Source: Gemmobacter nectariphilus
GTDB lineage: Bacteria > Pseudomonadota > Alphaproteobacteria > Rhodobacterales > Rhodobacteraceae
Direction: 5' to 3'
DNA length: 64,000 bases
Assembly: GCA_020721445.1 (NCBI GenBank)
Contig: DYMU01000013.1
Location: 1-64,000, forward strand
The position numbers were made by a program, and so were the translations under genes. Positions within the stretch are counted from its first letter, which is position 1. Each line of letters begins with the position of its first letter. The notes under the pieces are model-generated. The model did not search any database and was not told the DNA's origin. It saw only the letters and a list, made by a program, of their open reading frames with translations. Of the stretch, positions 1 to 64,000 are shown piece after piece.

Positions 1-262
1 GCACGGTGACAATGGTCGGCCCAAGGTCAAAGCGATAGCCGCCTTGGGTGATGGACGAGCCGCGCCCGCCCGGCCGGTCCAGCCGGTCAATGACGGTGAC
101 ACGATAGCCCTTGGCACCCAGCCGCATGGCCGAGGCAAGGCCACCAAGCCCGGCGCCGATGACAATGGCCTGATTGGGGGCCTGATTGGGGGCCTGATCG
201 GGGGCCGGGTTGGCCGCCGGTGTGGCGTGCGGGGCGGGGGAGGGAGTCGCTGTGTTTTGCAT
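1..262 (-). CDS. crtI: Phytoene desaturase CrtI, N-terminal part (runs off the left edge)
   Basis: Only the first 87 codons are present. CrtI desaturates phytoene to neurosporene/lycopene in the carotenoid branch. The reading frame starts at the ATG at 262, gives an Ala/Pro/Asn/Gln-rich leader of about 30 residues, then the FAD-binding Rossmann motif AIVIGAGLGGLASAMRLGA and the conserved DRLDRPGGRGSS stretch typical of CrtI. It is divergent from crtA, the usual Rhodobacter arrangement. The leader contains a three-copy APNQ repeat (12-nt units at 167-202), longer than the short leader normal for the family. The start is the only ATG in the area, but a start nearer the Rossmann motif cannot be excluded. 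Confidence 0.9.
   Translation of the reverse strand, partial: MQNTATPSPAPHATPAANPAPDQAPNQAPNQAIVIGAGLGGLASAMRLGAKGYRVTVIDRLDRPGGRGSSITQGGYRFDLGPTIVTV
167..202. repeat. Three 12-nt tandem repeats inside crtI
   Basis: Units GGCCTGATTGGG at 167-178 and 179-190 and a one-mismatch copy at 191-202. Read on the minus strand they encode a repeated four-residue APNQ/APDQ unit in the CrtI leader before the FAD-binding motif. Being a multiple of three, copy changes keep the frame. Confidence 0.85.
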
Positions 263-277
263 GATGTGATGATAACC

Positions 278-295
278 TGTCCAATTTAATTTACA
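278..295. promoter_or_regulatory. PpsR/CrtJ operator, crtI side
   Basis: TGTCCAATTTAATTTACA is a perfect TGT-N12-ACA palindrome, the established PpsR/CrtJ binding form. It lies 16 bp upstream of the crtI ATG (262) and 58 bp from the second box at 353, the paired-site arrangement used for cooperative binding. Inference: aerobic repression of crtI. Confidence 0.85.
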
Positions 296-352
296 ACAAT
301 AGCTGCTGCGACGAAAAATCCAGAGCATTCCCTTCCCCTTGTCGCAAAAAAA

Positions 353-370
353 TGTCAGACTAAGTTGACA
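353..370. promoter_or_regulatory. PpsR/CrtJ operator, crtA side
   Basis: TGTCAGACTAAGTTGACA is a perfect TGT-N12-ACA palindrome 25 bp upstream of the crtA ATG at 396. Its right arm contains TTGACA, so bound PpsR would overlap a sigma-70 -35-like hexamer. Pairs with the box at 278-295. Confidence 0.85.
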
Positions 371-395
371 CTCACAGCAAGTGGAGATCACGGTA

Positions 396-1115
396 ATGAC
401 CGTTGCGACACTCAGTCTTTTCCGTTTTGACGGCTTGGCCAACCGTGCCTGGGCCTTTGGACAGGTGGCTTTGGCCCCGGTTATGCTGCGCCAAGAGCGT
501 GGCGCAAAGTTCTGGAAAGTGTGCGGCTCTGGCACCGGCGAAGGCTTTACGCCCAAGCCCAATTGGGGCGTCTGGGCCATCATGGCGGCCTGGCCCGATG
601 AAGAAACCGCCCGCAAGGCGGTGGAAAGCGGCCCGGTTTTTGAACTGTGGCGCAAGCACACCACCGAATCATGGACAGCCTTCCTTGCCCCCACCTCTTC
701 TCGCGGCGAATGGGGCGGCGTGAACCCGTTCACCCCGGTTGAGGCCCCTGCGGCGAATGGCCCCATCGTGGCGCTGACCCGCGCCACCGTGAAGCTGCCG
801 CATGCGGCGGCGTTCTGGAACCGGGTGCCGAACATTTCCAACATGATCGGCGATGATCCGAATGTGATGTTCAAGATCGGCATTGGCGAAGTGCCGCTCT
901 TGCATCAGGTGACCTTCTCGGTCTGGCCCGACAAGGCGTCGATGGATGCCTTTGCGCGTGGCAGCACCCCGCACGGCAAGGTGATCCACGAAGTGCGCGA
1001 AGGCAACTGGTTTGCCGAAGAGCTTTATGCCCGCTTCCGGCTTTTGGGCACAGCGGGTACATGGGAAGGCGGTGATCCGCTGACCCGCCGCACCGAACAA
1101 AAGGAAGCTGCCTGA
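396..1115 (+). CDS. crtA: Spheroidene monooxygenase CrtA
   Basis: 239 aa. CrtA inserts the C-2 keto group that turns spheroidene into spheroidenone (and hydroxyspheroidene into its ketone) under oxygen. The N terminus TVATLSLFRFDGL and the total length match Rhodobacter CrtA. The ATG at 396 is preferred over the in-frame GTG at 381 because GTGGAGA at 381-387 makes a Shine-Dalgarno at good spacing. The stop overlaps the bchI start by one base (TGATG), so it is the first gene of a crtA-bchI-bchD-bchO operon. Expression should follow the PpsR box directly upstream. Confidence 0.93.
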   Translation: MTVATLSLFRFDGLANRAWAFGQVALAPVMLRQERGAKFWKVCGSGTGEGFTPKPNWGVWAIMAAWPDEETARKAVESGPVFELWRKHTTESWTAFLAPTSSRGEWGGVNPFTPVEAPAANGPIVALTRATVKLPHAAAFWNRVPNISNMIGDDPNVMFKIGIGEVPLLHQVTFSVWPDKASMDAFARGSTPHGKVIHEVREGNWFAEELYARFRLLGTAGTWEGGDPLTRRTEQKEAA

Positions 1116-2170
1116 TGTCTGCCGACCCGGTTGCCAAGTTGCACCCCCTGCCCCTTCGCGCCCCCGCGCGCCAGCCGTTTCCGTTCTCGGCCATCGTTGG
1201 TCAGGCGGCAATGAAACAGGCCATGGTGCTGACCGCGATTGACCCCGGCATTGGCGGCGTGCTGGTCTTTGGCGACCGGGGCACCGGCAAATCCACCGCC
1301 GTGCGCGCGCTTGCCGCCCTGCTGCCCGAGATCGAGGCGGTGGAAGGCTGCCCCGTCAATTCGGCCCGGCCGGACATGGTGCCCGATTGGGTGGGGCTGA
1401 CCACGACGCAACTTGTCCGCAAACCCACCCCGGTGGTCGATCTGCCCTTGGGCGTGACCGAAGACCGCGTGGTGGGGGCGCTGGATATCGAACGCGCCCT
1501 GACCCGCGGCGAAAAGGCGTTCGAGCCGGGGCTGCTGGCCCGCGCCAACCGCGGCTATCTGTATATCGACGAGGTCAACCTGCTGGAGGACCATATCGTT
1601 GACCTGCTCTTGGACGTGGCCCAGTCGGGCGAAAACGTGGTCGAGCGTGAAGGCCTGTCGATCCGCCATCCGGCGCGATTTGTGCTGGTGGGGTCCGGCA
1701 ACCCCGAAGAAGGCGAATTGCGTCCGCAGTTGCTGGACCGTTTCGGCCTGTCGGTCGAGGTCACCAGCCCGCGAGATGTGGACACAAGGGTCGAGGTGAT
1801 CTTGCGCCGCGATGCCTACGAGTCCGATTACGATGGCTTCATGGCGCATTGGCGCCTCGAAGATACCGCGCTGCGCGACCGCATCCTTGCCGCCCGCGCC
1901 GCCGTGCCGAAACTGACCACGCCGAACACCGTGCTGCATGACTGCGCATCGCTGTGCATCGCCCTGGGGTCTGATGGTCTGCGCGGCGAGTTGACGTTGC
2001 TGCGCGCCGCCCGTGCCCAGGCCGCGTTTGAAGGTGTGGCCACCGTGACCCGCGCCCATCTGCGCAGCGTGGCCGCGATGTCGCTGTCGCACCGCCTGCG
2101 CCGTGACCCGCTGGATGAGGCCGGGTCGGGCGCGCGCGTGGCCCGCACATTGGATGAGGTTCTGCCCTAA
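1115..2170 (+). CDS. bchI: Magnesium chelatase ATPase subunit BchI
   Basis: 351 aa AAA+ ATPase that forms rings with BchD and drives ATP-dependent insertion of Mg2+ into protoporphyrin IX on BchH, the first committed step of bacteriochlorophyll synthesis. Visible motifs: Walker A GDRGTGKST (residues 53-61), the Mg-chelatase insertion with GCPVNSARP and TEDRVVGALDIERAL, Walker B LYIDE (149-153) and sensor segment VGSGNPEEGELRPQLLDRFG. The start overlaps the crtA stop by one base, indicating translational coupling; bchD follows 10 bases later. Confidence 0.97.
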   Translation: MSADPVAKLHPLPLRAPARQPFPFSAIVGQAAMKQAMVLTAIDPGIGGVLVFGDRGTGKSTAVRALAALLPEIEAVEGCPVNSARPDMVPDWVGLTTTQLVRKPTPVVDLPLGVTEDRVVGALDIERALTRGEKAFEPGLLARANRGYLYIDEVNLLEDHIVDLLLDVAQSGENVVEREGLSIRHPARFVLVGSGNPEEGELRPQLLDRFGLSVEVTSPRDVDTRVEVILRRDAYESDYDGFMAHWRLEDTALRDRILAARAAVPKLTTPNTVLHDCASLCIALGSDGLRGELTLLRAARAQAAFEGVATVTRAHLRSVAAMSLSHRLRRDPLDEAGSGARVARTLDEVLP

Positions 2171-2180
2171 GGGGCGCATC

Positions 2181-3851
2181 ATGGCCTGGGACAGGGTTCA
2201 GCTTTGCCTATCGGTGCTTGCCGTTGATCCGGTGGGCGTCAAGGGGCTGTGGCTGCGCGCCCGGGCCGGGGGCGTGCGTGACCGGGTGACCGACGCGCTG
2301 GCCGCCCTGCCCCTGCCGGTGCAGCGCCTGCACCCCACCCTGACCGATGAGGCGCTGTTTGGCGGGCTGGACCTGTCGGCCACCCTTGCCATGGGCCGCC
2401 CGGTGCTGTCGCGCGGGCTGCTGGACCGCGCTTCCGCCTTTGTGGTGGCGATGGCAGAACGCGCGCCCGGTGGGTTGGCGGCACGGCTGGCGCGCATGCT
2501 TGATACCCCCGGTTCCTGCCTGATCGCGCTGGATGAGGCGGCGGAAGATGGCGAAGGCCTGCCCTCGTCGCTGTCCGACCGGCTTGGCCTGTTTCTGGAC
2601 CTGTCGGATGAGGTGTGGTCAGACACCACGCCGTTGGTGATGGACGAGGTTGCCTTGGCCCGCGCCCGCACCCTGTTGCCCAGCGTGGCATTGCCGCCAG
2701 ACGGGGCTGCTGCGCTGACCCGCGCGGCGGCGGAACTGGGCATCGCGTCGCTGCGCGCGCCGATGCTGGCCATCGCCGTGACCCGTGCGCTTGCCGCCCT
2801 TGCGGGCCGCGATCTGGCCACCGAGGATGACCTGCGCCAGGCGGCCGATCTGGCCTATGGCCACCGGGCCTTGCCCATCTCCGAAGTGCCGCCACCCGAC
2901 CCCGAACCGCCAGAGCCGCCACCGCCCGATGACGGGCCGCAAGACAATGCGGAAAAGGAAGACGACAGCCAGACCATCCCCGAAGAACTGCTGGTCGAGG
3001 CCGCCCGCGCCGCCCTGCCCGCCGACCTGCTGGAGCGTTTGGCCGCAGGGCGTGCCTCACGCGCGGCCAAGGGGGCCAGCGGCACCGGCGCGGAACGCGG
3101 CGGTAACCGGCGCGGGCGGCCTTTGCCGTCGCGCCCCGGCAGGCTGGGGTCTGGCGCGCGGATTGATCTGGTGGCGACAATGCGCGCGGCGGCCCCGTGG
3201 CAGCCGATCCGCCGCCGTCAATCGGACCGGCCGGATGCGGTTCTTTTGGTAAGATCGTCCGATATCCGCTTGAAACGGTTCAAGGAAACCTCGGATCGGG
3301 TGCTGATTTTCGCGGTTGATGCCTCTGGCTCTTCCGCCTTTGCCCGGCTGGCCGAGGCCAAGGGCGCGATCGAGCTTTTGCTGGCGGCCGCCTATGCACG
3401 GCGCGACCACGTGGCGCTGATTGCGTTTCGCGGCACCGGGGCCGAGGTGATCCTGGCCCCCACCCGCAGCCTTGTGCAGACCAAGCGCCGCTTGCAGGGC
3501 CTGCCGGGGGGGGGTGGCACGCCCCTTGCCGCCGGAATGGAGGCGGCGATGCTGGCCGCAGCACAGGCCAAGATCCACGGGCTGACGCCAACCATCGCGC
3601 TGCTGACTGACGGGCGCGGCAATATCGCGCTGAATGGCACCGCCGACCGCGCCCTGGCCGAGGAAGACGCGCTGCGCCTGGCCCGCGCGATGCGCGCCAC
3701 CGGGGTGCCCACGGTGGTGATAGACACCGCCAACCGCCCGCAACCCGGCCTTGCCGCGATGGCAAAGGTGATGGATGCGCCCTATCTTGCGCTACCCCGC
3801 GTCGATGCCCACCGCCTGTCAACGGTGCTGGGCGCAGCGTTGGAGGGCTGA
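2181..3851 (+). CDS. bchD: Magnesium chelatase subunit BchD
   Basis: 556 aa. BchD is the platform on which the BchI ring assembles. The N-terminal third is an AAA+-like domain without a recognisable Walker A. Next comes a Pro-rich then acidic linker (about residues 235-265), and then a C-terminal von Willebrand A/integrin I domain with the MIDAS-type DASGSS (about residue 380). ATG at 2181 chosen because it gives MAWDRVQL and family length; the open frame extends upstream into bchI. Three bases separate it from bchO. Confidence 0.96.
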   Translation: MAWDRVQLCLSVLAVDPVGVKGLWLRARAGGVRDRVTDALAALPLPVQRLHPTLTDEALFGGLDLSATLAMGRPVLSRGLLDRASAFVVAMAERAPGGLAARLARMLDTPGSCLIALDEAAEDGEGLPSSLSDRLGLFLDLSDEVWSDTTPLVMDEVALARARTLLPSVALPPDGAAALTRAAAELGIASLRAPMLAIAVTRALAALAGRDLATEDDLRQAADLAYGHRALPISEVPPPDPEPPEPPPPDDGPQDNAEKEDDSQTIPEELLVEAARAALPADLLERLAAGRASRAAKGASGTGAERGGNRRGRPLPSRPGRLGSGARIDLVATMRAAAPWQPIRRRQSDRPDAVLLVRSSDIRLKRFKETSDRVLIFAVDASGSSAFARLAEAKGAIELLLAAAYARRDHVALIAFRGTGAEVILAPTRSLVQTKRRLQGLPGGGGTPLAAGMEAAMLAAAQAKIHGLTPTIALLTDGRGNIALNGTADRALAEEDALRLARAMRATGVPTVVIDTANRPQPGLAAMAKVMDAPYLALPRVDAHRLSTVLGAALEG

Positions 3852-3853
3852 AC

Positions 3854-4726
3854 GTGGACCCCGCCCGCCTTCCCGCCGACTGGCCCAATCGCGCCAAGGG
3901 CCGCAAGCTGCGCGCAGGCCCGCATGACTGGTGGCTGATCGAGGACGGCGCAACCGACGCGCCGGTGCTGCTGCTGCTGCATGGCGCAGGCGGATCGGGG
4001 CACAGCTTTCGCGGGCTGATCCCGCTGCTGTCCCCCCATTACCGGCTGATCGTGCCCGACCTGCCCGGTCAGGGGTGCACCCGTTCGGGCGGCTTGCGGC
4101 GGCTGGGGTTGGACCAGATGGCCGATGATCTGCTGCGCCTGTGCCGCGCGGGTGGCTTTGTGCCGCAAGCCGTGGTCGGCCATTCGGCCGGGGCGGCCAT
4201 TGCGTTGCGCATGGCCGACCTGATCCCGCTGCGGGCCGTGATCGGCATCAACGCAGCACTTGGCACCTTTGAAGGCGCGGCCGGGCTGATCTTTCCGCTG
4301 ATCGCGCGGGCCTTGTCGATCACGCCTTTTGTCGGTGCTGCGGCCTCACGGCTGTGGGGCAACCCCGAGTCGATCGCCAAACTGCTGGCGGGTACCGGGT
4401 CACCGCTGGATGCAGCCGGTCAGGCGCAATATCTGACGCTGGTGCGCGATGCGGCCCATGTCAACGGCACGCTGGGCATGATGGCGCAGTGGCGGCTGGA
4501 GGGGTTGCTGGCCCGCCTGACCTCGCTTGACGTGCCAACCCTGCTGATCGCATCCGATCAGGACAAGACCGTGCCGTCGCGGGTGTCAAAGGATGCCGCC
4601 GACCACATGCCGCGTGCAACCTATGCCGAGATCGCTGGCTATGGCCACCTTGTGCACGAAGAAGCCCCGGCAACGGTCACGGATATCCTGCTGCCCTGGC
4701 TGGCAAACCGAATGTCGCCAGCCTGA
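3854..4726 (+). CDS. bchO: Magnesium chelatase accessory protein BchO (alpha/beta hydrolase)
   Basis: 290 aa, GTG start at 3854, two bases after the bchD stop. It has the alpha/beta-hydrolase fold signature: oxyanion-loop LLLHGAGGSGHSF, nucleophile elbow VGHSAG (Ser near residue 111) and a C-terminal GYGHLVHEEAP segment carrying the likely catalytic His. BchO is always linked to bchID in purple bacteria but its substrate is not established; a helper role in Mg chelation or porphyrin handling is assumed from context. Converges on idi with a gap of 10 bases and no obvious terminator. Confidence 0.92.
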   Translation: MDPARLPADWPNRAKGRKLRAGPHDWWLIEDGATDAPVLLLLHGAGGSGHSFRGLIPLLSPHYRLIVPDLPGQGCTRSGGLRRLGLDQMADDLLRLCRAGGFVPQAVVGHSAGAAIALRMADLIPLRAVIGINAALGTFEGAAGLIFPLIARALSITPFVGAAASRLWGNPESIAKLLAGTGSPLDAAGQAQYLTLVRDAAHVNGTLGMMAQWRLEGLLARLTSLDVPTLLIASDQDKTVPSRVSKDAADHMPRATYAEIAGYGHLVHEEAPATVTDILLPWLANRMSPA

Positions 4727-4736
4727 TCCCCCGGCG

Positions 4737-5282
4737 TCAGCCGACCTGACCCACAGCCTCGCCAAATATCCGGCGGCGGTGTTCGGTCAGGTAGATCTTC
4801 AGCCATGGCGTGAACTTGGCCGGGCTTTGCTGCACCTCGGCCGCCAGATCATCCAGATCGACCCAGCGGGTTTCGGCAACCTCGTCCGGGTCAGGGGCCA
4901 CGGTCAGGTCTGCCGTTGCATCGGCCACGAAGATATCGACCAATTCATGCTCGGTCAGGCCATTGCCGACATCGGCGCGATATTCCACCCGGTCGGCAAA
5001 CACCGGCAGCACGTCGGTGATCCCCAATTCCTCGCGCAAGCGGCGCACAGCACAAGAGGCTGCGTCTTCATCCCAGCGCGGATGGGTGCAGCAGGTGTTG
5101 GCCCACAGCCCGGGCGTGTGGTACTTCGACAGCGCCCGACGCTGGATCAGCACCCGGTCGGCCTCATCTATCACGAAAACCGACACCGCCTTGTGGCGCA
5201 GGCCGCGCTGGTGCACCTCAAGCTTGCCAACCGGCGTCAAACGCCCATCGACCCAGGCGGGGATCATCTCTTCGGGTTCCAT
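4737..5282 (-). CDS. idi: Isopentenyl-diphosphate delta-isomerase
   Basis: 181 aa. Type-1 IPP isomerase, Nudix fold, interconverting IPP and DMAPP for the geranylgeranyl chains of bacteriochlorophyll and carotenoids. Visible: the catalytic-Cys segment TCCTHPRWDED, the Nudix-like stretch RRLREELGI and the metal/proton-transfer Glu region TEHELVDIF. The ATG at 5282 gives MEPEEMIPAWVDGRL as in homologues; an in-frame ATG at 5300 overlaps the bchP stop by 10 bases and is possible, so it is translationally linked to bchP either way. Confidence 0.92.
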   Translation of the reverse strand: MEPEEMIPAWVDGRLTPVGKLEVHQRGLRHKAVSVFVIDEADRVLIQRRALSKYHTPGLWANTCCTHPRWDEDAASCAVRRLREELGITDVLPVFADRVEYRADVGNGLTEHELVDIFVADATADLTVAPDPDEVAETRWVDLDDLAAEVQQSPAKFTPWLKIYLTEHRRRIFGEAVGQVG

Positions 5283-5290
5283 CAGCACGG

Positions 5291-6484
5291 TCACACCCAT
5301 TTTGGCGATACCAGACCCAGCAGATGCGCCATGTTCTTGAGGCCGATCTTGACATGGGCCATCGGCCGGGACTTGACCAGCGACTTGTTCATATACGCCT
5401 CGAACGTCAGTTTCTGCACGTCGATGTCGTGGCACAGGCTGACAAAGCGTTCCCGCCGTTCGTCGTTCTTGTAATAGGCGTCCTGCATTGACCGCAGCAC
5501 CTTGAACACCGTGCCGTGCTCTTTCATGAACAGCTTGCGGGCGATCTTCAGGTCGTCCGCCTTGCCCGAGCGCAAGGCCGCCTGCGCCGCCGTGGCAGCA
5601 ACCCTGCCCCCGGCCATGGCGTAATAGATCCCCTCGCCCGACGACGGTGCCACCACGCCAGCCGCATCGCCTGCCAGCACCACGTCGCGGCCATTGTCCC
5701 AACGATCCAGCGGTTTCAGCGGAATCGGCGCGCCCTCTTTGCGAATGGTCTCGCAATCGGTCAGCCCGGCCATGGCGCGCAAGTCGGCGGTGGCCTGTTT
5801 CAGATCGACGCCATCCACCTCGGTGCCCATGCCGACGCTGGCATGCTTGCCATGCGGGAACACCCAGCCATAGAAATCGGGGCTGATCTTGCCATCATAG
5901 ATCACATCGCAGCGGATCGGGTCATAATCGGCATTGGCGGCCATCTGGCCTTCGGGGGCCTTGATGATCTCATGGTAGGCGATGACATAAGGGATCTTGT
6001 CGCCGCCCGGCACCTCGGCGCGGGCCACGCCCGACCGGGCGCCATCGGCCCCGATCACCAGCTTGGTCTGGCTGCGACGTTCTTCGCCGCTGGTCTTGTC
6101 ACGCCAGACGACATGGGTGCCGGTGGCATCGCGTTCGATCCGCAGGAAGGTGCCGGTCAACCGCTCGGCCCCGGTCTTTGCGGCGCGGTCGCGCAGGAAT
6201 TCATCGAAATCCTCACGGTCCACCATGCCGACATAGCCGCCTTCGATGTGAATATCGACGGCGCGTCCCGTGGGCGAAATCATCCTGGCGGTGTTGATCT
6301 TGGCCACGATCATCTGGTCGGGAATGTTGAAATCCCGGATCGCGCGGGGCGGAATGGCACCGCCACAGGGCTTGATCCGGCCCGCACGGTCCAGCAGGGC
6401 AACCTTGTGGCCGGCCCGCGCCAGATCTTCGGCAGCCGTTGCCCCGGAAGGCCCGCCGCCGACGACGAATACATCATATGTCAT
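5291..6484 (-). CDS. bchP: Geranylgeranyl diphosphate/bacteriochlorophyll reductase BchP
   Basis: 397 aa FAD-dependent reductase that hydrogenates the geranylgeranyl tail of bacteriochlorophyllide ester to phytyl. The N-terminal dinucleotide fold VFVVGGGPSGATAAEDLA, the motif CGGAIPPRAI and the second FAD motif VVLAGDAAGVVAPSSGEGI are all present. ATG at 6484 is preferred over ATG at 6490 because GGGAG sits at correct distance only from 6484. It starts within 3 bases of the bch2 stop, inside a leftward bchE-J-G-bch2-P-idi unit. Confidence 0.95.
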   Translation of the reverse strand: MTYDVFVVGGGPSGATAAEDLARAGHKVALLDRAGRIKPCGGAIPPRAIRDFNIPDQMIVAKINTARMISPTGRAVDIHIEGGYVGMVDREDFDEFLRDRAAKTGAERLTGTFLRIERDATGTHVVWRDKTSGEERRSQTKLVIGADGARSGVARAEVPGGDKIPYVIAYHEIIKAPEGQMAANADYDPIRCDVIYDGKISPDFYGWVFPHGKHASVGMGTEVDGVDLKQATADLRAMAGLTDCETIRKEGAPIPLKPLDRWDNGRDVVLAGDAAGVVAPSSGEGIYYAMAGGRVAATAAQAALRSGKADDLKIARKLFMKEHGTVFKVLRSMQDAYYKNDERRERFVSLCHDIDVQKLTFEAYMNKSLVKSRPMAHVKIGLKNMAHLLGLVSPKWV

Positions 6485-6486
6485 GG

Positions 6487-7782
6487 TCATTCTCCCGGAA
6501 CGGCGATGGGTTTGGGGGCAGGTGCGCGGCCCCCGGAACGATGCTCGATCACCCGCGCGGCGATCAGGGCGGAAATCACGAACAGGCCCGCCTCGGCCAT
6601 GAAGACAAGGCCAAAGGCCGAATTGGCCTGCATCGACAGGCGCAGCACGTCAACAACCGCAGCCCCAAGCAGCCCGCCAAAACCGGCGGCCAGCGCCTGT
6701 GCCGCGCCCCAAAGGCCCATGCGGGTGCCTTCACGCGCGCCGCGCCCTTCGGCGGCCAGCGCCATCATCGACCCGATGGCCGCGACCGCAAACATGCCGT
6801 TGAAAAAGCCCAAGGTCACCACGGCAGGAACCAGCATGCCGATGCCCGCCTGCCCCAACCCGGCCACCGCTGCCAGCGAGGCGGCAGATCCGACGCAGCC
6901 CGCCATCACCCAATGGCGCAGCGACCCAAGGCGCAGGCCGGTGGCGGCGATGCCAACCGCCAGCATGCCCAGAAACACCCCGCCATTCTGCGCGCCCGAA
7001 AGCTGGGTGCTTTGGCCAACGTCAAAGCCGAACACGAGGCCGGCATAGGGCTCTAAGATCAACTCCTGCATGAAATAGGCGGTCATCGACAGGAAAATGA
7101 ACAGGGTAAAGTTGCGCGACTTCGGCTCGGCCCAGATTTGCGCCAGACCTTCCATGAAGGGCGCGCTTTCCGCTTCGCGCTCGGCAATCACCCGACGCTC
7201 AATCCCCCAGACCGCCAGCGTGGTCACGACCACCGCGCCGCCGGTGACGATGCCGACGATTTCCAGCAGCAACGCCGGGCTGTAGGGGGCCAGAAAATGC
7301 CCGACCGTGCCCGCGGTGACGGCAATGCCAAAGATCATCATCAGCCAGGTGATCGTGGCCGCCGCAGCCCGACGCCGGTCTTCGGTGGCCGTCGCCAGCA
7401 GCGCCAGCAGCGAGGTGCCCGAGGCCCCAACCCCCACCCCGATCAGCGCGTAGGCAAAGATCGACAGCGCAAGGCCAAACATGGCTTGCGTCGCCATCAC
7501 CACCACGCCAAGCGCCGCCAGAAACGCCCCCGCCGACAAGGTGGCCATGCCACCGATGATGAATGCGGTGCGGTTGCCCTTGGTATCGGACCGAAAACCC
7601 CAGTTGGGCCGGGTGATCTGAATGCCATAGTGCAGCGCGACCAGCAGCCCCGGCAGCACCGCAGGCAGCGCCAGTTCAACCACCATCAGCCGGTTCAGCG
7701 TGCTGGTGGTCAGCACCACCACCGCACCAAGGCACATCTGCACCAGACCAAGGCGGACAATCTGAAGCCAGCTCAGCTTCAT
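6487..7782 (-). CDS. bch2: PucC/LhaA-family MFS protein (ORF428/BCH2)
   Basis: 431 aa, about 12 hydrophobic helices, a member of the BCD/PucC subgroup of the major facilitator superfamily. The N terminus resembles that of lhaA in this window (STLNRLMVVELALPAVLPGL against [20 protein letters not shown]). These proteins deliver pigment or help assemble light-harvesting complexes; the gene between bchG and bchP is called ORF428 or bch2 in Rhodobacter, and its substrate is not settled. Overlaps the bchG stop by 4 bases. It is a paralogue of, not identical to, lhaA. Confidence 0.85.
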   Translation of the reverse strand: MKLSWLQIVRLGLVQMCLGAVVVLTTSTLNRLMVVELALPAVLPGLLVALHYGIQITRPNWGFRSDTKGNRTAFIIGGMATLSAGAFLAALGVVVMATQAMFGLALSIFAYALIGVGVGASGTSLLALLATATEDRRRAAAATITWLMMIFGIAVTAGTVGHFLAPYSPALLLEIVGIVTGGAVVVTTLAVWGIERRVIAEREAESAPFMEGLAQIWAEPKSRNFTLFIFLSMTAYFMQELILEPYAGLVFGFDVGQSTQLSGAQNGGVFLGMLAVGIAATGLRLGSLRHWVMAGCVGSAASLAAVAGLGQAGIGMLVPAVVTLGFFNGMFAVAAIGSMMALAAEGRGAREGTRMGLWGAAQALAAGFGGLLGAAVVDVLRLSMQANSAFGLVFMAEAGLFVISALIAARVIEHRSGGRAPAPKPIAVPGE

Positions 7783-8687
7783 CCCACAACCTCCAGCCCG
7801 CGCAGGGCAAAGGCGGAAATCATCATGCCAGACACGTAGAACACCACGCCAGTGCCGTTATACCATGGCGCATATTTCTTGGGGTCGCGGAACAGCCGCG
7901 TCATCGCCGCGATCTGCGCCACCAGCAACACCGCCACCGCCAAAGCGTGCCAGGGTGCACCAAAGATCACCAGCAGCGCAATCACCACGGCCTGCGCCAT
8001 GCCCATGGTGGTGCAGGCGATCTTGGCCGCAACCTCGGGGCCCAGCACCACAGGCAAAGAGCGCACGCCATGCTGACGATCCCCTTCCAACGCCTTGAAA
8101 TCATTCAGCGTCATGATGCCATGCGCGCCAAGCGCATAGAGCAGCGCAATGATCAGCACCTCAAACCGGGGCGCCGCAGACAGCAGCACGGCGGCCCCGG
8201 TGAACCACGGCAGCCCTTCATAGGACAGGCCCACCAGCCCCGGCCCCCACCAGCCCGAGCGTTTCAGCCGCACGGGCTCGGCCGAATAGGCCCAGGCCGC
8301 CAGCACGCCGACCACGGTGGCACCAAAGCCCCAAGGGCCCAGCAGCCAGCCGATCGCCAAGGACAGCACCGACATTGCCAGCGCGATGTAAAGCCCCCAA
8401 CGCCCCGGAATTCGCCCCGACGGGATCGGGCGGTAGGGTTCGTTCACCGCATCGACATGCCGGTCGCACCAGTCATTCGCGGCCTGGCTCATGCCACAGA
8501 CCACCGGGCCTGCCAGCACCATGCCCAGGATCACCATCGGCCAATGCCCCGCAAGCGGCACGCCCGACGACACCGCCCCACACAGATAGGCCCAGATCGG
8601 CGGGAACCACGTGATCGGTTTGATCAGCTCCAGCATGGCGCGGGGCTGAGGGTACTGTCGGGATTGGGGGGCGATGCTGACCGTCAT
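7779..8687 (-). CDS. bchG: Geranylgeranyl-bacteriochlorophyll synthase BchG
   Basis: 302 aa, UbiA-type membrane prenyltransferase that esterifies bacteriochlorophyllide a with geranylgeranyl diphosphate. The first Asp-rich motif reads NDWCDRHVDAVNEPYRPIPSG and the second has DFKALEGDRQHG; seven to nine hydrophobic helices. Length matches Rhodobacter BchG. Oddity: the ATG at 8687 has no Shine-Dalgarno and is directly preceded by a PpsR box (8689-8706), so the leader is either absent or comes from readthrough of bchJ. The next in-frame ATG (8636) also has no good SD and would remove conserved residues. Confidence 0.94.
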   Translation of the reverse strand: MTVSIAPQSRQYPQPRAMLELIKPITWFPPIWAYLCGAVSSGVPLAGHWPMVILGMVLAGPVVCGMSQAANDWCDRHVDAVNEPYRPIPSGRIPGRWGLYIALAMSVLSLAIGWLLGPWGFGATVVGVLAAWAYSAEPVRLKRSGWWGPGLVGLSYEGLPWFTGAAVLLSAAPRFEVLIIALLYALGAHGIMTLNDFKALEGDRQHGVRSLPVVLGPEVAAKIACTTMGMAQAVVIALLVIFGAPWHALAVAVLLVAQIAAMTRLFRDPKKYAPWYNGTGVVFYVSGMMISAFALRGLEVVG

Positions 8688-8688
8688 G

Positions 8689-8706
8689 TGTCAATTACAT
8701 AGAACA
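8689..8706. promoter_or_regulatory. PpsR/CrtJ operator abutting bchG
   Basis: TGTCAATTACATAGAACA fits TGT-N12-ACA exactly and ends one base before the bchG start codon. A second box lies 34 bases further upstream (8741). PpsR binding here would block a bchG-proximal promoter or impede readthrough from bchJ. Confidence 0.8.
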
Positions 8707-8740
8707 TTTCAGAGTCGGGCAAGAGGGGATTGGCCAAAAG

Positions 8741-8758
8741 TGTCATTTTTATCTGACA
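8741..8758. promoter_or_regulatory. PpsR/CrtJ operator overlapping the bchJ 3' end
   Basis: TGTCATTTTTATCTGACA, a perfect TGT-N12-ACA palindrome, spans the bchJ TAA stop (8749-8751). It pairs with 8689-8706, so a PpsR-controlled bchG promoter between or just outside the two boxes is likely in addition to readthrough from bchE. Confidence 0.8.
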
Positions 8759-9369
8759 GATTCCAGACCGTGCGGATGCACCTGAAACAGGCAGGCCGCA
8801 TCGCCATTGGCCTCACAGCTGGTTTCTACCACCACGACCGACGACCAGACCAGCCGACCGAACAACCGCTCGAACACCGCAGCATGCCAATGGCACATCG
8901 GACTGTCGGCATGTTCGCCCGCGATCAACGGGTTATGCCGCACCTCAAACGTCAGCGGCGACCAGCCTGCCACGCAGAAGTACCCGCTTCCGGCAAAGGT
9001 CCACGCGTGTTTGGTGATCGCCTTGGCCAGAATGCGTGCGGCAATTGGCCCCGGCAGCACCCGGATGATGGCTTGCGCAAAAGCCGGAATGCGGTGCTTG
9101 AGGATATAATCCCCCGTCGCCAGACCCGACAGGCGCAGCAGCCCATCGGCCCGGTCGGGCAAGGCCTGACGCACGGCACGGTGCACCGCGGCGCAATCGG
9201 CCTCGGGCAACATGCCGCTGTCGGCGGGTGGCGGGGCAACCCCCGCCAGCTGCATCACCTGATCGCGCACGGCGCGACCTTCGTAATGGTCCAGCACGCC
9301 GATAGTCTGTAAAATGGCATTCGGGCCGATCCGGGCATCGCCGTGCCCGGAAACCTGACCGCCGTCCAT
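8749..9369 (-). CDS. bchJ: BchJ, 4-vinyl-reductase-family (V4R) protein
   Basis: 206 aa. BchJ was named for a role in reducing the C8 vinyl group; later work assigns the main reductase activity to BciA/BciB or to the chlorophyllide oxidoreductase, with BchJ a possible substrate carrier. The V4R region covers the C-terminal half and includes HAWTFAGSGYFCVAG and a cysteine-bearing VVVETSCEANGDAACLFQVH that resembles the metal-binding end of V4R domains. Starts 6 bases after bchE; GGCGGAG upstream serves as ribosome site. Cotranscription with bchE and bchG is expected. Confidence 0.9.
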   Translation of the reverse strand: MDGGQVSGHGDARIGPNAILQTIGVLDHYEGRAVRDQVMQLAGVAPPPADSGMLPEADCAAVHRAVRQALPDRADGLLRLSGLATGDYILKHRIPAFAQAIIRVLPGPIAARILAKAITKHAWTFAGSGYFCVAGWSPLTFEVRHNPLIAGEHADSPMCHWHAAVFERLFGRLVWSSVVVVETSCEANGDAACLFQVHPHGLESVR

Positions 9370-9375
9370 CGCGCG

Positions 9376-11058
9376 CTACTCCGCCGGTTCCTGCATCTGC
9401 TCTTTGCCACCGCCACAGGCCATCGGTGCAGCCGCGCCATTGGGCATCTTGAAGTCAGACAGCTGCTGGCTCCGCTCGGTTGCACGCTCCTTCATCTGGG
9501 CGCGCACGGCCTCTTGCCGTTCCTTGTGCTTGCGCACCTTGTCGGCGCTGGCATCCCAGTCGGCCACTTGTGCTTCGGCAATCGTGCGGGTCTCGTCGAA
9601 GTGGAAATCGACCGAGTTCTTGGTCTGCGGCCCCCAATACCCGGCCTTGCCAAGGTCATAGAAGGTGCGCCCGACCCCGGCCTTGAGGAAGGCCTTGAGG
9701 CAACCCAAAAGATAGCGCCGGCGGAACCCGGTGCCGCGCCACGGATAGTGGAACAGCGCCTTGCGCATGTAGAAGCGGCGATAGTTCTTCATAACGCCAT
9801 CCAGCAACTCGCCCCGCGTCAGCGCGGCAGGCTTCATGATCGGCGTCACGAAGTTGTATTTGGAATAGTCGAACACCTCGACCTGATCCTTGATTTCCTG
9901 GAACAGCGGGGTGAACGGCCACGGCGTATACATCGCCCAGTTGGCCAGATCAGGCTGCCAGTCCCACGCCATCTGGAAGGTTTCTTCCAGCGTTTCCTTG
10001 GTCTCGTTGTCCAGACCCACGATGAACTGCGCCTCAACAAAGATGTCGGCCTCACGCAGAAGCCGGATCGCCTCCTTGTTTTCGGAGACCGTGGTTTCCT
10101 TGTTGAACATGTCCAGCTTCAACTGCGCCGCGGCCTCGGTGCCCAGCGACACGTGGACCAGACCGGCCTTGCGGTAGAATTTCAGCAGGTCGCGGTCGCG
10201 GTAGATGTCGGTCACGCGGGTGTTGATGCCCCATTTGATCTTGTCGGGCAGGCCGCGCGCGATCAGCTCTTCGCAGAACTCGACGAATTTCTTCTTGTTG
10301 ATGGTGGGTTCTTCGTCGGCAAGGATGAAGAAGCCAACGCCGTGATCGTTCACCAGACGCTCAATCTCGTCCACCACCTTTTTGGGGTCGCGCACGCGGT
10401 AATCGCGCCAGAACTTCCATTGGCTGCAGAACGAACAGGTGAACGGGCAGCCCCGCGCCATGTTCGGAATCGCCACCTTCACGCCCAGCGGCACATATAT
10501 GTATTTGTCCCATTCCAGGATCGACCAATCGGGGTCGATGCCATCCAGATCCTTGATGGTGGCGGCGGCCTGGGTGGCCACGATCTCGTCGCCGTCAAGG
10601 AAGGCAAGACCGTGGATCTTGCGCTGATCGGCGGGCCAGCGGCCTTCGGACACCGCCTTCATCAGGGCGACCATGATCTCTTCGCCCTCGCCGCGCACGA
10701 TCACGTCAACCCAAGGCGCCTCGGTCAGCACCTGACGGAACATGAAGGTGGCGTGGATGCCCCCCAGCACGCGCAGGGCGTTGGGGACGACCTCCTTGGC
10801 GATCTTCAGAACTTCTTCCGCCTCATAGATGGCGGGGGTGATGGCGGTGGTGCCAACCACATCGGGCGCCAAAGCCTTCAGCTTGGCGCGCAATTCTTCC
10901 GGCCCGATGAAATTGGTCATCGCGTCGATGAAGTGAATGTCGTCGAAGCCGGCGGCACGCAACGAACCCGTCAGATAGGCCACCCATGCCGGGGGCCAGT
11001 TACCCGCGATCTCTGCCCCGCCCGAGTGATAGTTCGGGTGAACGAATACGATGCGCAT
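9376..11058 (-). CDS. bchE: Mg-protoporphyrin IX monomethyl ester anaerobic cyclase BchE
   Basis: 560 aa. Radical-SAM, B12-dependent cyclase that builds the isocyclic ring E using water-derived oxygen when O2 is scarce. N terminus [25 protein letters not shown] begins a B12-binding-like domain; the 4Fe-4S radical-SAM motif is [12 protein letters not shown] (CX3CX2C, about residue 200). ATG at 11058 has AGGGGGC six bases upstream; a TTG further upstream would add seven residues but lacks support. Its promoter region has both a PpsR box and a FnrL-type box. acsF, the aerobic counterpart, is at 26.3 kb. Confidence 0.96.
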
Positions 11059-11081
11059 AGAAGCCCCCTGTGTCAGCAATG

Positions 11082-11099
11082 TGTAAGCTTTACCTTACA
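11082..11099. promoter_or_regulatory. PpsR/CrtJ operator upstream of bchE
   Basis: TGTAAGCTTTACCTTACA is a perfect TGT-N12-ACA palindrome with extended symmetry (TGTAAG/CTTACA), 23 bp upstream of the bchE ATG. A weaker TGT-N8-ACA lies at 11171-11184 and may be a non-canonical partner. Confidence 0.85.
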
Positions 11100-11118
11100 C
11101 CTTTCGACTCGGGATGGC

Positions 11119-11132
11119 TTGATTTAGGTCAA
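11119..11132. promoter_or_regulatory. FnrL-type box upstream of bchE
   Basis: TTGATTTAGGTCAA fits the FNR/FnrL consensus TTGA-N6-TCAA exactly. It lies 60 bp upstream of the bchE start, beyond the PpsR box. FnrL activation of bchE is established in R. sphaeroides, so anaerobic activation of the bchE-J-G unit is a reasonable inference. Confidence 0.85.
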
Positions 11133-11328
11133 TCGTGACGAAAAGATGCAGAAATAATCTGTTTTCGGAATGTCAGATTTGACAACGATACCAGAACGGC
11201 CTGCGTCGCATGTCACGGCAGGCATTTTGGAAACCGCCCCGATGCGGTGACACGGGCAGGCGATCCGCTGTCAGGTCAAACCGGTGGCTGACTGTGCCGC
11301 GCAGCCCGGCGCCCCGACCACACAAGGT

Positions 11329-12747
11329 CTAGGTGTCTTCGCCGTCCTTGTTCAGCAGGCCATATTTACGCAGCTTCACATACAGCGACTGGCGTGACAG
11401 GCTCAGCATCTCGGCTGCCGCCACCCGGTTGTTGCGGGTCAGCTCCAACGCGGTCTCAATGCACATCTTTTCAATGACATCGGTGGTCTCGGCCACAATG
11501 TCTTTCAGCGTGGCCGATCCGACCAGTTCCATCACATTGCGGGTGCCATCCTCTGGCGCAGGCCCGCCGGACCGGCGCAACGATTCGGCGCGGCTGGCAT
11601 CGCGCACCACCAGCGCCATGGTCGGCGTCGGGTGGTTGTTCAGCCAGCTTGCCGACAATTCCACCGCGATCTGCCCCGAAAAATCGGTGGTCAACCGGGT
11701 GGCATACATCCGCAACTGTCCAGTGCGCTTGACGTTGTCCATCAGCACACGCATGTCCACCGCACCGCGTGCCAGATAATCGGCCAGCGACTTGCCACGC
11801 ACCGCCGCCATATTGGCGCTGTCGGTCAGGTTCAGGAACGCCTCGTTGGCGGCACGGATAATGCCGTCGGCATCGGTAAACACCACGCCGTCGGCACCTT
11901 CGTGATACAGGCGTGACAGGTTTTCCAGCAACTCGTCCGAGTGCGGCACCAGCGAATCCACCTGATCCAACTGGCACATCAGCAGGCGTTCGCCGGCGGC
12001 GCGGAACATCGTCGGCGTCACCTGCAACCGGCGCTGCGACCGGCGCGCCGACAGATCAATCGGGGCGCCACTTTCTGCCACCGCCAGATTGGCCATGCTT
12101 TCCAGAAACTCGCCGCGCCTGCGCCCCTCAAATTCCTGCGCAATTGCCGCACCCATCAACTCGGCCCGCGTGCCGCCCAGCAACAGCGCCGCGGCACTGT
12201 TCAGATCGGTGATGCGCCCGGTCGACATCGACACGATGATGATCGGGTCACGCCCGACCTCCATCAGCACCCGATAGCGGGTGTCCATCTCGCGCTGCGC
12301 TTCGTAATCGCGTTCCAGCGCCAGTTGCGCGGTGACAAGCTGCTGCTGCACCTCGGCAATCGGGCGCAAATCCCGGCCGATCATCAGGATCGAGTCGTCG
12401 CGTCCGATGCGGTGCAAGGTGTAGCGAACCGGAAACTCCCACGCCATGCGGTCGGAATGGTTCAGCTCCAGCACCGCCGCGCCGCGCTGCAACGAAGGGT
12501 CGGCAAGCCGGGTTTCCAGCTTGCGCCAGCTTTCCCCCGCCAGGATCGATTGCAGGGTCGCCCCTTCCCAGTCGGCAATGCGCGCCCGAAGGCCCTGCTG
12601 CGGGTTGACCAGAACCGACACCACCCGGTGCGACGGCGACACCAGCAAAGCGATATCGCAGGCCGACGCCACGATCTCGCTCACCTGCTCGGGCGAGATC
12701 AGCGGAAGCTTTCCGCCATTAAGAAGGTGCCGTCCATCCGTTGTCAC
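11329..12747 (-). CDS. ppsR: Transcriptional repressor PpsR/CrtJ
   Basis: 472 aa redox- and light-responsive repressor of photosynthesis genes that binds TGT-N12-ACA. Domain order: N-terminal PAS-like region (about 20-130), a linker helix with QQQLVTAQLALERDYEAQREMD (Q-linker), two PAS domains (about 150-260 and 275-385), and a Fis-type helix-turn-helix at the C terminus (AAEMLSLSRQSLYVKLRKYGL, 444-464). Cys258 and Cys429 sit where R. sphaeroides has the two redox-active cysteines (251 and 424), the latter next to the HTH. Leftward, followed downstream by the bchE promoter region; ppaA lies 52 bases upstream. Confidence 0.95.
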   Translation of the reverse strand: MTTDGRHLLNGGKLPLISPEQVSEIVASACDIALLVSPSHRVVSVLVNPQQGLRARIADWEGATLQSILAGESWRKLETRLADPSLQRGAAVLELNHSDRMAWEFPVRYTLHRIGRDDSILMIGRDLRPIAEVQQQLVTAQLALERDYEAQREMDTRYRVLMEVGRDPIIIVSMSTGRITDLNSAAALLLGGTRAELMGAAIAQEFEGRRRGEFLESMANLAVAESGAPIDLSARRSQRRLQVTPTMFRAAGERLLMCQLDQVDSLVPHSDELLENLSRLYHEGADGVVFTDADGIIRAANEAFLNLTDSANMAAVRGKSLADYLARGAVDMRVLMDNVKRTGQLRMYATRLTTDFSGQIAVELSASWLNNHPTPTMALVVRDASRAESLRRSGGPAPEDGTRNVMELVGSATLKDIVAETTDVIEKMCIETALELTRNNRVAAAEMLSLSRQSLYVKLRKYGLLNKDGEDT

Positions 12748-12799
12748 CAGTTTACCCGATCATCTGCACGCCATGGACCAATCCCACGCGCACGTTATA

Positions 12800-13579
12800 T
12801 TACCCAACTGACTCTGTCCGCGGGAGCGTCAACCCCAGCGCACACACTGCTTCCGTCAAGTCGTTGGTCACGACATCCGCCCCGATCGACCTTGCGACAT
12901 AATGGCCTTGAGCAAGAACAGCGCCTCCGACGGCCACGCGCAGGCTATTTGTTGATTCTGATTTAAGTGTTTTTATCAACGACGCGCAAAGTTCAAGCTT
13001 ATCTTCGGTTGCCACCGAAATCATTGCGCCATCAAAGCGCCGAATCGCCAAAAGTTCAGTCAGATCGGCCAGACTGGGCGCGATGCTCAACCGCACGGAT
13101 ATGCCGTTGCGCCGCAACCATCCCGCAATCACAAAGGCCCCCAGCGTGTGCTGTTCGGTGGCCGGCAGGATCAGCAGGACCGTTGCAATCTCCCCCGGCG
13201 CGGTTTCATTCGCGATCCAGTTCGCCCCGATTTCGCGCAAGATCGCCTGCAGGCGCGCAACGCCGATCGTCACCACGGTAAAGGACAGCCGGTCCTCATC
13301 CCAGGCCACGCCCAACCGACGCGCAACCTCGGGGATATAGACATCGGCCAAAGCCGCATTGGTCACCCGCGCCCGCTTGAGGTCGGGCTTCAGCGCGTCA
13401 AAGCCGCAAGGATCTGCCGAGCACACAACCTCAAGCAACCGTTCGACCAGAGTTTCCTTGGGCATGCATCCCGCCGCTGTTGCACTCGAGACCAACCGCG
13501 CAAGCACATCAGCCGCAAACTGGCTGACATCGCCGCCGATGCTGCGCTGTCCTGCTGAACTGAAGCTGCCGTCTTGCAT
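12800..13579 (-). CDS. ppaA: PpaA/AerR-type B12-binding antirepressor
   Basis: 259 aa. Members bind cobalamin and modulate PpsR/CrtJ in response to light and oxygen. The first 125 residues are a helical B12-cap-like region, the rest a B12-binding Rossmann-like domain (ILPATEQHTLGAFVIAGWLRRNG, VGGAVLAQGHYVARSIGADVVTNDL). His144 in TEQHTLG matches the position of the cobalamin-contacting His known in AerR. Gene order bchF<>ppaA-ppsR is conserved in Rhodobacter. Its promoter shares the 325-bp divergent region with bchF. Confidence 0.92.
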   Translation of the reverse strand: MQDGSFSSAGQRSIGGDVSQFAADVLARLVSSATAAGCMPKETLVERLLEVVCSADPCGFDALKPDLKRARVTNAALADVYIPEVARRLGVAWDEDRLSFTVVTIGVARLQAILREIGANWIANETAPGEIATVLLILPATEQHTLGAFVIAGWLRRNGISVRLSIAPSLADLTELLAIRRFDGAMISVATEDKLELCASLIKTLKSESTNSLRVAVGGAVLAQGHYVARSIGADVVTNDLTEAVCALGLTLPRTESVG

Positions 13580-13684
13580 TCAAGGCCCCAAAGACGCTGA
13601 TCAGATGACGCACCATTCGGAAGCCGTCGCGAACGTCACCCCGTGGATGCGTCTTGACAGCAATGTTCCCGACTCGCCCCGAGT

Positions 13685-13702
13685 TGTCAAATCAAATTGA
13701 CA
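13685..13702. promoter_or_regulatory. PpsR/CrtJ operator, ppaA side
   Basis: TGTCAAATCAAATTGACA, perfect TGT-N12-ACA with 6-bp arms (TGTCAA...TTGACA), 106 bp upstream of ppaA. The distance to the bchF-side box suits looping by tetrameric PpsR. Confidence 0.85.
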
Positions 13703-13829
13703 CATGCAAAAGCAATGATGCGTCGACGATGCGTCACTGATTCTGCGTCGTTTTTTCCTTTTTCCATACCGCACCATATACTTACCACGCATTTCAAGCA
13801 GAAAACCCCGCTAAATCCCCGTGTTGACA

Positions 13830-13847
13830 TGTAAGTTTTTATTGACA
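13830..13847. promoter_or_regulatory. PpsR/CrtJ operator, bchF side
   Basis: TGTAAGTTTTTATTGACA, perfect TGT-N12-ACA, 58 bp upstream of the bchF ATG. It contains TTGACA in its right arm, so it overlaps the probable -35 region of the long bch-puh operon. Confidence 0.85.
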
Positions 13848-13904
13848 CTTTCACCCCTAAGTCTAACCTCTGTCAGGCAATGACCTGAGGGAGGCACGCG
13901 GCAA

Positions 13905-15703
<1,799 letters not shown>

Positions 15704-15723
15704 CCCCCACCTGTCTCACCGTC

Positions 15724-15770
15724 TTTCTCTTTCCACAAATATCCCGGGGTCCGGGGCAGAGCCCCGGAGG
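15724..15770 (-). repeat. Dispersed GC-hairpin repeat element, copy 1 (reverse orientation)
   Basis: On the minus strand it reads as a CCGGGG/CCCCGG hairpin, then ACCCCGGGATATTTGTGGAAAGAG, matching the copies at 21004 and 32917 (GGGGTATTTTTGCCAAGAGGA core) with several changes. It fills the bchN-bchB gap. On the plus strand its far end (CCCCGGAGGCC) supplies GGAGG five bases before the bchB start. Confidence 0.8.
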
Positions 15771-15776
15771 CCAGCC

Positions 15777-17370
15777 ATGAAGCTTACCCTCTGGACATAT
15801 GAAGGCCCGCCGCATGTGGGCGCGATGCGGGTCGCCACCGGTATGAAGGGCCTGCACTACGTGCTGCACGCGCCGCAAGGCGATACCTATGCCGACCTGT
15901 TGTTCACCATGATCGAACGGCGCAACCACCGCCCGCCAGTCACCTACACCACGTTTCAGGCCCGCGATCTGGGTGGCGATACCGCGAACCTGTTCAAGGA
16001 TGCCGCGCGCGACGCCTATGCCCGGTTCCAGCCGCAGGCGATGATCGTGGGGGCAAGCTGCACCGCCGAGTTGATTCAGGACGATCCGGGCGGCCTTGCC
16101 GCCGCGCTGGACCTGCCCTGCCCGATCATCCCGCTTGATCTGCCCAGCTATCAGCGCAAGGAAAACTTTGGCGCCGACGAGACGTTCCACCAGATCGTGC
16201 GCGCTCTGGCCAAGCCGATGCCGCGCACCGCAAACATCACCTGCAACATCCTTGGCGCCACCGCACTGGGGTTCCGGCATCGCGATGACGTGGCCGAAGT
16301 GACCAAACTGCTGGGCATGATGGGCATCACCGTCAACGTCGCAGCCCCCTTGGGGGCCTCGCCGGCCGACATCGCCCGCATGGGTCAGGCGCATTTCAAC
16401 GTGCTGCTCTATCCCGAAACCGGCGAATCTGCCGCCCGCAGCCTTGAACGCAGCTGTGGCCAGCCCTGGACCAAGGTTGTCCCGATCGGCGTCGGCGCCA
16501 CCCGCGATTTCCTGCACGAGGTGGCGGCGATCACCGGCCTGTCGCCAAAGGTGGACGAAAGTGCCTTGCGCCTGCCGTGGTGGTCAGCGAGCGTGGACAG
16601 CACCTATCTGACCGGCAAGCGCGTGTTCATCTTCGGCGATGCCACCCATGTCATCGCCGCCGCCCGCATCGCCGCCACCGAGATCGGCTTCGAGGTGGTG
16701 GGCATGGGCTGCTACAACCGCGAGTTCGCGCGCCCGATGCGCGCCGCCGCCAAGGCCTATGGTCTGGAGGCGCTGATCAGCGATGATTATCTTGAGGTGG
16801 AGGACGCCATTGCCGCCGCCACCCCCGAGCTGATCCTTGGCACCCAGCAGGAACGCCACATCGGCAAACGCCTTGGCATTCCCTGCGCCGTGATCTCCAG
16901 CCCGGTGCATGTGCAGGACTTCCCCGCCCGCTACAGCCCGCAAATGGGCTTTGAAGGCGCCAACGTGATCTTCGACACCTGGATCCATCCGCTGGTGATG
17001 GGTCTGGAAGAACATCTGCTGACCATGTTCCGCGAAGATTTCGAATTCCACGACGCAGCCGGTGCCAGCCATCACGGTGCCAAGGCGCAAGCCCGGGCCG
17101 AGGATGCGCCCGAAATCTCCTTGGAAGCCGAAGCTCTGGTCGCATCGGCGGATGCCTCCGGCGGGGGTATTTCGGCCAAGAGGATGCCCGATGCAGCAGA
17201 GCAGGCGGTGCCGTCCGGGGCGGCGGTTTGGCATCCGGCGGCCGAACGCGAGTTGAAGAAGATCCCATTCTTTGTGCGCGGCAAGGCCAAGCGCAACACC
17301 GAGAGCTATGCCTCTGAACAGGGCGTGGCCGAGATCACTGTTGAAACCCTCTACGAAGCGAAGGCTCATT

Positions 17371-17381
<11 letters not shown>
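15777..17381 (+). CDS. bchB: Light-independent protochlorophyllide reductase subunit BchB
   Basis: 534 aa, NifK-like partner of BchN. Asp36 (PQGDTYAD) is the unusual fourth ligand of the shared 4Fe-4S NB-cluster. ATG at 15777 has GGAGG upstream; the frame is open further back into bchN. After the main domain (to about residue 430) comes a variable linker that contains an in-frame copy of the dispersed repeat (17153-17185, encoding [10 protein letters not shown]), then the conserved C-terminal domain starting [25 protein letters not shown]. Its stop overlaps the bchH start by 11 bases. Confidence 0.97.
17153..17185 (+). repeat. Copy of the dispersed repeat core inside bchB
   Basis: GGGGTATTTCGGCCAAGAGGA (first 9 and last 10 bases) matches the intergenic core GGGGTATTTTTGCCAAGAGGA with two mismatches, in the same orientation as bchB. 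It lies in the linker before the BchB C-terminal domain and is read in frame without a stop. Confidence 0.75.
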
Positions 17382-21961
<4,580 letters not shown>

Positions 21962-21963
21962 GC

Positions 21964-22632
21964 ATGACCGACTATTCGACCACCCGTGCCAGGGTCGAAC
22001 ACTATTTCGACCGCAGCGCCACCAAGGTGTGGGAGCGTCTGACCTCGGATGCGCCGGTCAGCCGCATCCGGCAGACCGTGCGCGAAGGCCGCGATCTGAT
22101 GCGCGAGATCATGCTGGGGCAGTTGCCCGCCGACCTGACCGGCGCGCGGGTGCTGGATGCCGGCTGCGGCACCGGGTTGATGACGGCCGAACTGGCGCGG
22201 CGTGGTGCCGATGTGCTGGCGGTGGATATCTCGCCGCAGCTGATCGGCATTGCCGAAGACCGGCTGGAGGCACGGCTTCGCCCGCAGGTGACCTTTGCCG
22301 CCGGCGACATGACGGACGAGGCGCATGGCCGTTTTGACTATGTCGTGGCGATGGACAGCCTGATCTACTATCGGGCCGAAGACATTGCCCGCATCCTGGG
22401 CCGTCTGGGCGGCCGCACCAAAGGGTCGGTGGTGTTTACCGTGGCCCCCCGCACGCCGTTCCTGATGACCTTCTTCACCGTCGGCAAGCTGTTTCCGCGC
22501 AGCGACCGATCCCCCACGATGATCCCGCATGCCTTTGACACCCTTGCCAAATCCACCGGGCCGGGACTGGCCCGGGTTGATCGGGTCAGCCGGGGCTTTT
22601 ACATCTCGGAGTGTCTGGAGTATCGGCCATGA
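21964..22632 (+). CDS. bchM: Mg-protoporphyrin IX methyltransferase BchM
   Basis: 222 aa SAM-dependent O-methyltransferase acting directly after Mg chelatase and before the BchE/AcsF cyclase. Motif I VLDAGCGTGLMTAELARRG and the acidic motif VLAVDISPQLI are clear. ATG at 21964 is chosen over the TTG two codons upstream. The last four bases overlap the lhaA start (ATGA). Confidence 0.95.
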   Translation: MTDYSTTRARVEHYFDRSATKVWERLTSDAPVSRIRQTVREGRDLMREIMLGQLPADLTGARVLDAGCGTGLMTAELARRGADVLAVDISPQLIGIAEDRLEARLRPQVTFAAGDMTDEAHGRFDYVVAMDSLIYYRAEDIARILGRLGGRTKGSVVFTVAPRTPFLMTFFTVGKLFPRSDRSPTMIPHAFDTLAKSTGPGLARVDRVSRGFYISECLEYRP

Positions 22633-24068
22633 TCCTGCGCAAGAAGGATATCGCCAGGCTGGGGGCCGAATGGATGCCCTTTGCCGACGCGGCCTCCGAA
22701 GGCTTGCCGATGGGTCAGTTGATGCGTCTGTCGCTGTTCCAGCTGTCGGTCGGCATGGCGCAGGTGCTGCTTTTGGGCACGCTGAACCGGGTGATGATCG
22801 TCGAATTGTCGATCCCGGCCATGCTGGTGGCGCTGATGATCGCGATTCCGGTGCTGGTGGCACCGTTCCGGGCGTTTCTGGGGCATCGCTCCGACACCCA
22901 TCGCAGCGCGATTGGCTGGAAGCGCGTGCCTTATCTGTGGTTTGGCAGCCTGTGGCAGATGGGCGGTCTGGCGGTGATGCCGTTTGCGCTGATCGTGCTG
23001 TCGGGCGACCAGATCCACGGTCCTGCCTGGGCCGGAGAGGTGCTGGCAGCGCTGGCCTTTCTGATGACCGGGCTGGGCATGCACATGACGCAGACCGCCG
23101 GTCTGGCGCTTGCCGCCGACCGCGCCAGCGATGAGACCAGGCCGCGCGTGGTGGCGCTGCTGTATATCATGTTCCTTGTGGGCATGGGCGTTTCGGCGCT
23201 GGTCGTGGGCTATCTCTTGCGCGACTATGACCCGATCACGCTGGTAAAGGTGGTGCAGGGCTGTGGTGCGGCCACGCTGATCCTGAACGTCATCGCCCTG
23301 TGGAAGCAGGAAAAGGTCCGTCCGATGACAAAGGCCGAACGCGCCGAGCCGCGGCCGCAGTTCCGCGACGCCTGGCGCGACCTGATGGCCGGCGGCACCG
23401 CCGGGCGCTTGCTGGCGGTTGTGGTGGTCGGCACGCTGGCTTTCAACATGCAAGACGTGCTGCTGGAACCTTACGGCGGTGAAATCCTGGGCCTGTCGGT
23501 CGGGGCAACCACGCTGTTGACCGCGGCCTGGGCCTTGGGCGCGCTGGTCGGCTTCTTGCTGGCGGCCCGCTGGCTGGTGCGCGGGATGGACCCTTACCGG
23601 ATGGCCGCGCGCGGCATCCTGTCGGGGGTTGTCGCCTTTTCGGCTGTGGTGTTTGCCGCCCCGCTGGACAGCACGGCGCTGTTTTATGCCGGCGCTTTCG
23701 GCATTGGCTATGGCGGCGGGTTGTTCGGGATCTCGACCCTGACCGCCGCGATGACGATGCCGGCGCGCGGGCTGGCCGGGGCGGGTCTGGCCCTTGGTGC
23801 CTGGGGGGCGGCGCAAGCCACCGCCGCAGGGAGCGCCATCCTGATCGGTGGCACGCTGCGCGATGTGGTCACGCATCTGGCCACCTCGGGAAAACTGGGC
23901 GCGTTGACCGATGCGTCCTTGGGATACTCTTTTGTCTACCACACTGAAATCGGGTTGCTGTTCGCGACCCTTGTCGTGCTTGGACCACTTGTCCGGGTCG
24001 GCACTCTTCCACCCCTGAAACCGGAAACCGACGGGGCAAAGCTCGCCTTGGTCGAGTTCCCAACCTGA
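22629..24068 (+). CDS. lhaA: Light-harvesting 1 assembly protein LhaA (PucC/BCD-family MFS)
   Basis: 479 aa with about 12 membrane helices. LhaA (F1696) is needed for efficient LH1 assembly and lies between bchM and puhA in Rhodobacter. N terminus [27 protein letters not shown] followed by [25 protein letters not shown] is characteristic. Paralogous to bch2 at 6.5 kb. Coupled to bchM by a 4-base overlap; the puhA promoter is expected inside its 3' part, by analogy with Rhodobacter, but I see no decisive motif. Confidence 0.93.
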
Positions 24069-24087
24069 CTTAGCGGAGGACCAATCC

Positions 24088-24855
24088 ATGGTTGGCGTGA
24101 ACTTCTTTGGCAACTTTGATCTGGCAAGCCTGTCGATCTGGCTTTTCTGGGGCTTCTTCGCCCTGCTGATCTACTATCTGCAAACCGAAAACATGCGCGA
24201 AGGCTATCCGCTGGAAACCGAAGACGGTCTTCCCGCGCCGAACCAGGGGCCGTTCCCGGTGCCTGCGCCGAAAACCTTCATCCTGCCCAATGGCAAAGGC
24301 AATCTGGTGATGCCGTCGGCCGAAAATGAAGCCGCGCACCGCCGCACCGATCTGGCGCTGGCGCGCACCTCGCAGGCTGACGGCTATCCGCATGCGCCCA
24401 CCGGCAACCCGATGGTTGACGGCGTTGGTCCCGCCTCGTGGGTGCCGCGCGAAGATGCGCCGGAACTGGATGGCCACGGCCATGCCAAGATCGTGCCGAT
24501 GGCGCAGGCCAAGACCTTTGTCGTCAGCGCCGGGCGTGACCCGCGCGGTCTGCCGGTGCAAGCCGCCGATGATGAGGTTGTCGGCCGGATTGCCGACATG
24601 TGGGTCGATGCGCCGGAAAACACCGTGCGCTATCTTGAAATCGAGCTGAACTCGGGTTCGCGCCGTCTGGTGCCGATGACGCTGGCGCGCATCTGGGCCG
24701 ACCGCGTGCGCATCCGCTCCATCACCTCGGACCAGTTTGAAGATATCCCGGCGACCAAATCGCTGACCGTTGTGACCAAGCTCGAGGAAGACAAGATCTC
24801 GGCCTATGTCGCCAGCGGCTGGCTCTATGCCAAGAACCGCAAGGGCTGGTTCTGA
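24088..24855 (+). CDS. puhA: Photosynthetic reaction centre H subunit
   Basis: 255 aa. One membrane helix (about 12-31, [20 protein letters not shown]), then a cytoplasmic domain that caps the L/M core and tunes proton delivery to QB. The conserved NMREGYPLE after the helix, [13 protein letters not shown], and [12 protein letters not shown] with the Glu important for proton transfer are present. GCGGAGGA precedes the ATG. A strong GC hairpin follows the stop (24865-24890). Confidence 0.97.
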
Positions 24856-24864
24856 TCACCAAGG

Positions 24865-24890
24865 GGGGCGGCGCGCGCCCGCGCCGCCCC
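24865..24890 (+). terminator. GC-rich hairpin between puhA and puhB
   Basis: Perfect 10-bp stem GGGGCGGCGC / GCGCCGCCCC with a 6-base loop, followed by GTCTT, with no long T-run. Placed directly after puhA and before the puhB SD. More likely an mRNA-stabilising or attenuating hairpin that sets high puhA against lower puhB-hemA expression than a full terminator. Confidence 0.7.
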
Positions 24891-24920
24891 GTCTTACCCT
24901 GCGAAACGGAGGGTCTGCTG

Positions 24921-25559
24921 ATGTCAGACCGGGACAAGGATTTTGACTTTGAACTGATGCCCGGCGTTCCTGCCGGATTGCCCAAGGGGGAAGAAATCCT
25001 CTGGCAAGGCCACCCGCAAGCCATGGCTTTGGCCCGGGAAGCCTACAAGATCAACTGGATCACCGGCTATCTGGTGCTGATTGCCCTGTGGCGTGCCGGC
25101 GGTGCCTATGCCGATGGCGGTGCCGCGATGATGGCAGCCAAGGGCCTGCCCTATCTGGCGCTTGCCGCAGCCGGCTATGGCGTGGTGTATGTGCTGGCCT
25201 GGGCACAGGCCCGCGCCTCGATCTATACCATCACCTCGGCCCGCGTGATCATGCGCATCGGCGCGGCGCTGCCGGTCACCTATACCATTCCCTTCGTGCG
25301 CATTGCCGCGGCCCGGCTGGACCTGAAGCCCAAGGGCACCGGAACCATCGCGATCGAGATCACCGAAGGCATGCACCTGTCCTATGCCGTGCTGTGGCCC
25401 CACCTGCGGCCCGGTTTTGCCCGCCACACCCAGCCTGCGTTTCGCTGTATCGCAGATGCATCGAATGTGGCACGGTTGCTGTCAGAATCGGCACAGGCCA
25501 AGCTGAACGAACCCGTCGTGACCCCGGTCACCACCGGGTCGGCGCTGGCCGCGGAATAA
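24921..25559 (+). CDS. puhB: Photosynthetic complex assembly protein PuhB
   Basis: 212 aa with about three hydrophobic segments (WITGYLVLIALWRAGG, YLALAAAGYGVVYVLAWAQ) and a C-terminal PH-like region. PuhB aids reaction-centre assembly and secondarily LH1 in R. capsulatus. The start FDFELMPGVPAGLPKGEEILWQGHP is typical. Position directly after puhA supports the call. CGGAGGG provides the ribosome site. Confidence 0.93.
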   Translation: MSDRDKDFDFELMPGVPAGLPKGEEILWQGHPQAMALAREAYKINWITGYLVLIALWRAGGAYADGGAAMMAAKGLPYLALAAAGYGVVYVLAWAQARASIYTITSARVIMRIGAALPVTYTIPFVRIAAARLDLKPKGTGTIAIEITEGMHLSYAVLWPHLRPGFARHTQPAFRCIADASNVARLLSESAQAKLNEPVVTPVTTGSALAAE

Positions 25560-25571
25560 GGGGGCACATTC

Positions 25572-26039
25572 ATGGCACAACTGCGCACCCTTGCGGATCG
25601 CAAACAACCCGACCGCGAGATGATCCCCCGCAAACTGCTGTGGGCAATGCTTGCCCTCGCGCTGTCGTCGCTGGTCCTTGTCACCTATTCGGTGGCCACC
25701 GGGCGCGACAAGGTGGGCGTGCCCACCCCCGCCACCCAGGTCAGCGAACGCTGGCTTATTCTTGAGGGCAAATCGGCACAGGCGGTTGTGGTCCGCGATG
25801 TCGATGGCACCGTGCTGCTGGACCTGCCGCATGGCGGCTTCATCACCGTCATTCAGTCTGCCATGGCGCGGGCGCGTCTGGTGGCCAAGATCGAAGGCAA
25901 CCCGCCGATGCGGGTGGTGAAATACGACAACGGCCGCCTTGTGGCCGAAGACCCGACCACAGGCTGGAGCGCCGAGCTTTATGCCTTTGGCGGCGAAAAC
26001 AAAGCCGCATTCGAACGGCTGCTCGACCAAACAGAATAA
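25572..26039 (+). CDS. puhC: Photosynthetic complex assembly protein PuhC
   Basis: 155 aa with one N-terminal membrane anchor (LLWAMLALALSSLVLVTYSVA) and a periplasmic domain containing FITVIQSAMARARLVAKI and the C-terminal ELYAFGGENKAAFERLLDQ. PuhC is required for normal core-complex (RC-LH1-PufX) assembly in Rhodobacter. Twelve bases after puhB and 13 before the next gene, all one strand. Confidence 0.92.
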   Translation: MAQLRTLADRKQPDREMIPRKLLWAMLALALSSLVLVTYSVATGRDKVGVPTPATQVSERWLILEGKSAQAVVVRDVDGTVLLDLPHGGFITVIQSAMARARLVAKIEGNPPMRVVKYDNGRLVAEDPTTGWSAELYAFGGENKAAFERLLDQTE

Positions 26040-26052
26040 GGGAACCAAGATC

Positions 26053-26349
26053 ATGGGATTTTTTACCAGAGAGAAGGAACAAGTGCCCTGCACCGTTGAG
26101 GTCAGTCACCGCTTTGAAGCCCTGCATGCCCACGTCCGATTCAACAATGGCGCCGTCGTCCATCCGGGCGATGAGGTGCTGGTCCATGGCGCGCCGGTGG
26201 TGGCCGCCTATGGCGAACTGGTCGTCGAAGACCGCATGGCCACCATCACCCGCGCCACCTGGCTGGAACGCCAGTGGGTCAGACTGACCGGCGATTTCGA
26301 CTTCATGGAACTGTGCGAATTTTCCTTCAGCGAGGAGTTGGCGGTATGA
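26053..26349 (+). CDS. Small conserved protein between puhC and acsF (PuhD-like)
   Basis: 98 aa, soluble, starting MGFFTREKEQVPCTVEVSHRF and rich in beta-type sequence (VHPGDEVLVHGAPVVAAYGELV). A gene of this size sits here in acsF-containing Rhodobacter relatives; in R. capsulatus the shorter orf55/puhD occupies the slot. Its role is not known; location suggests a link to cyclase or core assembly. ATG at 26053 has no strong SD but the upstream in-frame part overlaps puhC. The stop overlaps the acsF ATG (ATGA), a sign of coupled synthesis with the cyclase. Confidence 0.8.
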   Translation: MGFFTREKEQVPCTVEVSHRFEALHAHVRFNNGAVVHPGDEVLVHGAPVVAAYGELVVEDRMATITRATWLERQWVRLTGDFDFMELCEFSFSEELAV

Positions 26350-27458
26350 AAGATTCAACCATCGATACGGGCCACAACACCACCCACGGCGAATTGCATG
26401 CCGAACTGTCGGGCAAGTTCGACACCACGGCGATGGCAACCGAAGCCACGCTTCTGAATCCGCGGTTCTACACCACCGATTTTGACGAGATGGACAAGAT
26501 CGATGTCACGCCGGTGCGCGCCGAATGGGACACGCTGATTGCCCAGATGAAGTCTGACCCGAACAAGGGCCACTTCAAGAAGAACGCCGATTGGGATCAT
26601 GTCGACTGGGCCGGGATGGACCCGCATCTGCGGGCCGAGTTCATCGACTTTCTGGTGTCATCCTGCACGGCCGAGTTTTCGGGCTGTGTGCTTTACAAGG
26701 AAATGAAGCGCCGCGGCAACAACCCCGACATCTGCGAGCTGTTCAACTACATGGCCCGCGACGAGGCGCGTCACGCCGGTTTCATCAACGACGCGCTGCG
26801 CGAAGCAGGCGTGGCGGTGAACCTTGGCTTTCTGACCAAGGCCAAGAAATACACCTATTTCCGGCCCAAGTTCATCTACTATGCCACCTACCTGTCGGAA
26901 AAGATCGGCTATGCCCGTTATATCACGATCTTCCGCCACCTTGAGGCGCATCCCGAACACCGGTTCCACCCGATCTTCAAATGGTTCAAGGAATGGTGCA
27001 ATGACGAGTTCAGCCATGGCGAAGCCTTCGCCCTCTTGATGCGCACCGACCCCAAGCTGACGCAAAGCTGGGCCAACAAGCTGTGGATCCGGTTCTTCCT
27101 GACCGCCGTCTATTCGACGATGTGGGTGCGCGACCACGCCCGCAAGGACTTTCACGCCGCCCTTGGCGTCGACATCGACTGGTATGACCAGGAAGTGTAT
27201 CGCAAGACCAGCGCCATCGCGCGGCAGGTGTTCCCGGTAGAGTTGGACATTGACCATCCGCGCTGGATCCCCGGTTTGCGCCGGATGAATGACGCCATGC
27301 TGGATATGGAACGCGGGCGCAAGCAAGGCGGCCTTGCCGGCGGCCTGACCAATGCCTGGGGCACGGTGCGGGCGATGACCGCCTTTGTCGGCCTGTATCT
27401 GATCCCGGTCAAGCATACGACCCCACCTGCAAGCGTGCGGATGGAGCCGGTCTATTGA
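26346..27458 (+). CDS. acsF: Mg-protoporphyrin IX monomethyl ester oxidative cyclase AcsF
   Basis: 370 aa di-iron oxygenase forming ring E with O2, the aerobic counterpart of BchE. Ferritin-like iron ligands are visible: Glu140 and His143 in ARDEARHAGF, and the EFSHGEAF motif around residues 221-227. N terminus is variable and His-rich up to residue 25. Coupled by ATGA to the 98-aa gene before it. Having both AcsF and BchE allows pigment synthesis over a wide oxygen range. Confidence 0.97.
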   Translation: MKDSTIDTGHNTTHGELHAELSGKFDTTAMATEATLLNPRFYTTDFDEMDKIDVTPVRAEWDTLIAQMKSDPNKGHFKKNADWDHVDWAGMDPHLRAEFIDFLVSSCTAEFSGCVLYKEMKRRGNNPDICELFNYMARDEARHAGFINDALREAGVAVNLGFLTKAKKYTYFRPKFIYYATYLSEKIGYARYITIFRHLEAHPEHRFHPIFKWFKEWCNDEFSHGEAFALLMRTDPKLTQSWANKLWIRFFLTAVYSTMWVRDHARKDFHAALGVDIDWYDQEVYRKTSAIARQVFPVELDIDHPRWIPGLRRMNDAMLDMERGRKQGGLAGGLTNAWGTVRAMTAFVGLYLIPVKHTTPPASVRMEPVY

Positions 27459-27474
27459 CGCGGCACTGCAACTT

Positions 27475-27555
27475 CGCCGCTTCGGCGGTGAATGCGACGG
27501 CGGGATGGGCGCGTCCCGCCGCCGCGCGCGGCCTCCCCGGCAATGGGGGGGCCGC
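27475..27555 (+). promoter_or_regulatory. Three consecutive hairpins in the acsF-puhE gap; the last includes the puhE ribosome site
   Basis: Hairpin 1: CGCCG-CTT-CGGCG (27475-27487). Hairpin 2: GGCGGGA...TCCCGCC (27499-27520). Hairpin 3: GCGGCC...GGCCGC (27528-27555), whose right arm contains the G-run at 27545-27551, the only SD for the puhE ATG at 27558. Inference: RNA structure limits puhE translation or stabilises acsF mRNA. Confidence 0.65.
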
Positions 27556-27557
27556 GT

Positions 27558-28379
27558 ATGAATAGCCCATGGTTTGCCGCCTTGTCAGCCATTTTCCTGT
27601 GGTGGTTTTCGACCGGCATCATCCTTTGGCGCGTCCGGCGGGCCGACAACATGGGCCACTCGGCGCATCTGTGGTCGGTGCTGCTGGGCCTGCCCTTGCT
27701 GGGCGTCGGCGTGGCCGGTCTGAACCTGACGCTGGACGACAGCAGCCCGATGGGGGCGTATCTGGCGTTTCTGTCGGCGCTTGCGGTCTGGGGCTGGGTG
27801 GAACTGGCGTTTCTGTCGGGCGTCATTGCCGGCCCGAACACCGAACCCTGCCCCGAAGCCGCCAGCATGCCCGACCGCTTCGTTCGCGCCATCGGCACGA
27901 TCCTGTGGCACGAGATGCTGCTGATCGCGGCCCTTGCCTACATCGCCATTCAGTCCCAGGGTGCGCCAAACATCTTTGGGTTTTGGACCTTCGCCATCCT
28001 GTTCTTTGCCCGCATTTCGGCGAAACTGAACCTGTTTTTCGGCGTCCCGCGTATTCATACTGAATTTTTGCCGCGTCCCTTGTCGCATCTGTCCAGCCAC
28101 TTTTGCCGCGCGCCGATGAACTGGGTTTTCCCGGTGTCGATCAGCGCGCTCAGCTTTGCCTCGGCCTGCTGGCTGGAGCGGATCTGGACAGCCCCCACCG
28201 ATGGCGCAACCATCGGCTTCACGCTTCTGGCCGCGCTGACGGTGCTGGCCTTGTTGGAACACTGGTTCATGGTCATTCCGCTGCCCGATCAAAAGCTGTG
28301 GCGCTGGATGATCCCGGATCGCAAACCGCAATCGCATACTCTGCCCTCTGCCCTGAAAGAGAATACCCATGGACTTTGA
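27558..28379 (+). CDS. puhE: PuhE, photosynthesis-associated membrane protein
   Basis: 273 aa with 7-8 membrane helices, DUF3623-type. PuhE was described in R. capsulatus as a putative negative modulator of bacteriochlorophyll production, needed for optimal change from aerobic to phototrophic growth. Typical signatures: [26 protein letters not shown] and [11 protein letters not shown] at 27558 chosen because it follows a G-run SD; the frame is open further upstream. Its last 11 bases overlap hemA. Confidence 0.9.
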
Positions 28380-29580
28380 CGCTCATTTCAAAAGCCGACT
28401 TGAAACGCTGAAAGCCGAAGGCAATTACCGGGTTTTTGCTGATCTGGAACGGCGCTGTGGCAACTTTCCGCGCGCGGACAACCACAAGGATGGCGCGCTG
28501 CGCGATGTGACGGTGTGGTGTTCGAACGACTACCTAGGCATGGGCCAGCACCCCGGCGTGGTCAGCGCCATGGTCGATGCCGTGCAATCGTGCGGCACCG
28601 GCGCCGGCGGCACCCGCAACATCGGCGGCACCAACCACCACCATATCCTGCTAGAGGCCGAACTGGCCGACCTGCATGGCAAAGAGGCAGCGCTGCTGTT
28701 CACCAGCGGCTATGTGTCGAACTGGGCGGCGTTGTCCACCCTTGGCTCGGGCATCCCGCATGCGGTGATCCTGTCGGATGAAAAGAATCACGCCTCGATG
28801 ATCGAAGGCATCCGCCATTCCCGCGCCGACAAGGTGCTGTGGCGCCACAACGACTGGCGCGATCTGGACCGCAAGCTGCATGCCGTTGGCGACCGTCCCA
28901 AGATCGTGGCGTTTGAATCGGTCTATTCGATGGATGGCGACATCGCGCCGATCCGCGAGATTGTCGAGGTCTGCGAAGCCCATGGCGCGCTGTCCTATAT
29001 CGACGAGGTGCATGCCGTCGGCATGTATGGCCCGCGCGGCGGCGGCGTCACCGAACGCGAAGGTCTGGCGCATCGAATCGACCTGATCGAGGGCACACTG
29101 GGCAAGGCTTATGGCTGTGTCGGCGGCTATATCACCGGCTCGGCGGCGCTGGTTGATTTCGTGCGCAGCTTTGCCAGCGGTTTCATCTTCACCACCGCCC
29201 TGCCCCCGGCGGTGGCCGCCGCGGCGACCGCGTCGATCAAGCACCTCAAGGCGTCCGAGGCGGAACGCATGGCACAGCGCGACCGCGTTTCCCGCCTGCG
29301 CGCCCGGCTGACCGCCGAAGGCATTCCGCATCTGGAAAACGACAGCCATATCATCCCGGTGATGATCGGCGATCCGGTCAAATGCCGGATGATTTCCGAC
29401 ATCCTGATGGATGACTGGGGGGTCTATGTGCAGCCGATCAACTATCCCACCGTGCCCAAGGGTACCGAGCGGTTGCGCATCACCCCCGGCCCGCTGCACT
29501 CGGATGCCGATATCGACCATCTGGTGACCGCGCTGTCGTCACTTTGGCGTCAATGTGCCCTTGCGCGGGCGGTTGCCTGA
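28369..29580 (+). CDS. hemA: 5-aminolevulinate synthase
   Basis: 403 aa PLP enzyme condensing glycine with succinyl-CoA to ALA, the entry step for heme and bacteriochlorophyll. Visible: [21 protein letters not shown], the [15 protein letters not shown] aspartate-PLP region and the PLP lysine in [13 protein letters not shown] (Lys246). As in Rhodobacter it is the last gene of the bchF-puh superoperon; overlap with puhE (11 bases) suggests cotranslation, so ALA supply tracks pigment genes. Confidence 0.97.
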
Positions 29581-29649
29581 CACGGAACATCTTGCCTTTT
29601 TTCATAAAAGCGCCATGTATAGTGCCAAGATTCACCCGGGAGGAACCCC

Positions 29650-30147
29650 ATGAAACTGTCTATGACTGCCCTTAGCCTTGCCTCTTTCGCCCTCGCCGCA
29701 CCTGCGTTTGCAATGGACGCAACCGGCGATGCCGAAGCCGGTGCCAAGGTTTTCGCCAAGTGCCAGACCTGCCACGTTGTGACAGATGCTGACGGCAACG
29801 TGCTGGCTGGCAAGAACGCCAAGACCGGCCCGAACCTTTATGGCATGCCGGGCCGCGTGGCAGGAACCTATCCTGACTTCGAAGGCTACGGCGATGCCCT
29901 GAAAGCCGTCGGTTCGACCGGCTTTACCTGGAACGAAGAGGACTTTGTCACATACGTCAAAGACCCGGCCAAGTTCCTGAAAGCCAAGCTGGACGACAAG
30001 AAAGCCAAGACGATGATGACCTACAAGCTTCCGAAGGAAGAGGACGCACGCAACGTCTACGCCTTCATCGCGTCGTTGTCGCCGGCGGCTGATGCCGCCG
30101 CGGCACCTGCCGCCGACGCTGCGGCCCCGGCCCCGGCCACCAACTGA
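29650..30147 (+). CDS. cycA: Cytochrome c2
   Basis: 165 aa. Signal peptide (MKLSMTALSLASFALAAPAFA, cut near residue 21), heme c site CQTCH (Cys38, Cys41, His42), and the Met-ligand region KTMMTYKL. C2 carries electrons from bc1 to the reaction centre and to cytochrome c oxidase. After the normal end of the fold there is a 20-residue Ala/Pro tail (SPAADAAAAPAADAAAPAP), longer than in most c2. GGGAGGAA precedes the ATG; a TATAGT -10-like sequence is at 29618-29623; a strong terminator follows. It is its own transcription unit. Confidence 0.96.
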   Translation: MKLSMTALSLASFALAAPAFAMDATGDAEAGAKVFAKCQTCHVVTDADGNVLAGKNAKTGPNLYGMPGRVAGTYPDFEGYGDALKAVGSTGFTWNEEDFVTYVKDPAKFLKAKLDDKKAKTMMTYKLPKEEDARNVYAFIASLSPAADAAAAPAADAAAPAPATN

Positions 30148-30164
30148 TCTGACGATATCCAGAC

Positions 30165-30193
30165 AAAAGGCCCCGGTGTTCCGGGGCCTTTTT
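30165..30193 (+). terminator. Rho-independent terminator after cycA
   Basis: AAAAGGCCCCGG-TGTT-CCGGGGCCTTTTT: a perfect GC stem with flanking A and T runs. Works in both directions, so it also ends the leftward urt operon whose last gene stops at 30226. Confidence 0.95.
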
Positions 30194-30225
30194 GCTGCGC
30201 CCCGAACTGGCCGTCTTGCTGCGCC

Positions 30226-30921
30226 CTAAACCGAAACGGTCTGCCGCAGCACCTCTTTCGACAGCGTGGCCTTCGACCCTTCCAGCGCCACCGCCCCGCG
30301 TTTCAGCACATAGAACTGATCCGCCAAGCCGTAAGCAAAGTCGAAATACTGCTCGACCAGAATGATCGCAAGGTCACCCTTGGCTTTCAGATATTCAATC
30401 ACCCGGCCGATCTGCTGGATGATGTTGGGCTGGATGCCCTCGGTCGGCTCATCCAGCAGCAGCACGCGCGGCTGCATGATCATCGCCCGCGCAATCGCCA
30501 GTTGCTGCTGTTGCCCGCCCGACAGATCGCCGCCACGCCGGTGCAGGAACTCTTTCAGGATCGGGAACAGATCAAAAATCTCATCCGGGATGCGGTGCTG
30601 CGCCTTGGGCAGCAAGGCAAAGGCGGTTTCCATGTTCTCGCGCACCGTCAGCAGCGGGAATATCATCCGCCCCTGCGGCACCACCGCCAGCCCGCGCTGC
30701 GCCATGCCCTGCGGCGGCACCACCGGCACCGGCGCGCCGCCCAGCCAAAGCGTGCCACCAGACCTGGGATGCGTGCCTGCCAGCGCCTTCAGAAGCGAGG
30801 TCTTGCCCACGCCGTTGGTGCCCATCACGCAGGTCACCTCACCGGCCTTGGCCTGCATCGTGATGCCATGCAGGATCTGGCTTCCGCCATAATGCAAGGT
30901 CAGGTTTTCGCATCGGATCAT
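30226..30921 (-). CDS. urtE: Urea ABC transporter ATPase UrtE
   Basis: 231 aa LivF-type ATPase. Walker A GTNGVGKTS, signature LSGGQQQQLAIARA, Walker B VLLLDEPTEGIQP. The motif LTLHYGGSQILHGI at the N terminus and the position after urtD support UrtE rather than a branched-chain amino acid LivF. Last gene of a leftward urtABCDE operon; its start overlaps the urtD stop by 4 bases. Confidence 0.94.
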   Translation of the reverse strand: MIRCENLTLHYGGSQILHGITMQAKAGEVTCVMGTNGVGKTSLLKALAGTHPRSGGTLWLGGAPVPVVPPQGMAQRGLAVVPQGRMIFPLLTVRENMETAFALLPKAQHRIPDEIFDLFPILKEFLHRRGGDLSGGQQQQLAIARAMIMQPRVLLLDEPTEGIQPNIIQQIGRVIEYLKAKGDLAIILVEQYFDFAYGLADQFYVLKRGAVALEGSKATLSKEVLRQTVSV

Positions 30922-31667
30922 CGCTCGGACCGCCCCAGATAAACGTCAATCACCCGTTGGTCGCGGGTCACATGGTCAAGGCTGCCCTCCGCCAGCACAG
31001 CACCTTCGTGCAGCACGGTGACCTTGCAGTTCAGCCGCCGCACAAACTCCATGTCATGCTCGACCACCACCACGGCGCGGGTTTTTGCCAGACCAACCAG
31101 CAGACGGGTGGTGTGTTCACGCTCGGCCAGCGTCATGCCTGCCGCCGGTTCATCGACCAGCAAAAGCTGCGGCTCTTGCGCCAGAAGCATGCCGATTTCC
31201 AGCCATTGTTTCTGTCCATGCGACAATTCCCCGGCCTTGCGCGGCAGGGCATCGGCCAGCCCCACCTCGGCGGCAAGGTCCGCCACGCGCGCCAAGTCGG
31301 GCGCGCGCGCCCGCCAGCCCAGCACCGCCCAAGGGCTGCGCGGGGCGCGCAAGGCCATGATCAGGTTGTCGGTGACACTTTGGTCTTCAAACACCGTCGG
31401 GCGCTGAAACTTGCGACCAATGCCGATGCGGGCAATCTGCGCCTCGGACAGTTTCAACAACGACACCGACCGCTCGCCCCACAACACGTTGCCGGCATCG
31501 GGCCGGGTCTTGCCGGTGACGATATCCATGAAGGTGGTCTTGCCCGCGCCATTGGGGCCGATGATCGCGCGCAATTCCGCCGGGCCGATCGAAAATGACA
31601 GGTTGTTGATGGCGCGAAAGCCGTCAAAGGTGACCGAGATGCCCGAAACCTCCAGCAGAGCGGTCAT
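30918..31667 (-). CDS. urtD: Urea ABC transporter ATPase UrtD
   Basis: 249 aa LivG-type ATPase: Walker A GPNGAGKTT, signature LSHGQKQWLEIGMLL (SHGQ variant typical of UrtD), Walker B LLLVDEPAAGMT. Overlaps urtC and urtE by 4 bases each, indicating tight translational coupling of the transporter subunits. Confidence 0.94.
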   Translation of the reverse strand: MTALLEVSGISVTFDGFRAINNLSFSIGPAELRAIIGPNGAGKTTFMDIVTGKTRPDAGNVLWGERSVSLLKLSEAQIARIGIGRKFQRPTVFEDQSVTDNLIMALRAPRSPWAVLGWRARAPDLARVADLAAEVGLADALPRKAGELSHGQKQWLEIGMLLAQEPQLLLVDEPAAGMTLAEREHTTRLLVGLAKTRAVVVVEHDMEFVRRLNCKVTVLHEGAVLAEGSLDHVTRDQRVIDVYLGRSER

Positions 31668-32896
31668 TCCTGCGCCTCCCGCTCCATCAGCGCGCCATCA
31701 TCGGGGCCAAGCGCTGCCCCCTTGCGATCAGGGCGGCGCAGGCCCTGCACCAGATCAAACAGACCGCCAATGCCCTTGGGCGCAAACAGCGTGACCGCGA
31801 CAAACGACAGGCCCAGCAGCACCAGCCACCAATCCACCCAGTTGATGGTGTAAAACCCCAGCGGGATCGACGGGGCCCGCCCGCCGGTGAACCACGACGA
31901 CAGCAGCGACACGAAGGCAGCCCCGATCACCGCGCCATACAGCCGCCCGCGCCCGCCGATCGCAACCCAGACCGCCAGATAGATGCTGGCGATGGGGGCC
32001 AGTTCGGCAGGGTTGATGATGCCCGCCTGCGGGTAATACAAGGCCCCCGCGATGGCCGCGATGATTGCGGTCAGGGTGAAGACGAACAGCTTGTAACCCT
32101 CTACCGAATAACCAAGGAACCGCACCCGCGCCTCGTCATCGCGGATCGCGCGGATCACCGAGCCGAACTTGCCCGACACCACCCAGGCCAGCAAAAGATA
32201 ACCGAAGCCAAGTGCCGCGGCCGAGGCCCACAAGAACCAGACCGACACCGCCGCCTGCGACACCCCGGCCAGTCCGGGGATATTCTGAAGGCCCGACAAC
32301 CCGTTGTTGCCGCGCAGACCGGAATCGTTCTGGAACAGATACAGTGCCAGCGCCAGCGTCATGGCTTGCGTCAGGATCGACAGGTAAACCCCGGTCACCC
32401 GGCTGCGAAACGCCAGCCAGCCGAACACCAGCGCCAGCAGCCCCGGCACCATGACCACCAGCAGCAGTTGCAGCGGCAGCGAATGGGCAAACAGCCACAC
32501 CGGCGGCAGTTCCGACGCGCCCACCACGCCGAAAATCTGGCCCGCAATGCCGTTCTGGATCTCTTGCGCGGTGGCCGGCAGCGGCTCGTTCGCCAAGGCC
32601 GCCACCACGATCTCTTCGGTGCGGGCATACATCAGCCACATCCCGATCATGTAGCCGCCGATGGCAAAGAACGCCATGTGGCCCAAGGACAGGATGCCGG
32701 CATAGCCCCAGATCAGGTCCATCGCCAAGGCCGCCAGACACAGGCACAACGTCTTGCCCAGGGTCTTGATGAACGATGTCGAGATCAGCGCCGTGCCATA
32801 AGCCTCGGACAGAAGCGTGACACCCAGCGTGAACAGCGCAAGGATCGAAAGGAAGACCAGCACCGACGGGTTGCGGGCAAGAAAACTGCGGGTCAT
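31664..32896 (-). CDS. urtC: Urea ABC transporter permease UrtC
   Basis: 410 aa LivM-type permease with about 9-10 helices; signatures DLIWGYAGILSLGHMAFFAIGGYMIGMW and AIRDDEARVRFLGYSVEGYKLFVF. ATG at 32896 has AAAGGA upstream; the open frame extends further through the repeat element at 32917-32970, which I exclude. Works with UrtB to form the membrane channel for urea. Confidence 0.95.
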   Translation of the reverse strand: MTRSFLARNPSVLVFLSILALFTLGVTLLSEAYGTALISTSFIKTLGKTLCLCLAALAMDLIWGYAGILSLGHMAFFAIGGYMIGMWLMYARTEEIVVAALANEPLPATAQEIQNGIAGQIFGVVGASELPPVWLFAHSLPLQLLLVVMVPGLLALVFGWLAFRSRVTGVYLSILTQAMTLALALYLFQNDSGLRGNNGLSGLQNIPGLAGVSQAAVSVWFLWASAAALGFGYLLLAWVVSGKFGSVIRAIRDDEARVRFLGYSVEGYKLFVFTLTAIIAAIAGALYYPQAGIINPAELAPIASIYLAVWVAIGGRGRLYGAVIGAAFVSLLSSWFTGGRAPSIPLGFYTINWVDWWLVLLGLSFVAVTLFAPKGIGGLFDLVQGLRRPDRKGAALGPDDGALMEREAQE

Positions 32897-32916
32897 GCGA
32901 TGGTCCTTTGCAACCG

Positions 32917-32970
32917 GCGGGGGGCCAGCCCCCCGCACCCCCCGGGGTATTTTTGCCAAGAGGAAAGGGA
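32917..32970 (+). repeat. Dispersed GC-hairpin repeat element, copy 3
   Basis: GGGGGGCCAGCCCCCC hairpin, a C-rich spacer, then the core GGGGTATTTTTGCCAAGAGGA identical to copy 2, then AAGGG. Located between urtB and urtC and oriented opposite to those genes. Confidence 0.85.
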
Positions 32971-32981
32971 AACCGGCATCA

Positions 32982-34940
32982 TCAATCCCCCGCTGCGCGG
33001 CCCTTGAGGGCGATGATGCCCCTTGGCCGGAACTGGATGAACAGGATGATGAAGAGGATCATGTAGGTCTGCGCGGCAAGGGTGTTCGAGGGGTTCAGAA
33101 ACTCGATCCCCTTTTGCAGGCCGCCGATCATTGCCGCCCCCGCCAGCGTGCCCCAGATGTTGCCGACGCCGCCGACCACCACGGTCATGAAGCTTTGCAC
33201 GATGTAGTCAGACCCCAGCTCGGAGGTGACCTTGGCGAACAGGCCGATGGCGATGCCGGCGATACCGGCGATGCCCGAGCCAAGCCCGAAGGTCAGCATG
33301 TTGATGCGGTCGGGATTGATGCCCATGCTGGCGGCCATCGAGGGGTTTTGCTGCACGGCGCGCACCTCAAGCCCCAGCCTTGTGCGCTGCATGATGAACA
33401 GGAAGACGACCAAAAACACCAGCGCGAGGACAAAGATCGCGATGCGGATATAGCTGACCTGAACCACATCGTTGAAGCTGAGCGCGCCATCCAGCCAGGC
33501 TGGCGAGGTCAGCGGGCGGGCCTGGGTGCCAAAGACGGTCTTGGCAAGCTGTTGCAGCGCGATCGAGATGCCGAAGGTGGCCAGCAGGGTTTCCAAGGGG
33601 CGCTTGTAAAGGTGACGGATCACCAGCCGTTCCATCGCCACCCCGGCAGCAAAGGTGACGGCAAAGGCCAAGGGCAAGGCCACGATCAGCGACAGGGTGT
33701 AGTTGGGGATGAACAGTTGCACCACATAGCCGGTATAGGCACCCAGCATGATGAATTCGCCATGCGCCATGTTGATCACCCGCATCACGCCAAAGGTGAT
33801 GGCAAGGCCGATGGCGGCCAGAAAGTAGATCGAGGCCAGCGACAGCGCATCAAGACCCAGATCGGCGGCCTGCATCAGGGCAAGTTTGGTTTCAATCGCC
33901 TTCAGCACGCGGGTGGCGGCGGTTGTCACAGCCGGGTCGGGTTCGCTGTAGACCTCGGCAAAGCGATGCGCGGCAACGGCTTGGGTCACCTCTTCATCGG
34001 TGGCGGCCAGCGGCACGCTGCCTGCGGCCTCCAGCGCGGTATAGGCGGCGTTGCGGGCGACTTGGGTGTTCAGGACAGCCACCGGCGTGCCCGCCACCTG
34101 ACCGTTCACGATATTGGCGACAAGGGCGGCCTTCAGGTCGGCGGGCGACAGCCGGGCGGGGGCCAGATTGGCGGCCACCAGCAGATCATAGGCCTCGCCC
34201 TGGGGCAGATCATCGCCGGGGGTCAGGTCGCGGGCGATATTGCCGTCAATCTGGGCCGCCAGCGGGGCGGTCTTGCGGACCGTGGCCAGCAGCGGGTTCA
34301 GGGCGGCGCGCAGGTCCAGCCCCAGATCGCCGGAAAAGCTGTCGATGGCCGCGACACGGGCGGCACTGTCGGGGTCAAACCGCAGGGTCAGCAGGCGGTT
34401 CAGGCGGTCTTTCTGCGCGGCCAGCGCCGGGTCTGCCTCACCGTCCAGTGACGCGCGCAGCGGGGCCAACAGCTCGGGGGCGGGATCGCGCGCGATGGTG
34501 GCCAGCGCCTCGGCGCGGCGGGCGGGGTCAGGGTCGGTCAGGCGAAACTGCACCAGCGCGACAGAGATCAGCCCGCGCACGCCGGAATTGGGGCGCAGTT
34601 CGGTGATCTCGGATTTGGTCGCCGTGCCGGCGTCAGAGCCATCCAGCGCTGTCAGCGCATAGCCATCGGCATTCGGCGCGATCAGAAAGAACCCGCCATC
34701 CGATTTGCGCTGACCCAGCCCCCTGTCGGCCCAGGCGGCCAGAATGGTTGCGGCTTGCGGATCGCCGCTGCCAGCCAGCGCCGCGATCACTGGGCCAATG
34801 GACTGGCGCGATGGTTTTTCCACCAGCGCGCGGTTTTCCACCAGAATCTCGGCCACCGATCTGGCGGCAGTCTGGGCGGCCAACATCGCAGGCACAAGCA
34901 TCAGAAACGCCGCGACAAGGGCGGCAACAAGAGCGCGCAT
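32982..34940 (-). CDS. urtB: Urea ABC transporter permease UrtB
   Basis: 652 aa. Signal-like N terminus (MRALVAALVAAFLMLVPAMLAAQ), then a roughly 330-residue helical periplasmic region (RSVAEILVENRALVEKPSRQ onward), then the LivH-type permease domain from about residue 380 (ITFGVMRVINMAHGEFIMLGAYTGYVVQ). The long N-terminal region is normal for proteobacterial UrtB. ATG at 34940 is chosen: starts further upstream lie in the tandem repeat and would encode repeat peptides (FPSLG/FPQPW). Between urtA and urtC in the operon. Confidence 0.93.
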   Translation of the reverse strand: MRALVAALVAAFLMLVPAMLAAQTAARSVAEILVENRALVEKPSRQSIGPVIAALAGSGDPQAATILAAWADRGLGQRKSDGGFFLIAPNADGYALTALDGSDAGTATKSEITELRPNSGVRGLISVALVQFRLTDPDPARRAEALATIARDPAPELLAPLRASLDGEADPALAAQKDRLNRLLTLRFDPDSAARVAAIDSFSGDLGLDLRAALNPLLATVRKTAPLAAQIDGNIARDLTPGDDLPQGEAYDLLVAANLAPARLSPADLKAALVANIVNGQVAGTPVAVLNTQVARNAAYTALEAAGSVPLAATDEEVTQAVAAHRFAEVYSEPDPAVTTAATRVLKAIETKLALMQAADLGLDALSLASIYFLAAIGLAITFGVMRVINMAHGEFIMLGAYTGYVVQLFIPNYTLSLIVALPLAFAVTFAAGVAMERLVIRHLYKRPLETLLATFGISIALQQLAKTVFGTQARPLTSPAWLDGALSFNDVVQVSYIRIAIFVLALVFLVVFLFIMQRTRLGLEVRAVQQNPSMAASMGINPDRINMLTFGLGSGIAGIAGIAIGLFAKVTSELGSDYIVQSFMTVVVGGVGNIWGTLAGAAMIGGLQKGIEFLNPSNTLAAQTYMILFIILFIQFRPRGIIALKGRAAGD

Positions 34941-34955
34941 GGGGCGGAAACCTGT

Positions 34956-35055
34956 CTGGGAAAAGCCAAGGCTGGGGAAAAGCCAAGGCTGGGGAAAAGC
35001 CAAGGCTGGGGAAAAGCCAAGGCTGGGGAAAAGCAAAGGCGGCGGAAAACAAAGG
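34956..35055. repeat. Six-copy 17-bp tandem repeat between urtA and urtB
   Basis: Unit CTGGGGAAAAGCCAAGG. Exact copies begin at 34972, 34989 and 35006; a 16-bp copy begins at 34956, a one-mismatch copy at 35023 and a decayed copy at 35040. It occupies nearly all of the 147-bp urtB-urtA gap. On the transcribed (minus) strand the unit reads CCTTGGCTTTTCCCCAG, giving repeated CCTTGG/pyrimidine runs in the leader of urtB. Confidence 0.95.
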
Positions 35056-35087
35056 CGGGGGACCGGTCAGCCCCCCGCCAATCGGTG

Positions 35088-36362
35088 TCAGTAGTTCGAC
35101 TTCATCTGTACACAAGTCTTGGTTTCGGTGTTGTACATGCCGCAACCCAAGGTCGCCCAATCCGACTCCAGCACCGCAGATTCGGGCAGGAAATCGGTCC
35201 AGGCGTCGCCGGGGACCGGCTCGGTCTGGCTGATGATGTCAAACTGGCCATCGGCCCGGATCTCGCCGATCAGCACCGGCTTGGTCAGGTGGTGGTTGGG
35301 CAGCATTTCGGCCATCGACCCGGTCAGGTTGGGGTATTTCTGCCCGATCATCGCTTTCGATACTGCGTCCACCTCGGTGGTGCCCGCGGCCGTCACCGCG
35401 TTGACCCACATGTTGAAGCCGATGACATGCGCCTCCATCGGGTCGTTGGTCACGCGGGCCTCACCCATGCGGGCCTTCCACTTGGCAATGAACTCGGCGT
35501 TTTCCGGCACATCGGCCGACTGGAAGTAGTTCCACGCCGCCAGATGGCCGACAAGGTTTGACGTATCCAGACCCGACAGTTCCTCTTCGCCAACCGAGAA
35601 GGCCACCACCGGAATGTCATCCGCCGACACGCCCGCCGCCGCCAGTTCCTTGTAAAAGCCGATGTTGGCATCGCCGTTGATGGTGGAAATCACCCCCACC
35701 TTCTTGCCATCGGCGCCCAAGGCCACCACGTCGGCCACGATCTTGGACCAGTCGCTGTGCCCGAACGGGGTGTAGTTCACGAAGATGTCTTCCTTCGCGA
35801 TGCCCTTCGACACCAGATAGCTTTCGAGGATGTTGTTCGTGGTGCGCGGATAGACATAGTCAGTGCCCAGCAGCGCAAACTTCTGCACGCCCAGTTCTTC
35901 CAGGAAATAGTCGGTGGCCGGAATCGCTTGCTGGTTCGGTGCCGCCCCGGTGTAGAACACGTTCTTCGAGCTTTCCTCGCCCTCATACTGCACCGGATAG
36001 AACAGCAACCCGTTCAATTCCTCGATCACCGGCAACACCGACTTGCGGCTGACAGATGTCCAGCAGCCGAACATCACATCGACCTTCGACACCGTCAGCA
36101 ATTCGCGGGCCTTTTCGGCGAACAGCGGCCAGTCCGACGCGGGGTCCACCACCACCGCCTCCAACTGCTTGCCCAAGAGCCCGCCCTTGGCGTTCTGCTC
36201 GTCGATCAGCATCAGCATGGTGTCTTTCAGCGTGGTTTCCGAAATCGCCATCGTGCCCGACAGCGAATGCAGAACGCCCACCTTGATCGTCTCTTGTGCC
36301 ATGGCCTGCCCTGCCGTGACGGCAAGGGCGGTGGCCAGCAAAGCTCCCTGAATATGTCGCAT
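35088..36362 (-). CDS. urtA: Urea ABC transporter substrate-binding protein UrtA
   Basis: 424 aa periplasmic binding protein with signal peptide MRHIQGALLATALAVTAGQAMA. Signatures ETIKVGVLHSLSGTMAISETTLKDTMLMLIDEQN and GCWTSVSRKSVLPVIEELNGLLFYPVQYEGEE are diagnostic of UrtA rather than amide or amino-acid binders. First gene of the urt operon; promoter in the 399-bp gap to its right. Confidence 0.97.
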   Translation of the reverse strand: MRHIQGALLATALAVTAGQAMAQETIKVGVLHSLSGTMAISETTLKDTMLMLIDEQNAKGGLLGKQLEAVVVDPASDWPLFAEKARELLTVSKVDVMFGCWTSVSRKSVLPVIEELNGLLFYPVQYEGEESSKNVFYTGAAPNQQAIPATDYFLEELGVQKFALLGTDYVYPRTTNNILESYLVSKGIAKEDIFVNYTPFGHSDWSKIVADVVALGADGKKVGVISTINGDANIGFYKELAAAGVSADDIPVVAFSVGEEELSGLDTSNLVGHLAAWNYFQSADVPENAEFIAKWKARMGEARVTNDPMEAHVIGFNMWVNAVTAAGTTEVDAVSKAMIGQKYPNLTGSMAEMLPNHHLTKPVLIGEIRADGQFDIISQTEPVPGDAWTDFLPESAVLESDWATLGCGMYNTETKTCVQMKSNY

Positions 36363-36761
36363 GGTTTTCCCTCAAAAGGGCCGCAGAACATCGGCTTTTC
36401 GTCGCGGACGATCAGGCCCATGGTCTGGCGGCAACGTCTGTTGCACCCCGTGCGGTGGGGGCGGATTTTCCATCATGGCCGCCACCGCACATTCTTTTTC
36501 TTGTGCCGCCCCACAGGGCAACCCTGTCACGAAACCGTCATTGCCGCAGCGCGGCAAGCAGGATGGGGACCATGCCGGGAAGATGCAGCGCGAAGATGGG
36601 GAAACGCCCAAAATATCCCCCGAACCGGCGACATTCGCCCAAGGTTTCAGCAAGAAATGGTGCGCCAAGGGGCAGGCACAGGATTTTTGATCGTAATTTG
36701 ATCATTGAATATGAAGACCCCGGCACAAGACGCGGGCAAGGCGTCGTTGACTGACGCAGGG
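36363..36761. other. Intergenic region urtA / ureG, no gene seen
   Basis: 399 bp between the urtA start and the ureG stop; open frames in it are short and composition-driven. It should hold the urtA promoter. I searched by eye for a sigma-54 site (GG-N10-GC) reading leftward and found none convincing. At 36598-36632 CAAAATATCCCCCGAACC resembles the reverse complement of the dispersed repeat core (CGGGGG-ATATTTTGG) and may be a decayed copy. The right end (36680-36720) is AT-rich with TTTGATC repeated twice. Confidence 0.5.
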
Positions 36762-37385
36762 TCACTCAGGCCGCAGGATCAGGCCGCCTTCGCGAACCAA
36801 GAACGCCACCACCTCGGCCACGCCCTGCCCCTGGCGCAGGCGCGCCATGACATAGGGCCGGCTGCCGCGCGCGCGCCGCGTGTCTTCCTCCAGCAACACC
36901 GGATCAACGCCCACATGGGGCGCAAGGTCGGTCTTGTTGACGATCAACAGGTCAGACCGCGTCAGCCCCGGCCCGCGTTTGCGCGGGATGTCCTGGCCTG
37001 CGGCGGTGTCGATCACATAGATCGTCAGGTCCGCCAGTTCCGGGCTGTAGGTCGCGGCCAGATTGTCGCCGCCCGATTCGATCAGGATCAGGTCCAGATC
37101 CGGGTGCAACTTGCGCAGATCGGCCACAGCGGCAAGGTTGATGCTGGCATCCTCGCGGATCGCGGTATGCGGGCAGCCCCCGGTTTCCACGCCGCGGATC
37201 CGGTCGGCCGGCAACACCTGCGCGCGCAGCAGGTAGTCGGCATCCTCGCGGGTATAGATGTCATTGGTGATCACCGCCATCGAACAGCGCCCTGCCAGCG
37301 CACGGGCCAGATGCTCGGTTAAGGTGGTCTTTCCCGCGCCCACCGGGCCGCCAATTCCCACCCGCAAAGGGCCATTGCTGCTCAT
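36762..37385 (-). CDS. ureG: Urease accessory GTPase UreG
   Basis: 207 aa SIMIBI GTPase that couples GTP hydrolysis to nickel insertion into urease. P-loop GPVGAGKTT (13-21), metal-binding GGCPHTAIR, and [11 protein letters not shown] guanine specificity motif. Last gene of the leftward ureD-A-B-C-E-F-G operon; overlaps ureF by 4 bases. Confidence 0.97.
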
Positions 37386-38017
37386 GTCCGGAAAATCCTT
37401 ACGTCCAGTGTTTCGTGCTGCATTGCCGCCATGTCAGCGCCCAGCGCAGCGCCGCCCAGATCATCCAGCGACGACATCACCGCCTGTTCGGCCAGCGCCA
37501 CGATCAGCGGATGCAGCGCCGCCAGCACCCCCTGCCCTTCGGCCTGCCCCAACGGCATGAAGCGCATCGCCACAAGGGTCAGGTTGCTGGCAAAGCCGTG
37601 CAGATACAGCGCCACCACCTGTGCTGCGGGCAAGTCCAGAACCGACGCCGCCTCGCCAACCGCGACCGGCAGACAGCGCGGCGGCAGATCGCGCGCCGTC
37701 AGCCCCGCCACGGTGCGGGCGAACGCCGTGCCCTGCTCCAGCGTTTCCGACAGGCGTTCGGCACAGGGTTGCAGCGCACGGGCCAGCGCATCCAGCGCGG
37801 CCACATCCGCCCCCGGAGGCAACGCCTGCACCAGCAAGATCGCATCCTGCCGCCCCGCGCCCTGCGCCAGCACATCCGACAGCCAGCGCAGCAGTGCCGC
37901 CCCGTCCGGCACCGCCCCACCCGCAATCGCCGCCTCCAGCCCATGCGAATAGGCAAAACCACCCGTCGGAAACGCCGGAGACAGCCATTGCACCAGCGTC
38001 AGAAGATCGGAACTCAT
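37382..38017 (-). CDS. ureF: Urease accessory protein UreF
   Basis: 211 aa, all-helical, bridges UreD-bound apo-urease and UreG. The opening [24 protein letters not shown] is the family signature. Overlaps ureE and ureG by 4 bases each, consistent with stoichiometric production of the maturation complex. Confidence 0.95.
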
Positions 38018-38571
38018 GCCTCGGCGGCAGGATCGGGTTCGTCCTCGTCATCGTCATCATCATGGCGGTGCGAAGAATGGAAATGCACATGCTTGTGGCC
38101 CGGCGCATGGCCCTCGTCCAGCCCATGGTCATGCCCCATCGGGCGGCCCATGCCGTAAGCCCCCACCTCGGGCGCAAAGGGTTCGGACCGTGCCACCACC
38201 CCGGCCCCCAATTGGCGCAACATCGCCTCCAGCACATGATCGGCGCGTATGACCAGCCGGCCCGGTTCGACCTGACAGGGCGTGTGGCGGTTGCCGATGT
38301 GCCAGGCATAGCGCGCAAGGTCCGGCCCGGTGATTTCCAGCACCGGCTCCTCGGCGGCCAGCACCTGAATGTTGCGGCAATCCTCCAGCTCAAACCCCCA
38401 GACCGCATCCAGAGAGGTCGCCTCGGGCAGATCAACCAGAAAGCCATCGCCCTGCACGGTAAGCAGCCGCTTGCGGCGCATCAGACGGTCATCATAGGTC
38501 AGCACGACCACGTCATTACAGGTGGCAGGGGCATCGTGCAGCAGACGGCGGACGGGGGGAAGGTCGGTCAT
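38014..38571 (-). CDS. ureE: Urease nickel chaperone UreE
   Basis: 185 aa. N-terminal peptide-binding domain (LTYDDRLMRRKRLLTVQGDGF) and a C-terminal metal-binding domain (AWHIGNRHTPCQVE, IRADHVLEAMLRQLGAG). It ends in a metal-rich tail: HDHGLDEGHAPGHKHVHFHS, then a run of Asp/Glu. The His-rich part suggests nickel storage; the polyacidic extension is more unusual. Confidence 0.95.
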   Translation of the reverse strand: MTDLPPVRRLLHDAPATCNDVVVLTYDDRLMRRKRLLTVQGDGFLVDLPEATSLDAVWGFELEDCRNIQVLAAEEPVLEITGPDLARYAWHIGNRHTPCQVEPGRLVIRADHVLEAMLRQLGAGVVARSEPFAPEVGAYGMGRPMGHDHGLDEGHAPGHKHVHFHSSHRHDDDDDEDEPDPAAEA

Positions 38572-38763
38572 GGTTTGCCTCGCTGGGTGAAACGGTCACG
38601 CGCCATTTGCCACCCCGTTGGAACTATAGGCCGCAAGGCCCTGAATGTGGAACTTCTTTTGCGGGCGACATTCGAACGCAGGCGGGAAATCGGCAGGCGC
38701 TGACGGATCATTAACCACTTCGGCGCAAGGATGGCAGGAACAGACCAGGAACCAGAGGGAATC

Positions 38764-38949
38764 ATGCAAAAGCAGCACCTTGTCGATGACCTTGCCGACA
38801 TTCGGGCCCAGATTGACCGGCTGCGCCAGCGCGCAGCGGGCATCGAGGCCGCGCTTGCCCGCGCCGAGGCTGCCACCCCCGCCACCCTGCCGCGCCCCGG
38901 ATGGCCGATCCAGCGCATCCGCACCGACGCGGGCGCATCGTTTCACTGA
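38764..38949 (+). CDS. Small coiled-coil protein, opposite strand between ureE and ureC
   Basis: 61 aa, MQKQHLVDDLADIRAQIDRL followed by RQRAAGIEAALARAEA, predicted as one amphipathic helix, then a Pro/Arg tail. AGAGGGA four bases before the ATG makes a good ribosome site. It lies on the plus strand inside an otherwise leftward operon. No family recognised; composition and start site argue for a real gene, but length leaves doubt. Confidence 0.45.
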   Translation: MQKQHLVDDLADIRAQIDRLRQRAAGIEAALARAEAATPATLPRPGWPIQRIRTDAGASFH

Positions 38950-38972
38950 CGCGCCGTCCCTGCAAAAAGCCG

Positions 38973-40694
<1,722 letters not shown>

Positions 40695-40710
40695 GGGCAG
40701 AACCTTTCTG

Positions 40711-41025
40711 TCAGAACGGGGTTTTCGGTCCGCTACGGGTCAGCCTGCGGGCATTGGCGGCCGTGGCGCGCTTGACCGGGGCAAGTGCTGCTTCGGCAAT
40801 ATCGGTGGCAGACCCGCCCTGCATCGCTGACCGGTGCGCCGCCGCCCCGGCCTTGATGCCTGCGCGCATCTTTTCGCTGACCATCCGGGTGTTTTCGCTG
40901 GGCGACACGGTCCAGACCGCGGCCATCCCCATCATCCGCATCGCAATCACGCTTTGCGCCTGCATCAGCATGGTGGCGGTGTTCAGCGACAGGCGCATCA
41001 GATCAACGGGGGAAAACGGCGGCAT
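40711..41025 (-). CDS. Phasin-like small helical protein in the urease operon
   Basis: 104 aa, Ala- and Met-rich and almost fully helical ([35 protein letters not shown], then [16 protein letters not shown]). Resembles the phasin/'antifreeze-like' small proteins often annotated in Rhodobacteraceae. It sits between ureB (12 bases upstream) and ureC (16 bases downstream) on the same strand, so it is cotranscribed. Function unknown; no urease role is established. Confidence 0.7.
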
Positions 41026-41037
41026 CGACGCAGGCTC

Positions 41038-41343
41038 CTACAAAGCGCCCATAACCTGGGCATTGAAGCCATAGACATGGCGCTTGCCCGCCAGCGGCAC
41101 AAGGCGCACTTCGCGCATCTGCCCCGGTTCAAACCGCACCGCCGTGCCCGCCGGAATATCCAGCCGCTGCCCGCGCGCGGCCTCGCGGTCAAACGACAGG
41201 CCGGGGTTGGTCTCGGCAAAGTGGTAATGGCTGCCCACCTGCACCGGCCGGTCGCCGGTATTGGCCACCATCAGCACCGTCACCGGCGCACCGGCGTTCA
41301 GGGTGATGTCGCCCTCGACGGGAAAAACCTCACCCGGTATCAT
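41038..41343 (-). CDS. ureB: Urease subunit beta UreB
   Basis: 101 aa, [18 protein letters not shown] start and [17 protein letters not shown] motif are diagnostic. Forms the (ABC)3 urease trimer with UreA and UreC. Its ATG overlaps the stop of the preceding 54-aa gene by 4 bases. Confidence 0.97.
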
Positions 41344-41504
41344 TTGCGGCCCCGCACAAAGGCCAGCACAAGACCCCCCACCACCCCGCAGGCGGCAGCA
41401 ATGATCCAGCCATATTCAATGCCATGCGGGTGATGGTGCAGCCCGTCATGGGCCAGCGCCGGGGTGGCGATCAGCAAAAGCGCAGGCGTCATCATTCGGA
41501 ACAT
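41340..41504 (-). CDS. Small exported His-rich membrane protein between ureA and ureB
   Basis: 54 aa. Signal-like start [18 protein letters not shown], a short His-rich segment [14 protein letters not shown], then one membrane helix ([20 protein letters not shown]) and a basic end RK. The stop overlaps the ureB start (ATGA), so it is translated with urease. The His cluster facing the periplasm could bind nickel; this is inference. It is reminiscent of small proteins in related urease operons but I know no name for it. Confidence 0.7.
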
Positions 41505-41515
41505 GGGGATACCTC

Positions 41516-41818
41516 TCAGCGGATCGGGTGGTGAACGGTGACAAGCTTGGTGCCATCGGGAAACGTCGCCTCGACCTGCACCGAATGAATCATCTCGGGC
41601 ACGCCCGGCATGCATTGGTCAGCGGTGATCACGCTTGCCCCAGCCTCCATCAGGTCGGCCACACGGCGGCCGTCGCGCGCGCCTTCCACGACAAAATCGG
41701 TGATCAGCGCAATCGCCTCGGGGTGGTTCAGCTTGACGCCGCGCGCAAGGCGGCCACGGGCCACCATGGCGGCAAGGCTGACCAGCAGCTTGTCCTTTTC
41801 GCGGGGGGTCAGGTTCAT
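41516..41818 (-). CDS. ureA: Urease subunit gamma UreA
   Basis: 100 aa, [20 protein letters not shown] and [22 protein letters not shown] are exact family hallmarks; ends [13 protein letters not shown] at 41818; the frame is open upstream into ureD but those residues are not urease-like. Ten bases after ureD. Confidence 0.97.
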
Positions 41819-41828
41819 GGGCTCTCCT

Positions 41829-42680
41829 TCACAACTGCCAGACACGCGGCAGGGCAGCACCCCGGCGCATCACGGCAAGGCAGCGGGCAATCTGGCGGCG
41901 CAACGGCCAGCCGTCAACCGCCATCAGGCGCAGCATCAGCCGCCCGTCGGGGGCCGAGGCCGCAGCCGTCACCCCCGGCTCATCCAGCACCCGGCGCAGC
42001 GGGCCCAGCAGGTCGGCCACGCCTTGGCCCACCATCGCCACCGACGCAAAGGCCCGCGCCCCCGCCAGACCCGCCGCCCCGGTCAGCAGCGCGCCATCGC
42101 TCAGGCGCAACGGCTCCACCATCACCGGGCGGCCCTGCACCCGGATCTCGCGCCAGTCGCACAGGGCAACGCGGTCCAGCGTCTCGCCCATGGCCGCACG
42201 GCCCAGCACCACGCTTTCCAGCATCAGACAGCCCGCGCCGGGGGCAAGATCGATCACCGTGCGCCGCGTCAGCCGACAGGCGTTGAACAGGATGGTTTCC
42301 TGCGGCAGCCAGTCGATCCAGCCGCCCGCGCCCACCCGCAAAGCCACCCGCACCTGCGCGGTATCGCCCGAACCGCAACCCGAACTGCGATAGGCACGCT
42401 CGGCGGTCTGGGTGGTGGCCACCGCCCGCGCCCCCGGCCACAGGTCCACCGCATAAGACAGCGTATCGCCACCGGCAAGGCCGCCAGAGGTGTTCAAAAA
42501 CACCACCTCGGGCGCGGCCCCCCCGCATCCGTTGGCCCCATGCGGCAGAATGCACTTGGCCGAGCCTTGCTGCCGCAAACCGGTGATCCGATGCCCGGCC
42601 CCCGCGCATTCCAGTGCAACCATGGCCTCGCCACGGTTGCGCTGCATCGCACTCGGTTGGGAACGGATGTGTGCGGCCAT
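41829..42680 (-). CDS. ureD: Urease accessory protein UreD (UreH)
   Basis: 283 aa scaffold that binds apo-urease and recruits UreF-UreG. Signatures [29 protein letters not shown] and [25 protein letters not shown] at 42680 has GAGGGG upstream and gives family length; an open frame reaches 42785 but adds 35 unlike residues. First gene of the urease operon. Confidence 0.93.
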
Positions 42681-42921
42681 GGCCCCTCGCTTTGCCTGCA
42701 GGCTGCTGCAATGGGCGGGCGGGCTCAATGCGCAGGGGTCACTTGCCAGACCCGCCTGCCAACGGTGATTATTTTTCAGGCACAAATTGCCCGATACGGC
42801 GCAAAATCAGCCACAGACACCACCAGCCTGCCACGGCCTGCCCGATCCATGGGCAGCAAGCGGCCAGAACGGCGCGCCCAAGCCGCCACGCAAAACCGCC
42901 CGTCCCCGTCTGCCGCCGACA

Positions 42922-43845
42922 TCACACGCCGCGCAGAAAGGCCTCGACCTCGGCCCGTGTCGGCATCGCGGCGGCGGCGCCTTGCCGCGTCACGGAAATC
43001 CCGGCCACGGCCACGCCAAAGCGCAAGGCATCGGCCATGGCGGCCCCTTCCGACAGCGCCGTGGCAAGCCCGCCATTGAAGGCATCGCCCGCCCCGGTGG
43101 TGTCACGCACCGGCCCCGGCACGCGGGCGGGCACATGCAGGCTTTGCCCCGCCGCCCGGTACAGCACGCCCTTTTCCCCCAGCGTGATGATCGCGGCACC
43201 CACGCCGCGCGCAATCAGCCGATCCGCCGCCGCCTCGGCATCGGCGATCGAGGCCACGCTCACCCCGGTCAGCCCTTCGGCCTCGCTCTCATTCGGCGTG
43301 ACCAGATCGCACAGCCCCAGCATCGCATCGTCCAGCGCGGCGGCGGGCGCGGGGTTCAAAATCGTGCGCACCCCTGCCGCGCGCGCCATGCGCAAGCCAT
43401 GCGTGGCCGCGTCCAGCGGTTGCTCCAACTGGGTGACGAACAGCCCCGCCGCCTCAATCAGGGCCCGGCGGCTTTCCACATCGGCGGGCGTGATCCGCGC
43501 CGCCGCACCGGGGGCGACGATGATGGCATTCTGCCCGGTCGCGGCCTCAAGGAAAATGAAGGCCGACCCGGTATAGCTGCCCGCGTCTTCGATCACCTGC
43601 GCCTGCACCCCCGCCCCGGCCCACAGGTCGCGGGCCATGTCGGCAAAGGCATCGCGGCCCAGTCGGGTCAGGAACGCCACATCGCCGCCGGACCGCGCCG
43701 CCGCCACCGCCTGATTGGACCCTTTGCCCCCCGGACCCAGCACAAAGTCCTGGCCCAGCACCGTCTCGCCCAGTCGCGGCATCCGTTCGGCACGATAGGC
43801 GGCGTCGGCGACGAAAATCCCCAGAATGACAATCGGTTGGCGCAT
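42922..43845 (-). CDS. rbsK: Ribokinase-like PfkB-family sugar kinase
   Basis: 307 aa. PfkB signatures: N-terminal GPGGKGSNQAVAAARSGGDV and the C-terminal catalytic motif DTTGAGDAFNGGLATAL with the base Asp. N-terminal VADAAYRAERMPRLGETVLG fits ribokinase. No rbs transporter or regulator is nearby, so ribose as substrate is assumed from family only. The 241-bp gap to ureD shows no gene. Confidence 0.85.
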   Translation of the reverse strand: MRQPIVILGIFVADAAYRAERMPRLGETVLGQDFVLGPGGKGSNQAVAAARSGGDVAFLTRLGRDAFADMARDLWAGAGVQAQVIEDAGSYTGSAFIFLEAATGQNAIIVAPGAAARITPADVESRRALIEAAGLFVTQLEQPLDAATHGLRMARAAGVRTILNPAPAAALDDAMLGLCDLVTPNESEAEGLTGVSVASIADAEAAADRLIARGVGAAIITLGEKGVLYRAAGQSLHVPARVPGPVRDTTGAGDAFNGGLATALSEGAAMADALRFGVAVAGISVTRQGAAAAMPTRAEVEAFLRGV

Positions 43846-43899
43846 GTTCTTTCCTTCGCTCCGGTCACACTGCAGCGCGGCAAAGGCGCTGCGACCGTA

Positions 43900-45735
43900 T
43901 CAATCAGGATCGGATGGTGCCACCTCTTCATCCCAGTCGTCCAGTGCCTCATTGGCCTGCGAAGGTGCCGCGCGCTCTTCGGCTTCGGTCAGCGGCCGGA
44001 TCGGAAATTCAAGGCCAAGGACGTAAAGGTTGCCTTCGCGCCCGCGGCTGATCTGGCCGTTCAACTGCGTGGCAAAGGCGGTCAGCAACTGGGTGCCAAA
44101 GCCGTCGCTGCCCAGCGACCGGGCATCCCCGGTGGCGTCGGATTGCGGGGCCAGACCGCTGGACAGCGAAAACCGCGCCCGACCGCCTGCGGCACGCTTC
44201 AGGTACAAGACCACCTTTGACCGTGGCACCGCCCCACCCCAGGCATGTTTCATCGCATTGGCCATGCCTTCGGTCAGGAACAAGGCCAGCGGCACCGCCT
44301 GATCCGGGGTCAGGCGGATGTCATCCACCTCGGTGTGCAGATCAAACTGCCGCCCGGGTGCTGCCCCGATCCGCAACAGATCGCGCGCAATGCGGGGCAA
44401 CAGCTCATCGGCGCGCACATCGGTCAGCCCACTGGTCTGATACAGCTCCCGGTGAACCGTGGCCAGGCTGATCACCCGCTCGCGCACCGTGCGCATCACC
44501 TCTTTCGCCTCGGCAGACCGCGCCCCGCGCAACTGCATGTTCATAATGGATGCAATCAGTTGCAGGTTGTTCTTCACGCGATGGTGCACCTCGCGCATCA
44601 GCACTTCCTTCTGGTGGATGGTGTTTTCCAGATCGGCCTCGTTGCGCAGGACGGCTTCGGTCATCCGCTCATAGGCCTGGCCCACCACGCGCAGTTCCAG
44701 CGCGGCATCCTGCATCTGCAACGGTTTCATCTTGCGCACGCCACCGGCAAAGGCGGTGATGTTGTCGCGCAGCGACCGCACATGCCGCAACACCTGACTT
44801 TCGGCGGCAAACCACACCACCAGCAGGCTGGCCGCCCACATCAGCGCCGGAAACAGGAAGGCCGGCAGTTGCGTATCCAGCACCGAGTCATTCAGCACAT
44901 CTGCCCGCCAAGACCCCAGCAGATACAAGGCGCCCGGCTGCAAGGCGACAGCCGCAAACGCGCGCCGCTCGCCGGTGCTTGTCACGCCGACAAAGCTTTG
45001 GTTCGGCGCGGCCGCCAGACGCGCCAGATCGCGGCCTGCGGGCAGCAGCGCCTGGGCCTGCTCCATCCCGGCGCTTGCTGTCAGAACGGTGCCATCGGGG
45101 TCAAAGGTCATCAGCGACAGCGTAGGCTGACCCGGATGCACGGAACGGCGCTGCTGGGCAAAGCCCGCATGCGGCATCGACAGCAGCACCGCGCCTTGCA
45201 CACCGCCATCCGCCGCCCGCACCGGATGCACGAACAGCAGGACCGAGGTTTTCGATACCGCCGCGTTCGGGCTAACCATCATCCGGGGCACCGGATCAAG
45301 GAAATACTGCCGGATCGTCGGGTCGGTGGAAAAATCCCGCTGCGCGCCATCCGATCCGCAGGTCAACCGGCCATCGCTGCGCAAATAGCCCGCAAAGCTG
45401 ACCCTGCCGATTCCGGCCGACACCACATCATCCATCAACTGCTGGCAGGCCAAGGCCTGGCCCTTGGCCTCGACGCGAAAGATCGCCGGCATCGCCGCCG
45501 CAAGGGTGGCGGCCTTGCCCTGCGCCTTGACGATTTCCGCCATAAGCGGTGCAGCCGCAACCAGGGTTTCCCCCATGATGGCACTTGCCGCCCGGCTTTC
45601 CGACAGCCGCGCCGTTTGCAGCGCCTGCACATAGCTCAGCATAGCCAGCGGCAGCAAGGCCAGCCCCATTACCGCCATCAGACGAAAGCCAAGCCCCGCA
45701 AACCGCCGACGCCAGACGTCAGCCGCGGTTTTCAT
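43900..45735 (-). CDS. HisKA_2-type sensor histidine kinase (PhyK-like, general stress response)
   Basis: 611 aa. Two membrane helices flank a periplasmic dCache-like sensor (about residues 40-290; helix 2 LPAFLFPALMWAASLLVVWF), then a HAMP-like linker and the HisKA_2 phosphoacceptor MREVHHRVKNNLQLIASIMNMQL, and an HATPase-like domain with EGMANAMKHA. It follows ecfG with a 4-base overlap, the usual place of the kinase that phosphorylates PhyR. The signal sensed is unknown. ATG at 45735. Confidence 0.88.
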   Translation of the reverse strand: MKTAADVWRRRFAGLGFRLMAVMGLALLPLAMLSYVQALQTARLSESRAASAIMGETLVAAAPLMAEIVKAQGKAATLAAAMPAIFRVEAKGQALACQQLMDDVVSAGIGRVSFAGYLRSDGRLTCGSDGAQRDFSTDPTIRQYFLDPVPRMMVSPNAAVSKTSVLLFVHPVRAADGGVQGAVLLSMPHAGFAQQRRSVHPGQPTLSLMTFDPDGTVLTASAGMEQAQALLPAGRDLARLAAAPNQSFVGVTSTGERRAFAAVALQPGALYLLGSWRADVLNDSVLDTQLPAFLFPALMWAASLLVVWFAAESQVLRHVRSLRDNITAFAGGVRKMKPLQMQDAALELRVVGQAYERMTEAVLRNEADLENTIHQKEVLMREVHHRVKNNLQLIASIMNMQLRGARSAEAKEVMRTVRERVISLATVHRELYQTSGLTDVRADELLPRIARDLLRIGAAPGRQFDLHTEVDDIRLTPDQAVPLALFLTEGMANAMKHAWGGAVPRSKVVLYLKRAAGGRARFSLSSGLAPQSDATGDARSLGSDGFGTQLLTAFATQLNGQISRGREGNLYVLGLEFPIRPLTEAEERAAPSQANEALDDWDEEVAPSDPD

Positions 45736-46337
45736 GCCGCCTGCATTCCCGATCGCCCCATCACGGCAAGGGTCTCGCCCGAGGGGTCGGCAAGAAGCTG
45801 TTCGCCATCCTTCAGCCCCAGCAATTCGCACAGCCGCGCGCGTGCCCGACTGGTCCGGCTTTTTGCCGTGCCCACCGCCACCCCCATCATCTGCGCAGCC
45901 TCGCCGTAGGAATAGCCGTTGGCCCCGACCAGGATCAGCACCTCGCGGTGTTCCGGGCTCAGCTTGTCAAAGGCACGGCTGAACTCGGTATAGGCCAGAC
46001 GCCCATCGTGCTGCGGCTTGTCAAACAACGAGGCGGCATAGGTGCCTTCGGGATCAGCCACCTCACGCCGCGACTTGCGCTTGGACGAAAAGAAGGTGTT
46101 GCGCAAAATGGTGAACAGCCAGGCCCGCAAATCGGTGCCGGCGGTAAACTTGTCAAAGTTCGACCACGCCTTTAGGATGGTTTCCTGAACCAGATCGTCG
46201 GCCTCGGTGGCATTGCGGGTCAGAGAAATGCCAAAGGCGCGCAGGGCCGGCAGATGATCGGGCAACGCATCGCGGGGATCAAGCGTCTTGCCCCCAGCCA
46301 TTGCCCCCGCCACTGTCCCAGCCAGTGCGCCGGTCAC
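45732..46337 (-). CDS. ecfG: EcfG-type extracytoplasmic function sigma factor
   Basis: 201 aa, GTG start overlapping the nepR stop. Region 2 (LRAFGISLTRNATEADDLVQETILKAWSNFDKF, LRAWLFTILRNTFFSSKRK) and region 4 (LSPEHREVLILVGANGYSYGEAAQMMGVAVGTAKSRTSRARARL) are those of the ECF15/EcfG group, which directs general stress genes from GGAAC-N16/17-CGTT promoters. Normally held by NepR and released when phospho-PhyR binds NepR. Confidence 0.93.
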   Translation of the reverse strand: MTGALAGTVAGAMAGGKTLDPRDALPDHLPALRAFGISLTRNATEADDLVQETILKAWSNFDKFTAGTDLRAWLFTILRNTFFSSKRKSRREVADPEGTYAASLFDKPQHDGRLAYTEFSRAFDKLSPEHREVLILVGANGYSYGEAAQMMGVAVGTAKSRTSRARARLCELLGLKDGEQLLADPSGETLAVMGRSGMQAA

Positions 46338-46498
46338 TGCTTTTTCTCCTGGGCTTTCAACTGCTCCAGCAGACGTTTGAAGCGGTCAGGGATCTCCTGC
46401 TTCAGTGCGTCCTCATAGACCCGCTTCAAATTCTCGTCTATGTCTTTGCGCAGGTTGGCTTTCGGCTTGTCTGTCGCCATATCTTTCATCTGCATCAT
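46334..46498 (-). CDS. nepR: NepR anti-sigma factor
   Basis: Up to 54 aa, too short for most gene callers. It reads ...NLRKDIDENLKRVYEDALKQ, then EIPDRFKRLLEQLKAQEKK, the two-helix NepR core. Four in-frame ATGs (46498, 46495, 46489, 46480) make the start uncertain; all include the core. The stop overlaps the ecfG GTG, so the anti-sigma and sigma are coupled, as is standard. Function: binds EcfG in unstressed cells and is removed by phosphorylated PhyR. Confidence 0.93.
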   Translation of the reverse strand: MMQMKDMATDKPKANLRKDIDENLKRVYEDALKQEIPDRFKRLLEQLKAQEKKQ

Positions 46499-46523
46499 GG
46501 GGCTTGGTCTCGCAGTTATTCAC

Positions 46524-46549
46524 GGAACCAAACGCAAATCTAGCGCGTT
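46524..46549 (+). promoter_or_regulatory. EcfG promoter for phyR
   Basis: GGAAC (46524-46528), 17 bases, CGTT (46546-46549), the EcfG consensus. The phyR ATG follows 35 bases after CGTT with AGGAG between. Indicates positive autoregulation of phyR. Confidence 0.88.
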
Positions 46550-46555
46550 GGTTCC
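46531..46555 (-). promoter_or_regulatory. EcfG promoter for nepR-ecfG-kinase
   Basis: On the minus strand GGAAC (46555-46551), 16 bases, CGTT (46534-46531). It interleaves with the phyR promoter so that each -10 lies inside the spacer of the other. Leader to nepR is about 25 bases. Confidence 0.88.
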
Positions 46556-46583
46556 CCGCAATCGAGCGAAACAGGAGAAAAAT

Positions 46584-47393
46584 ATGGCACAGACGCAAGA
46601 CATGGCCGTGTCCGACAGCATTGCCCATGACCTGCCTTTCCTGCGTCGATACGCGCGCGCACTGACCGGCAGCCAGGTAAGCGGCGACCGTTATGCTGCG
46701 GCGACCCTTGAAAGCGTTCTCGTGGATGATGCCGCACTGAAGGCTGCAAGCACACCGAAAATCGGCCTGTTCCACTGTTTTCACCGCATCTGGGAAAGCG
46801 CCGGCAAACCGCTGGGCGAAGATGAGGATATTCTGGCCGCGCGGGCGCAGGTTCACCTGCGGGGCCTGACCCCCAATTCACGCGAAGCGCTGTTGCTGCA
46901 CGCCATCGAGGCGTTCACCCTGCCCGAAATCGCACAGATCATGGCCACGGATGACCATCAGGTTCAGCTTTTGCTGGACGCTGCCATCCGCGAGATGGAA
47001 GCCTCGGTCACCGGCAAGGTGCTGGTGATCGAAGATGAAGCGATCATTGCCATGGATATTGTCGATATCGTGCGTCACGTCGGCCACAGCGTGACAGGAG
47101 TTGCCCGCACCCGGCGCGAAGCTGTCGATCTGGCCTCCCGCGACCGGCCCGACCTGATCCTGTCCGACATTCATCTGGCGGACGACTCGTCAGGCATTGA
47201 TGCGGTCAACGACATTCTGGCGCAATTTGACGCGATCCCCGTCATCTTCATCACCGCCTTCCCCGAACGGTTGCTGACCGGCGACAAACCGGAACCCGCT
47301 TTCCTGATCACGAAGCCGTTTTCCGAAGAACAACTGCGCTCGGCTGTCAGTCAGGCGATGTTTTTCGCCTCGACCGAAACCCTGACCGCCTGA
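46584..47393 (+). CDS. phyR: Response regulator PhyR
   Basis: 269 aa. N-terminal sigma-like output domain (about 1-130, LPFLRRYARALTGSQVSGDRYAAATLESVL, then LTPNSREALLLHAIEAFTLPEIAQIM) joined to a C-terminal receiver (VLVIEDEAIIAMDIVDIV, phosphoacceptor Asp in LILSDIHLAD, ITAFPERLLTG). The sigma mimic traps NepR when the receiver is phosphorylated. ATG at 46584 with CAGGAGAAA upstream; the frame is open back into the nepR region but not coding. Confidence 0.95.
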   Translation: MAQTQDMAVSDSIAHDLPFLRRYARALTGSQVSGDRYAAATLESVLVDDAALKAASTPKIGLFHCFHRIWESAGKPLGEDEDILAARAQVHLRGLTPNSREALLLHAIEAFTLPEIAQIMATDDHQVQLLLDAAIREMEASVTGKVLVIEDEAIIAMDIVDIVRHVGHSVTGVARTRREAVDLASRDRPDLILSDIHLADDSSGIDAVNDILAQFDAIPVIFITAFPERLLTGDKPEPAFLITKPFSEEQLRSAVSQAMFFASTETLTA

Positions 47394-47534
47394 TTGCCGC
47401 GCAGGGCGCAAGCAACCGCCTGCCCCGGTGCGGGCGGTGTTGTCTTCTTGCCCGCGTGGAACCCTTTGCCCTTGACAGCGTTGACTTGGCAGCCGTCGGG
47501 AAACCCGGCGCGATCGCCTCAAAGGATTAAGAAC

Positions 47535-48017
47535 ATGTTTGCCAAAACCCTCATCACCTCTGTCGCCCTGCTTGCCGCCACCTCGGTTCTGGCGCAGGAA
47601 ACCATGATCAACGAGGTTGATGTGACAACCGAGATCACCGCGATCGAAAACGAAGCCGCCGCCGCCTATTGGGGTACGCTTGATGCCGATCTTGAGGCCG
47701 CCATTCTGGCCCGTCTGGTTGACCGGATTGCCGAAGAGGGCTCCAAGATCATGATCGACATCGACGAGCTGTCGCTTGCCAACTCGATCCAGAACAAACT
47801 GGGGCTGGAAGATGCCGTTCTGGTTGGCCAGGTCGGTATTTCCAACGCGAAAGACAACAGCAAGTTTGATGGTTATGAACTGACCGTCACCGCCAATGCC
47901 GCCCAGGCCTTTGCCGCCGATGGCACCGTGCTTGAAGGCGCCTTCACCGATACGCCGGAATATTACGCCGCACTGATCGCGGCCTTTGCCGATGGCGTTG
48001 TCTCGCGCCTGAAGTAA
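47535..48017 (+). CDS. Small exported protein of unknown function
   Basis: 160 aa. Signal peptide MFAKTLITSVALLAATSVLA-QE, then an acidic, Ala-rich mature domain (INEVDVTTEITAIENEAAAAYWGTLDADLEAAILARLVDRI, and VLVGQVGISNAKDNSKFDGYELTVTANA). No cysteines in the mature part and no known family. AAAGGATT lies before the ATG. Monocistronic: phyR ends 141 bases before and a terminator follows at 48053. Probably periplasmic. Confidence 0.75.
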   Translation: MFAKTLITSVALLAATSVLAQETMINEVDVTTEITAIENEAAAAYWGTLDADLEAAILARLVDRIAEEGSKIMIDIDELSLANSIQNKLGLEDAVLVGQVGISNAKDNSKFDGYELTVTANAAQAFAADGTVLEGAFTDTPEYYAALIAAFADGVVSRLK

Positions 48018-48023
48018 TCCTGT

Positions 48024-48053
48024 CACCAAAGCAATTAATGCACCAAAGCAATT
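48024..48053. repeat. Direct 13-bp duplication before a terminator
   Basis: CACCAAAGCAATT occurs at 48024-48036 and again at 48041-48053, 17-bp period, directly after the small exported protein gene and before its terminator. Looks like a recent tandem duplication. Confidence 0.8.
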
Positions 48054-48082
48054 GAAGGCCCCGGAGCGATCCGGGGCCTTCA
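48053..48082 (+). terminator. Bidirectional terminator
   Basis: TGAAGGCCCCGGA-GCGA-TCCGGGGCCTTCA, a 13-bp perfect stem with tetraloop between two convergent genes. Only short T-runs, but the stem resembles the cycA terminator (AGGCCCCGG/CCGGGGCCT). Confidence 0.85.
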
Positions 48083-49093
48083 GTCATGGGCCGAAAAGAC
48101 CACGGCCCGCGCCCGGCCCGCCCGTTTGGCCGCATAAAGCGCGTGATCGGCGTCTTGCGACATCTGCTCGGCCTCACAGGAAGGGTAGGTGGTTGACAGT
48201 GTCATGCCCACGCTGGCCCCGATCCGGCACACCTCACCCTCATAGGCGATCGGCTGTGACAGGCCGGCAATGATCCGTTCGGCCACCTGCGACAGGTGGT
48301 CGGGGTCGGTCACCCCCGCCAGCAAGATCACGAATTCATCACCCCCCACCCGCGCCACGGTATCCCCCGCTCGCATTTCGCGCGTCAGCACCCGTGCCAC
48401 ATGGCGCAGCACATGGTCGCCCGCCGCATGGCCAAGGCTGTCATTCACCGCCTTGAAGTAATCAAGATCCAGATGCATCAGCGCAAAGGCCCGGCGCCCG
48501 GCACAGGCGGCGGCCAGCGCTGCATCCAGCGCGCGCCGGTTGCGCAACCCGGTCAGCGTGTCGGTCAGCGCCTGTTCTTCGGCCGCGACCTTGGCGCCCT
48601 GCAAGGCCCGGTTCAGGCGCTGAAACTCTTCCAGAACCGCATGCTTGGCCTCCACCAGATACAGCATTTCCACCGCCAGATCGGTGGGCGCAAAGTCGGC
48701 GTCGGTCAGGGCGTGCTGGCGCACCGCATCGACCAGACCGATGCCGAACGACAGGTTCAGCACCAGCCCCGCCGCCGCATCGGCCAGCGCAAGACCGCGC
48801 AAACCAACATCTGTCCGCCCCCGCAAACACAGGTGAAGCCGCTGCCCCTGCCGCGCGAACAGATCGGCCGTCGACCCCATGCCGGCAGGGCTGCGCACGT
48901 CGAACAGATCTAAAAACCGGTGGCCCGTCAGCCGCTCGGGCCCGAAAATCTTGCCCAGCGTCGGCCCATGCGCCAGAATGGTGCCATCGCCCGACAGGTG
49001 CAGATACATCGGCATCAGCCGGTCCAGCACCCCGGCGGGCAGCATCAGGCAGCGATCGGGCGCAAGCGTCGGCAGGCCGGGGGCTGCGTGCAT
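48080..49093 (-). CDS. Diguanylate cyclase with HNOBA-like sensor domain
   Basis: 337 aa. Residues 20-150 form an HNOBA-type PAS-like domain (LDRLMPMYLHLSGDGTILAHGPTLGKIFG, LVLNLSFGIGLVDAVRQHALTDADFAPTDLAVEMLYLVEAK), a short coiled coil, then GGDEF (250-254, ARVGGDEFVILL). The product-inhibition I-site RxxD is intact (RAGD, 241-244, five residues before). Active c-di-GMP synthesis with feedback control is expected. Its ATG overlaps the stop of the H-NOX-like gene (ATGA), so the two proteins are probably a sensor-enzyme pair. Confidence 0.9.
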   Translation of the reverse strand: MHAAPGLPTLAPDRCLMLPAGVLDRLMPMYLHLSGDGTILAHGPTLGKIFGPERLTGHRFLDLFDVRSPAGMGSTADLFARQGQRLHLCLRGRTDVGLRGLALADAAAGLVLNLSFGIGLVDAVRQHALTDADFAPTDLAVEMLYLVEAKHAVLEEFQRLNRALQGAKVAAEEQALTDTLTGLRNRRALDAALAAACAGRRAFALMHLDLDYFKAVNDSLGHAAGDHVLRHVARVLTREMRAGDTVARVGGDEFVILLAGVTDPDHLSQVAERIIAGLSQPIAYEGEVCRIGASVGMTLSTTYPSCEAEQMSQDADHALYAAKRAGRARAVVFSAHD

Positions 49094-49752
49094 CACCGCC
49101 CCCCCCCGGCCACGCCCGCCGCAAGATCGAACGGCCGCCCTTCGGCATGCGCCGCATCCAGCAAAAGAATGGTGATTTCTTCGGTGCAGCCCCCCGTGGC
49201 GCAAACCCCCGTGGCGCAAACCCCCGCAGGACAGCCCCCCGCGGTGCAGTCTTCGGTCGTGGTCATGTCCAGCAAGACCAGCGCGCCATAATCATCGGCC
49301 ATCGCCCGCAACAGCCCCATCAGGATGCAGCCCGCCCCGGCAAACGGCACGTCGGTTTTCAGCCGGAACTCCCCGTCCTCCAGATCGGTCAGGCGCAGGC
49401 CTGGCAGCACAAGATCGGGCAAGGCCAGCCGGGCCCGCGCCGGCAGGTCTTCCAGCGAGTACAGAAAGTCGTGAAACGTCACCCCGCCAAAGCGCAACAA
49501 CCGCCGCAACCTTTCGCCTGCGGGCAACGAGATCAGCGCGGTCCCCACATCCTCAAGGATGCTGTCGCGCGGACGCTCCAACTCGCGGCAGGCCGCGGCA
49601 ATCACCGCCTCGGTCAAGGCCACGTCATAGGTCGACAGCGGCTCGAAACTCTCGAACGGCAGGCCCGCGCGGGCAGCGATGCGTCGCCATTGCGCCGCCC
49701 CGTGCCGCTGGCGCAAGACGTTCTCCAGCGCCCGGTTGATCAGCCCATGCAT
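49093..49752 (-). CDS. H-NOX-fold protein without heme ligands and with a cysteine ladder
   Basis: 219 aa. Start MHGLINRALENVLRQRHGAAQW and middle STYDVALTEAVIAAACRELE follow the H-NOX (HNOB) family. The proximal heme His, expected in LDDLHDHL, is Pro104 here (LEDLPARA), and the YxSxR heme-propionate motif is replaced (FRLKTDVPFAG). Near the end there is an insertion with cysteines every five residues (169, 174, 179, 184, 189). Heme binding is unlikely; metal or redox sensing by the cysteines is possible. ATG at 49752 has AAGGGAAAG upstream; coupled to the diguanylate cyclase. Confidence 0.82.
   Translation of the reverse strand: MHGLINRALENVLRQRHGAAQWRRIAARAGLPFESFEPLSTYDVALTEAVIAAACRELERPRDSILEDVGTALISLPAGERLRRLLRFGGVTFHDFLYSLEDLPARARLALPDLVLPGLRLTDLEDGEFRLKTDVPFAGAGCILMGLLRAMADDYGALVLLDMTTTEDCTAGGCPAGVCATGVCATGGCTEEITILLLDAAHAEGRPFDLAAGVAGGGR
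49186..49250. repeat. Four 15-nt repeats encoding the Cys ladder
   Basis: Unit CCCCCGTGGCGCAAA, exact at 49191-49205 and 49206-49220, diverged at 49221-49235 and 49236-49250. On the minus strand each unit encodes a five-residue CxxGx block. Expansion in units of 15 keeps the frame. Confidence 0.85.
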
Positions 49753-50086
49753 CGGCGCTTTCCCTTGCTTGCCAACCCTGTGTTGCACAACAGACTAACG
49801 CCCAGTCCTTAACAAAGGCCTGTCGCGCACAAGCAGACCGGCCAAAAGCCCGCGGCCAGCGCGCCCGCCCGGGCCGGCGTGATGCCGCGCCATCCCGCAG
49901 CAGGAATTCCGACGCCTTGGCAGCAAACCGCCCGCAACCAAAGCGAGAAACCGGGCCGGCAGCCTTGCGTCATGAATCTGTCATCGAATATATGCACAAA
50001 TGTCATCCGGCTCGGCTAACAGAGATCGAAAGAGTCGTGCAATCTGAACGGAAGGCACCGCTGGACAGAGGGAAGGCATCAGGCCC
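49753..50086. other. Divergent region between the H-NOX-like gene and pstB
   Basis: 334 bp, no gene seen. The left 200 bp is GC-rich without clear signals. The right part has the Pho-box array at 49967-50006 and leads into pstB about 80 bp later. AT-rich stretch ATCGAATATATGCAC near 49983-49997. Confidence 0.6.
49967..50006 (+). promoter_or_regulatory. Pho box array upstream of pstB
   Basis: GCGTCAT (49967), CTGTCAT (49978) and ATGTCAT (50000) repeat at 11-bp and 22-bp spacing, the phasing of PhoB half-sites (CTGTCAT-N4). Position about 80-120 bp before pstB suits PhoB activation. Confidence 0.78.
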
Positions 50087-50884
50087 ATGAAAGATATTCA
50101 GGTCGAGGAGCGGGCCGTGTCGGACCATAAGTCAAAGATCACCGCCCGCGGCGTGCAGGTCTATTACGGCCAGAACCATGCGCTGAAAGATGTCGATGTC
50201 GATATTCTGGAAGGCATGGTCACAGCCTTCATCGGCCCGTCGGGCTGCGGCAAGTCCACCTTCCTGCGCTGTCTGAACCGGATGAATGACACCGTGTCCT
50301 CGGCCCGTGTCGAAGGCAAGATCTTGCTGGACGGCGACGATATCTATGATCGCTCGGTTGATCCGGTGCAATTGCGCGCCAAGGTCGGCATGGTGTTCCA
50401 AAAGCCGAACCCGTTTCCGAAAGCCATCTACGACAACGTCGCCTATGGCCCCAAGATCCATGGCATGACCCGCAACAAGGCCGAACTTGACGAAATCGTC
50501 GAGTCTTCCTTGCGCAAGGCCGCCTTGTGGAACGAGGTCAAGGATCGCCTGCAATCGCCCGGAACCGGCCTGTCGGGTGGCCAGCAACAGCGCCTGTGCA
50601 TCGCCCGCGCCATCGCCACCAGCCCCGAAGTGCTGCTGATGGACGAACCCTGTTCGGCGCTTGACCCGATCGCCACCGCGCAGGTCGAAGAGTTGATCGA
50701 CGATATCCGCAGCCAGTTTTCCGTGGTGATCGTGACCCACTCGATGCAACAGGCAGCCCGCGTCAGCCAGCGCACCGCATTCTTCCACATGGGTCATCTT
50801 GTGGAATATGGCGAAACCGGACAGATTTTCACCTCTCCCCAGAACCCGCGCACCGAAAGCTACATTTCCGGCCGGATTGGTTAA
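50087..50884 (+). CDS. pstB: Phosphate ABC transporter ATPase PstB
   Basis: 265 aa. Walker [20 protein letters not shown], signature [16 protein letters not shown], Walker [36 protein letters not shown] is PstB-specific. Powers high-affinity phosphate import and takes part in PhoR-PhoU signalling. pstS, pstC and pstA are not upstream as usual; a Pho box is, so the gene starts its own operon pstB-phoU-phoB. Confidence 0.97.
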
Positions 50885-50896
50885 GGATTAGACAAG

Positions 50897-51607
50897 ATGG
50901 AACCGCATATCCGTTCAGCCTTTGACAAGGATCTTGAAGGCATTCAGGCCCTTGTGATGCGTATGGGGGGGCTTGTCGAACATGCCCTTCTGCAAGCCGC
51001 CCAGGCCCTTGAAACCCGCGACGACGCTTTGGCCGAAGACGTGCGTGCCGGCGACCGCGCCATTGACGAGATGGAAGACCTTATCCAGACCGAATGTGCC
51101 CGCATCATCGCCACCCGCGCGCCCAACGCCACCGATCTGCGCACCGTGCTGACCGTGATGCGCATCGTGGGCTCGCTGGAACGCTCGGGCGATTACGCCA
51201 AGAATCTGGCCAAGCGGTCTTTGGTGCTGGCGCAGATGCGTCCGGTCAATGGCGCCGCCGGGTCGATCTCGCGCATGGCGCGCACCGTGGTCAGCCTGCT
51301 GAAAGACGCGCTTGACGCCTATATCTCACGCGATGCGCATCTGGCCGAAGACGTGCGCCGCCGTGATGTCGAGGTGGACCAGATGTATAATTCGGTCTTC
51401 CGTGAGTTTTTGACCCACATGATGGAAGACCCGCGCAACATCACCGCCTGCATGCACCTGCATTTCATCGCCAAGAACATCGAACGCGTGGGCGACCATG
51501 CCACCGGCATCGCCGAACAGGTGTTGTATCTGGTGTCCGGCGAAATGCCGCTCGATGATCGGCCAAAGGCCGATACCACCACCGAGATGCCGCACGTCCA
51601 AGGCTAG
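50897..51607 (+). CDS. phoU: Phosphate signalling protein PhoU
   Basis: 236 aa, two repeats of a three-helix bundle with metal-binding ExxxD-type motifs (RAGDRAIDEMEDLIQTECARIIA; RRRDVEVDQMYNSVFREFLTHM) and FIAKNIERVGDHATGIAEQVLYLVSGE. Turns off PhoR/PhoB when phosphate is ample, through contact with PstB. Twelve bases after pstB. Confidence 0.95.
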   Translation: MEPHIRSAFDKDLEGIQALVMRMGGLVEHALLQAAQALETRDDALAEDVRAGDRAIDEMEDLIQTECARIIATRAPNATDLRTVLTVMRIVGSLERSGDYAKNLAKRSLVLAQMRPVNGAAGSISRMARTVVSLLKDALDAYISRDAHLAEDVRRRDVEVDQMYNSVFREFLTHMMEDPRNITACMHLHFIAKNIERVGDHATGIAEQVLYLVSGEMPLDDRPKADTTTEMPHVQG

Positions 51608-51617
51608 GGAACCCAGA

Positions 51618-52310
51618 ATGGCCCATTCGTCGCAGCCCATGGTCCTGTTGGTCGAGGATGAACCCGCACAGCGCGAGGTGCTTGCCTATAACCTGGAGGC
51701 CGAGGGCTTTCGGGTGTGTCAGGCCGGCAATGGCGAAGATGCCCTGCTGCTGGTCGATGAAGACACGCCCGATATCATCATCCTTGACTGGATGATGCCC
51801 GAACTGTCGGGGATCGAGGTTTGCCGCCGGCTGAAGATGCGCCCCGAAACCCGTGGCATCCCCATCATCATGCTGTCGGCCCGCGCCGAAGAGGTGGATC
51901 GCATCCGCGGGCTGGAAACCGGGGCCGATGACTATGTGATCAAACCCTATTCGGTGCTGGAACTGATGGCGCGTGCTCGTGTGCAGTTGCGCCGGGTGCG
52001 CCCTTCCACCATCGGCATGGTGCTGGAATGGTCCGACATTCGTCTGGACCCGGAAACCCACCGGGTTTACCGCGGCCAGAACGTGCTGAAACTCGGCCCG
52101 ACCGAGTTTCGTCTGCTGTCCACCTTCATGGAAAAGCCGGGCCGGGTCTGGTCGCGTGAGCAGTTGCTGGACCGGGTCTGGGGCCGCGACATCTATGTCG
52201 ACAGCCGCACGGTTGACGTGCACATCGGCCGCTTGCGCAAATCGCTGATGCAACACGGCGGCGAAGACCCGCTGCGCACCGTGCGCGGCGCGGGCTATGC
52301 CTTGGGCTAA
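51618..52310 (+). CDS. phoB: Phosphate regulon response regulator PhoB
   Basis: 230 aa OmpR-type regulator. Receiver: VLLVEDEPAQREVLAYNLEAEGF, phosphoacceptor in IILDWMMPELSG, KPYS lysine. DNA-binding winged helix: LGPTEFRLLSTFMEKPGRVWSREQLLDRVWGRDIYVDSRTVDVHIGRLRK, close to PhoB. ATG at 51618 follows phoU by 10 bases. The sensor PhoR is not in the window. Confidence 0.95.
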   Translation: MAHSSQPMVLLVEDEPAQREVLAYNLEAEGFRVCQAGNGEDALLLVDEDTPDIIILDWMMPELSGIEVCRRLKMRPETRGIPIIMLSARAEEVDRIRGLETGADDYVIKPYSVLELMARARVQLRRVRPSTIGMVLEWSDIRLDPETHRVYRGQNVLKLGPTEFRLLSTFMEKPGRVWSREQLLDRVWGRDIYVDSRTVDVHIGRLRKSLMQHGGEDPLRTVRGAGYALG

Positions 52311-52557
52311 GGCCGCCCCCGCTTGGCACCCGCCGCCTGCCCCTGCCCCTGCCCTGCATGCCCCCGATCTGCCTACCCTTGCCCGGCCTGTCCCCACCGT
52401 CGGGCGATGCGGTGTCGGCCCGGCCCACGCGCCACGCATCGCCACCCTGACCAACACCCCAGCCGATCTTGCCCTTCGATTGTTAACGAAAGGTAAAGCC
52501 CCGCAGATAACCCATTGATCTTGAACGACCAGAACCCTGTCCCGCAGCGGGACAGGC
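52311..52557. other. Convergent gap phoB / RND permease
   Basis: 247 bp. The first 100 bases are a low-complexity run of CCCCTG-type repeats. A 10-bp hairpin CCTGTCCCGC-A-GCGGGACAGG (52536-52556) just before the RND stop is the likely bidirectional terminator. No coding potential recognised. Confidence 0.6.
52536..52556. terminator. Hairpin between convergent phoB and RND genes
   Basis: CCTGTCCCGC / GCGGGACAGG perfect 10-bp inverted repeat around one base. No T-run, so termination is by position and symmetry only. Confidence 0.6.
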
Positions 52558-55500
52558 TCAGGTCTTGAAGATCCGATAGATCGCCGGGATCACCAGCACG
52601 GTCAGCAGGGTCGAGGTGAACAGCCCGAACAACAGGCTGATCGCCAGGCCCTGAAAGATCGGGTCCGACAGGATGGTGACCGCCCCGATCATCGCCGCAA
52701 TGGCGGTCAGCAGGATCGGCTTGAACCGAATGGCACCAGCCTCGATCAACACCTCGACCGGCGATTTGCCGGGGTCGGCGTGGCGGATGAAATCGACCAG
52801 CAGGATCGAGTTCCTGACGATGATCCCCGCCAAGGCGATAAAGCCGATCATCGAGGTGGCCGAGAAGGGTGCCGAATAAAGCCAGTGCCCGATCATGATG
52901 CCCAGAAACGTCAGCGGCACCGGCGTCAATATCACCAGCGGCAGCCGAAAGCTGCCGAACTGCGCCACGACAAGGATATATATTCCCAGCAGCGCCACAC
53001 CGAACGCCGCCCCCATGTCGCGGAAGGTGACATAAGTCACCTCCCATTCGCCATCCCACAGCAGGGTGGTCTTGCTCTCGTCATCGGGCTGGCCATGCAG
53101 GCTGATCTCGGGCTTGCTGCCCTCGGGCCAGTCCATCGCGTCGATCGCATCGGCCACCGCCAGCATGCCGTAAAGCGGGGCCTCGAACGCGCCGGCAAGT
53201 TCTGCCGTCACCATCTCGGCGGCTCGACCATTGTGGCGGAAGATCGGAAAGCTGGCCCGTTCTTCCCGCAGGCTGATCACGTCGCCCAGTTCCACCACGC
53301 CACGCGCGCCGGGGATCACGTTGGCCGGGATCGGGGTGGACAGGAACCGCTCATCCATCACCCGGTCGCCCTTGTCGCGGGCAATTTGCAACGGAATCGG
53401 GTGGCGGCCATCCTCGCGGTGCGAATAACCGACGATCTGCCCGCCGTTCAGGATCGAGATGGTGTCGAACACATCCTGTTCCTGCACCGCGAAGAAATCC
53501 AGATCATCGGTGTTGATGGTGGCACGCAGACGCCGCGGCTCGATCCCGAAGCTGTCGTCCACATCCACGATGAAGGGCACCGATTCAAACGCCTGCCTGA
53601 TTTTGGTCGCGGCCTCACGCCGGGCGTCGGGGGTGGGTCCGTAAACCTCGGCCAGCAGGGTGGCGATCACCGGCGGACCGGGCGGCGGTTCCACCACCTT
53701 CAGGCTGGTGCCTGCGGGCATGTCGACGCCTTGGATCAGCTCTCGGATTTCCAGCGCAATGTCGTGGCTTTCGCGGTCGCGGGCATCCTTGGCGGCAAGG
53801 TTCACCGACACTTCACCCAACTCGGGCAGGTTGCGCAGAAAGCTGTGGCGCACCAGACCGTTGAAATTGAACGGTGCCGCCGCCCCGGCATGGGTCTGCA
53901 CCGCCAGAACCTCGGGCAGGCCCATCACGATGCGCGCCACGTCTTGCGCCACCCGGTCCGTCGCTTCGACCGACGCGCCTTCGGGCAGGTCGATCATCAC
54001 GCTCAGTTCCGACTTGTTGTCGAACGGTAGCAGCTTGACCGTCACATCGCGGGTATAAAGTGCTGCCAGCGAGCCAAAGGACAGCACCACAGTCAGCAGA
54101 AGAAACAACCCAGCCCGCAGTTTGGTTTTCAGCAAGGGCCGCGCGACAAAGGCAAAGATCGCCCCCAGCTTGCCCCCGGCATGGCCGGGGCTGTCGTCAT
54201 GCCCATGCGAAATGTCGGCCTTGCCCGCCACCTTGACCATCAGCCAAGGCGTGATGATGACAGCGACGAAGAACGAGAATATCATCGCCGCCGAAGCGTT
54301 GGCGGGAATGGGCGACATATAGGGCCCCATCAGCCCCGACACGAACAGCATCGGCAACAGCGCCGCCACCACGGTCAGCGTGGCGACAATGGTCGGGTTT
54401 CCAACCTCGGCCACCGCATCAACCGCGGCTTGGGCGCGGGTGCGGCCGTCCTTCATGCCCCAGTGGCGGGCGATATTCTCGATCACCACAATCGCGTCAT
54501 CGACCAGAATCCCGATGGAAAAGATCAGCGCGAACAACGACACCCGGTTCAGCGTGTAGCCCATGATCCAGGACGCAAACAGCGTCAGGAGAATTGTCAC
54601 CGGGATGACGATGGCCACCACGATGCCTTCGCGCCAACCAATGGCAAACAGCACCAGCGCGATGATCGAGACCGTGGCAAGGCCAAGGTGGTACAGCAGC
54701 TCATTGGCCTTTTCATTGGCGGTTTCGCCATAGTCGCGGGTCACGGTCAGGCTGATGCCTTCGGGGATCAACCGGCCCTCGGCGGCTTCGATCCGGTGCA
54801 GCACGTCTTCGGCCACCACCACGGCATTGGCCCCGGCCCGCTTGGCCACGGCCAGCGTCACCGCAGGCCCGCGGTGCAAGGTGCCATCGTCGCCACGGGT
54901 GATCTGGCTGACGATGCGGTCGGAACTGTCGGGCACAAAGGACACGTCCGCCACGTCCGAGACATAGACCGGGCGTCCGTCACGCGTGGTCATCAACAGC
55001 CCCGCCACCTGCGCAGGTGCTGTCAGGGTTTCGCCCACCACCAGATTGACCTGCTCGCCGCCATCGCGCAGCTTGCCGGTGTCAAGCGAGCGGTTGGCCT
55101 GCTGCACCTTGCCGACCAGTTGTTGCAGCGTCACGCCATACAGCGCCAGCCGTTCCGGGTCTGGGGCGATGCGGATCACCTCTTGCGCGTCACCGATCAG
55201 ATAGGTCAGGCCGACCTCGTCGGTCTTGGCGACCTCGGCCTGCAATTCGCGGGCGATACGGGTCAGATCATTGGCCGAGGCCTGATGCCCCGGTTCGGGC
55301 GACAGGGTGACGGTGACAATCGCCACATCATCAATCCCGCGCCCGATCACAAAGGGTTCGGGAATGCCCAAGGGGATGCGGTCGATGTTGGCGCGCAGCT
55401 TGTCGTGCACGCGCAAAATGGCGTCTTCGGATTTGGTGCCAACCAGAAACCGCGCCGTGACCATGGCGCTGTCATCTCGGGTCTGGGAATAGACGTGTTC

Positions 55501-55767
55501 CACCCCGTTGATGCCTTTGACAATGACCTCAAGCGGTTCGGTCACCAACTTCACACCGTCTTCAGCGCGCAGACCGGGGGCCTGCACATGGATATCGACA
55601 AGGGGAACCGAGATTTGCGGCTCTTCCTCGCGCGGCAGGCTGATCAGGGCGACCAGCCCCATGGCGAGGGCAGCAAGGATGAACAAGGGTGTCAGCGCGC
55701 TGTCTATGAAGCTGCGCGTCAGGCCGCCGGCAATGCCAAGGCCTTTCTTGGGGGCAGAGGCGGTCAT
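52558..55767 (-). CDS. RND-family efflux permease
   Basis: 1069 aa, AcrB/MdtB-type topology: first helix SALTPLFILAALAMGLVALISLPREEEPQI, large periplasmic loops, central helix set with SIGILVDDAIVVIENIARH (the conserved Asp pair for proton transfer) and C-terminal set with MIGFIALAGIIVRNSILLVDFIRHA. The REEEPQI start and ELLQGVDMPAGTSLKVVEPPPGPP point to the group of unclassified RND pumps common in proteobacteria; substrate unknown. Overlaps the adaptor gene by 4 bases. A His/Asp-rich cytoplasmic loop (ISHGHDDSPGHAGG) follows helix 6. Confidence 0.93.
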   Translation of the reverse strand: MTASAPKKGLGIAGGLTRSFIDSALTPLFILAALAMGLVALISLPREEEPQISVPLVDIHVQAPGLRAEDGVKLVTEPLEVIVKGINGVEHVYSQTRDDSAMVTARFLVGTKSEDAILRVHDKLRANIDRIPLGIPEPFVIGRGIDDVAIVTVTLSPEPGHQASANDLTRIARELQAEVAKTDEVGLTYLIGDAQEVIRIAPDPERLALYGVTLQQLVGKVQQANRSLDTGKLRDGGEQVNLVVGETLTAPAQVAGLLMTTRDGRPVYVSDVADVSFVPDSSDRIVSQITRGDDGTLHRGPAVTLAVAKRAGANAVVVAEDVLHRIEAAEGRLIPEGISLTVTRDYGETANEKANELLYHLGLATVSIIALVLFAIGWREGIVVAIVIPVTILLTLFASWIMGYTLNRVSLFALIFSIGILVDDAIVVIENIARHWGMKDGRTRAQAAVDAVAEVGNPTIVATLTVVAALLPMLFVSGLMGPYMSPIPANASAAMIFSFFVAVIITPWLMVKVAGKADISHGHDDSPGHAGGKLGAIFAFVARPLLKTKLRAGLFLLLTVVLSFGSLAALYTRDVTVKLLPFDNKSELSVMIDLPEGASVEATDRVAQDVARIVMGLPEVLAVQTHAGAAAPFNFNGLVRHSFLRNLPELGEVSVNLAAKDARDRESHDIALEIRELIQGVDMPAGTSLKVVEPPPGPPVIATLLAEVYGPTPDARREAATKIRQAFESVPFIVDVDDSFGIEPRRLRATINTDDLDFFAVQEQDVFDTISILNGGQIVGYSHREDGRHPIPLQIARDKGDRVMDERFLSTPIPANVIPGARGVVELGDVISLREERASFPIFRHNGRAAEMVTAELAGAFEAPLYGMLAVADAIDAMDWPEGSKPEISLHGQPDDESKTTLLWDGEWEVTYVTFRDMGAAFGVALLGIYILVVAQFGSFRLPLVILTPVPLTFLGIMIGHWLYSAPFSATSMIGFIALAGIIVRNSILLVDFIRHADPGKSPVEVLIEAGAIRFKPILLTAIAAMIGAVTILSDPIFQGLAISLLFGLFTSTLLTVLVIPAIYRIFKT

Positions 55768-56723
55768 TCCAGCGCCCCCGTGGCGGTCAGCACATCACCC
55801 GCGTGCAGGCCGGACAGGATCTCGATCATGGTCTGGCCTGCCACCTCATGCCGCTGGCCCGGCACCACCGCGCGAATGCCCGCTTCGGTGGCGACAAAAT
55901 CAAGGCCCTGCCGGGTTTGCACCGCCGCTTCGGGCACCAGCAGCGCCATCCGCTCGCCCACCGGCAGGCGCACCAGCACACGGGCATCGACAAAGCGGTC
56001 CGACAGGTCGGGCACCTCGACATCGGCCACCACGCGGCCGTTTTCGATCAGCGGATAGACGCGGGCCAAGGTGCCCCGGGTTTCACCTGCGGCACCTTCG
56101 ATGATGATTTCGTCACCTTCCTCCAGCGCGGTGGCGTGACGTTCGGGCACCGCCAGCCGCAAGAAGAACCCACCGCCGCCGATGGTGGCCACGGCCTCAC
56201 CGGGCAAGACCACCGCACCGCGCGACACCGGCACGTCCAGCACCCGGCCCGCCGCCGGCGCAAGCACCGCACCTTCGGCGGCCTGCTGTTCGATCACCTG
56301 CTGCTGGGCGCGGATCGCGGCGATCTGGCCATCCAGCACATCCACTTGCGTGCGCAACGCATCCAGCCGCTGCACCGTGGTCACGCCGCGGGCCAGCAGG
56401 TCTTCACCGCGGGTCAGTTCGGTCTTGGCATTGTCCAGCTGCGCCACCAGCGCGGTGGCCTGTGCCTGCACCGCGCGCAGTTGCAGCGCCAGCTTTTCAT
56501 CGACGATTTGCCCCAACTCCTGCCCCGCTGTCACCTCGTCGCCCTCGGCCACCGCAAGCTTGACCAGCGTGCCGCCAAGCCGCGCCCGCGCTGGCACCCG
56601 GTCTTTCGCCTCGATCCGGCCAAAGACCGATTTCCATTCGGTCACCGCGACCAGGGCCAGAGGGTCGGCTTGCGCCGGCAATGGCAGGATCAGGGCAAGA
56701 ACGGTCAGCACACGCAAGATCAT
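55764..56723 (-). CDS. RND efflux periplasmic adaptor (membrane fusion protein)
   Basis: 319 aa with signal peptide MILRVLTVLALILPLPAQA. Lipoyl-type halves (RARLGGTLVKLAVAEGDEVTAGQELGQI and LAPAAGRVLDVPVSRGAVVLPGEAVATIG) flank a coiled-coil hairpin (about 75-150). Connects the RND permease to an outer-membrane channel not encoded here. Leftward pair, adaptor first. Confidence 0.92.
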   Translation of the reverse strand: MILRVLTVLALILPLPAQADPLALVAVTEWKSVFGRIEAKDRVPARARLGGTLVKLAVAEGDEVTAGQELGQIVDEKLALQLRAVQAQATALVAQLDNAKTELTRGEDLLARGVTTVQRLDALRTQVDVLDGQIAAIRAQQQVIEQQAAEGAVLAPAAGRVLDVPVSRGAVVLPGEAVATIGGGGFFLRLAVPERHATALEEGDEIIIEGAAGETRGTLARVYPLIENGRVVADVEVPDLSDRFVDARVLVRLPVGERMALLVPEAAVQTRQGLDFVATEAGIRAVVPGQRHEVAGQTMIEILSGLHAGDVLTATGALE

Positions 56724-56830
56724 GGGGGCAGCCTTTCAAAACAAAGGACAGATCAGAGCGGAGGCGGACCCCCGATGGCTTGGAGAAGTACTCACTTTTT
56801 TGAATGTGAAGTCCAGACCAAGCCCGCAGA
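56724..56830. promoter_or_regulatory. Promoter region of the RND operon with an inverted repeat
   Basis: AT-rich island at 56788-56815 with TCACTTTTTTGAATGTGA (TCAC-N10-GTGA), an imperfect palindrome that could be an operator for a TetR/MarR/ArsR-type regulator. No regulator gene is adjacent. The call is by symmetry and position only. Confidence 0.4.
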
Positions 56831-57796
56831 TTATAACCACCCCTTCCGCTTGAAGAAAAGATAGGGCAGCACGGCCGAAAACAGCATGGCCACCAAGGCG
56901 AGGGGATAGCCATAGGCGATGCCCAGTTCCGGCATCACCTCAAAGTTCATGCCATAGATCGACGCGACCAGCGTGGGCGGCAAAAACACCGCAGACACCA
57001 CCGACAACAGCTTGATGATGGCGTTCTGCTCGATCCCGATCAGGCCCAGCGTCGCCTCCATCAGAAAGCTGACCTTTTGCGACATGAAACCCGAATGGTC
57101 GGCCAGACCGCGCAGGTCACTTTCAGCGTCCTTCAAACGGGCCCGCAGTTCCTTGGTGTCGCGCTCATCGCGCAGGCGTTGGCCGTAGAACACCGCCAAC
57201 CGTTCCAGCGTGCCAAGACTGTCGCGGATGTTCGAGATCAGGTCGCCTTTGCGGCCAATCTCTTCCAGAACGCTGCGCCAGCCCTGCTCGTTGCCGGACT
57301 TGGGGGGCTGGCGCGAAAACACCCGCCGCGACAAGGCTTCGACATCGCGCCCGACCCGTTCCAGCACATCGGCCAGGCGGTCGATGACGACATCGACAAT
57401 CGACAACAACACGTCCTCGGCATTTGTGCACGAAATGGTTCCGCGCAACGCCCGCTGGATGAACATGTCAATCGCCCTTGGCGTATCATAGCGCGCCGTG
57501 ATCACCTGATTGCCGGCCAGAACAAAGGTCACCGGCACCATCACCGGGCTGTCGGTTTCGCTTTGCGCCAAAATCAGGGCCGTCATGAACAAGGCACCGC
57601 CCTCGACATAAAGCCGCGACGATTGCTCGATCTCGTCCATGTCTTCGCGGGTCGGAAGGTTGATGCCAAGCCGCTGTTCCATCGAGACTTCTTCGCCCCG
57701 TTCCGGGCTAAGAAGGTCCAGCCAGACCACATCCGCCCCGTCGGACGCAGCCCCCGCCAGCAGCCGCCCCTCGTGTGATGAATATGCCGTGATCAT
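56831..57796 (-). CDS. corA: CorA-family magnesium/divalent cation transporter
   Basis: 321 aa. Long N-terminal cytoplasmic alpha/beta funnel, then two C-terminal helices with the selectivity motif YGMNFEVMPEL between them. The CorA fold is clear; the exact ion (Mg2+, Co2+, Ni2+, Zn2+) is not. C terminus FKRKGWL is basic as usual. Single gene, leftward, with its own promoter in the 150-bp gap before the tRNA. Confidence 0.93.
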   Translation of the reverse strand: MITAYSSHEGRLLAGAASDGADVVWLDLLSPERGEEVSMEQRLGINLPTREDMDEIEQSSRLYVEGGALFMTALILAQSETDSPVMVPVTFVLAGNQVITARYDTPRAIDMFIQRALRGTISCTNAEDVLLSIVDVVIDRLADVLERVGRDVEALSRRVFSRQPPKSGNEQGWRSVLEEIGRKGDLISNIRDSLGTLERLAVFYGQRLRDERDTKELRARLKDAESDLRGLADHSGFMSQKVSFLMEATLGLIGIEQNAIIKLLSVVSAVFLPPTLVASIYGMNFEVMPELGIAYGYPLALVAMLFSAVLPYLFFKRKGWL

Positions 57797-57950
57797 TCCC
57801 TGCCCCGCCCCAAGTTTGATGACGCCCGCCCGCGTTCGTGCGGCACTGGCCTAGCATGCCAGCCGCGTCGCTGACCAGCCAGCCGGACCGCAAACCGGAC
57901 AGAAAGGCTTGCATGCCCCGCAAAGCTGTATTATCGACACCGGACCTGAG

Positions 57951-58024
57951 GGCGGGTGGGCAGGCAGGCTATGCGCTGGATTGCAAATCCATGTAGATCG
58001 GTTCGATTCCGATACCCGCCTCCA
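57951..58024 (+). tRNA. tRNA-Cys(GCA)
   Basis: 74 nt with encoded CCA. Acceptor GGCGGGT/ACCCGCC, D arm with GGCAGGCAGGCTATGC, anticodon loop TTGCAAA (anticodon GCA), T arm with GGTTCGATTCC, discriminator T and CCA at 58022-58024. The acceptor 3' end joins directly to a truncated coding remnant on the other strand. Confidence 0.93.
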
Positions 58025-58298
58025 GCTGATCCGCAAAGGCACCGATTGCAAGAACGTTGTATCCCGGCGTGAAACCGCGAAACTTTCCGGACAGATCGTT
58101 GAAAACCTGAAGACCACAATTTGCGGCAATCGACTGCATTGTTTCGAAATCGGCCTGTTGTCGTTGCCAGGGATCGGTTGGAAACGTTCCGACGATGATC
58201 CACCAGCCTTCTGCCGGATCCGATGCATTCCCCCCGCGCGCGGGCACGCCTGAAACGGGGGGCTGCGTCACGCGGGCCAAGGGCTGCGTTGCGGTTGG
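58025..58298 (-). pseudogene. SPOR-like domain remnant, cut by tRNA-Cys and separated by TAG from the upstream gene
   Basis: The frame after the 797-aa protein's TAG stop (58299-58301) continues in the same phase: a Pro-rich linker (PTATQPLARVTQPPVSGVPA), then EGWWIIVGTFPTDPWQRQQADF and NDLSGKFRGFTPGYNVLAIGAFADQLEA, which resembles the end of SPOR-type domains. It then runs into the tRNA-Cys 3' end, where a normal domain end is missing. No ATG start, so I treat it as a remnant or as the lost C terminus of the upstream gene. Confidence 0.6.
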
Positions 58299-60692
58299 CT
58301 ATGGGGTCATCGCCACATCGGCTGCTGGGCCAAAACTTTGCGCCATGTATGTCACCACCGCGTCGAACTCGGCCTTGCGCGTTTGGGGATAGGTGATCTC
58401 GAACACCCGGATCAACCCGTTGCTGTCTTCCAGCACCCGGCGGTAGAAGATGTCTGCCCCGGTGAAGCCGGACACCACGTACCAGCCCGGCCCCGCGCGT
58501 TCATACGTGACGCGGCGCTGCATGGGGTCGGCCTTTTCGCGCGCGATCTGCTGGAGTTGCGACAGACCTTCGGCGTTGTATTGCGCAAAGACATAAAAGC
58601 TTGCCGCATCGTCAACAGAGCGAAACAGCCGCCCATCCCCGCTGTCGGGTGCAGGTGCGGGCTGGAAATAGGTCGCCGGGAACGTGATGAAGGTGCCGTA
58701 GCGGGCATTTTGATAGAGCGCGTAGCCACCATCTGTCGGGGCAAAGCTGTCGGGGTCAGTGTCAGGTGCTTGCGCCACAGGCGGCGGCACTGGTGGGGGG
58801 GGTGCCGCAGCGGTGCTGCGCTGTGTCGGCAGGGTTGCATCCGCGGGTGTCGCAAACTGCGCGGCGATGTCTTTTTGCCCCGGCCCGTCGCGCGCTTCGC
58901 CTTCAACCTGTGCATGCGGTATCTGACCTTGCGTCCATTGCCCGGCAAGGGACTGCGTCGCTGGTGACGGCAGCGCTGCGTTCGGCACACGACCGACCCA
59001 ATCTTCTGTGCCCGCCAAGGATGCAGCGGCAGGATCTGGGACAGGGTCCAGCCCGGGCCCCGCCGACCCACCCACCACGACGGGTGCGACTGCTGTACCG
59101 GCACTGTCCAACGCTTGCGATGGGGTGACCGGCGCTGCCGCCGCAGGCAGCGTGTCCGTCATGGAAGCGGCGACGCCCACGCCCTCGGTCGGGTCCGGGC
59201 AGGGTTTGACATCGTCGGGCATCGCGAGCCTGACCTCGCGCAGCGTTTTTGACATCCCCTCACCATCCAGAAAGTCACTTGGTCCGGTCACCAGCATCCC
59301 GAAGCGTTCGCTGCCGGCCAGACAGTGGTCATGAATGACCAGCCGGTTCAGGCCGGCCCCACCTGCACCACCCGGCCAATCGTATTTTATGGCAGGCCAA
59401 CCGAAGGCAATGGTTCCGCGATGATACGTGCCCGGGGGCACCAGCGCCGCCAGACCCTGTGGCCCGATCAGCGCCGCGCCGCGCACAAGCTGGACCGTGA
59501 CACTGCCCGCGGGATCGGCAAAACGGATGTGGTCCTCGCCCAGCGTGGTTGCTGTCCACCCGATCGGCAAAAGGTAGGAGAACAGCCCGCCAAGCGCCAA
59601 GCCTTGCGCGCGCGACTGCACGGCCCCGGGCGGGGCGACCCCGAACGGCGGCGCAAGGACGGGTCGTGGGCCCTTGTCTGCAATATCCGCCCCCGCGGGC
59701 AGAACCTCGCGTGTGCAAGGCGCGGACCCGGCGGGCCACAGGATTTGACCGCCAGACACCATCGCTGCGACATCGGGCGCATGAAACAGCGCGGGCATTC
59801 CGGCAATCTGAACCGAGATCGCGGACCCATCGGGCAGACAGGTTTCAAGCACGATCAACCGCGCATGCCCGATATCGCCCGTATCCGCGTCGCGGGTTTC
59901 CTCGCCCTCCTGATGGGCAAAGACCTGTGCCTTCTCGCCCAGAAACAGCACGGCGCGCCCCGGCGTGCCCTCGGGCATCGACCCGGGGTTCACCGGCCCG
60001 CGATCCATCCTGACCCGGCCGGGAAGGGCGTCGGTGAACAGATACACCTGATCGGTGTCGCTGTCGTGGACCCCGTTCCATCCCGGCCCGACCGGCAGGC
60101 GCACGACCCCGCCCAGAAAATCGCGCTGCAATTGCCCACCCGGCGGCGGCAGGGCCAGTGCGGCCAGAAACTGCGCGAATGTTTCGCGATAGTCTTCGAT
60201 CTTGCGTCCGATCACCATGACCGACACAATCAGCCGGTCCTCGCCCAGCATCGGCAGATCGGAAACCCACGCCTCCATCCGGCCCTCGGCCCCTGCCTCT
60301 GGCGGGATCACGGCGACGAAGCGGCGAAACACCTGCCCGCCGGGCAAGACCAGTACAGACCCGTCGGGCGTGGCGTCCTCGCGCTGCATGTCACGCTCGG
60401 GCTGGTCGGAAAAGGCGATGCCGAGGCCGAACCCGGTGCGGGATTTTTCATCGCCCTCGCCCCAGACATGGTCATCGCGCCCGTCACGCAGGACCATCAG
60501 ATTGGGGGGTAGGCGCAGATCAAGGCCATTGAACCGCAAGGACTGCCAATGCGCGGGCACCTGCGGGGCGACAAAAGCCTCTGGCGGTGCGGTGGATGTC
60601 AGGGGTTGGGCCGTGACAGGCCCGACCGGAAGCATGCACAGCAGCGCCGTGGCGACAATCGCCCTGCCAAGAAGGGGGACAAGCGGAGTCAT
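58299..60692 (-). CDS. Large exported multidomain protein of unknown function
   Basis: 797 aa. Signal peptide MTPLVPLLGRAIVATALLCMLPVGPVTAQP. At least three or four repeats of a beta-rich module marked by phrases such as GGVVRLPVGPGWNGV, LFSYLLPIGWTATTLGEDHIRF and YGTFITFPATYFQPAPAPDSGDGRLFRS, each followed by a hydrophobic helix-like end (AEFDAVVTYMAQSFGP). This pattern recalls the PsbP/DcrB (DUF1795-like) fold. A Pro/Ala-rich linker lies at about 530-650. ATG at 60692 overlaps the stop of the membrane protein gene (ATGA). No family recognised for the whole. Confidence 0.8.
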   Translation of the reverse strand: MTPLVPLLGRAIVATALLCMLPVGPVTAQPLTSTAPPEAFVAPQVPAHWQSLRFNGLDLRLPPNLMVLRDGRDDHVWGEGDEKSRTGFGLGIAFSDQPERDMQREDATPDGSVLVLPGGQVFRRFVAVIPPEAGAEGRMEAWVSDLPMLGEDRLIVSVMVIGRKIEDYRETFAQFLAALALPPPGGQLQRDFLGGVVRLPVGPGWNGVHDSDTDQVYLFTDALPGRVRMDRGPVNPGSMPEGTPGRAVLFLGEKAQVFAHQEGEETRDADTGDIGHARLIVLETCLPDGSAISVQIAGMPALFHAPDVAAMVSGGQILWPAGSAPCTREVLPAGADIADKGPRPVLAPPFGVAPPGAVQSRAQGLALGGLFSYLLPIGWTATTLGEDHIRFADPAGSVTVQLVRGAALIGPQGLAALVPPGTYHRGTIAFGWPAIKYDWPGGAGGAGLNRLVIHDHCLAGSERFGMLVTGPSDFLDGEGMSKTLREVRLAMPDDVKPCPDPTEGVGVAASMTDTLPAAAAPVTPSQALDSAGTAVAPVVVGGSAGPGLDPVPDPAAASLAGTEDWVGRVPNAALPSPATQSLAGQWTQGQIPHAQVEGEARDGPGQKDIAAQFATPADATLPTQRSTAAAPPPPVPPPVAQAPDTDPDSFAPTDGGYALYQNARYGTFITFPATYFQPAPAPDSGDGRLFRSVDDAASFYVFAQYNAEGLSQLQQIAREKADPMQRRVTYERAGPGWYVVSGFTGADIFYRRVLEDSNGLIRVFEITYPQTRKAEFDAVVTYMAQSFGPAADVAMTP

Positions 60693-61567
60693 GGCGTATC
60701 CTTGCAATGCGGACGCGGCACCCGGTCAAGACCGGGGCGGCGAAAGGAAACGGGAATACCCTTCCCGGACAGGGCTGTCAGGAATTTGGGCCCGGACGGG
60801 CGCAGGCTGTCAGTTTCAATGACAATCCGGGGGATGCGAACGGGACCGGGCACAGAACCGGGAACTGCGATACGTCGGGTCATGCATGCAGGCGCAGGTG
60901 TTGGTGGCGCTGCCAGAACAAGCTCGATCCCGCGTCTTTCGCGCGCCAGCATGATCGCCCCTGCCGGACCCGGACGCCCAAAGAACACCAACAACGGCAC
61001 CAGCGCCCGCATCCATCGCGGCAGATCGCGCTGCCAGGGCCGCACTTGGCTGATCTCGGCATAGGGCAGATCCCAATGCCACAGGCCCTGAGTGATCTTC
61101 AGCCCCGCAGCGGTCAGGCTGACTGCAAAACTGTCGGCGCGCCAGGCGATGTAGATCAGGCCCGCGCTGAGCCCCGCCATGGGCCACAGCAGCCAGGCCG
61201 CAGGGTTCAGCGCGCCGGTCGCGGGCCACCCCGGCGTTGCCCAGACCGGGATGCACAGGAAAACCGCGACCAGAGCAAATCCCAGAAGGTCCGGGATCAC
61301 GATGGCGGATGCGGCGGCATAGACGAAATGACCCCGTGCCGGCCGACGCCCCAGAAAATAGGCCGTCAGCGCCAGCATGACCAACACCGCCGACCACAGC
61401 CAGCCCAGACCGGGCACCGCGATCAGTGCGGCAACGATCAAGGCCAACACCGCAGCCCGCAGCGCCAGCCCCCTCAGGGCGGCAGGATGACCCACTTTGC
61501 GCAAAGCTGCCTCCTTTTCCGCTGCGACCCTACACGGTTGGCGCGGGCCAAGAATGATGTGGATCAT
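60689..61567 (-). CDS. Membrane protein of unknown function, PH-domain-like
   Basis: 292 aa. Three or four N-terminal helices (LALRAAVLALIVAALIAVPGLGWLWSAVLVMLALTAYFLG; AIVIPDLLGFALVAVFLCIPVW; WLLWPMAGLSAGLIYIAW), then a soluble part beginning FAVSLTAAGLKITQGLWHWDLPYAEISQVRPWQRDLP, typical of bacterial PH-like membrane proteins. C-terminal half is basic. ATG at 61567. Coupled by ATGA to the 797-aa exported protein and divergent from the gene at 61656. Confidence 0.75.
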   Translation of the reverse strand: MIHIILGPRQPCRVAAEKEAALRKVGHPAALRGLALRAAVLALIVAALIAVPGLGWLWSAVLVMLALTAYFLGRRPARGHFVYAAASAIVIPDLLGFALVAVFLCIPVWATPGWPATGALNPAAWLLWPMAGLSAGLIYIAWRADSFAVSLTAAGLKITQGLWHWDLPYAEISQVRPWQRDLPRWMRALVPLLVFFGRPGPAGAIMLARERRGIELVLAAPPTPAPACMTRRIAVPGSVPGPVRIPRIVIETDSLRPSGPKFLTALSGKGIPVSFRRPGLDRVPRPHCKDTP

Positions 61568-61655
61568 AGCGTCCGGTTCAAGCGGACGAAACGATACGCG
61601 CTTGAAAGGCGGTCTCAGGCGCCCCGATTCGCCGCCCGACCGAGAGGAAAAAGCC

Positions 61656-64000
61656 ATGAGACGAATTTTGGCCTCGATGATCGGGGCCGTGTTGATGACG
61701 CTTTTCACCCTGTCGATGGCATCGGCCCAAGGCACCACCTATGACCTGCGCAGCGCCGAATTCACCCTTCCCCCCGGATGGATACAGACCCATTCCAGCC
61801 GCGATCAATCCTATGATTTCGCAAGCCCGGACGGGCGCTTTCAACTTTGGGCGCGGTGGTGGTTCCCCGATGAACCCTTGCTGGGCTATGACAACATCGT
61901 GACGCATGAAAAGCGGACCCTCGCCGGTCAGGAGGCGCTGTTCATCCACACTGAAACCGGGTCCGACAGGACATTGCAGCTTGCCTTTCTGCAAGAGGAT
62001 GCAGAAGGTGAGATTTTCCTTTGGCAGGTCATCGGCACCGGGGTGTCGATGGTAGACCATCAGGCGATGTTTGATGCGCTTGTCTCGGGATTGCGGCTGA
62101 ACGGCCGGCCCGCGCTGGATGCGCAGGCCATGCCCGGTGCCGCGCCGCCCACCCCGCAAACTGCTGCTGCGGCCCATCAGGGCGCGATGTATCGTGACCC
62201 CGAGGGGGCCTTTGCCCTTCCCCTTCCCGACGGGTGGAGCGTGCAGACCACAGTTTCGGACGGTCTGCGTCAGGCGGTTCTGGTGTCGCCCAACCGGGAC
62301 GCCATGCTGCTGGCCACCGTCGCTTTTGCAGCCCGTGGCATGACCGCGGGCGCGGTGCTGGATGAACAGCTTGGCATCATCTACCGCGACTCGCTGGTGG
62401 TGAAGTCGATCGAGGACGAAGCTTACCCCGAGATCGCGGGTATCACGGTCCATGCCGTTGAAACCGTGGCAAAGGTCTATGCGATCAACGGGGTGGCGAT
62501 GCCTTATCCGCGCGGGCGGGTGTGGATCTACCGCGTCCCGGACGGGCAGGCCACGCCGGTGCCATTCCTGATCCTCAGCATCCGCCCGGAACAGGCCGCC
62601 CCGGGGCTTGAGGCGGACTTGGCCCGCATTGCGACGGGGTTCACCCTTGACGCCACGGTTGACGCCACGGTGCCCCCTGCCGCGCAGGTGCTGCCGGCAA
62701 CGGATCAGGGCATGGCAGGGCACCCGGCCGAAACCCTGCGGCCCGACCCCACCCAGCCGATCAGGGCCAGCAGCTTTGCCCCCGGCCAACCGGCGCTGAT
62801 CTTTGACGGACACGACCTTTCCGGGATGGTGCCGCTGGCGTTTGACAGCGCCCAATTCGACACCGACGCGGCCTTGCGCGGCGATGCGCTGGTCGTCTCC
62901 ATCGCGGCAGGCAAAGGCTGGGCCAATCTGGGCCTGGCAACTGCCGTGCCGGTACTGACGGTGCCGGATCGGACCTCGCAAACCGCGCAACGCATCACCG
63001 CCATCCTGGACGCGGACCAAAGTACCGGGATCACCTTTGCCTTGACGCCGGACCAAAGGGCAAATGAAGCGCCCGAGACGGCCGCAGACCTGCGCGTGCA
63101 ACTGCGCAGTCTGGGCGAAGGACAGGGAAAGCTTGAACTGATCCAGCGCGATCCCAGGCTGTCGCAGGCCGTCGCTTTCCCCTGGCCCCCGGGCGAGGCG
63201 GTGTTGCACCTGATCTTGCGCCCCGATCAGCGGATCGAACTGCGCGATGGCACCGGAACGCACCTGGCCGAAGTGACGCCGACCGGCGCCTTTGCCGGGC
63301 GCAGTTTTGCCTTGCAGACCTATGTTCAGCCGAACACCAAGAACAGCGCCGCCGCGCTGGTGCTTCGCCGGGTGTCGGTCGATACGATCCCTTTCGATGC
63401 CCCGCCCGATCTTGACGCCATCGCCGAAGGCCCGCGCAGCGCGGTTCTGTTCGACGGCTTTGCGCTGGGGCGGGCCTTTGAAAAGGTGTCGCGCAGAACG
63501 GCAGAAGTGGCGCGGTTCATCGGTCTGCATGACGGCGCATTGCGGGTGAACTGGGGCCCCGAGGACGGGGGAAGCTGGACCGGGATCGCCACGCCCGAGG
63601 CCGTCTTGTGGCTGGACCGCTTTACCGGCACGGCCGAGGCCCGCATTGATCTGGCTTTGGTGGGCCAAGACAGCAAGGATTTCGAGATTGCCTTGCAAAG
63701 CAGTTATTCCCTGCCGGGCAATCTGAGCGATAACAACTCGTATGTGCTGCGCTTTACGGGGCAGGCCGACGGCACCTACTCGGCGCTCAGCACACTGCGA
63801 TCAAAGGAAAAGGCGGGTCTGGTCGCGACCGGCCTGCCAGCAATTCCCGACCGTGTGACCCTGGTCCTGACCCCGGCGGGTGTCCGGGTTGAAGGCGCGG
63901 GTCTGCCCGACGGTGTGCTGCCGTTTCCCGAATTGCAGGACGGTGTGGGCCTGCGGATCGCGATCCACGCCCTTGCGTCACCCCAAAAGGATGGCGCGCT
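61656..64000 (+). CDS. Large exported multidomain protein, C terminus beyond the window
   Basis: At least 781 residues without a stop. Signal peptide MRRILASMIGAVLMTLFTLSMASA. Two modules alike: AEFTLPPGWIQTHSSRDQSYDFASPDGRF (about 35-150) and GAFALPLPDGWSVQTTVSDGLRQAVLVSPNRDAML (about 180-330), similar to modules in the 797-aa protein. From about residue 370, two or more beta-sandwich-like segments starting ALIFDGHDLSGMVPL and AVLFDGFALGRAFEKV, a form seen in LamG/glucanase-type (3-keto-disaccharide hydrolase-like) domains. GAGAGGAAA precedes the ATG. No catalytic motif was identified. Confidence 0.8.
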   Translation, partial: MRRILASMIGAVLMTLFTLSMASAQGTTYDLRSAEFTLPPGWIQTHSSRDQSYDFASPDGRFQLWARWWFPDEPLLGYDNIVTHEKRTLAGQEALFIHTETGSDRTLQLAFLQEDAEGEIFLWQVIGTGVSMVDHQAMFDALVSGLRLNGRPALDAQAMPGAAPPTPQTAAAAHQGAMYRDPEGAFALPLPDGWSVQTTVSDGLRQAVLVSPNRDAMLLATVAFAARGMTAGAVLDEQLGIIYRDSLVVKSIEDEAYPEIAGITVHAVETVAKVYAINGVAMPYPRGRVWIYRVPDGQATPVPFLILSIRPEQAAPGLEADLARIATGFTLDATVDATVPPAAQVLPATDQGMAGHPAETLRPDPTQPIRASSFAPGQPALIFDGHDLSGMVPLAFDSAQFDTDAALRGDALVVSIAAGKGWANLGLATAVPVLTVPDRTSQTAQRITAILDADQSTGITFALTPDQRANEAPETAADLRVQLRSLGEGQGKLELIQRDPRLSQAVAFPWPPGEAVLHLILRPDQRIELRDGTGTHLAEVTPTGAFAGRSFALQTYVQPNTKNSAAALVLRRVSVDTIPFDAPPDLDAIAEGPRSAVLFDGFALGRAFEKVSRRTAEVARFIGLHDGALRVNWGPEDGGSWTGIATPEAVLWLDRFTGTAEARIDLALVGQDSKDFEIALQSSYSLPGNLSDNNSYVLRFTGQADGTYSALSTLRSKEKAGLVATGLPAIPDRVTLVLTPAGVRVEGAGLPDGVLPFPELQDGVGLRIAIHALASPQKDGA

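Follow-up and report, generated by a model that had tools for sequence, protein, structure and literature searches.

The locus considered here raises the question of what an H-NOX protein may sense when the histidine that would ligate heme has been replaced and five evenly spaced cysteines stand in its last part. The protein is encoded in a window (the whole stretch of DNA analysed) of 64,000 nucleotides from Gemmobacter nectariphilus, by an open reading frame (hnox) with an ATG at 49752 and a TGA stop at 49093-49095 (Table 1). An earlier note on this DNA had described an H-NOX-fold protein that lost both hallmark heme features, gained a cysteine ladder from a 15-nt repeat and might be a metal or thiol sensor. 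The assignment to the H-NOX fold is borne out: Pfam HNOB (PF07700) matches residues 2-155 with 65.9 bits (cut-off 25.5), and the H-NOX proteins matched in the PDB include Nostoc Alr2278, at E 2.7e-13 with the single sequence as query and at E 4.1e-28 with a profile of 28 sequences. A search with the PF07700 profile found no second HNOB protein in the genome. The seven cysteines of the protein are residues 55, 142, 169, 174, 179, 184 and 189.

Table 1. Features of the hnox locus (window positions)
Feature	Position	Strand	Remarks
H-NOX (HNOB) protein gene, hnox	49093..49752	minus	219 aa; Pro104 at the heme-histidine position
GGDEF protein gene, probable diguanylate cyclase	48080..49093	minus	337 aa; RVGGDEF and RAGD seen by eye
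Cysteine ladder, codons C169 to C189 (C-x4-C, five Cys)	49186..49248	minus	predicted at the tip of the last beta hairpin (low-confidence model)
Four in-frame 15-nt units, 60 nt	49189..49248	minus	exact core 49191-49226
Terminator-like stem-loop, end of the two-gene unit	48053..48082	minus	consensus match only

Both heme features are indeed missing by sequence comparison. Pro104 aligns with the histidine of 'NLH' in the Nostoc H-NOX structure 4iah (phmmer alignment), and T133, V135 and F137 stand where YxSxR would be when its positions are transferred from that alignment without gaps; the protein thus lacks both the proximal histidine and the motif by which a heme-binding H-NOX is recognized. 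The setting for this loss is an alignment of 171 homologues, made up of 155 proteins from family and genus matches (mainly the better-scoring matches, from 142 of 287 matching genomes, plus 13 congeners) and 16 from one further genus, that of genome G260, which was looked up on account of the protein L115 and is over-sampled. Dropped before counting were L003 (same genome as L001, the sister protein described below), the fragments L031, L058 and L059, and L160, L161 and L162, which repeat loci already in the set; L030 was excluded from the tree. At the heme position the 171 proteins have Pro (133), Gln (17), His (8) or another residue (13), and among the 170 linked to a GGDEF gene His is found in 7 and a non-His residue in 163, the window protein included. 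The loss of the histidine is therefore group-wide, with Pro as the norm, and is not special to the window protein. The His state needs at least six changes on a FastTree tree of 170 proteins, Pro117 is invariant (171/171), and YxSxR (mapped without gaps) is intact in L030 alone. By the same ungapped mapping, 102 of the 171 homologues have Cys at the Tyr position of YxSxR, where the window protein has Thr133; a cysteine shared so widely in what was once the heme pocket may merit a look. A Paracoccus denitrificans copy from the plasmid collection (L179) also has Pro at the heme position, as judged by eye. As the missing heme histidine has been printed for P. denitrificans, along with R. sphaeroides (PMC5588039, of which, as of the other papers cited here, a part was available), the first half of the finding, the loss of the heme ligand in the diguanylate cyclase-linked group, is already known in the literature. 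Heme loss and cysteine gain, which the earlier note had presented as one package, come apart in this comparison: the first is shared by the group (7 of 170 retain His), and the ladder occurs in one genome only among those read. One genome (G248) holds a canonical His/YxSxR H-NOX (L185, by eye) together with a protein of the diguanylate cyclase-linked type (L190) and would allow the heme and non-heme forms to be compared within a single genome.

The hnox gene is followed by a GGDEF gene whose ATG shares one base with the hnox stop (TGATG). The partner protein matches PF00990 with 141.6 bits and has an intact GGDEF signature in translation, and is predicted from this domain and signature to be a probable diguanylate cyclase; its N-terminal part is weakly HNOBA-like (13 bits, E 0.071, below the cut-off). 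A GGDEF homologue lies downstream on the same strand, within the fetched stretch, at 170 of the 171 loci (the window locus included). L030, the one locus to depart from this, encodes a canonical H-NOX with an intact YxSxR, and no GGDEF homologue follows it within the stretch fetched. Because all 170 share this neighbour, hnox and its partner are the usual H-NOX/diguanylate cyclase pair of the family. Compared with the closest relative, the congeneric sister L001, hnox has a dN of 0.045 and a dS of 0.232 (dN/dS about 0.19) and the GGDEF gene a dN of 0.050 and a dS of 0.339 (dN/dS about 0.15). Both genes are under purifying selection, and thus the pair seems to function with the ladder present; a dN/dS near 0.2 rules out hnox as a decaying gene. 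The stem-loop at the end of the unit is one of 4 terminator-like structures in the scanned stretch, with 2.2 expected from shuffles. At 49099-49107, at the 3' end of hnox and directly before the TGATG overlap, nine C stand in a row (G on the coding strand), a possible slippage site that could affect the downstream start.

Similar pairs are described from related bacteria. The HnoX/DgcA pair of P. denitrificans (Pden_3719/Pden_3720; PMC5588039, in the part available) resembles that of the window in the missing axial histidine and the overlap with the GGDEF gene, but has no ladder and a very short hairpin tip (L179); the hnoX mutant underproduces biofilm, according to the same portion of that paper. 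In Dinoroseobacter shibae (H-NOX/Dgc1, Dshi_2815) and R. capsulatus (rcc02630/rcc02629), the available text likewise places H-NOX next to a c-di-GMP gene, and in D. shibae Dgc1 is reported there to be inhibited by NO-bound H-NOX (PMC7232146, PMC8846402). By orthology to the D. shibae and P. denitrificans systems, the hnox protein most likely regulates its diguanylate cyclase.

The ladder comprises Cys169, Cys174, Cys179, Cys184 and Cys189, encoded by the first codons of the four 15-nt units and the codon after the array, and the claim of the earlier note that five cysteines five residues apart derive from such a repeat is upheld by these four units. Chance spacing is ruled out, as no five-cysteine ladder arose in 200,000 residue shuffles. 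The units have a mean pairwise identity of 0.74, a value matched by none of 20,000 single-base shuffles; TRF reports the exact core with 2.4 copies at 100%, units 3 and 4 share 13 of their 15 bases, and units 1 and 2 are more diverged. Since it is the repeat that sets the even spacing of the ladder cysteines, this spacing is one event and not five coincidences. One cysteine codon in the diverged units differs by a silent change, and all five cysteines are retained despite the divergence, an outcome reached by chance in 0.21-0.31 of runs with 6-8 random substitutions (a rough estimate). At the loop the window protein is 20 residues (60 nt) longer than L001, with which it shares 183 of 199 aligned residues (92%) and which carries His where the last ladder cysteine aligns. 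Since the sister protein aligns on both flanks of the insert, the reading frame is fixed, and a wrong frame or strand is ruled out.

The ladder is private to the window lineage among the genomes read. The gene is present in 15 of 16 congeneric genomes (that of the window included), and alignment of these relatives, one of the checks the earlier note had put forward, found no ladder in L001, the closest congener, or in the 13 other congeners with the gene; a genus-conserved ladder is thereby ruled out. Because those 13 have short loops, an insertion in the window lineage is the simplest history. Strands are predicted at residues 158-168 and 190-198 in a model made from two sequences, which would place the ladder between them, at the tip of the last hairpin. 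Structure prediction, also proposed in the earlier note, returned the expected fold in that the best Foldseek matches are H-NOX, but at low confidence: the model, with two sequences as input, is poor (mean pLDDT 56.9, loop below 50), and those matches have a TM of about 0.35.

This hairpin tip is an insertion-tolerant site. The loop is 11 residues long in 127 of the 171 homologues and ranges from 6 to 103 in the others; it is hypervariable in length and composition in the genus of G260 (L163-L178 and L115), and one loop at the same tip (L119) exceeds 100 residues, with many Pro, Ala and Met as judged by eye. Of the loops, 138 have no cysteine and 27 a single one; a further loop has two, two loops have three each, another two have four, and the window protein stands alone with five. 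Three or more loop cysteines are found in five proteins (L002, which is the window protein, L017, L115, L166 and L167), a distribution that takes three or more changes on the tree. Cysteine makes up 4.3% of the residues in the 20 long loops, a figure biased upward by the inclusion of proteins that had drawn attention, compared with 1.4% in the remaining loops and 1.1% across the whole proteins; the enrichment hints that loop cysteine may be useful. The nearest counterpart of the ladder is in L017 (genome G020), which has its own C-x4-C-x4-C in the corresponding loop, directly preceding the equivalent strand, and a GGDEF neighbour; it differs from the window protein in having three cysteines, at 51% identity, and no exact repeat is seen by eye in its codons. 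Its nearest tree neighbour (L135) has no loop cysteine there, and the second-nearest (L110) has a single one near that place (GCEVIS); multiplication of cysteines may start from a Gly-Cys already in place. The earlier note had called the ladder unusual, and this stands for the five-cysteine form, found among the genomes read in that of the window only, but less so for cysteine-rich loops as such, given L017, L115, L166 and L167. A cysteine ladder in H-NOX is not named in the related literature searched. Relatives on plasmids amount to six records, none above 60% identity, and none were found in viral contigs.

The account that best fits these observations, held with moderate confidence, is that of a His-less H-NOX of the Rhodobacteraceae type that partners a diguanylate cyclase and has a slippage-made, likely dispensable, cysteine-rich hairpin. 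The protein, encoded in one-base overlap with the cyclase gene, would most likely bind and regulate that enzyme and thereby act in c-di-GMP control. Replication slippage of a 15-nt unit would have lengthened the tip of the last hairpin by 20 residues in the window lineage and multiplied one cysteine into the CX4 ladder, which would most likely be dispensable for the fold and for control of the partner and would at most add thiol reactivity or loose metal binding; a thiol or metal function of the ladder is possible. We infer both slippage as the cause of the insertion and the near-neutrality of its product. Four observations count against this account: the recurrence of cysteine-rich loops (5 of 171 proteins, at least three changes), the enrichment of cysteine in the long loops, the retention of all five cysteines in diverged units, and an association of Cys142 with loop cysteine (3/5 vs 30/166).

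A second reading, judged unlikely, is that the five cysteines bind a metal or pair into disulfides at the end of the hairpin and take the place of heme as the sensor input of the cyclase. Its model is the H-NOX of Vibrio and of Cc (presumably Caulobacter crescentus), which the available text describes as switched by cysteine oxidation at a zinc site (PMC7108781, PMC12329717). The H-NOX proteins of V. cholerae, S. oneidensis and Cc share with the window protein the fold and the placing of cysteines towards the end of the domain; they differ, as far as these partial sources go, in that the heme histidine is kept and the partner is a histidine kinase. The zinc ligands are given as Cys139/His161/Cys164/Cys172 (So) and Cys138/His160/Cys163/Cys171 (Cc) and lie partly in the ladder region by residue number, and Cys142 would lie near the So Cys139 position when counted from the heme site. 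Other cysteine-rich loops recur in the family, such as that of L166 (HCDTQGCTCPTGDRTC); the H-C...C...C loops of L166 and L167 look closer to a zinc site than the window ladder does. Five cysteine columns were compared with loop cysteine (uncorrected p values, with column 133 alone tested on the tree). Cys142, present in the window protein, is the relevant positive case (p 0.050, uncorrected and ignoring the tree). Column 14 is also positively associated (11/29 vs 22/142, p 0.009), column 11 negatively (3/47 vs 30/124, p 0.008) and column 55 not at all (p 1.0). Column 133 is positive by Fisher test (26/102 vs 7/69, p 0.017), but this co-occurrence is unsupported on the tree (median p 0.5, few informative pairs). 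The ligands of the Vibrio-type site are three Cys and one Gln or His, with no CX4 spacing in the portion of PMC7108781 available, whereas the window loop has no His or Gln beside its cysteines and a spacing unlike H-x2-C-x7-C. This comparison is by spacing and not by alignment, because no last-hairpin cysteines were seen by eye in seven of nine loci (eight from a class-wide search, which found HNOB in 10 of 240 genomes, and L030; L187 and L189 are left out of the seven) and hence no zinc-site sequence was available to align. Moreover, the 138 of 171 proteins that lack loop cysteine keep the family match and, except for L030, the GGDEF neighbour, and the cysteine retention among the repeat units is compatible with chance by the rough estimate above. 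The Vibrio analogy drawn in the earlier note is thus loose: a redox-active zinc-cysteine site does exist there, but in the same part of PMC7108781 the Vibrio protein binds heme, while purifiable without it, and its histidine is described as absolutely conserved in 598 compared sequences.

A third reading, considered quite improbable, is that heme is bound even without the proximal histidine and the H-NOX pocket serves to sense NO, with the ladder irrelevant. The invariance of Pro117 is in its favour, as is the listing of the cyclase-paired D. shibae H-NOX, a homologue of the R. capsulatus protein, as a heme-based NO sensor (PMC8846402 Table 4, PMC7232146, as available); by this analogy a missing histidine may not equal missing heme. 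The D. shibae protein is compared here by description and not by sequence. Against this reading, the window protein carries Pro in place of the ligand and lacks YxSxR. Finally, it is very unlikely that the repeat number reflects a mistake of assembly or sequencing: a short repeat in an assembly of 53 contigs speaks for it, but the array is only 60 nt long, its units are diverged and the frame is kept.

A second tandem array is present elsewhere in the window, with 6.2 copies of a 17-nt unit (94%) at 34958-35062; it is flanked by a substrate-binding-protein-like ORF (35088-36362, minus strand) and a long permease-like ORF (32982-35036, minus strand), both named by eye, and the listed TTG start of the latter falls inside the array.

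For the family, the question is what an H-NOX without its heme ligand senses beside a c-di-GMP enzyme, and the cysteine-rich hairpins offer a direct handle on it. A broader conjecture, rather unlikely at present, is that after the loss of the histidine the last hairpin became a repeated origin of cysteine clusters, so that expansion of a repeat would have made a redox or metal sensor out of a heme sensor; if true, 15-nt slippage would have provided a diguanylate cyclase with thiol or metal inputs that it had not had before, in convergence on the zinc site known from other H-NOX proteins. Should the hairpin cysteines matter, a sensor would have been rewired by a few repeat codons; otherwise the loop would be a tolerated insertion site, with the signal entering elsewhere.
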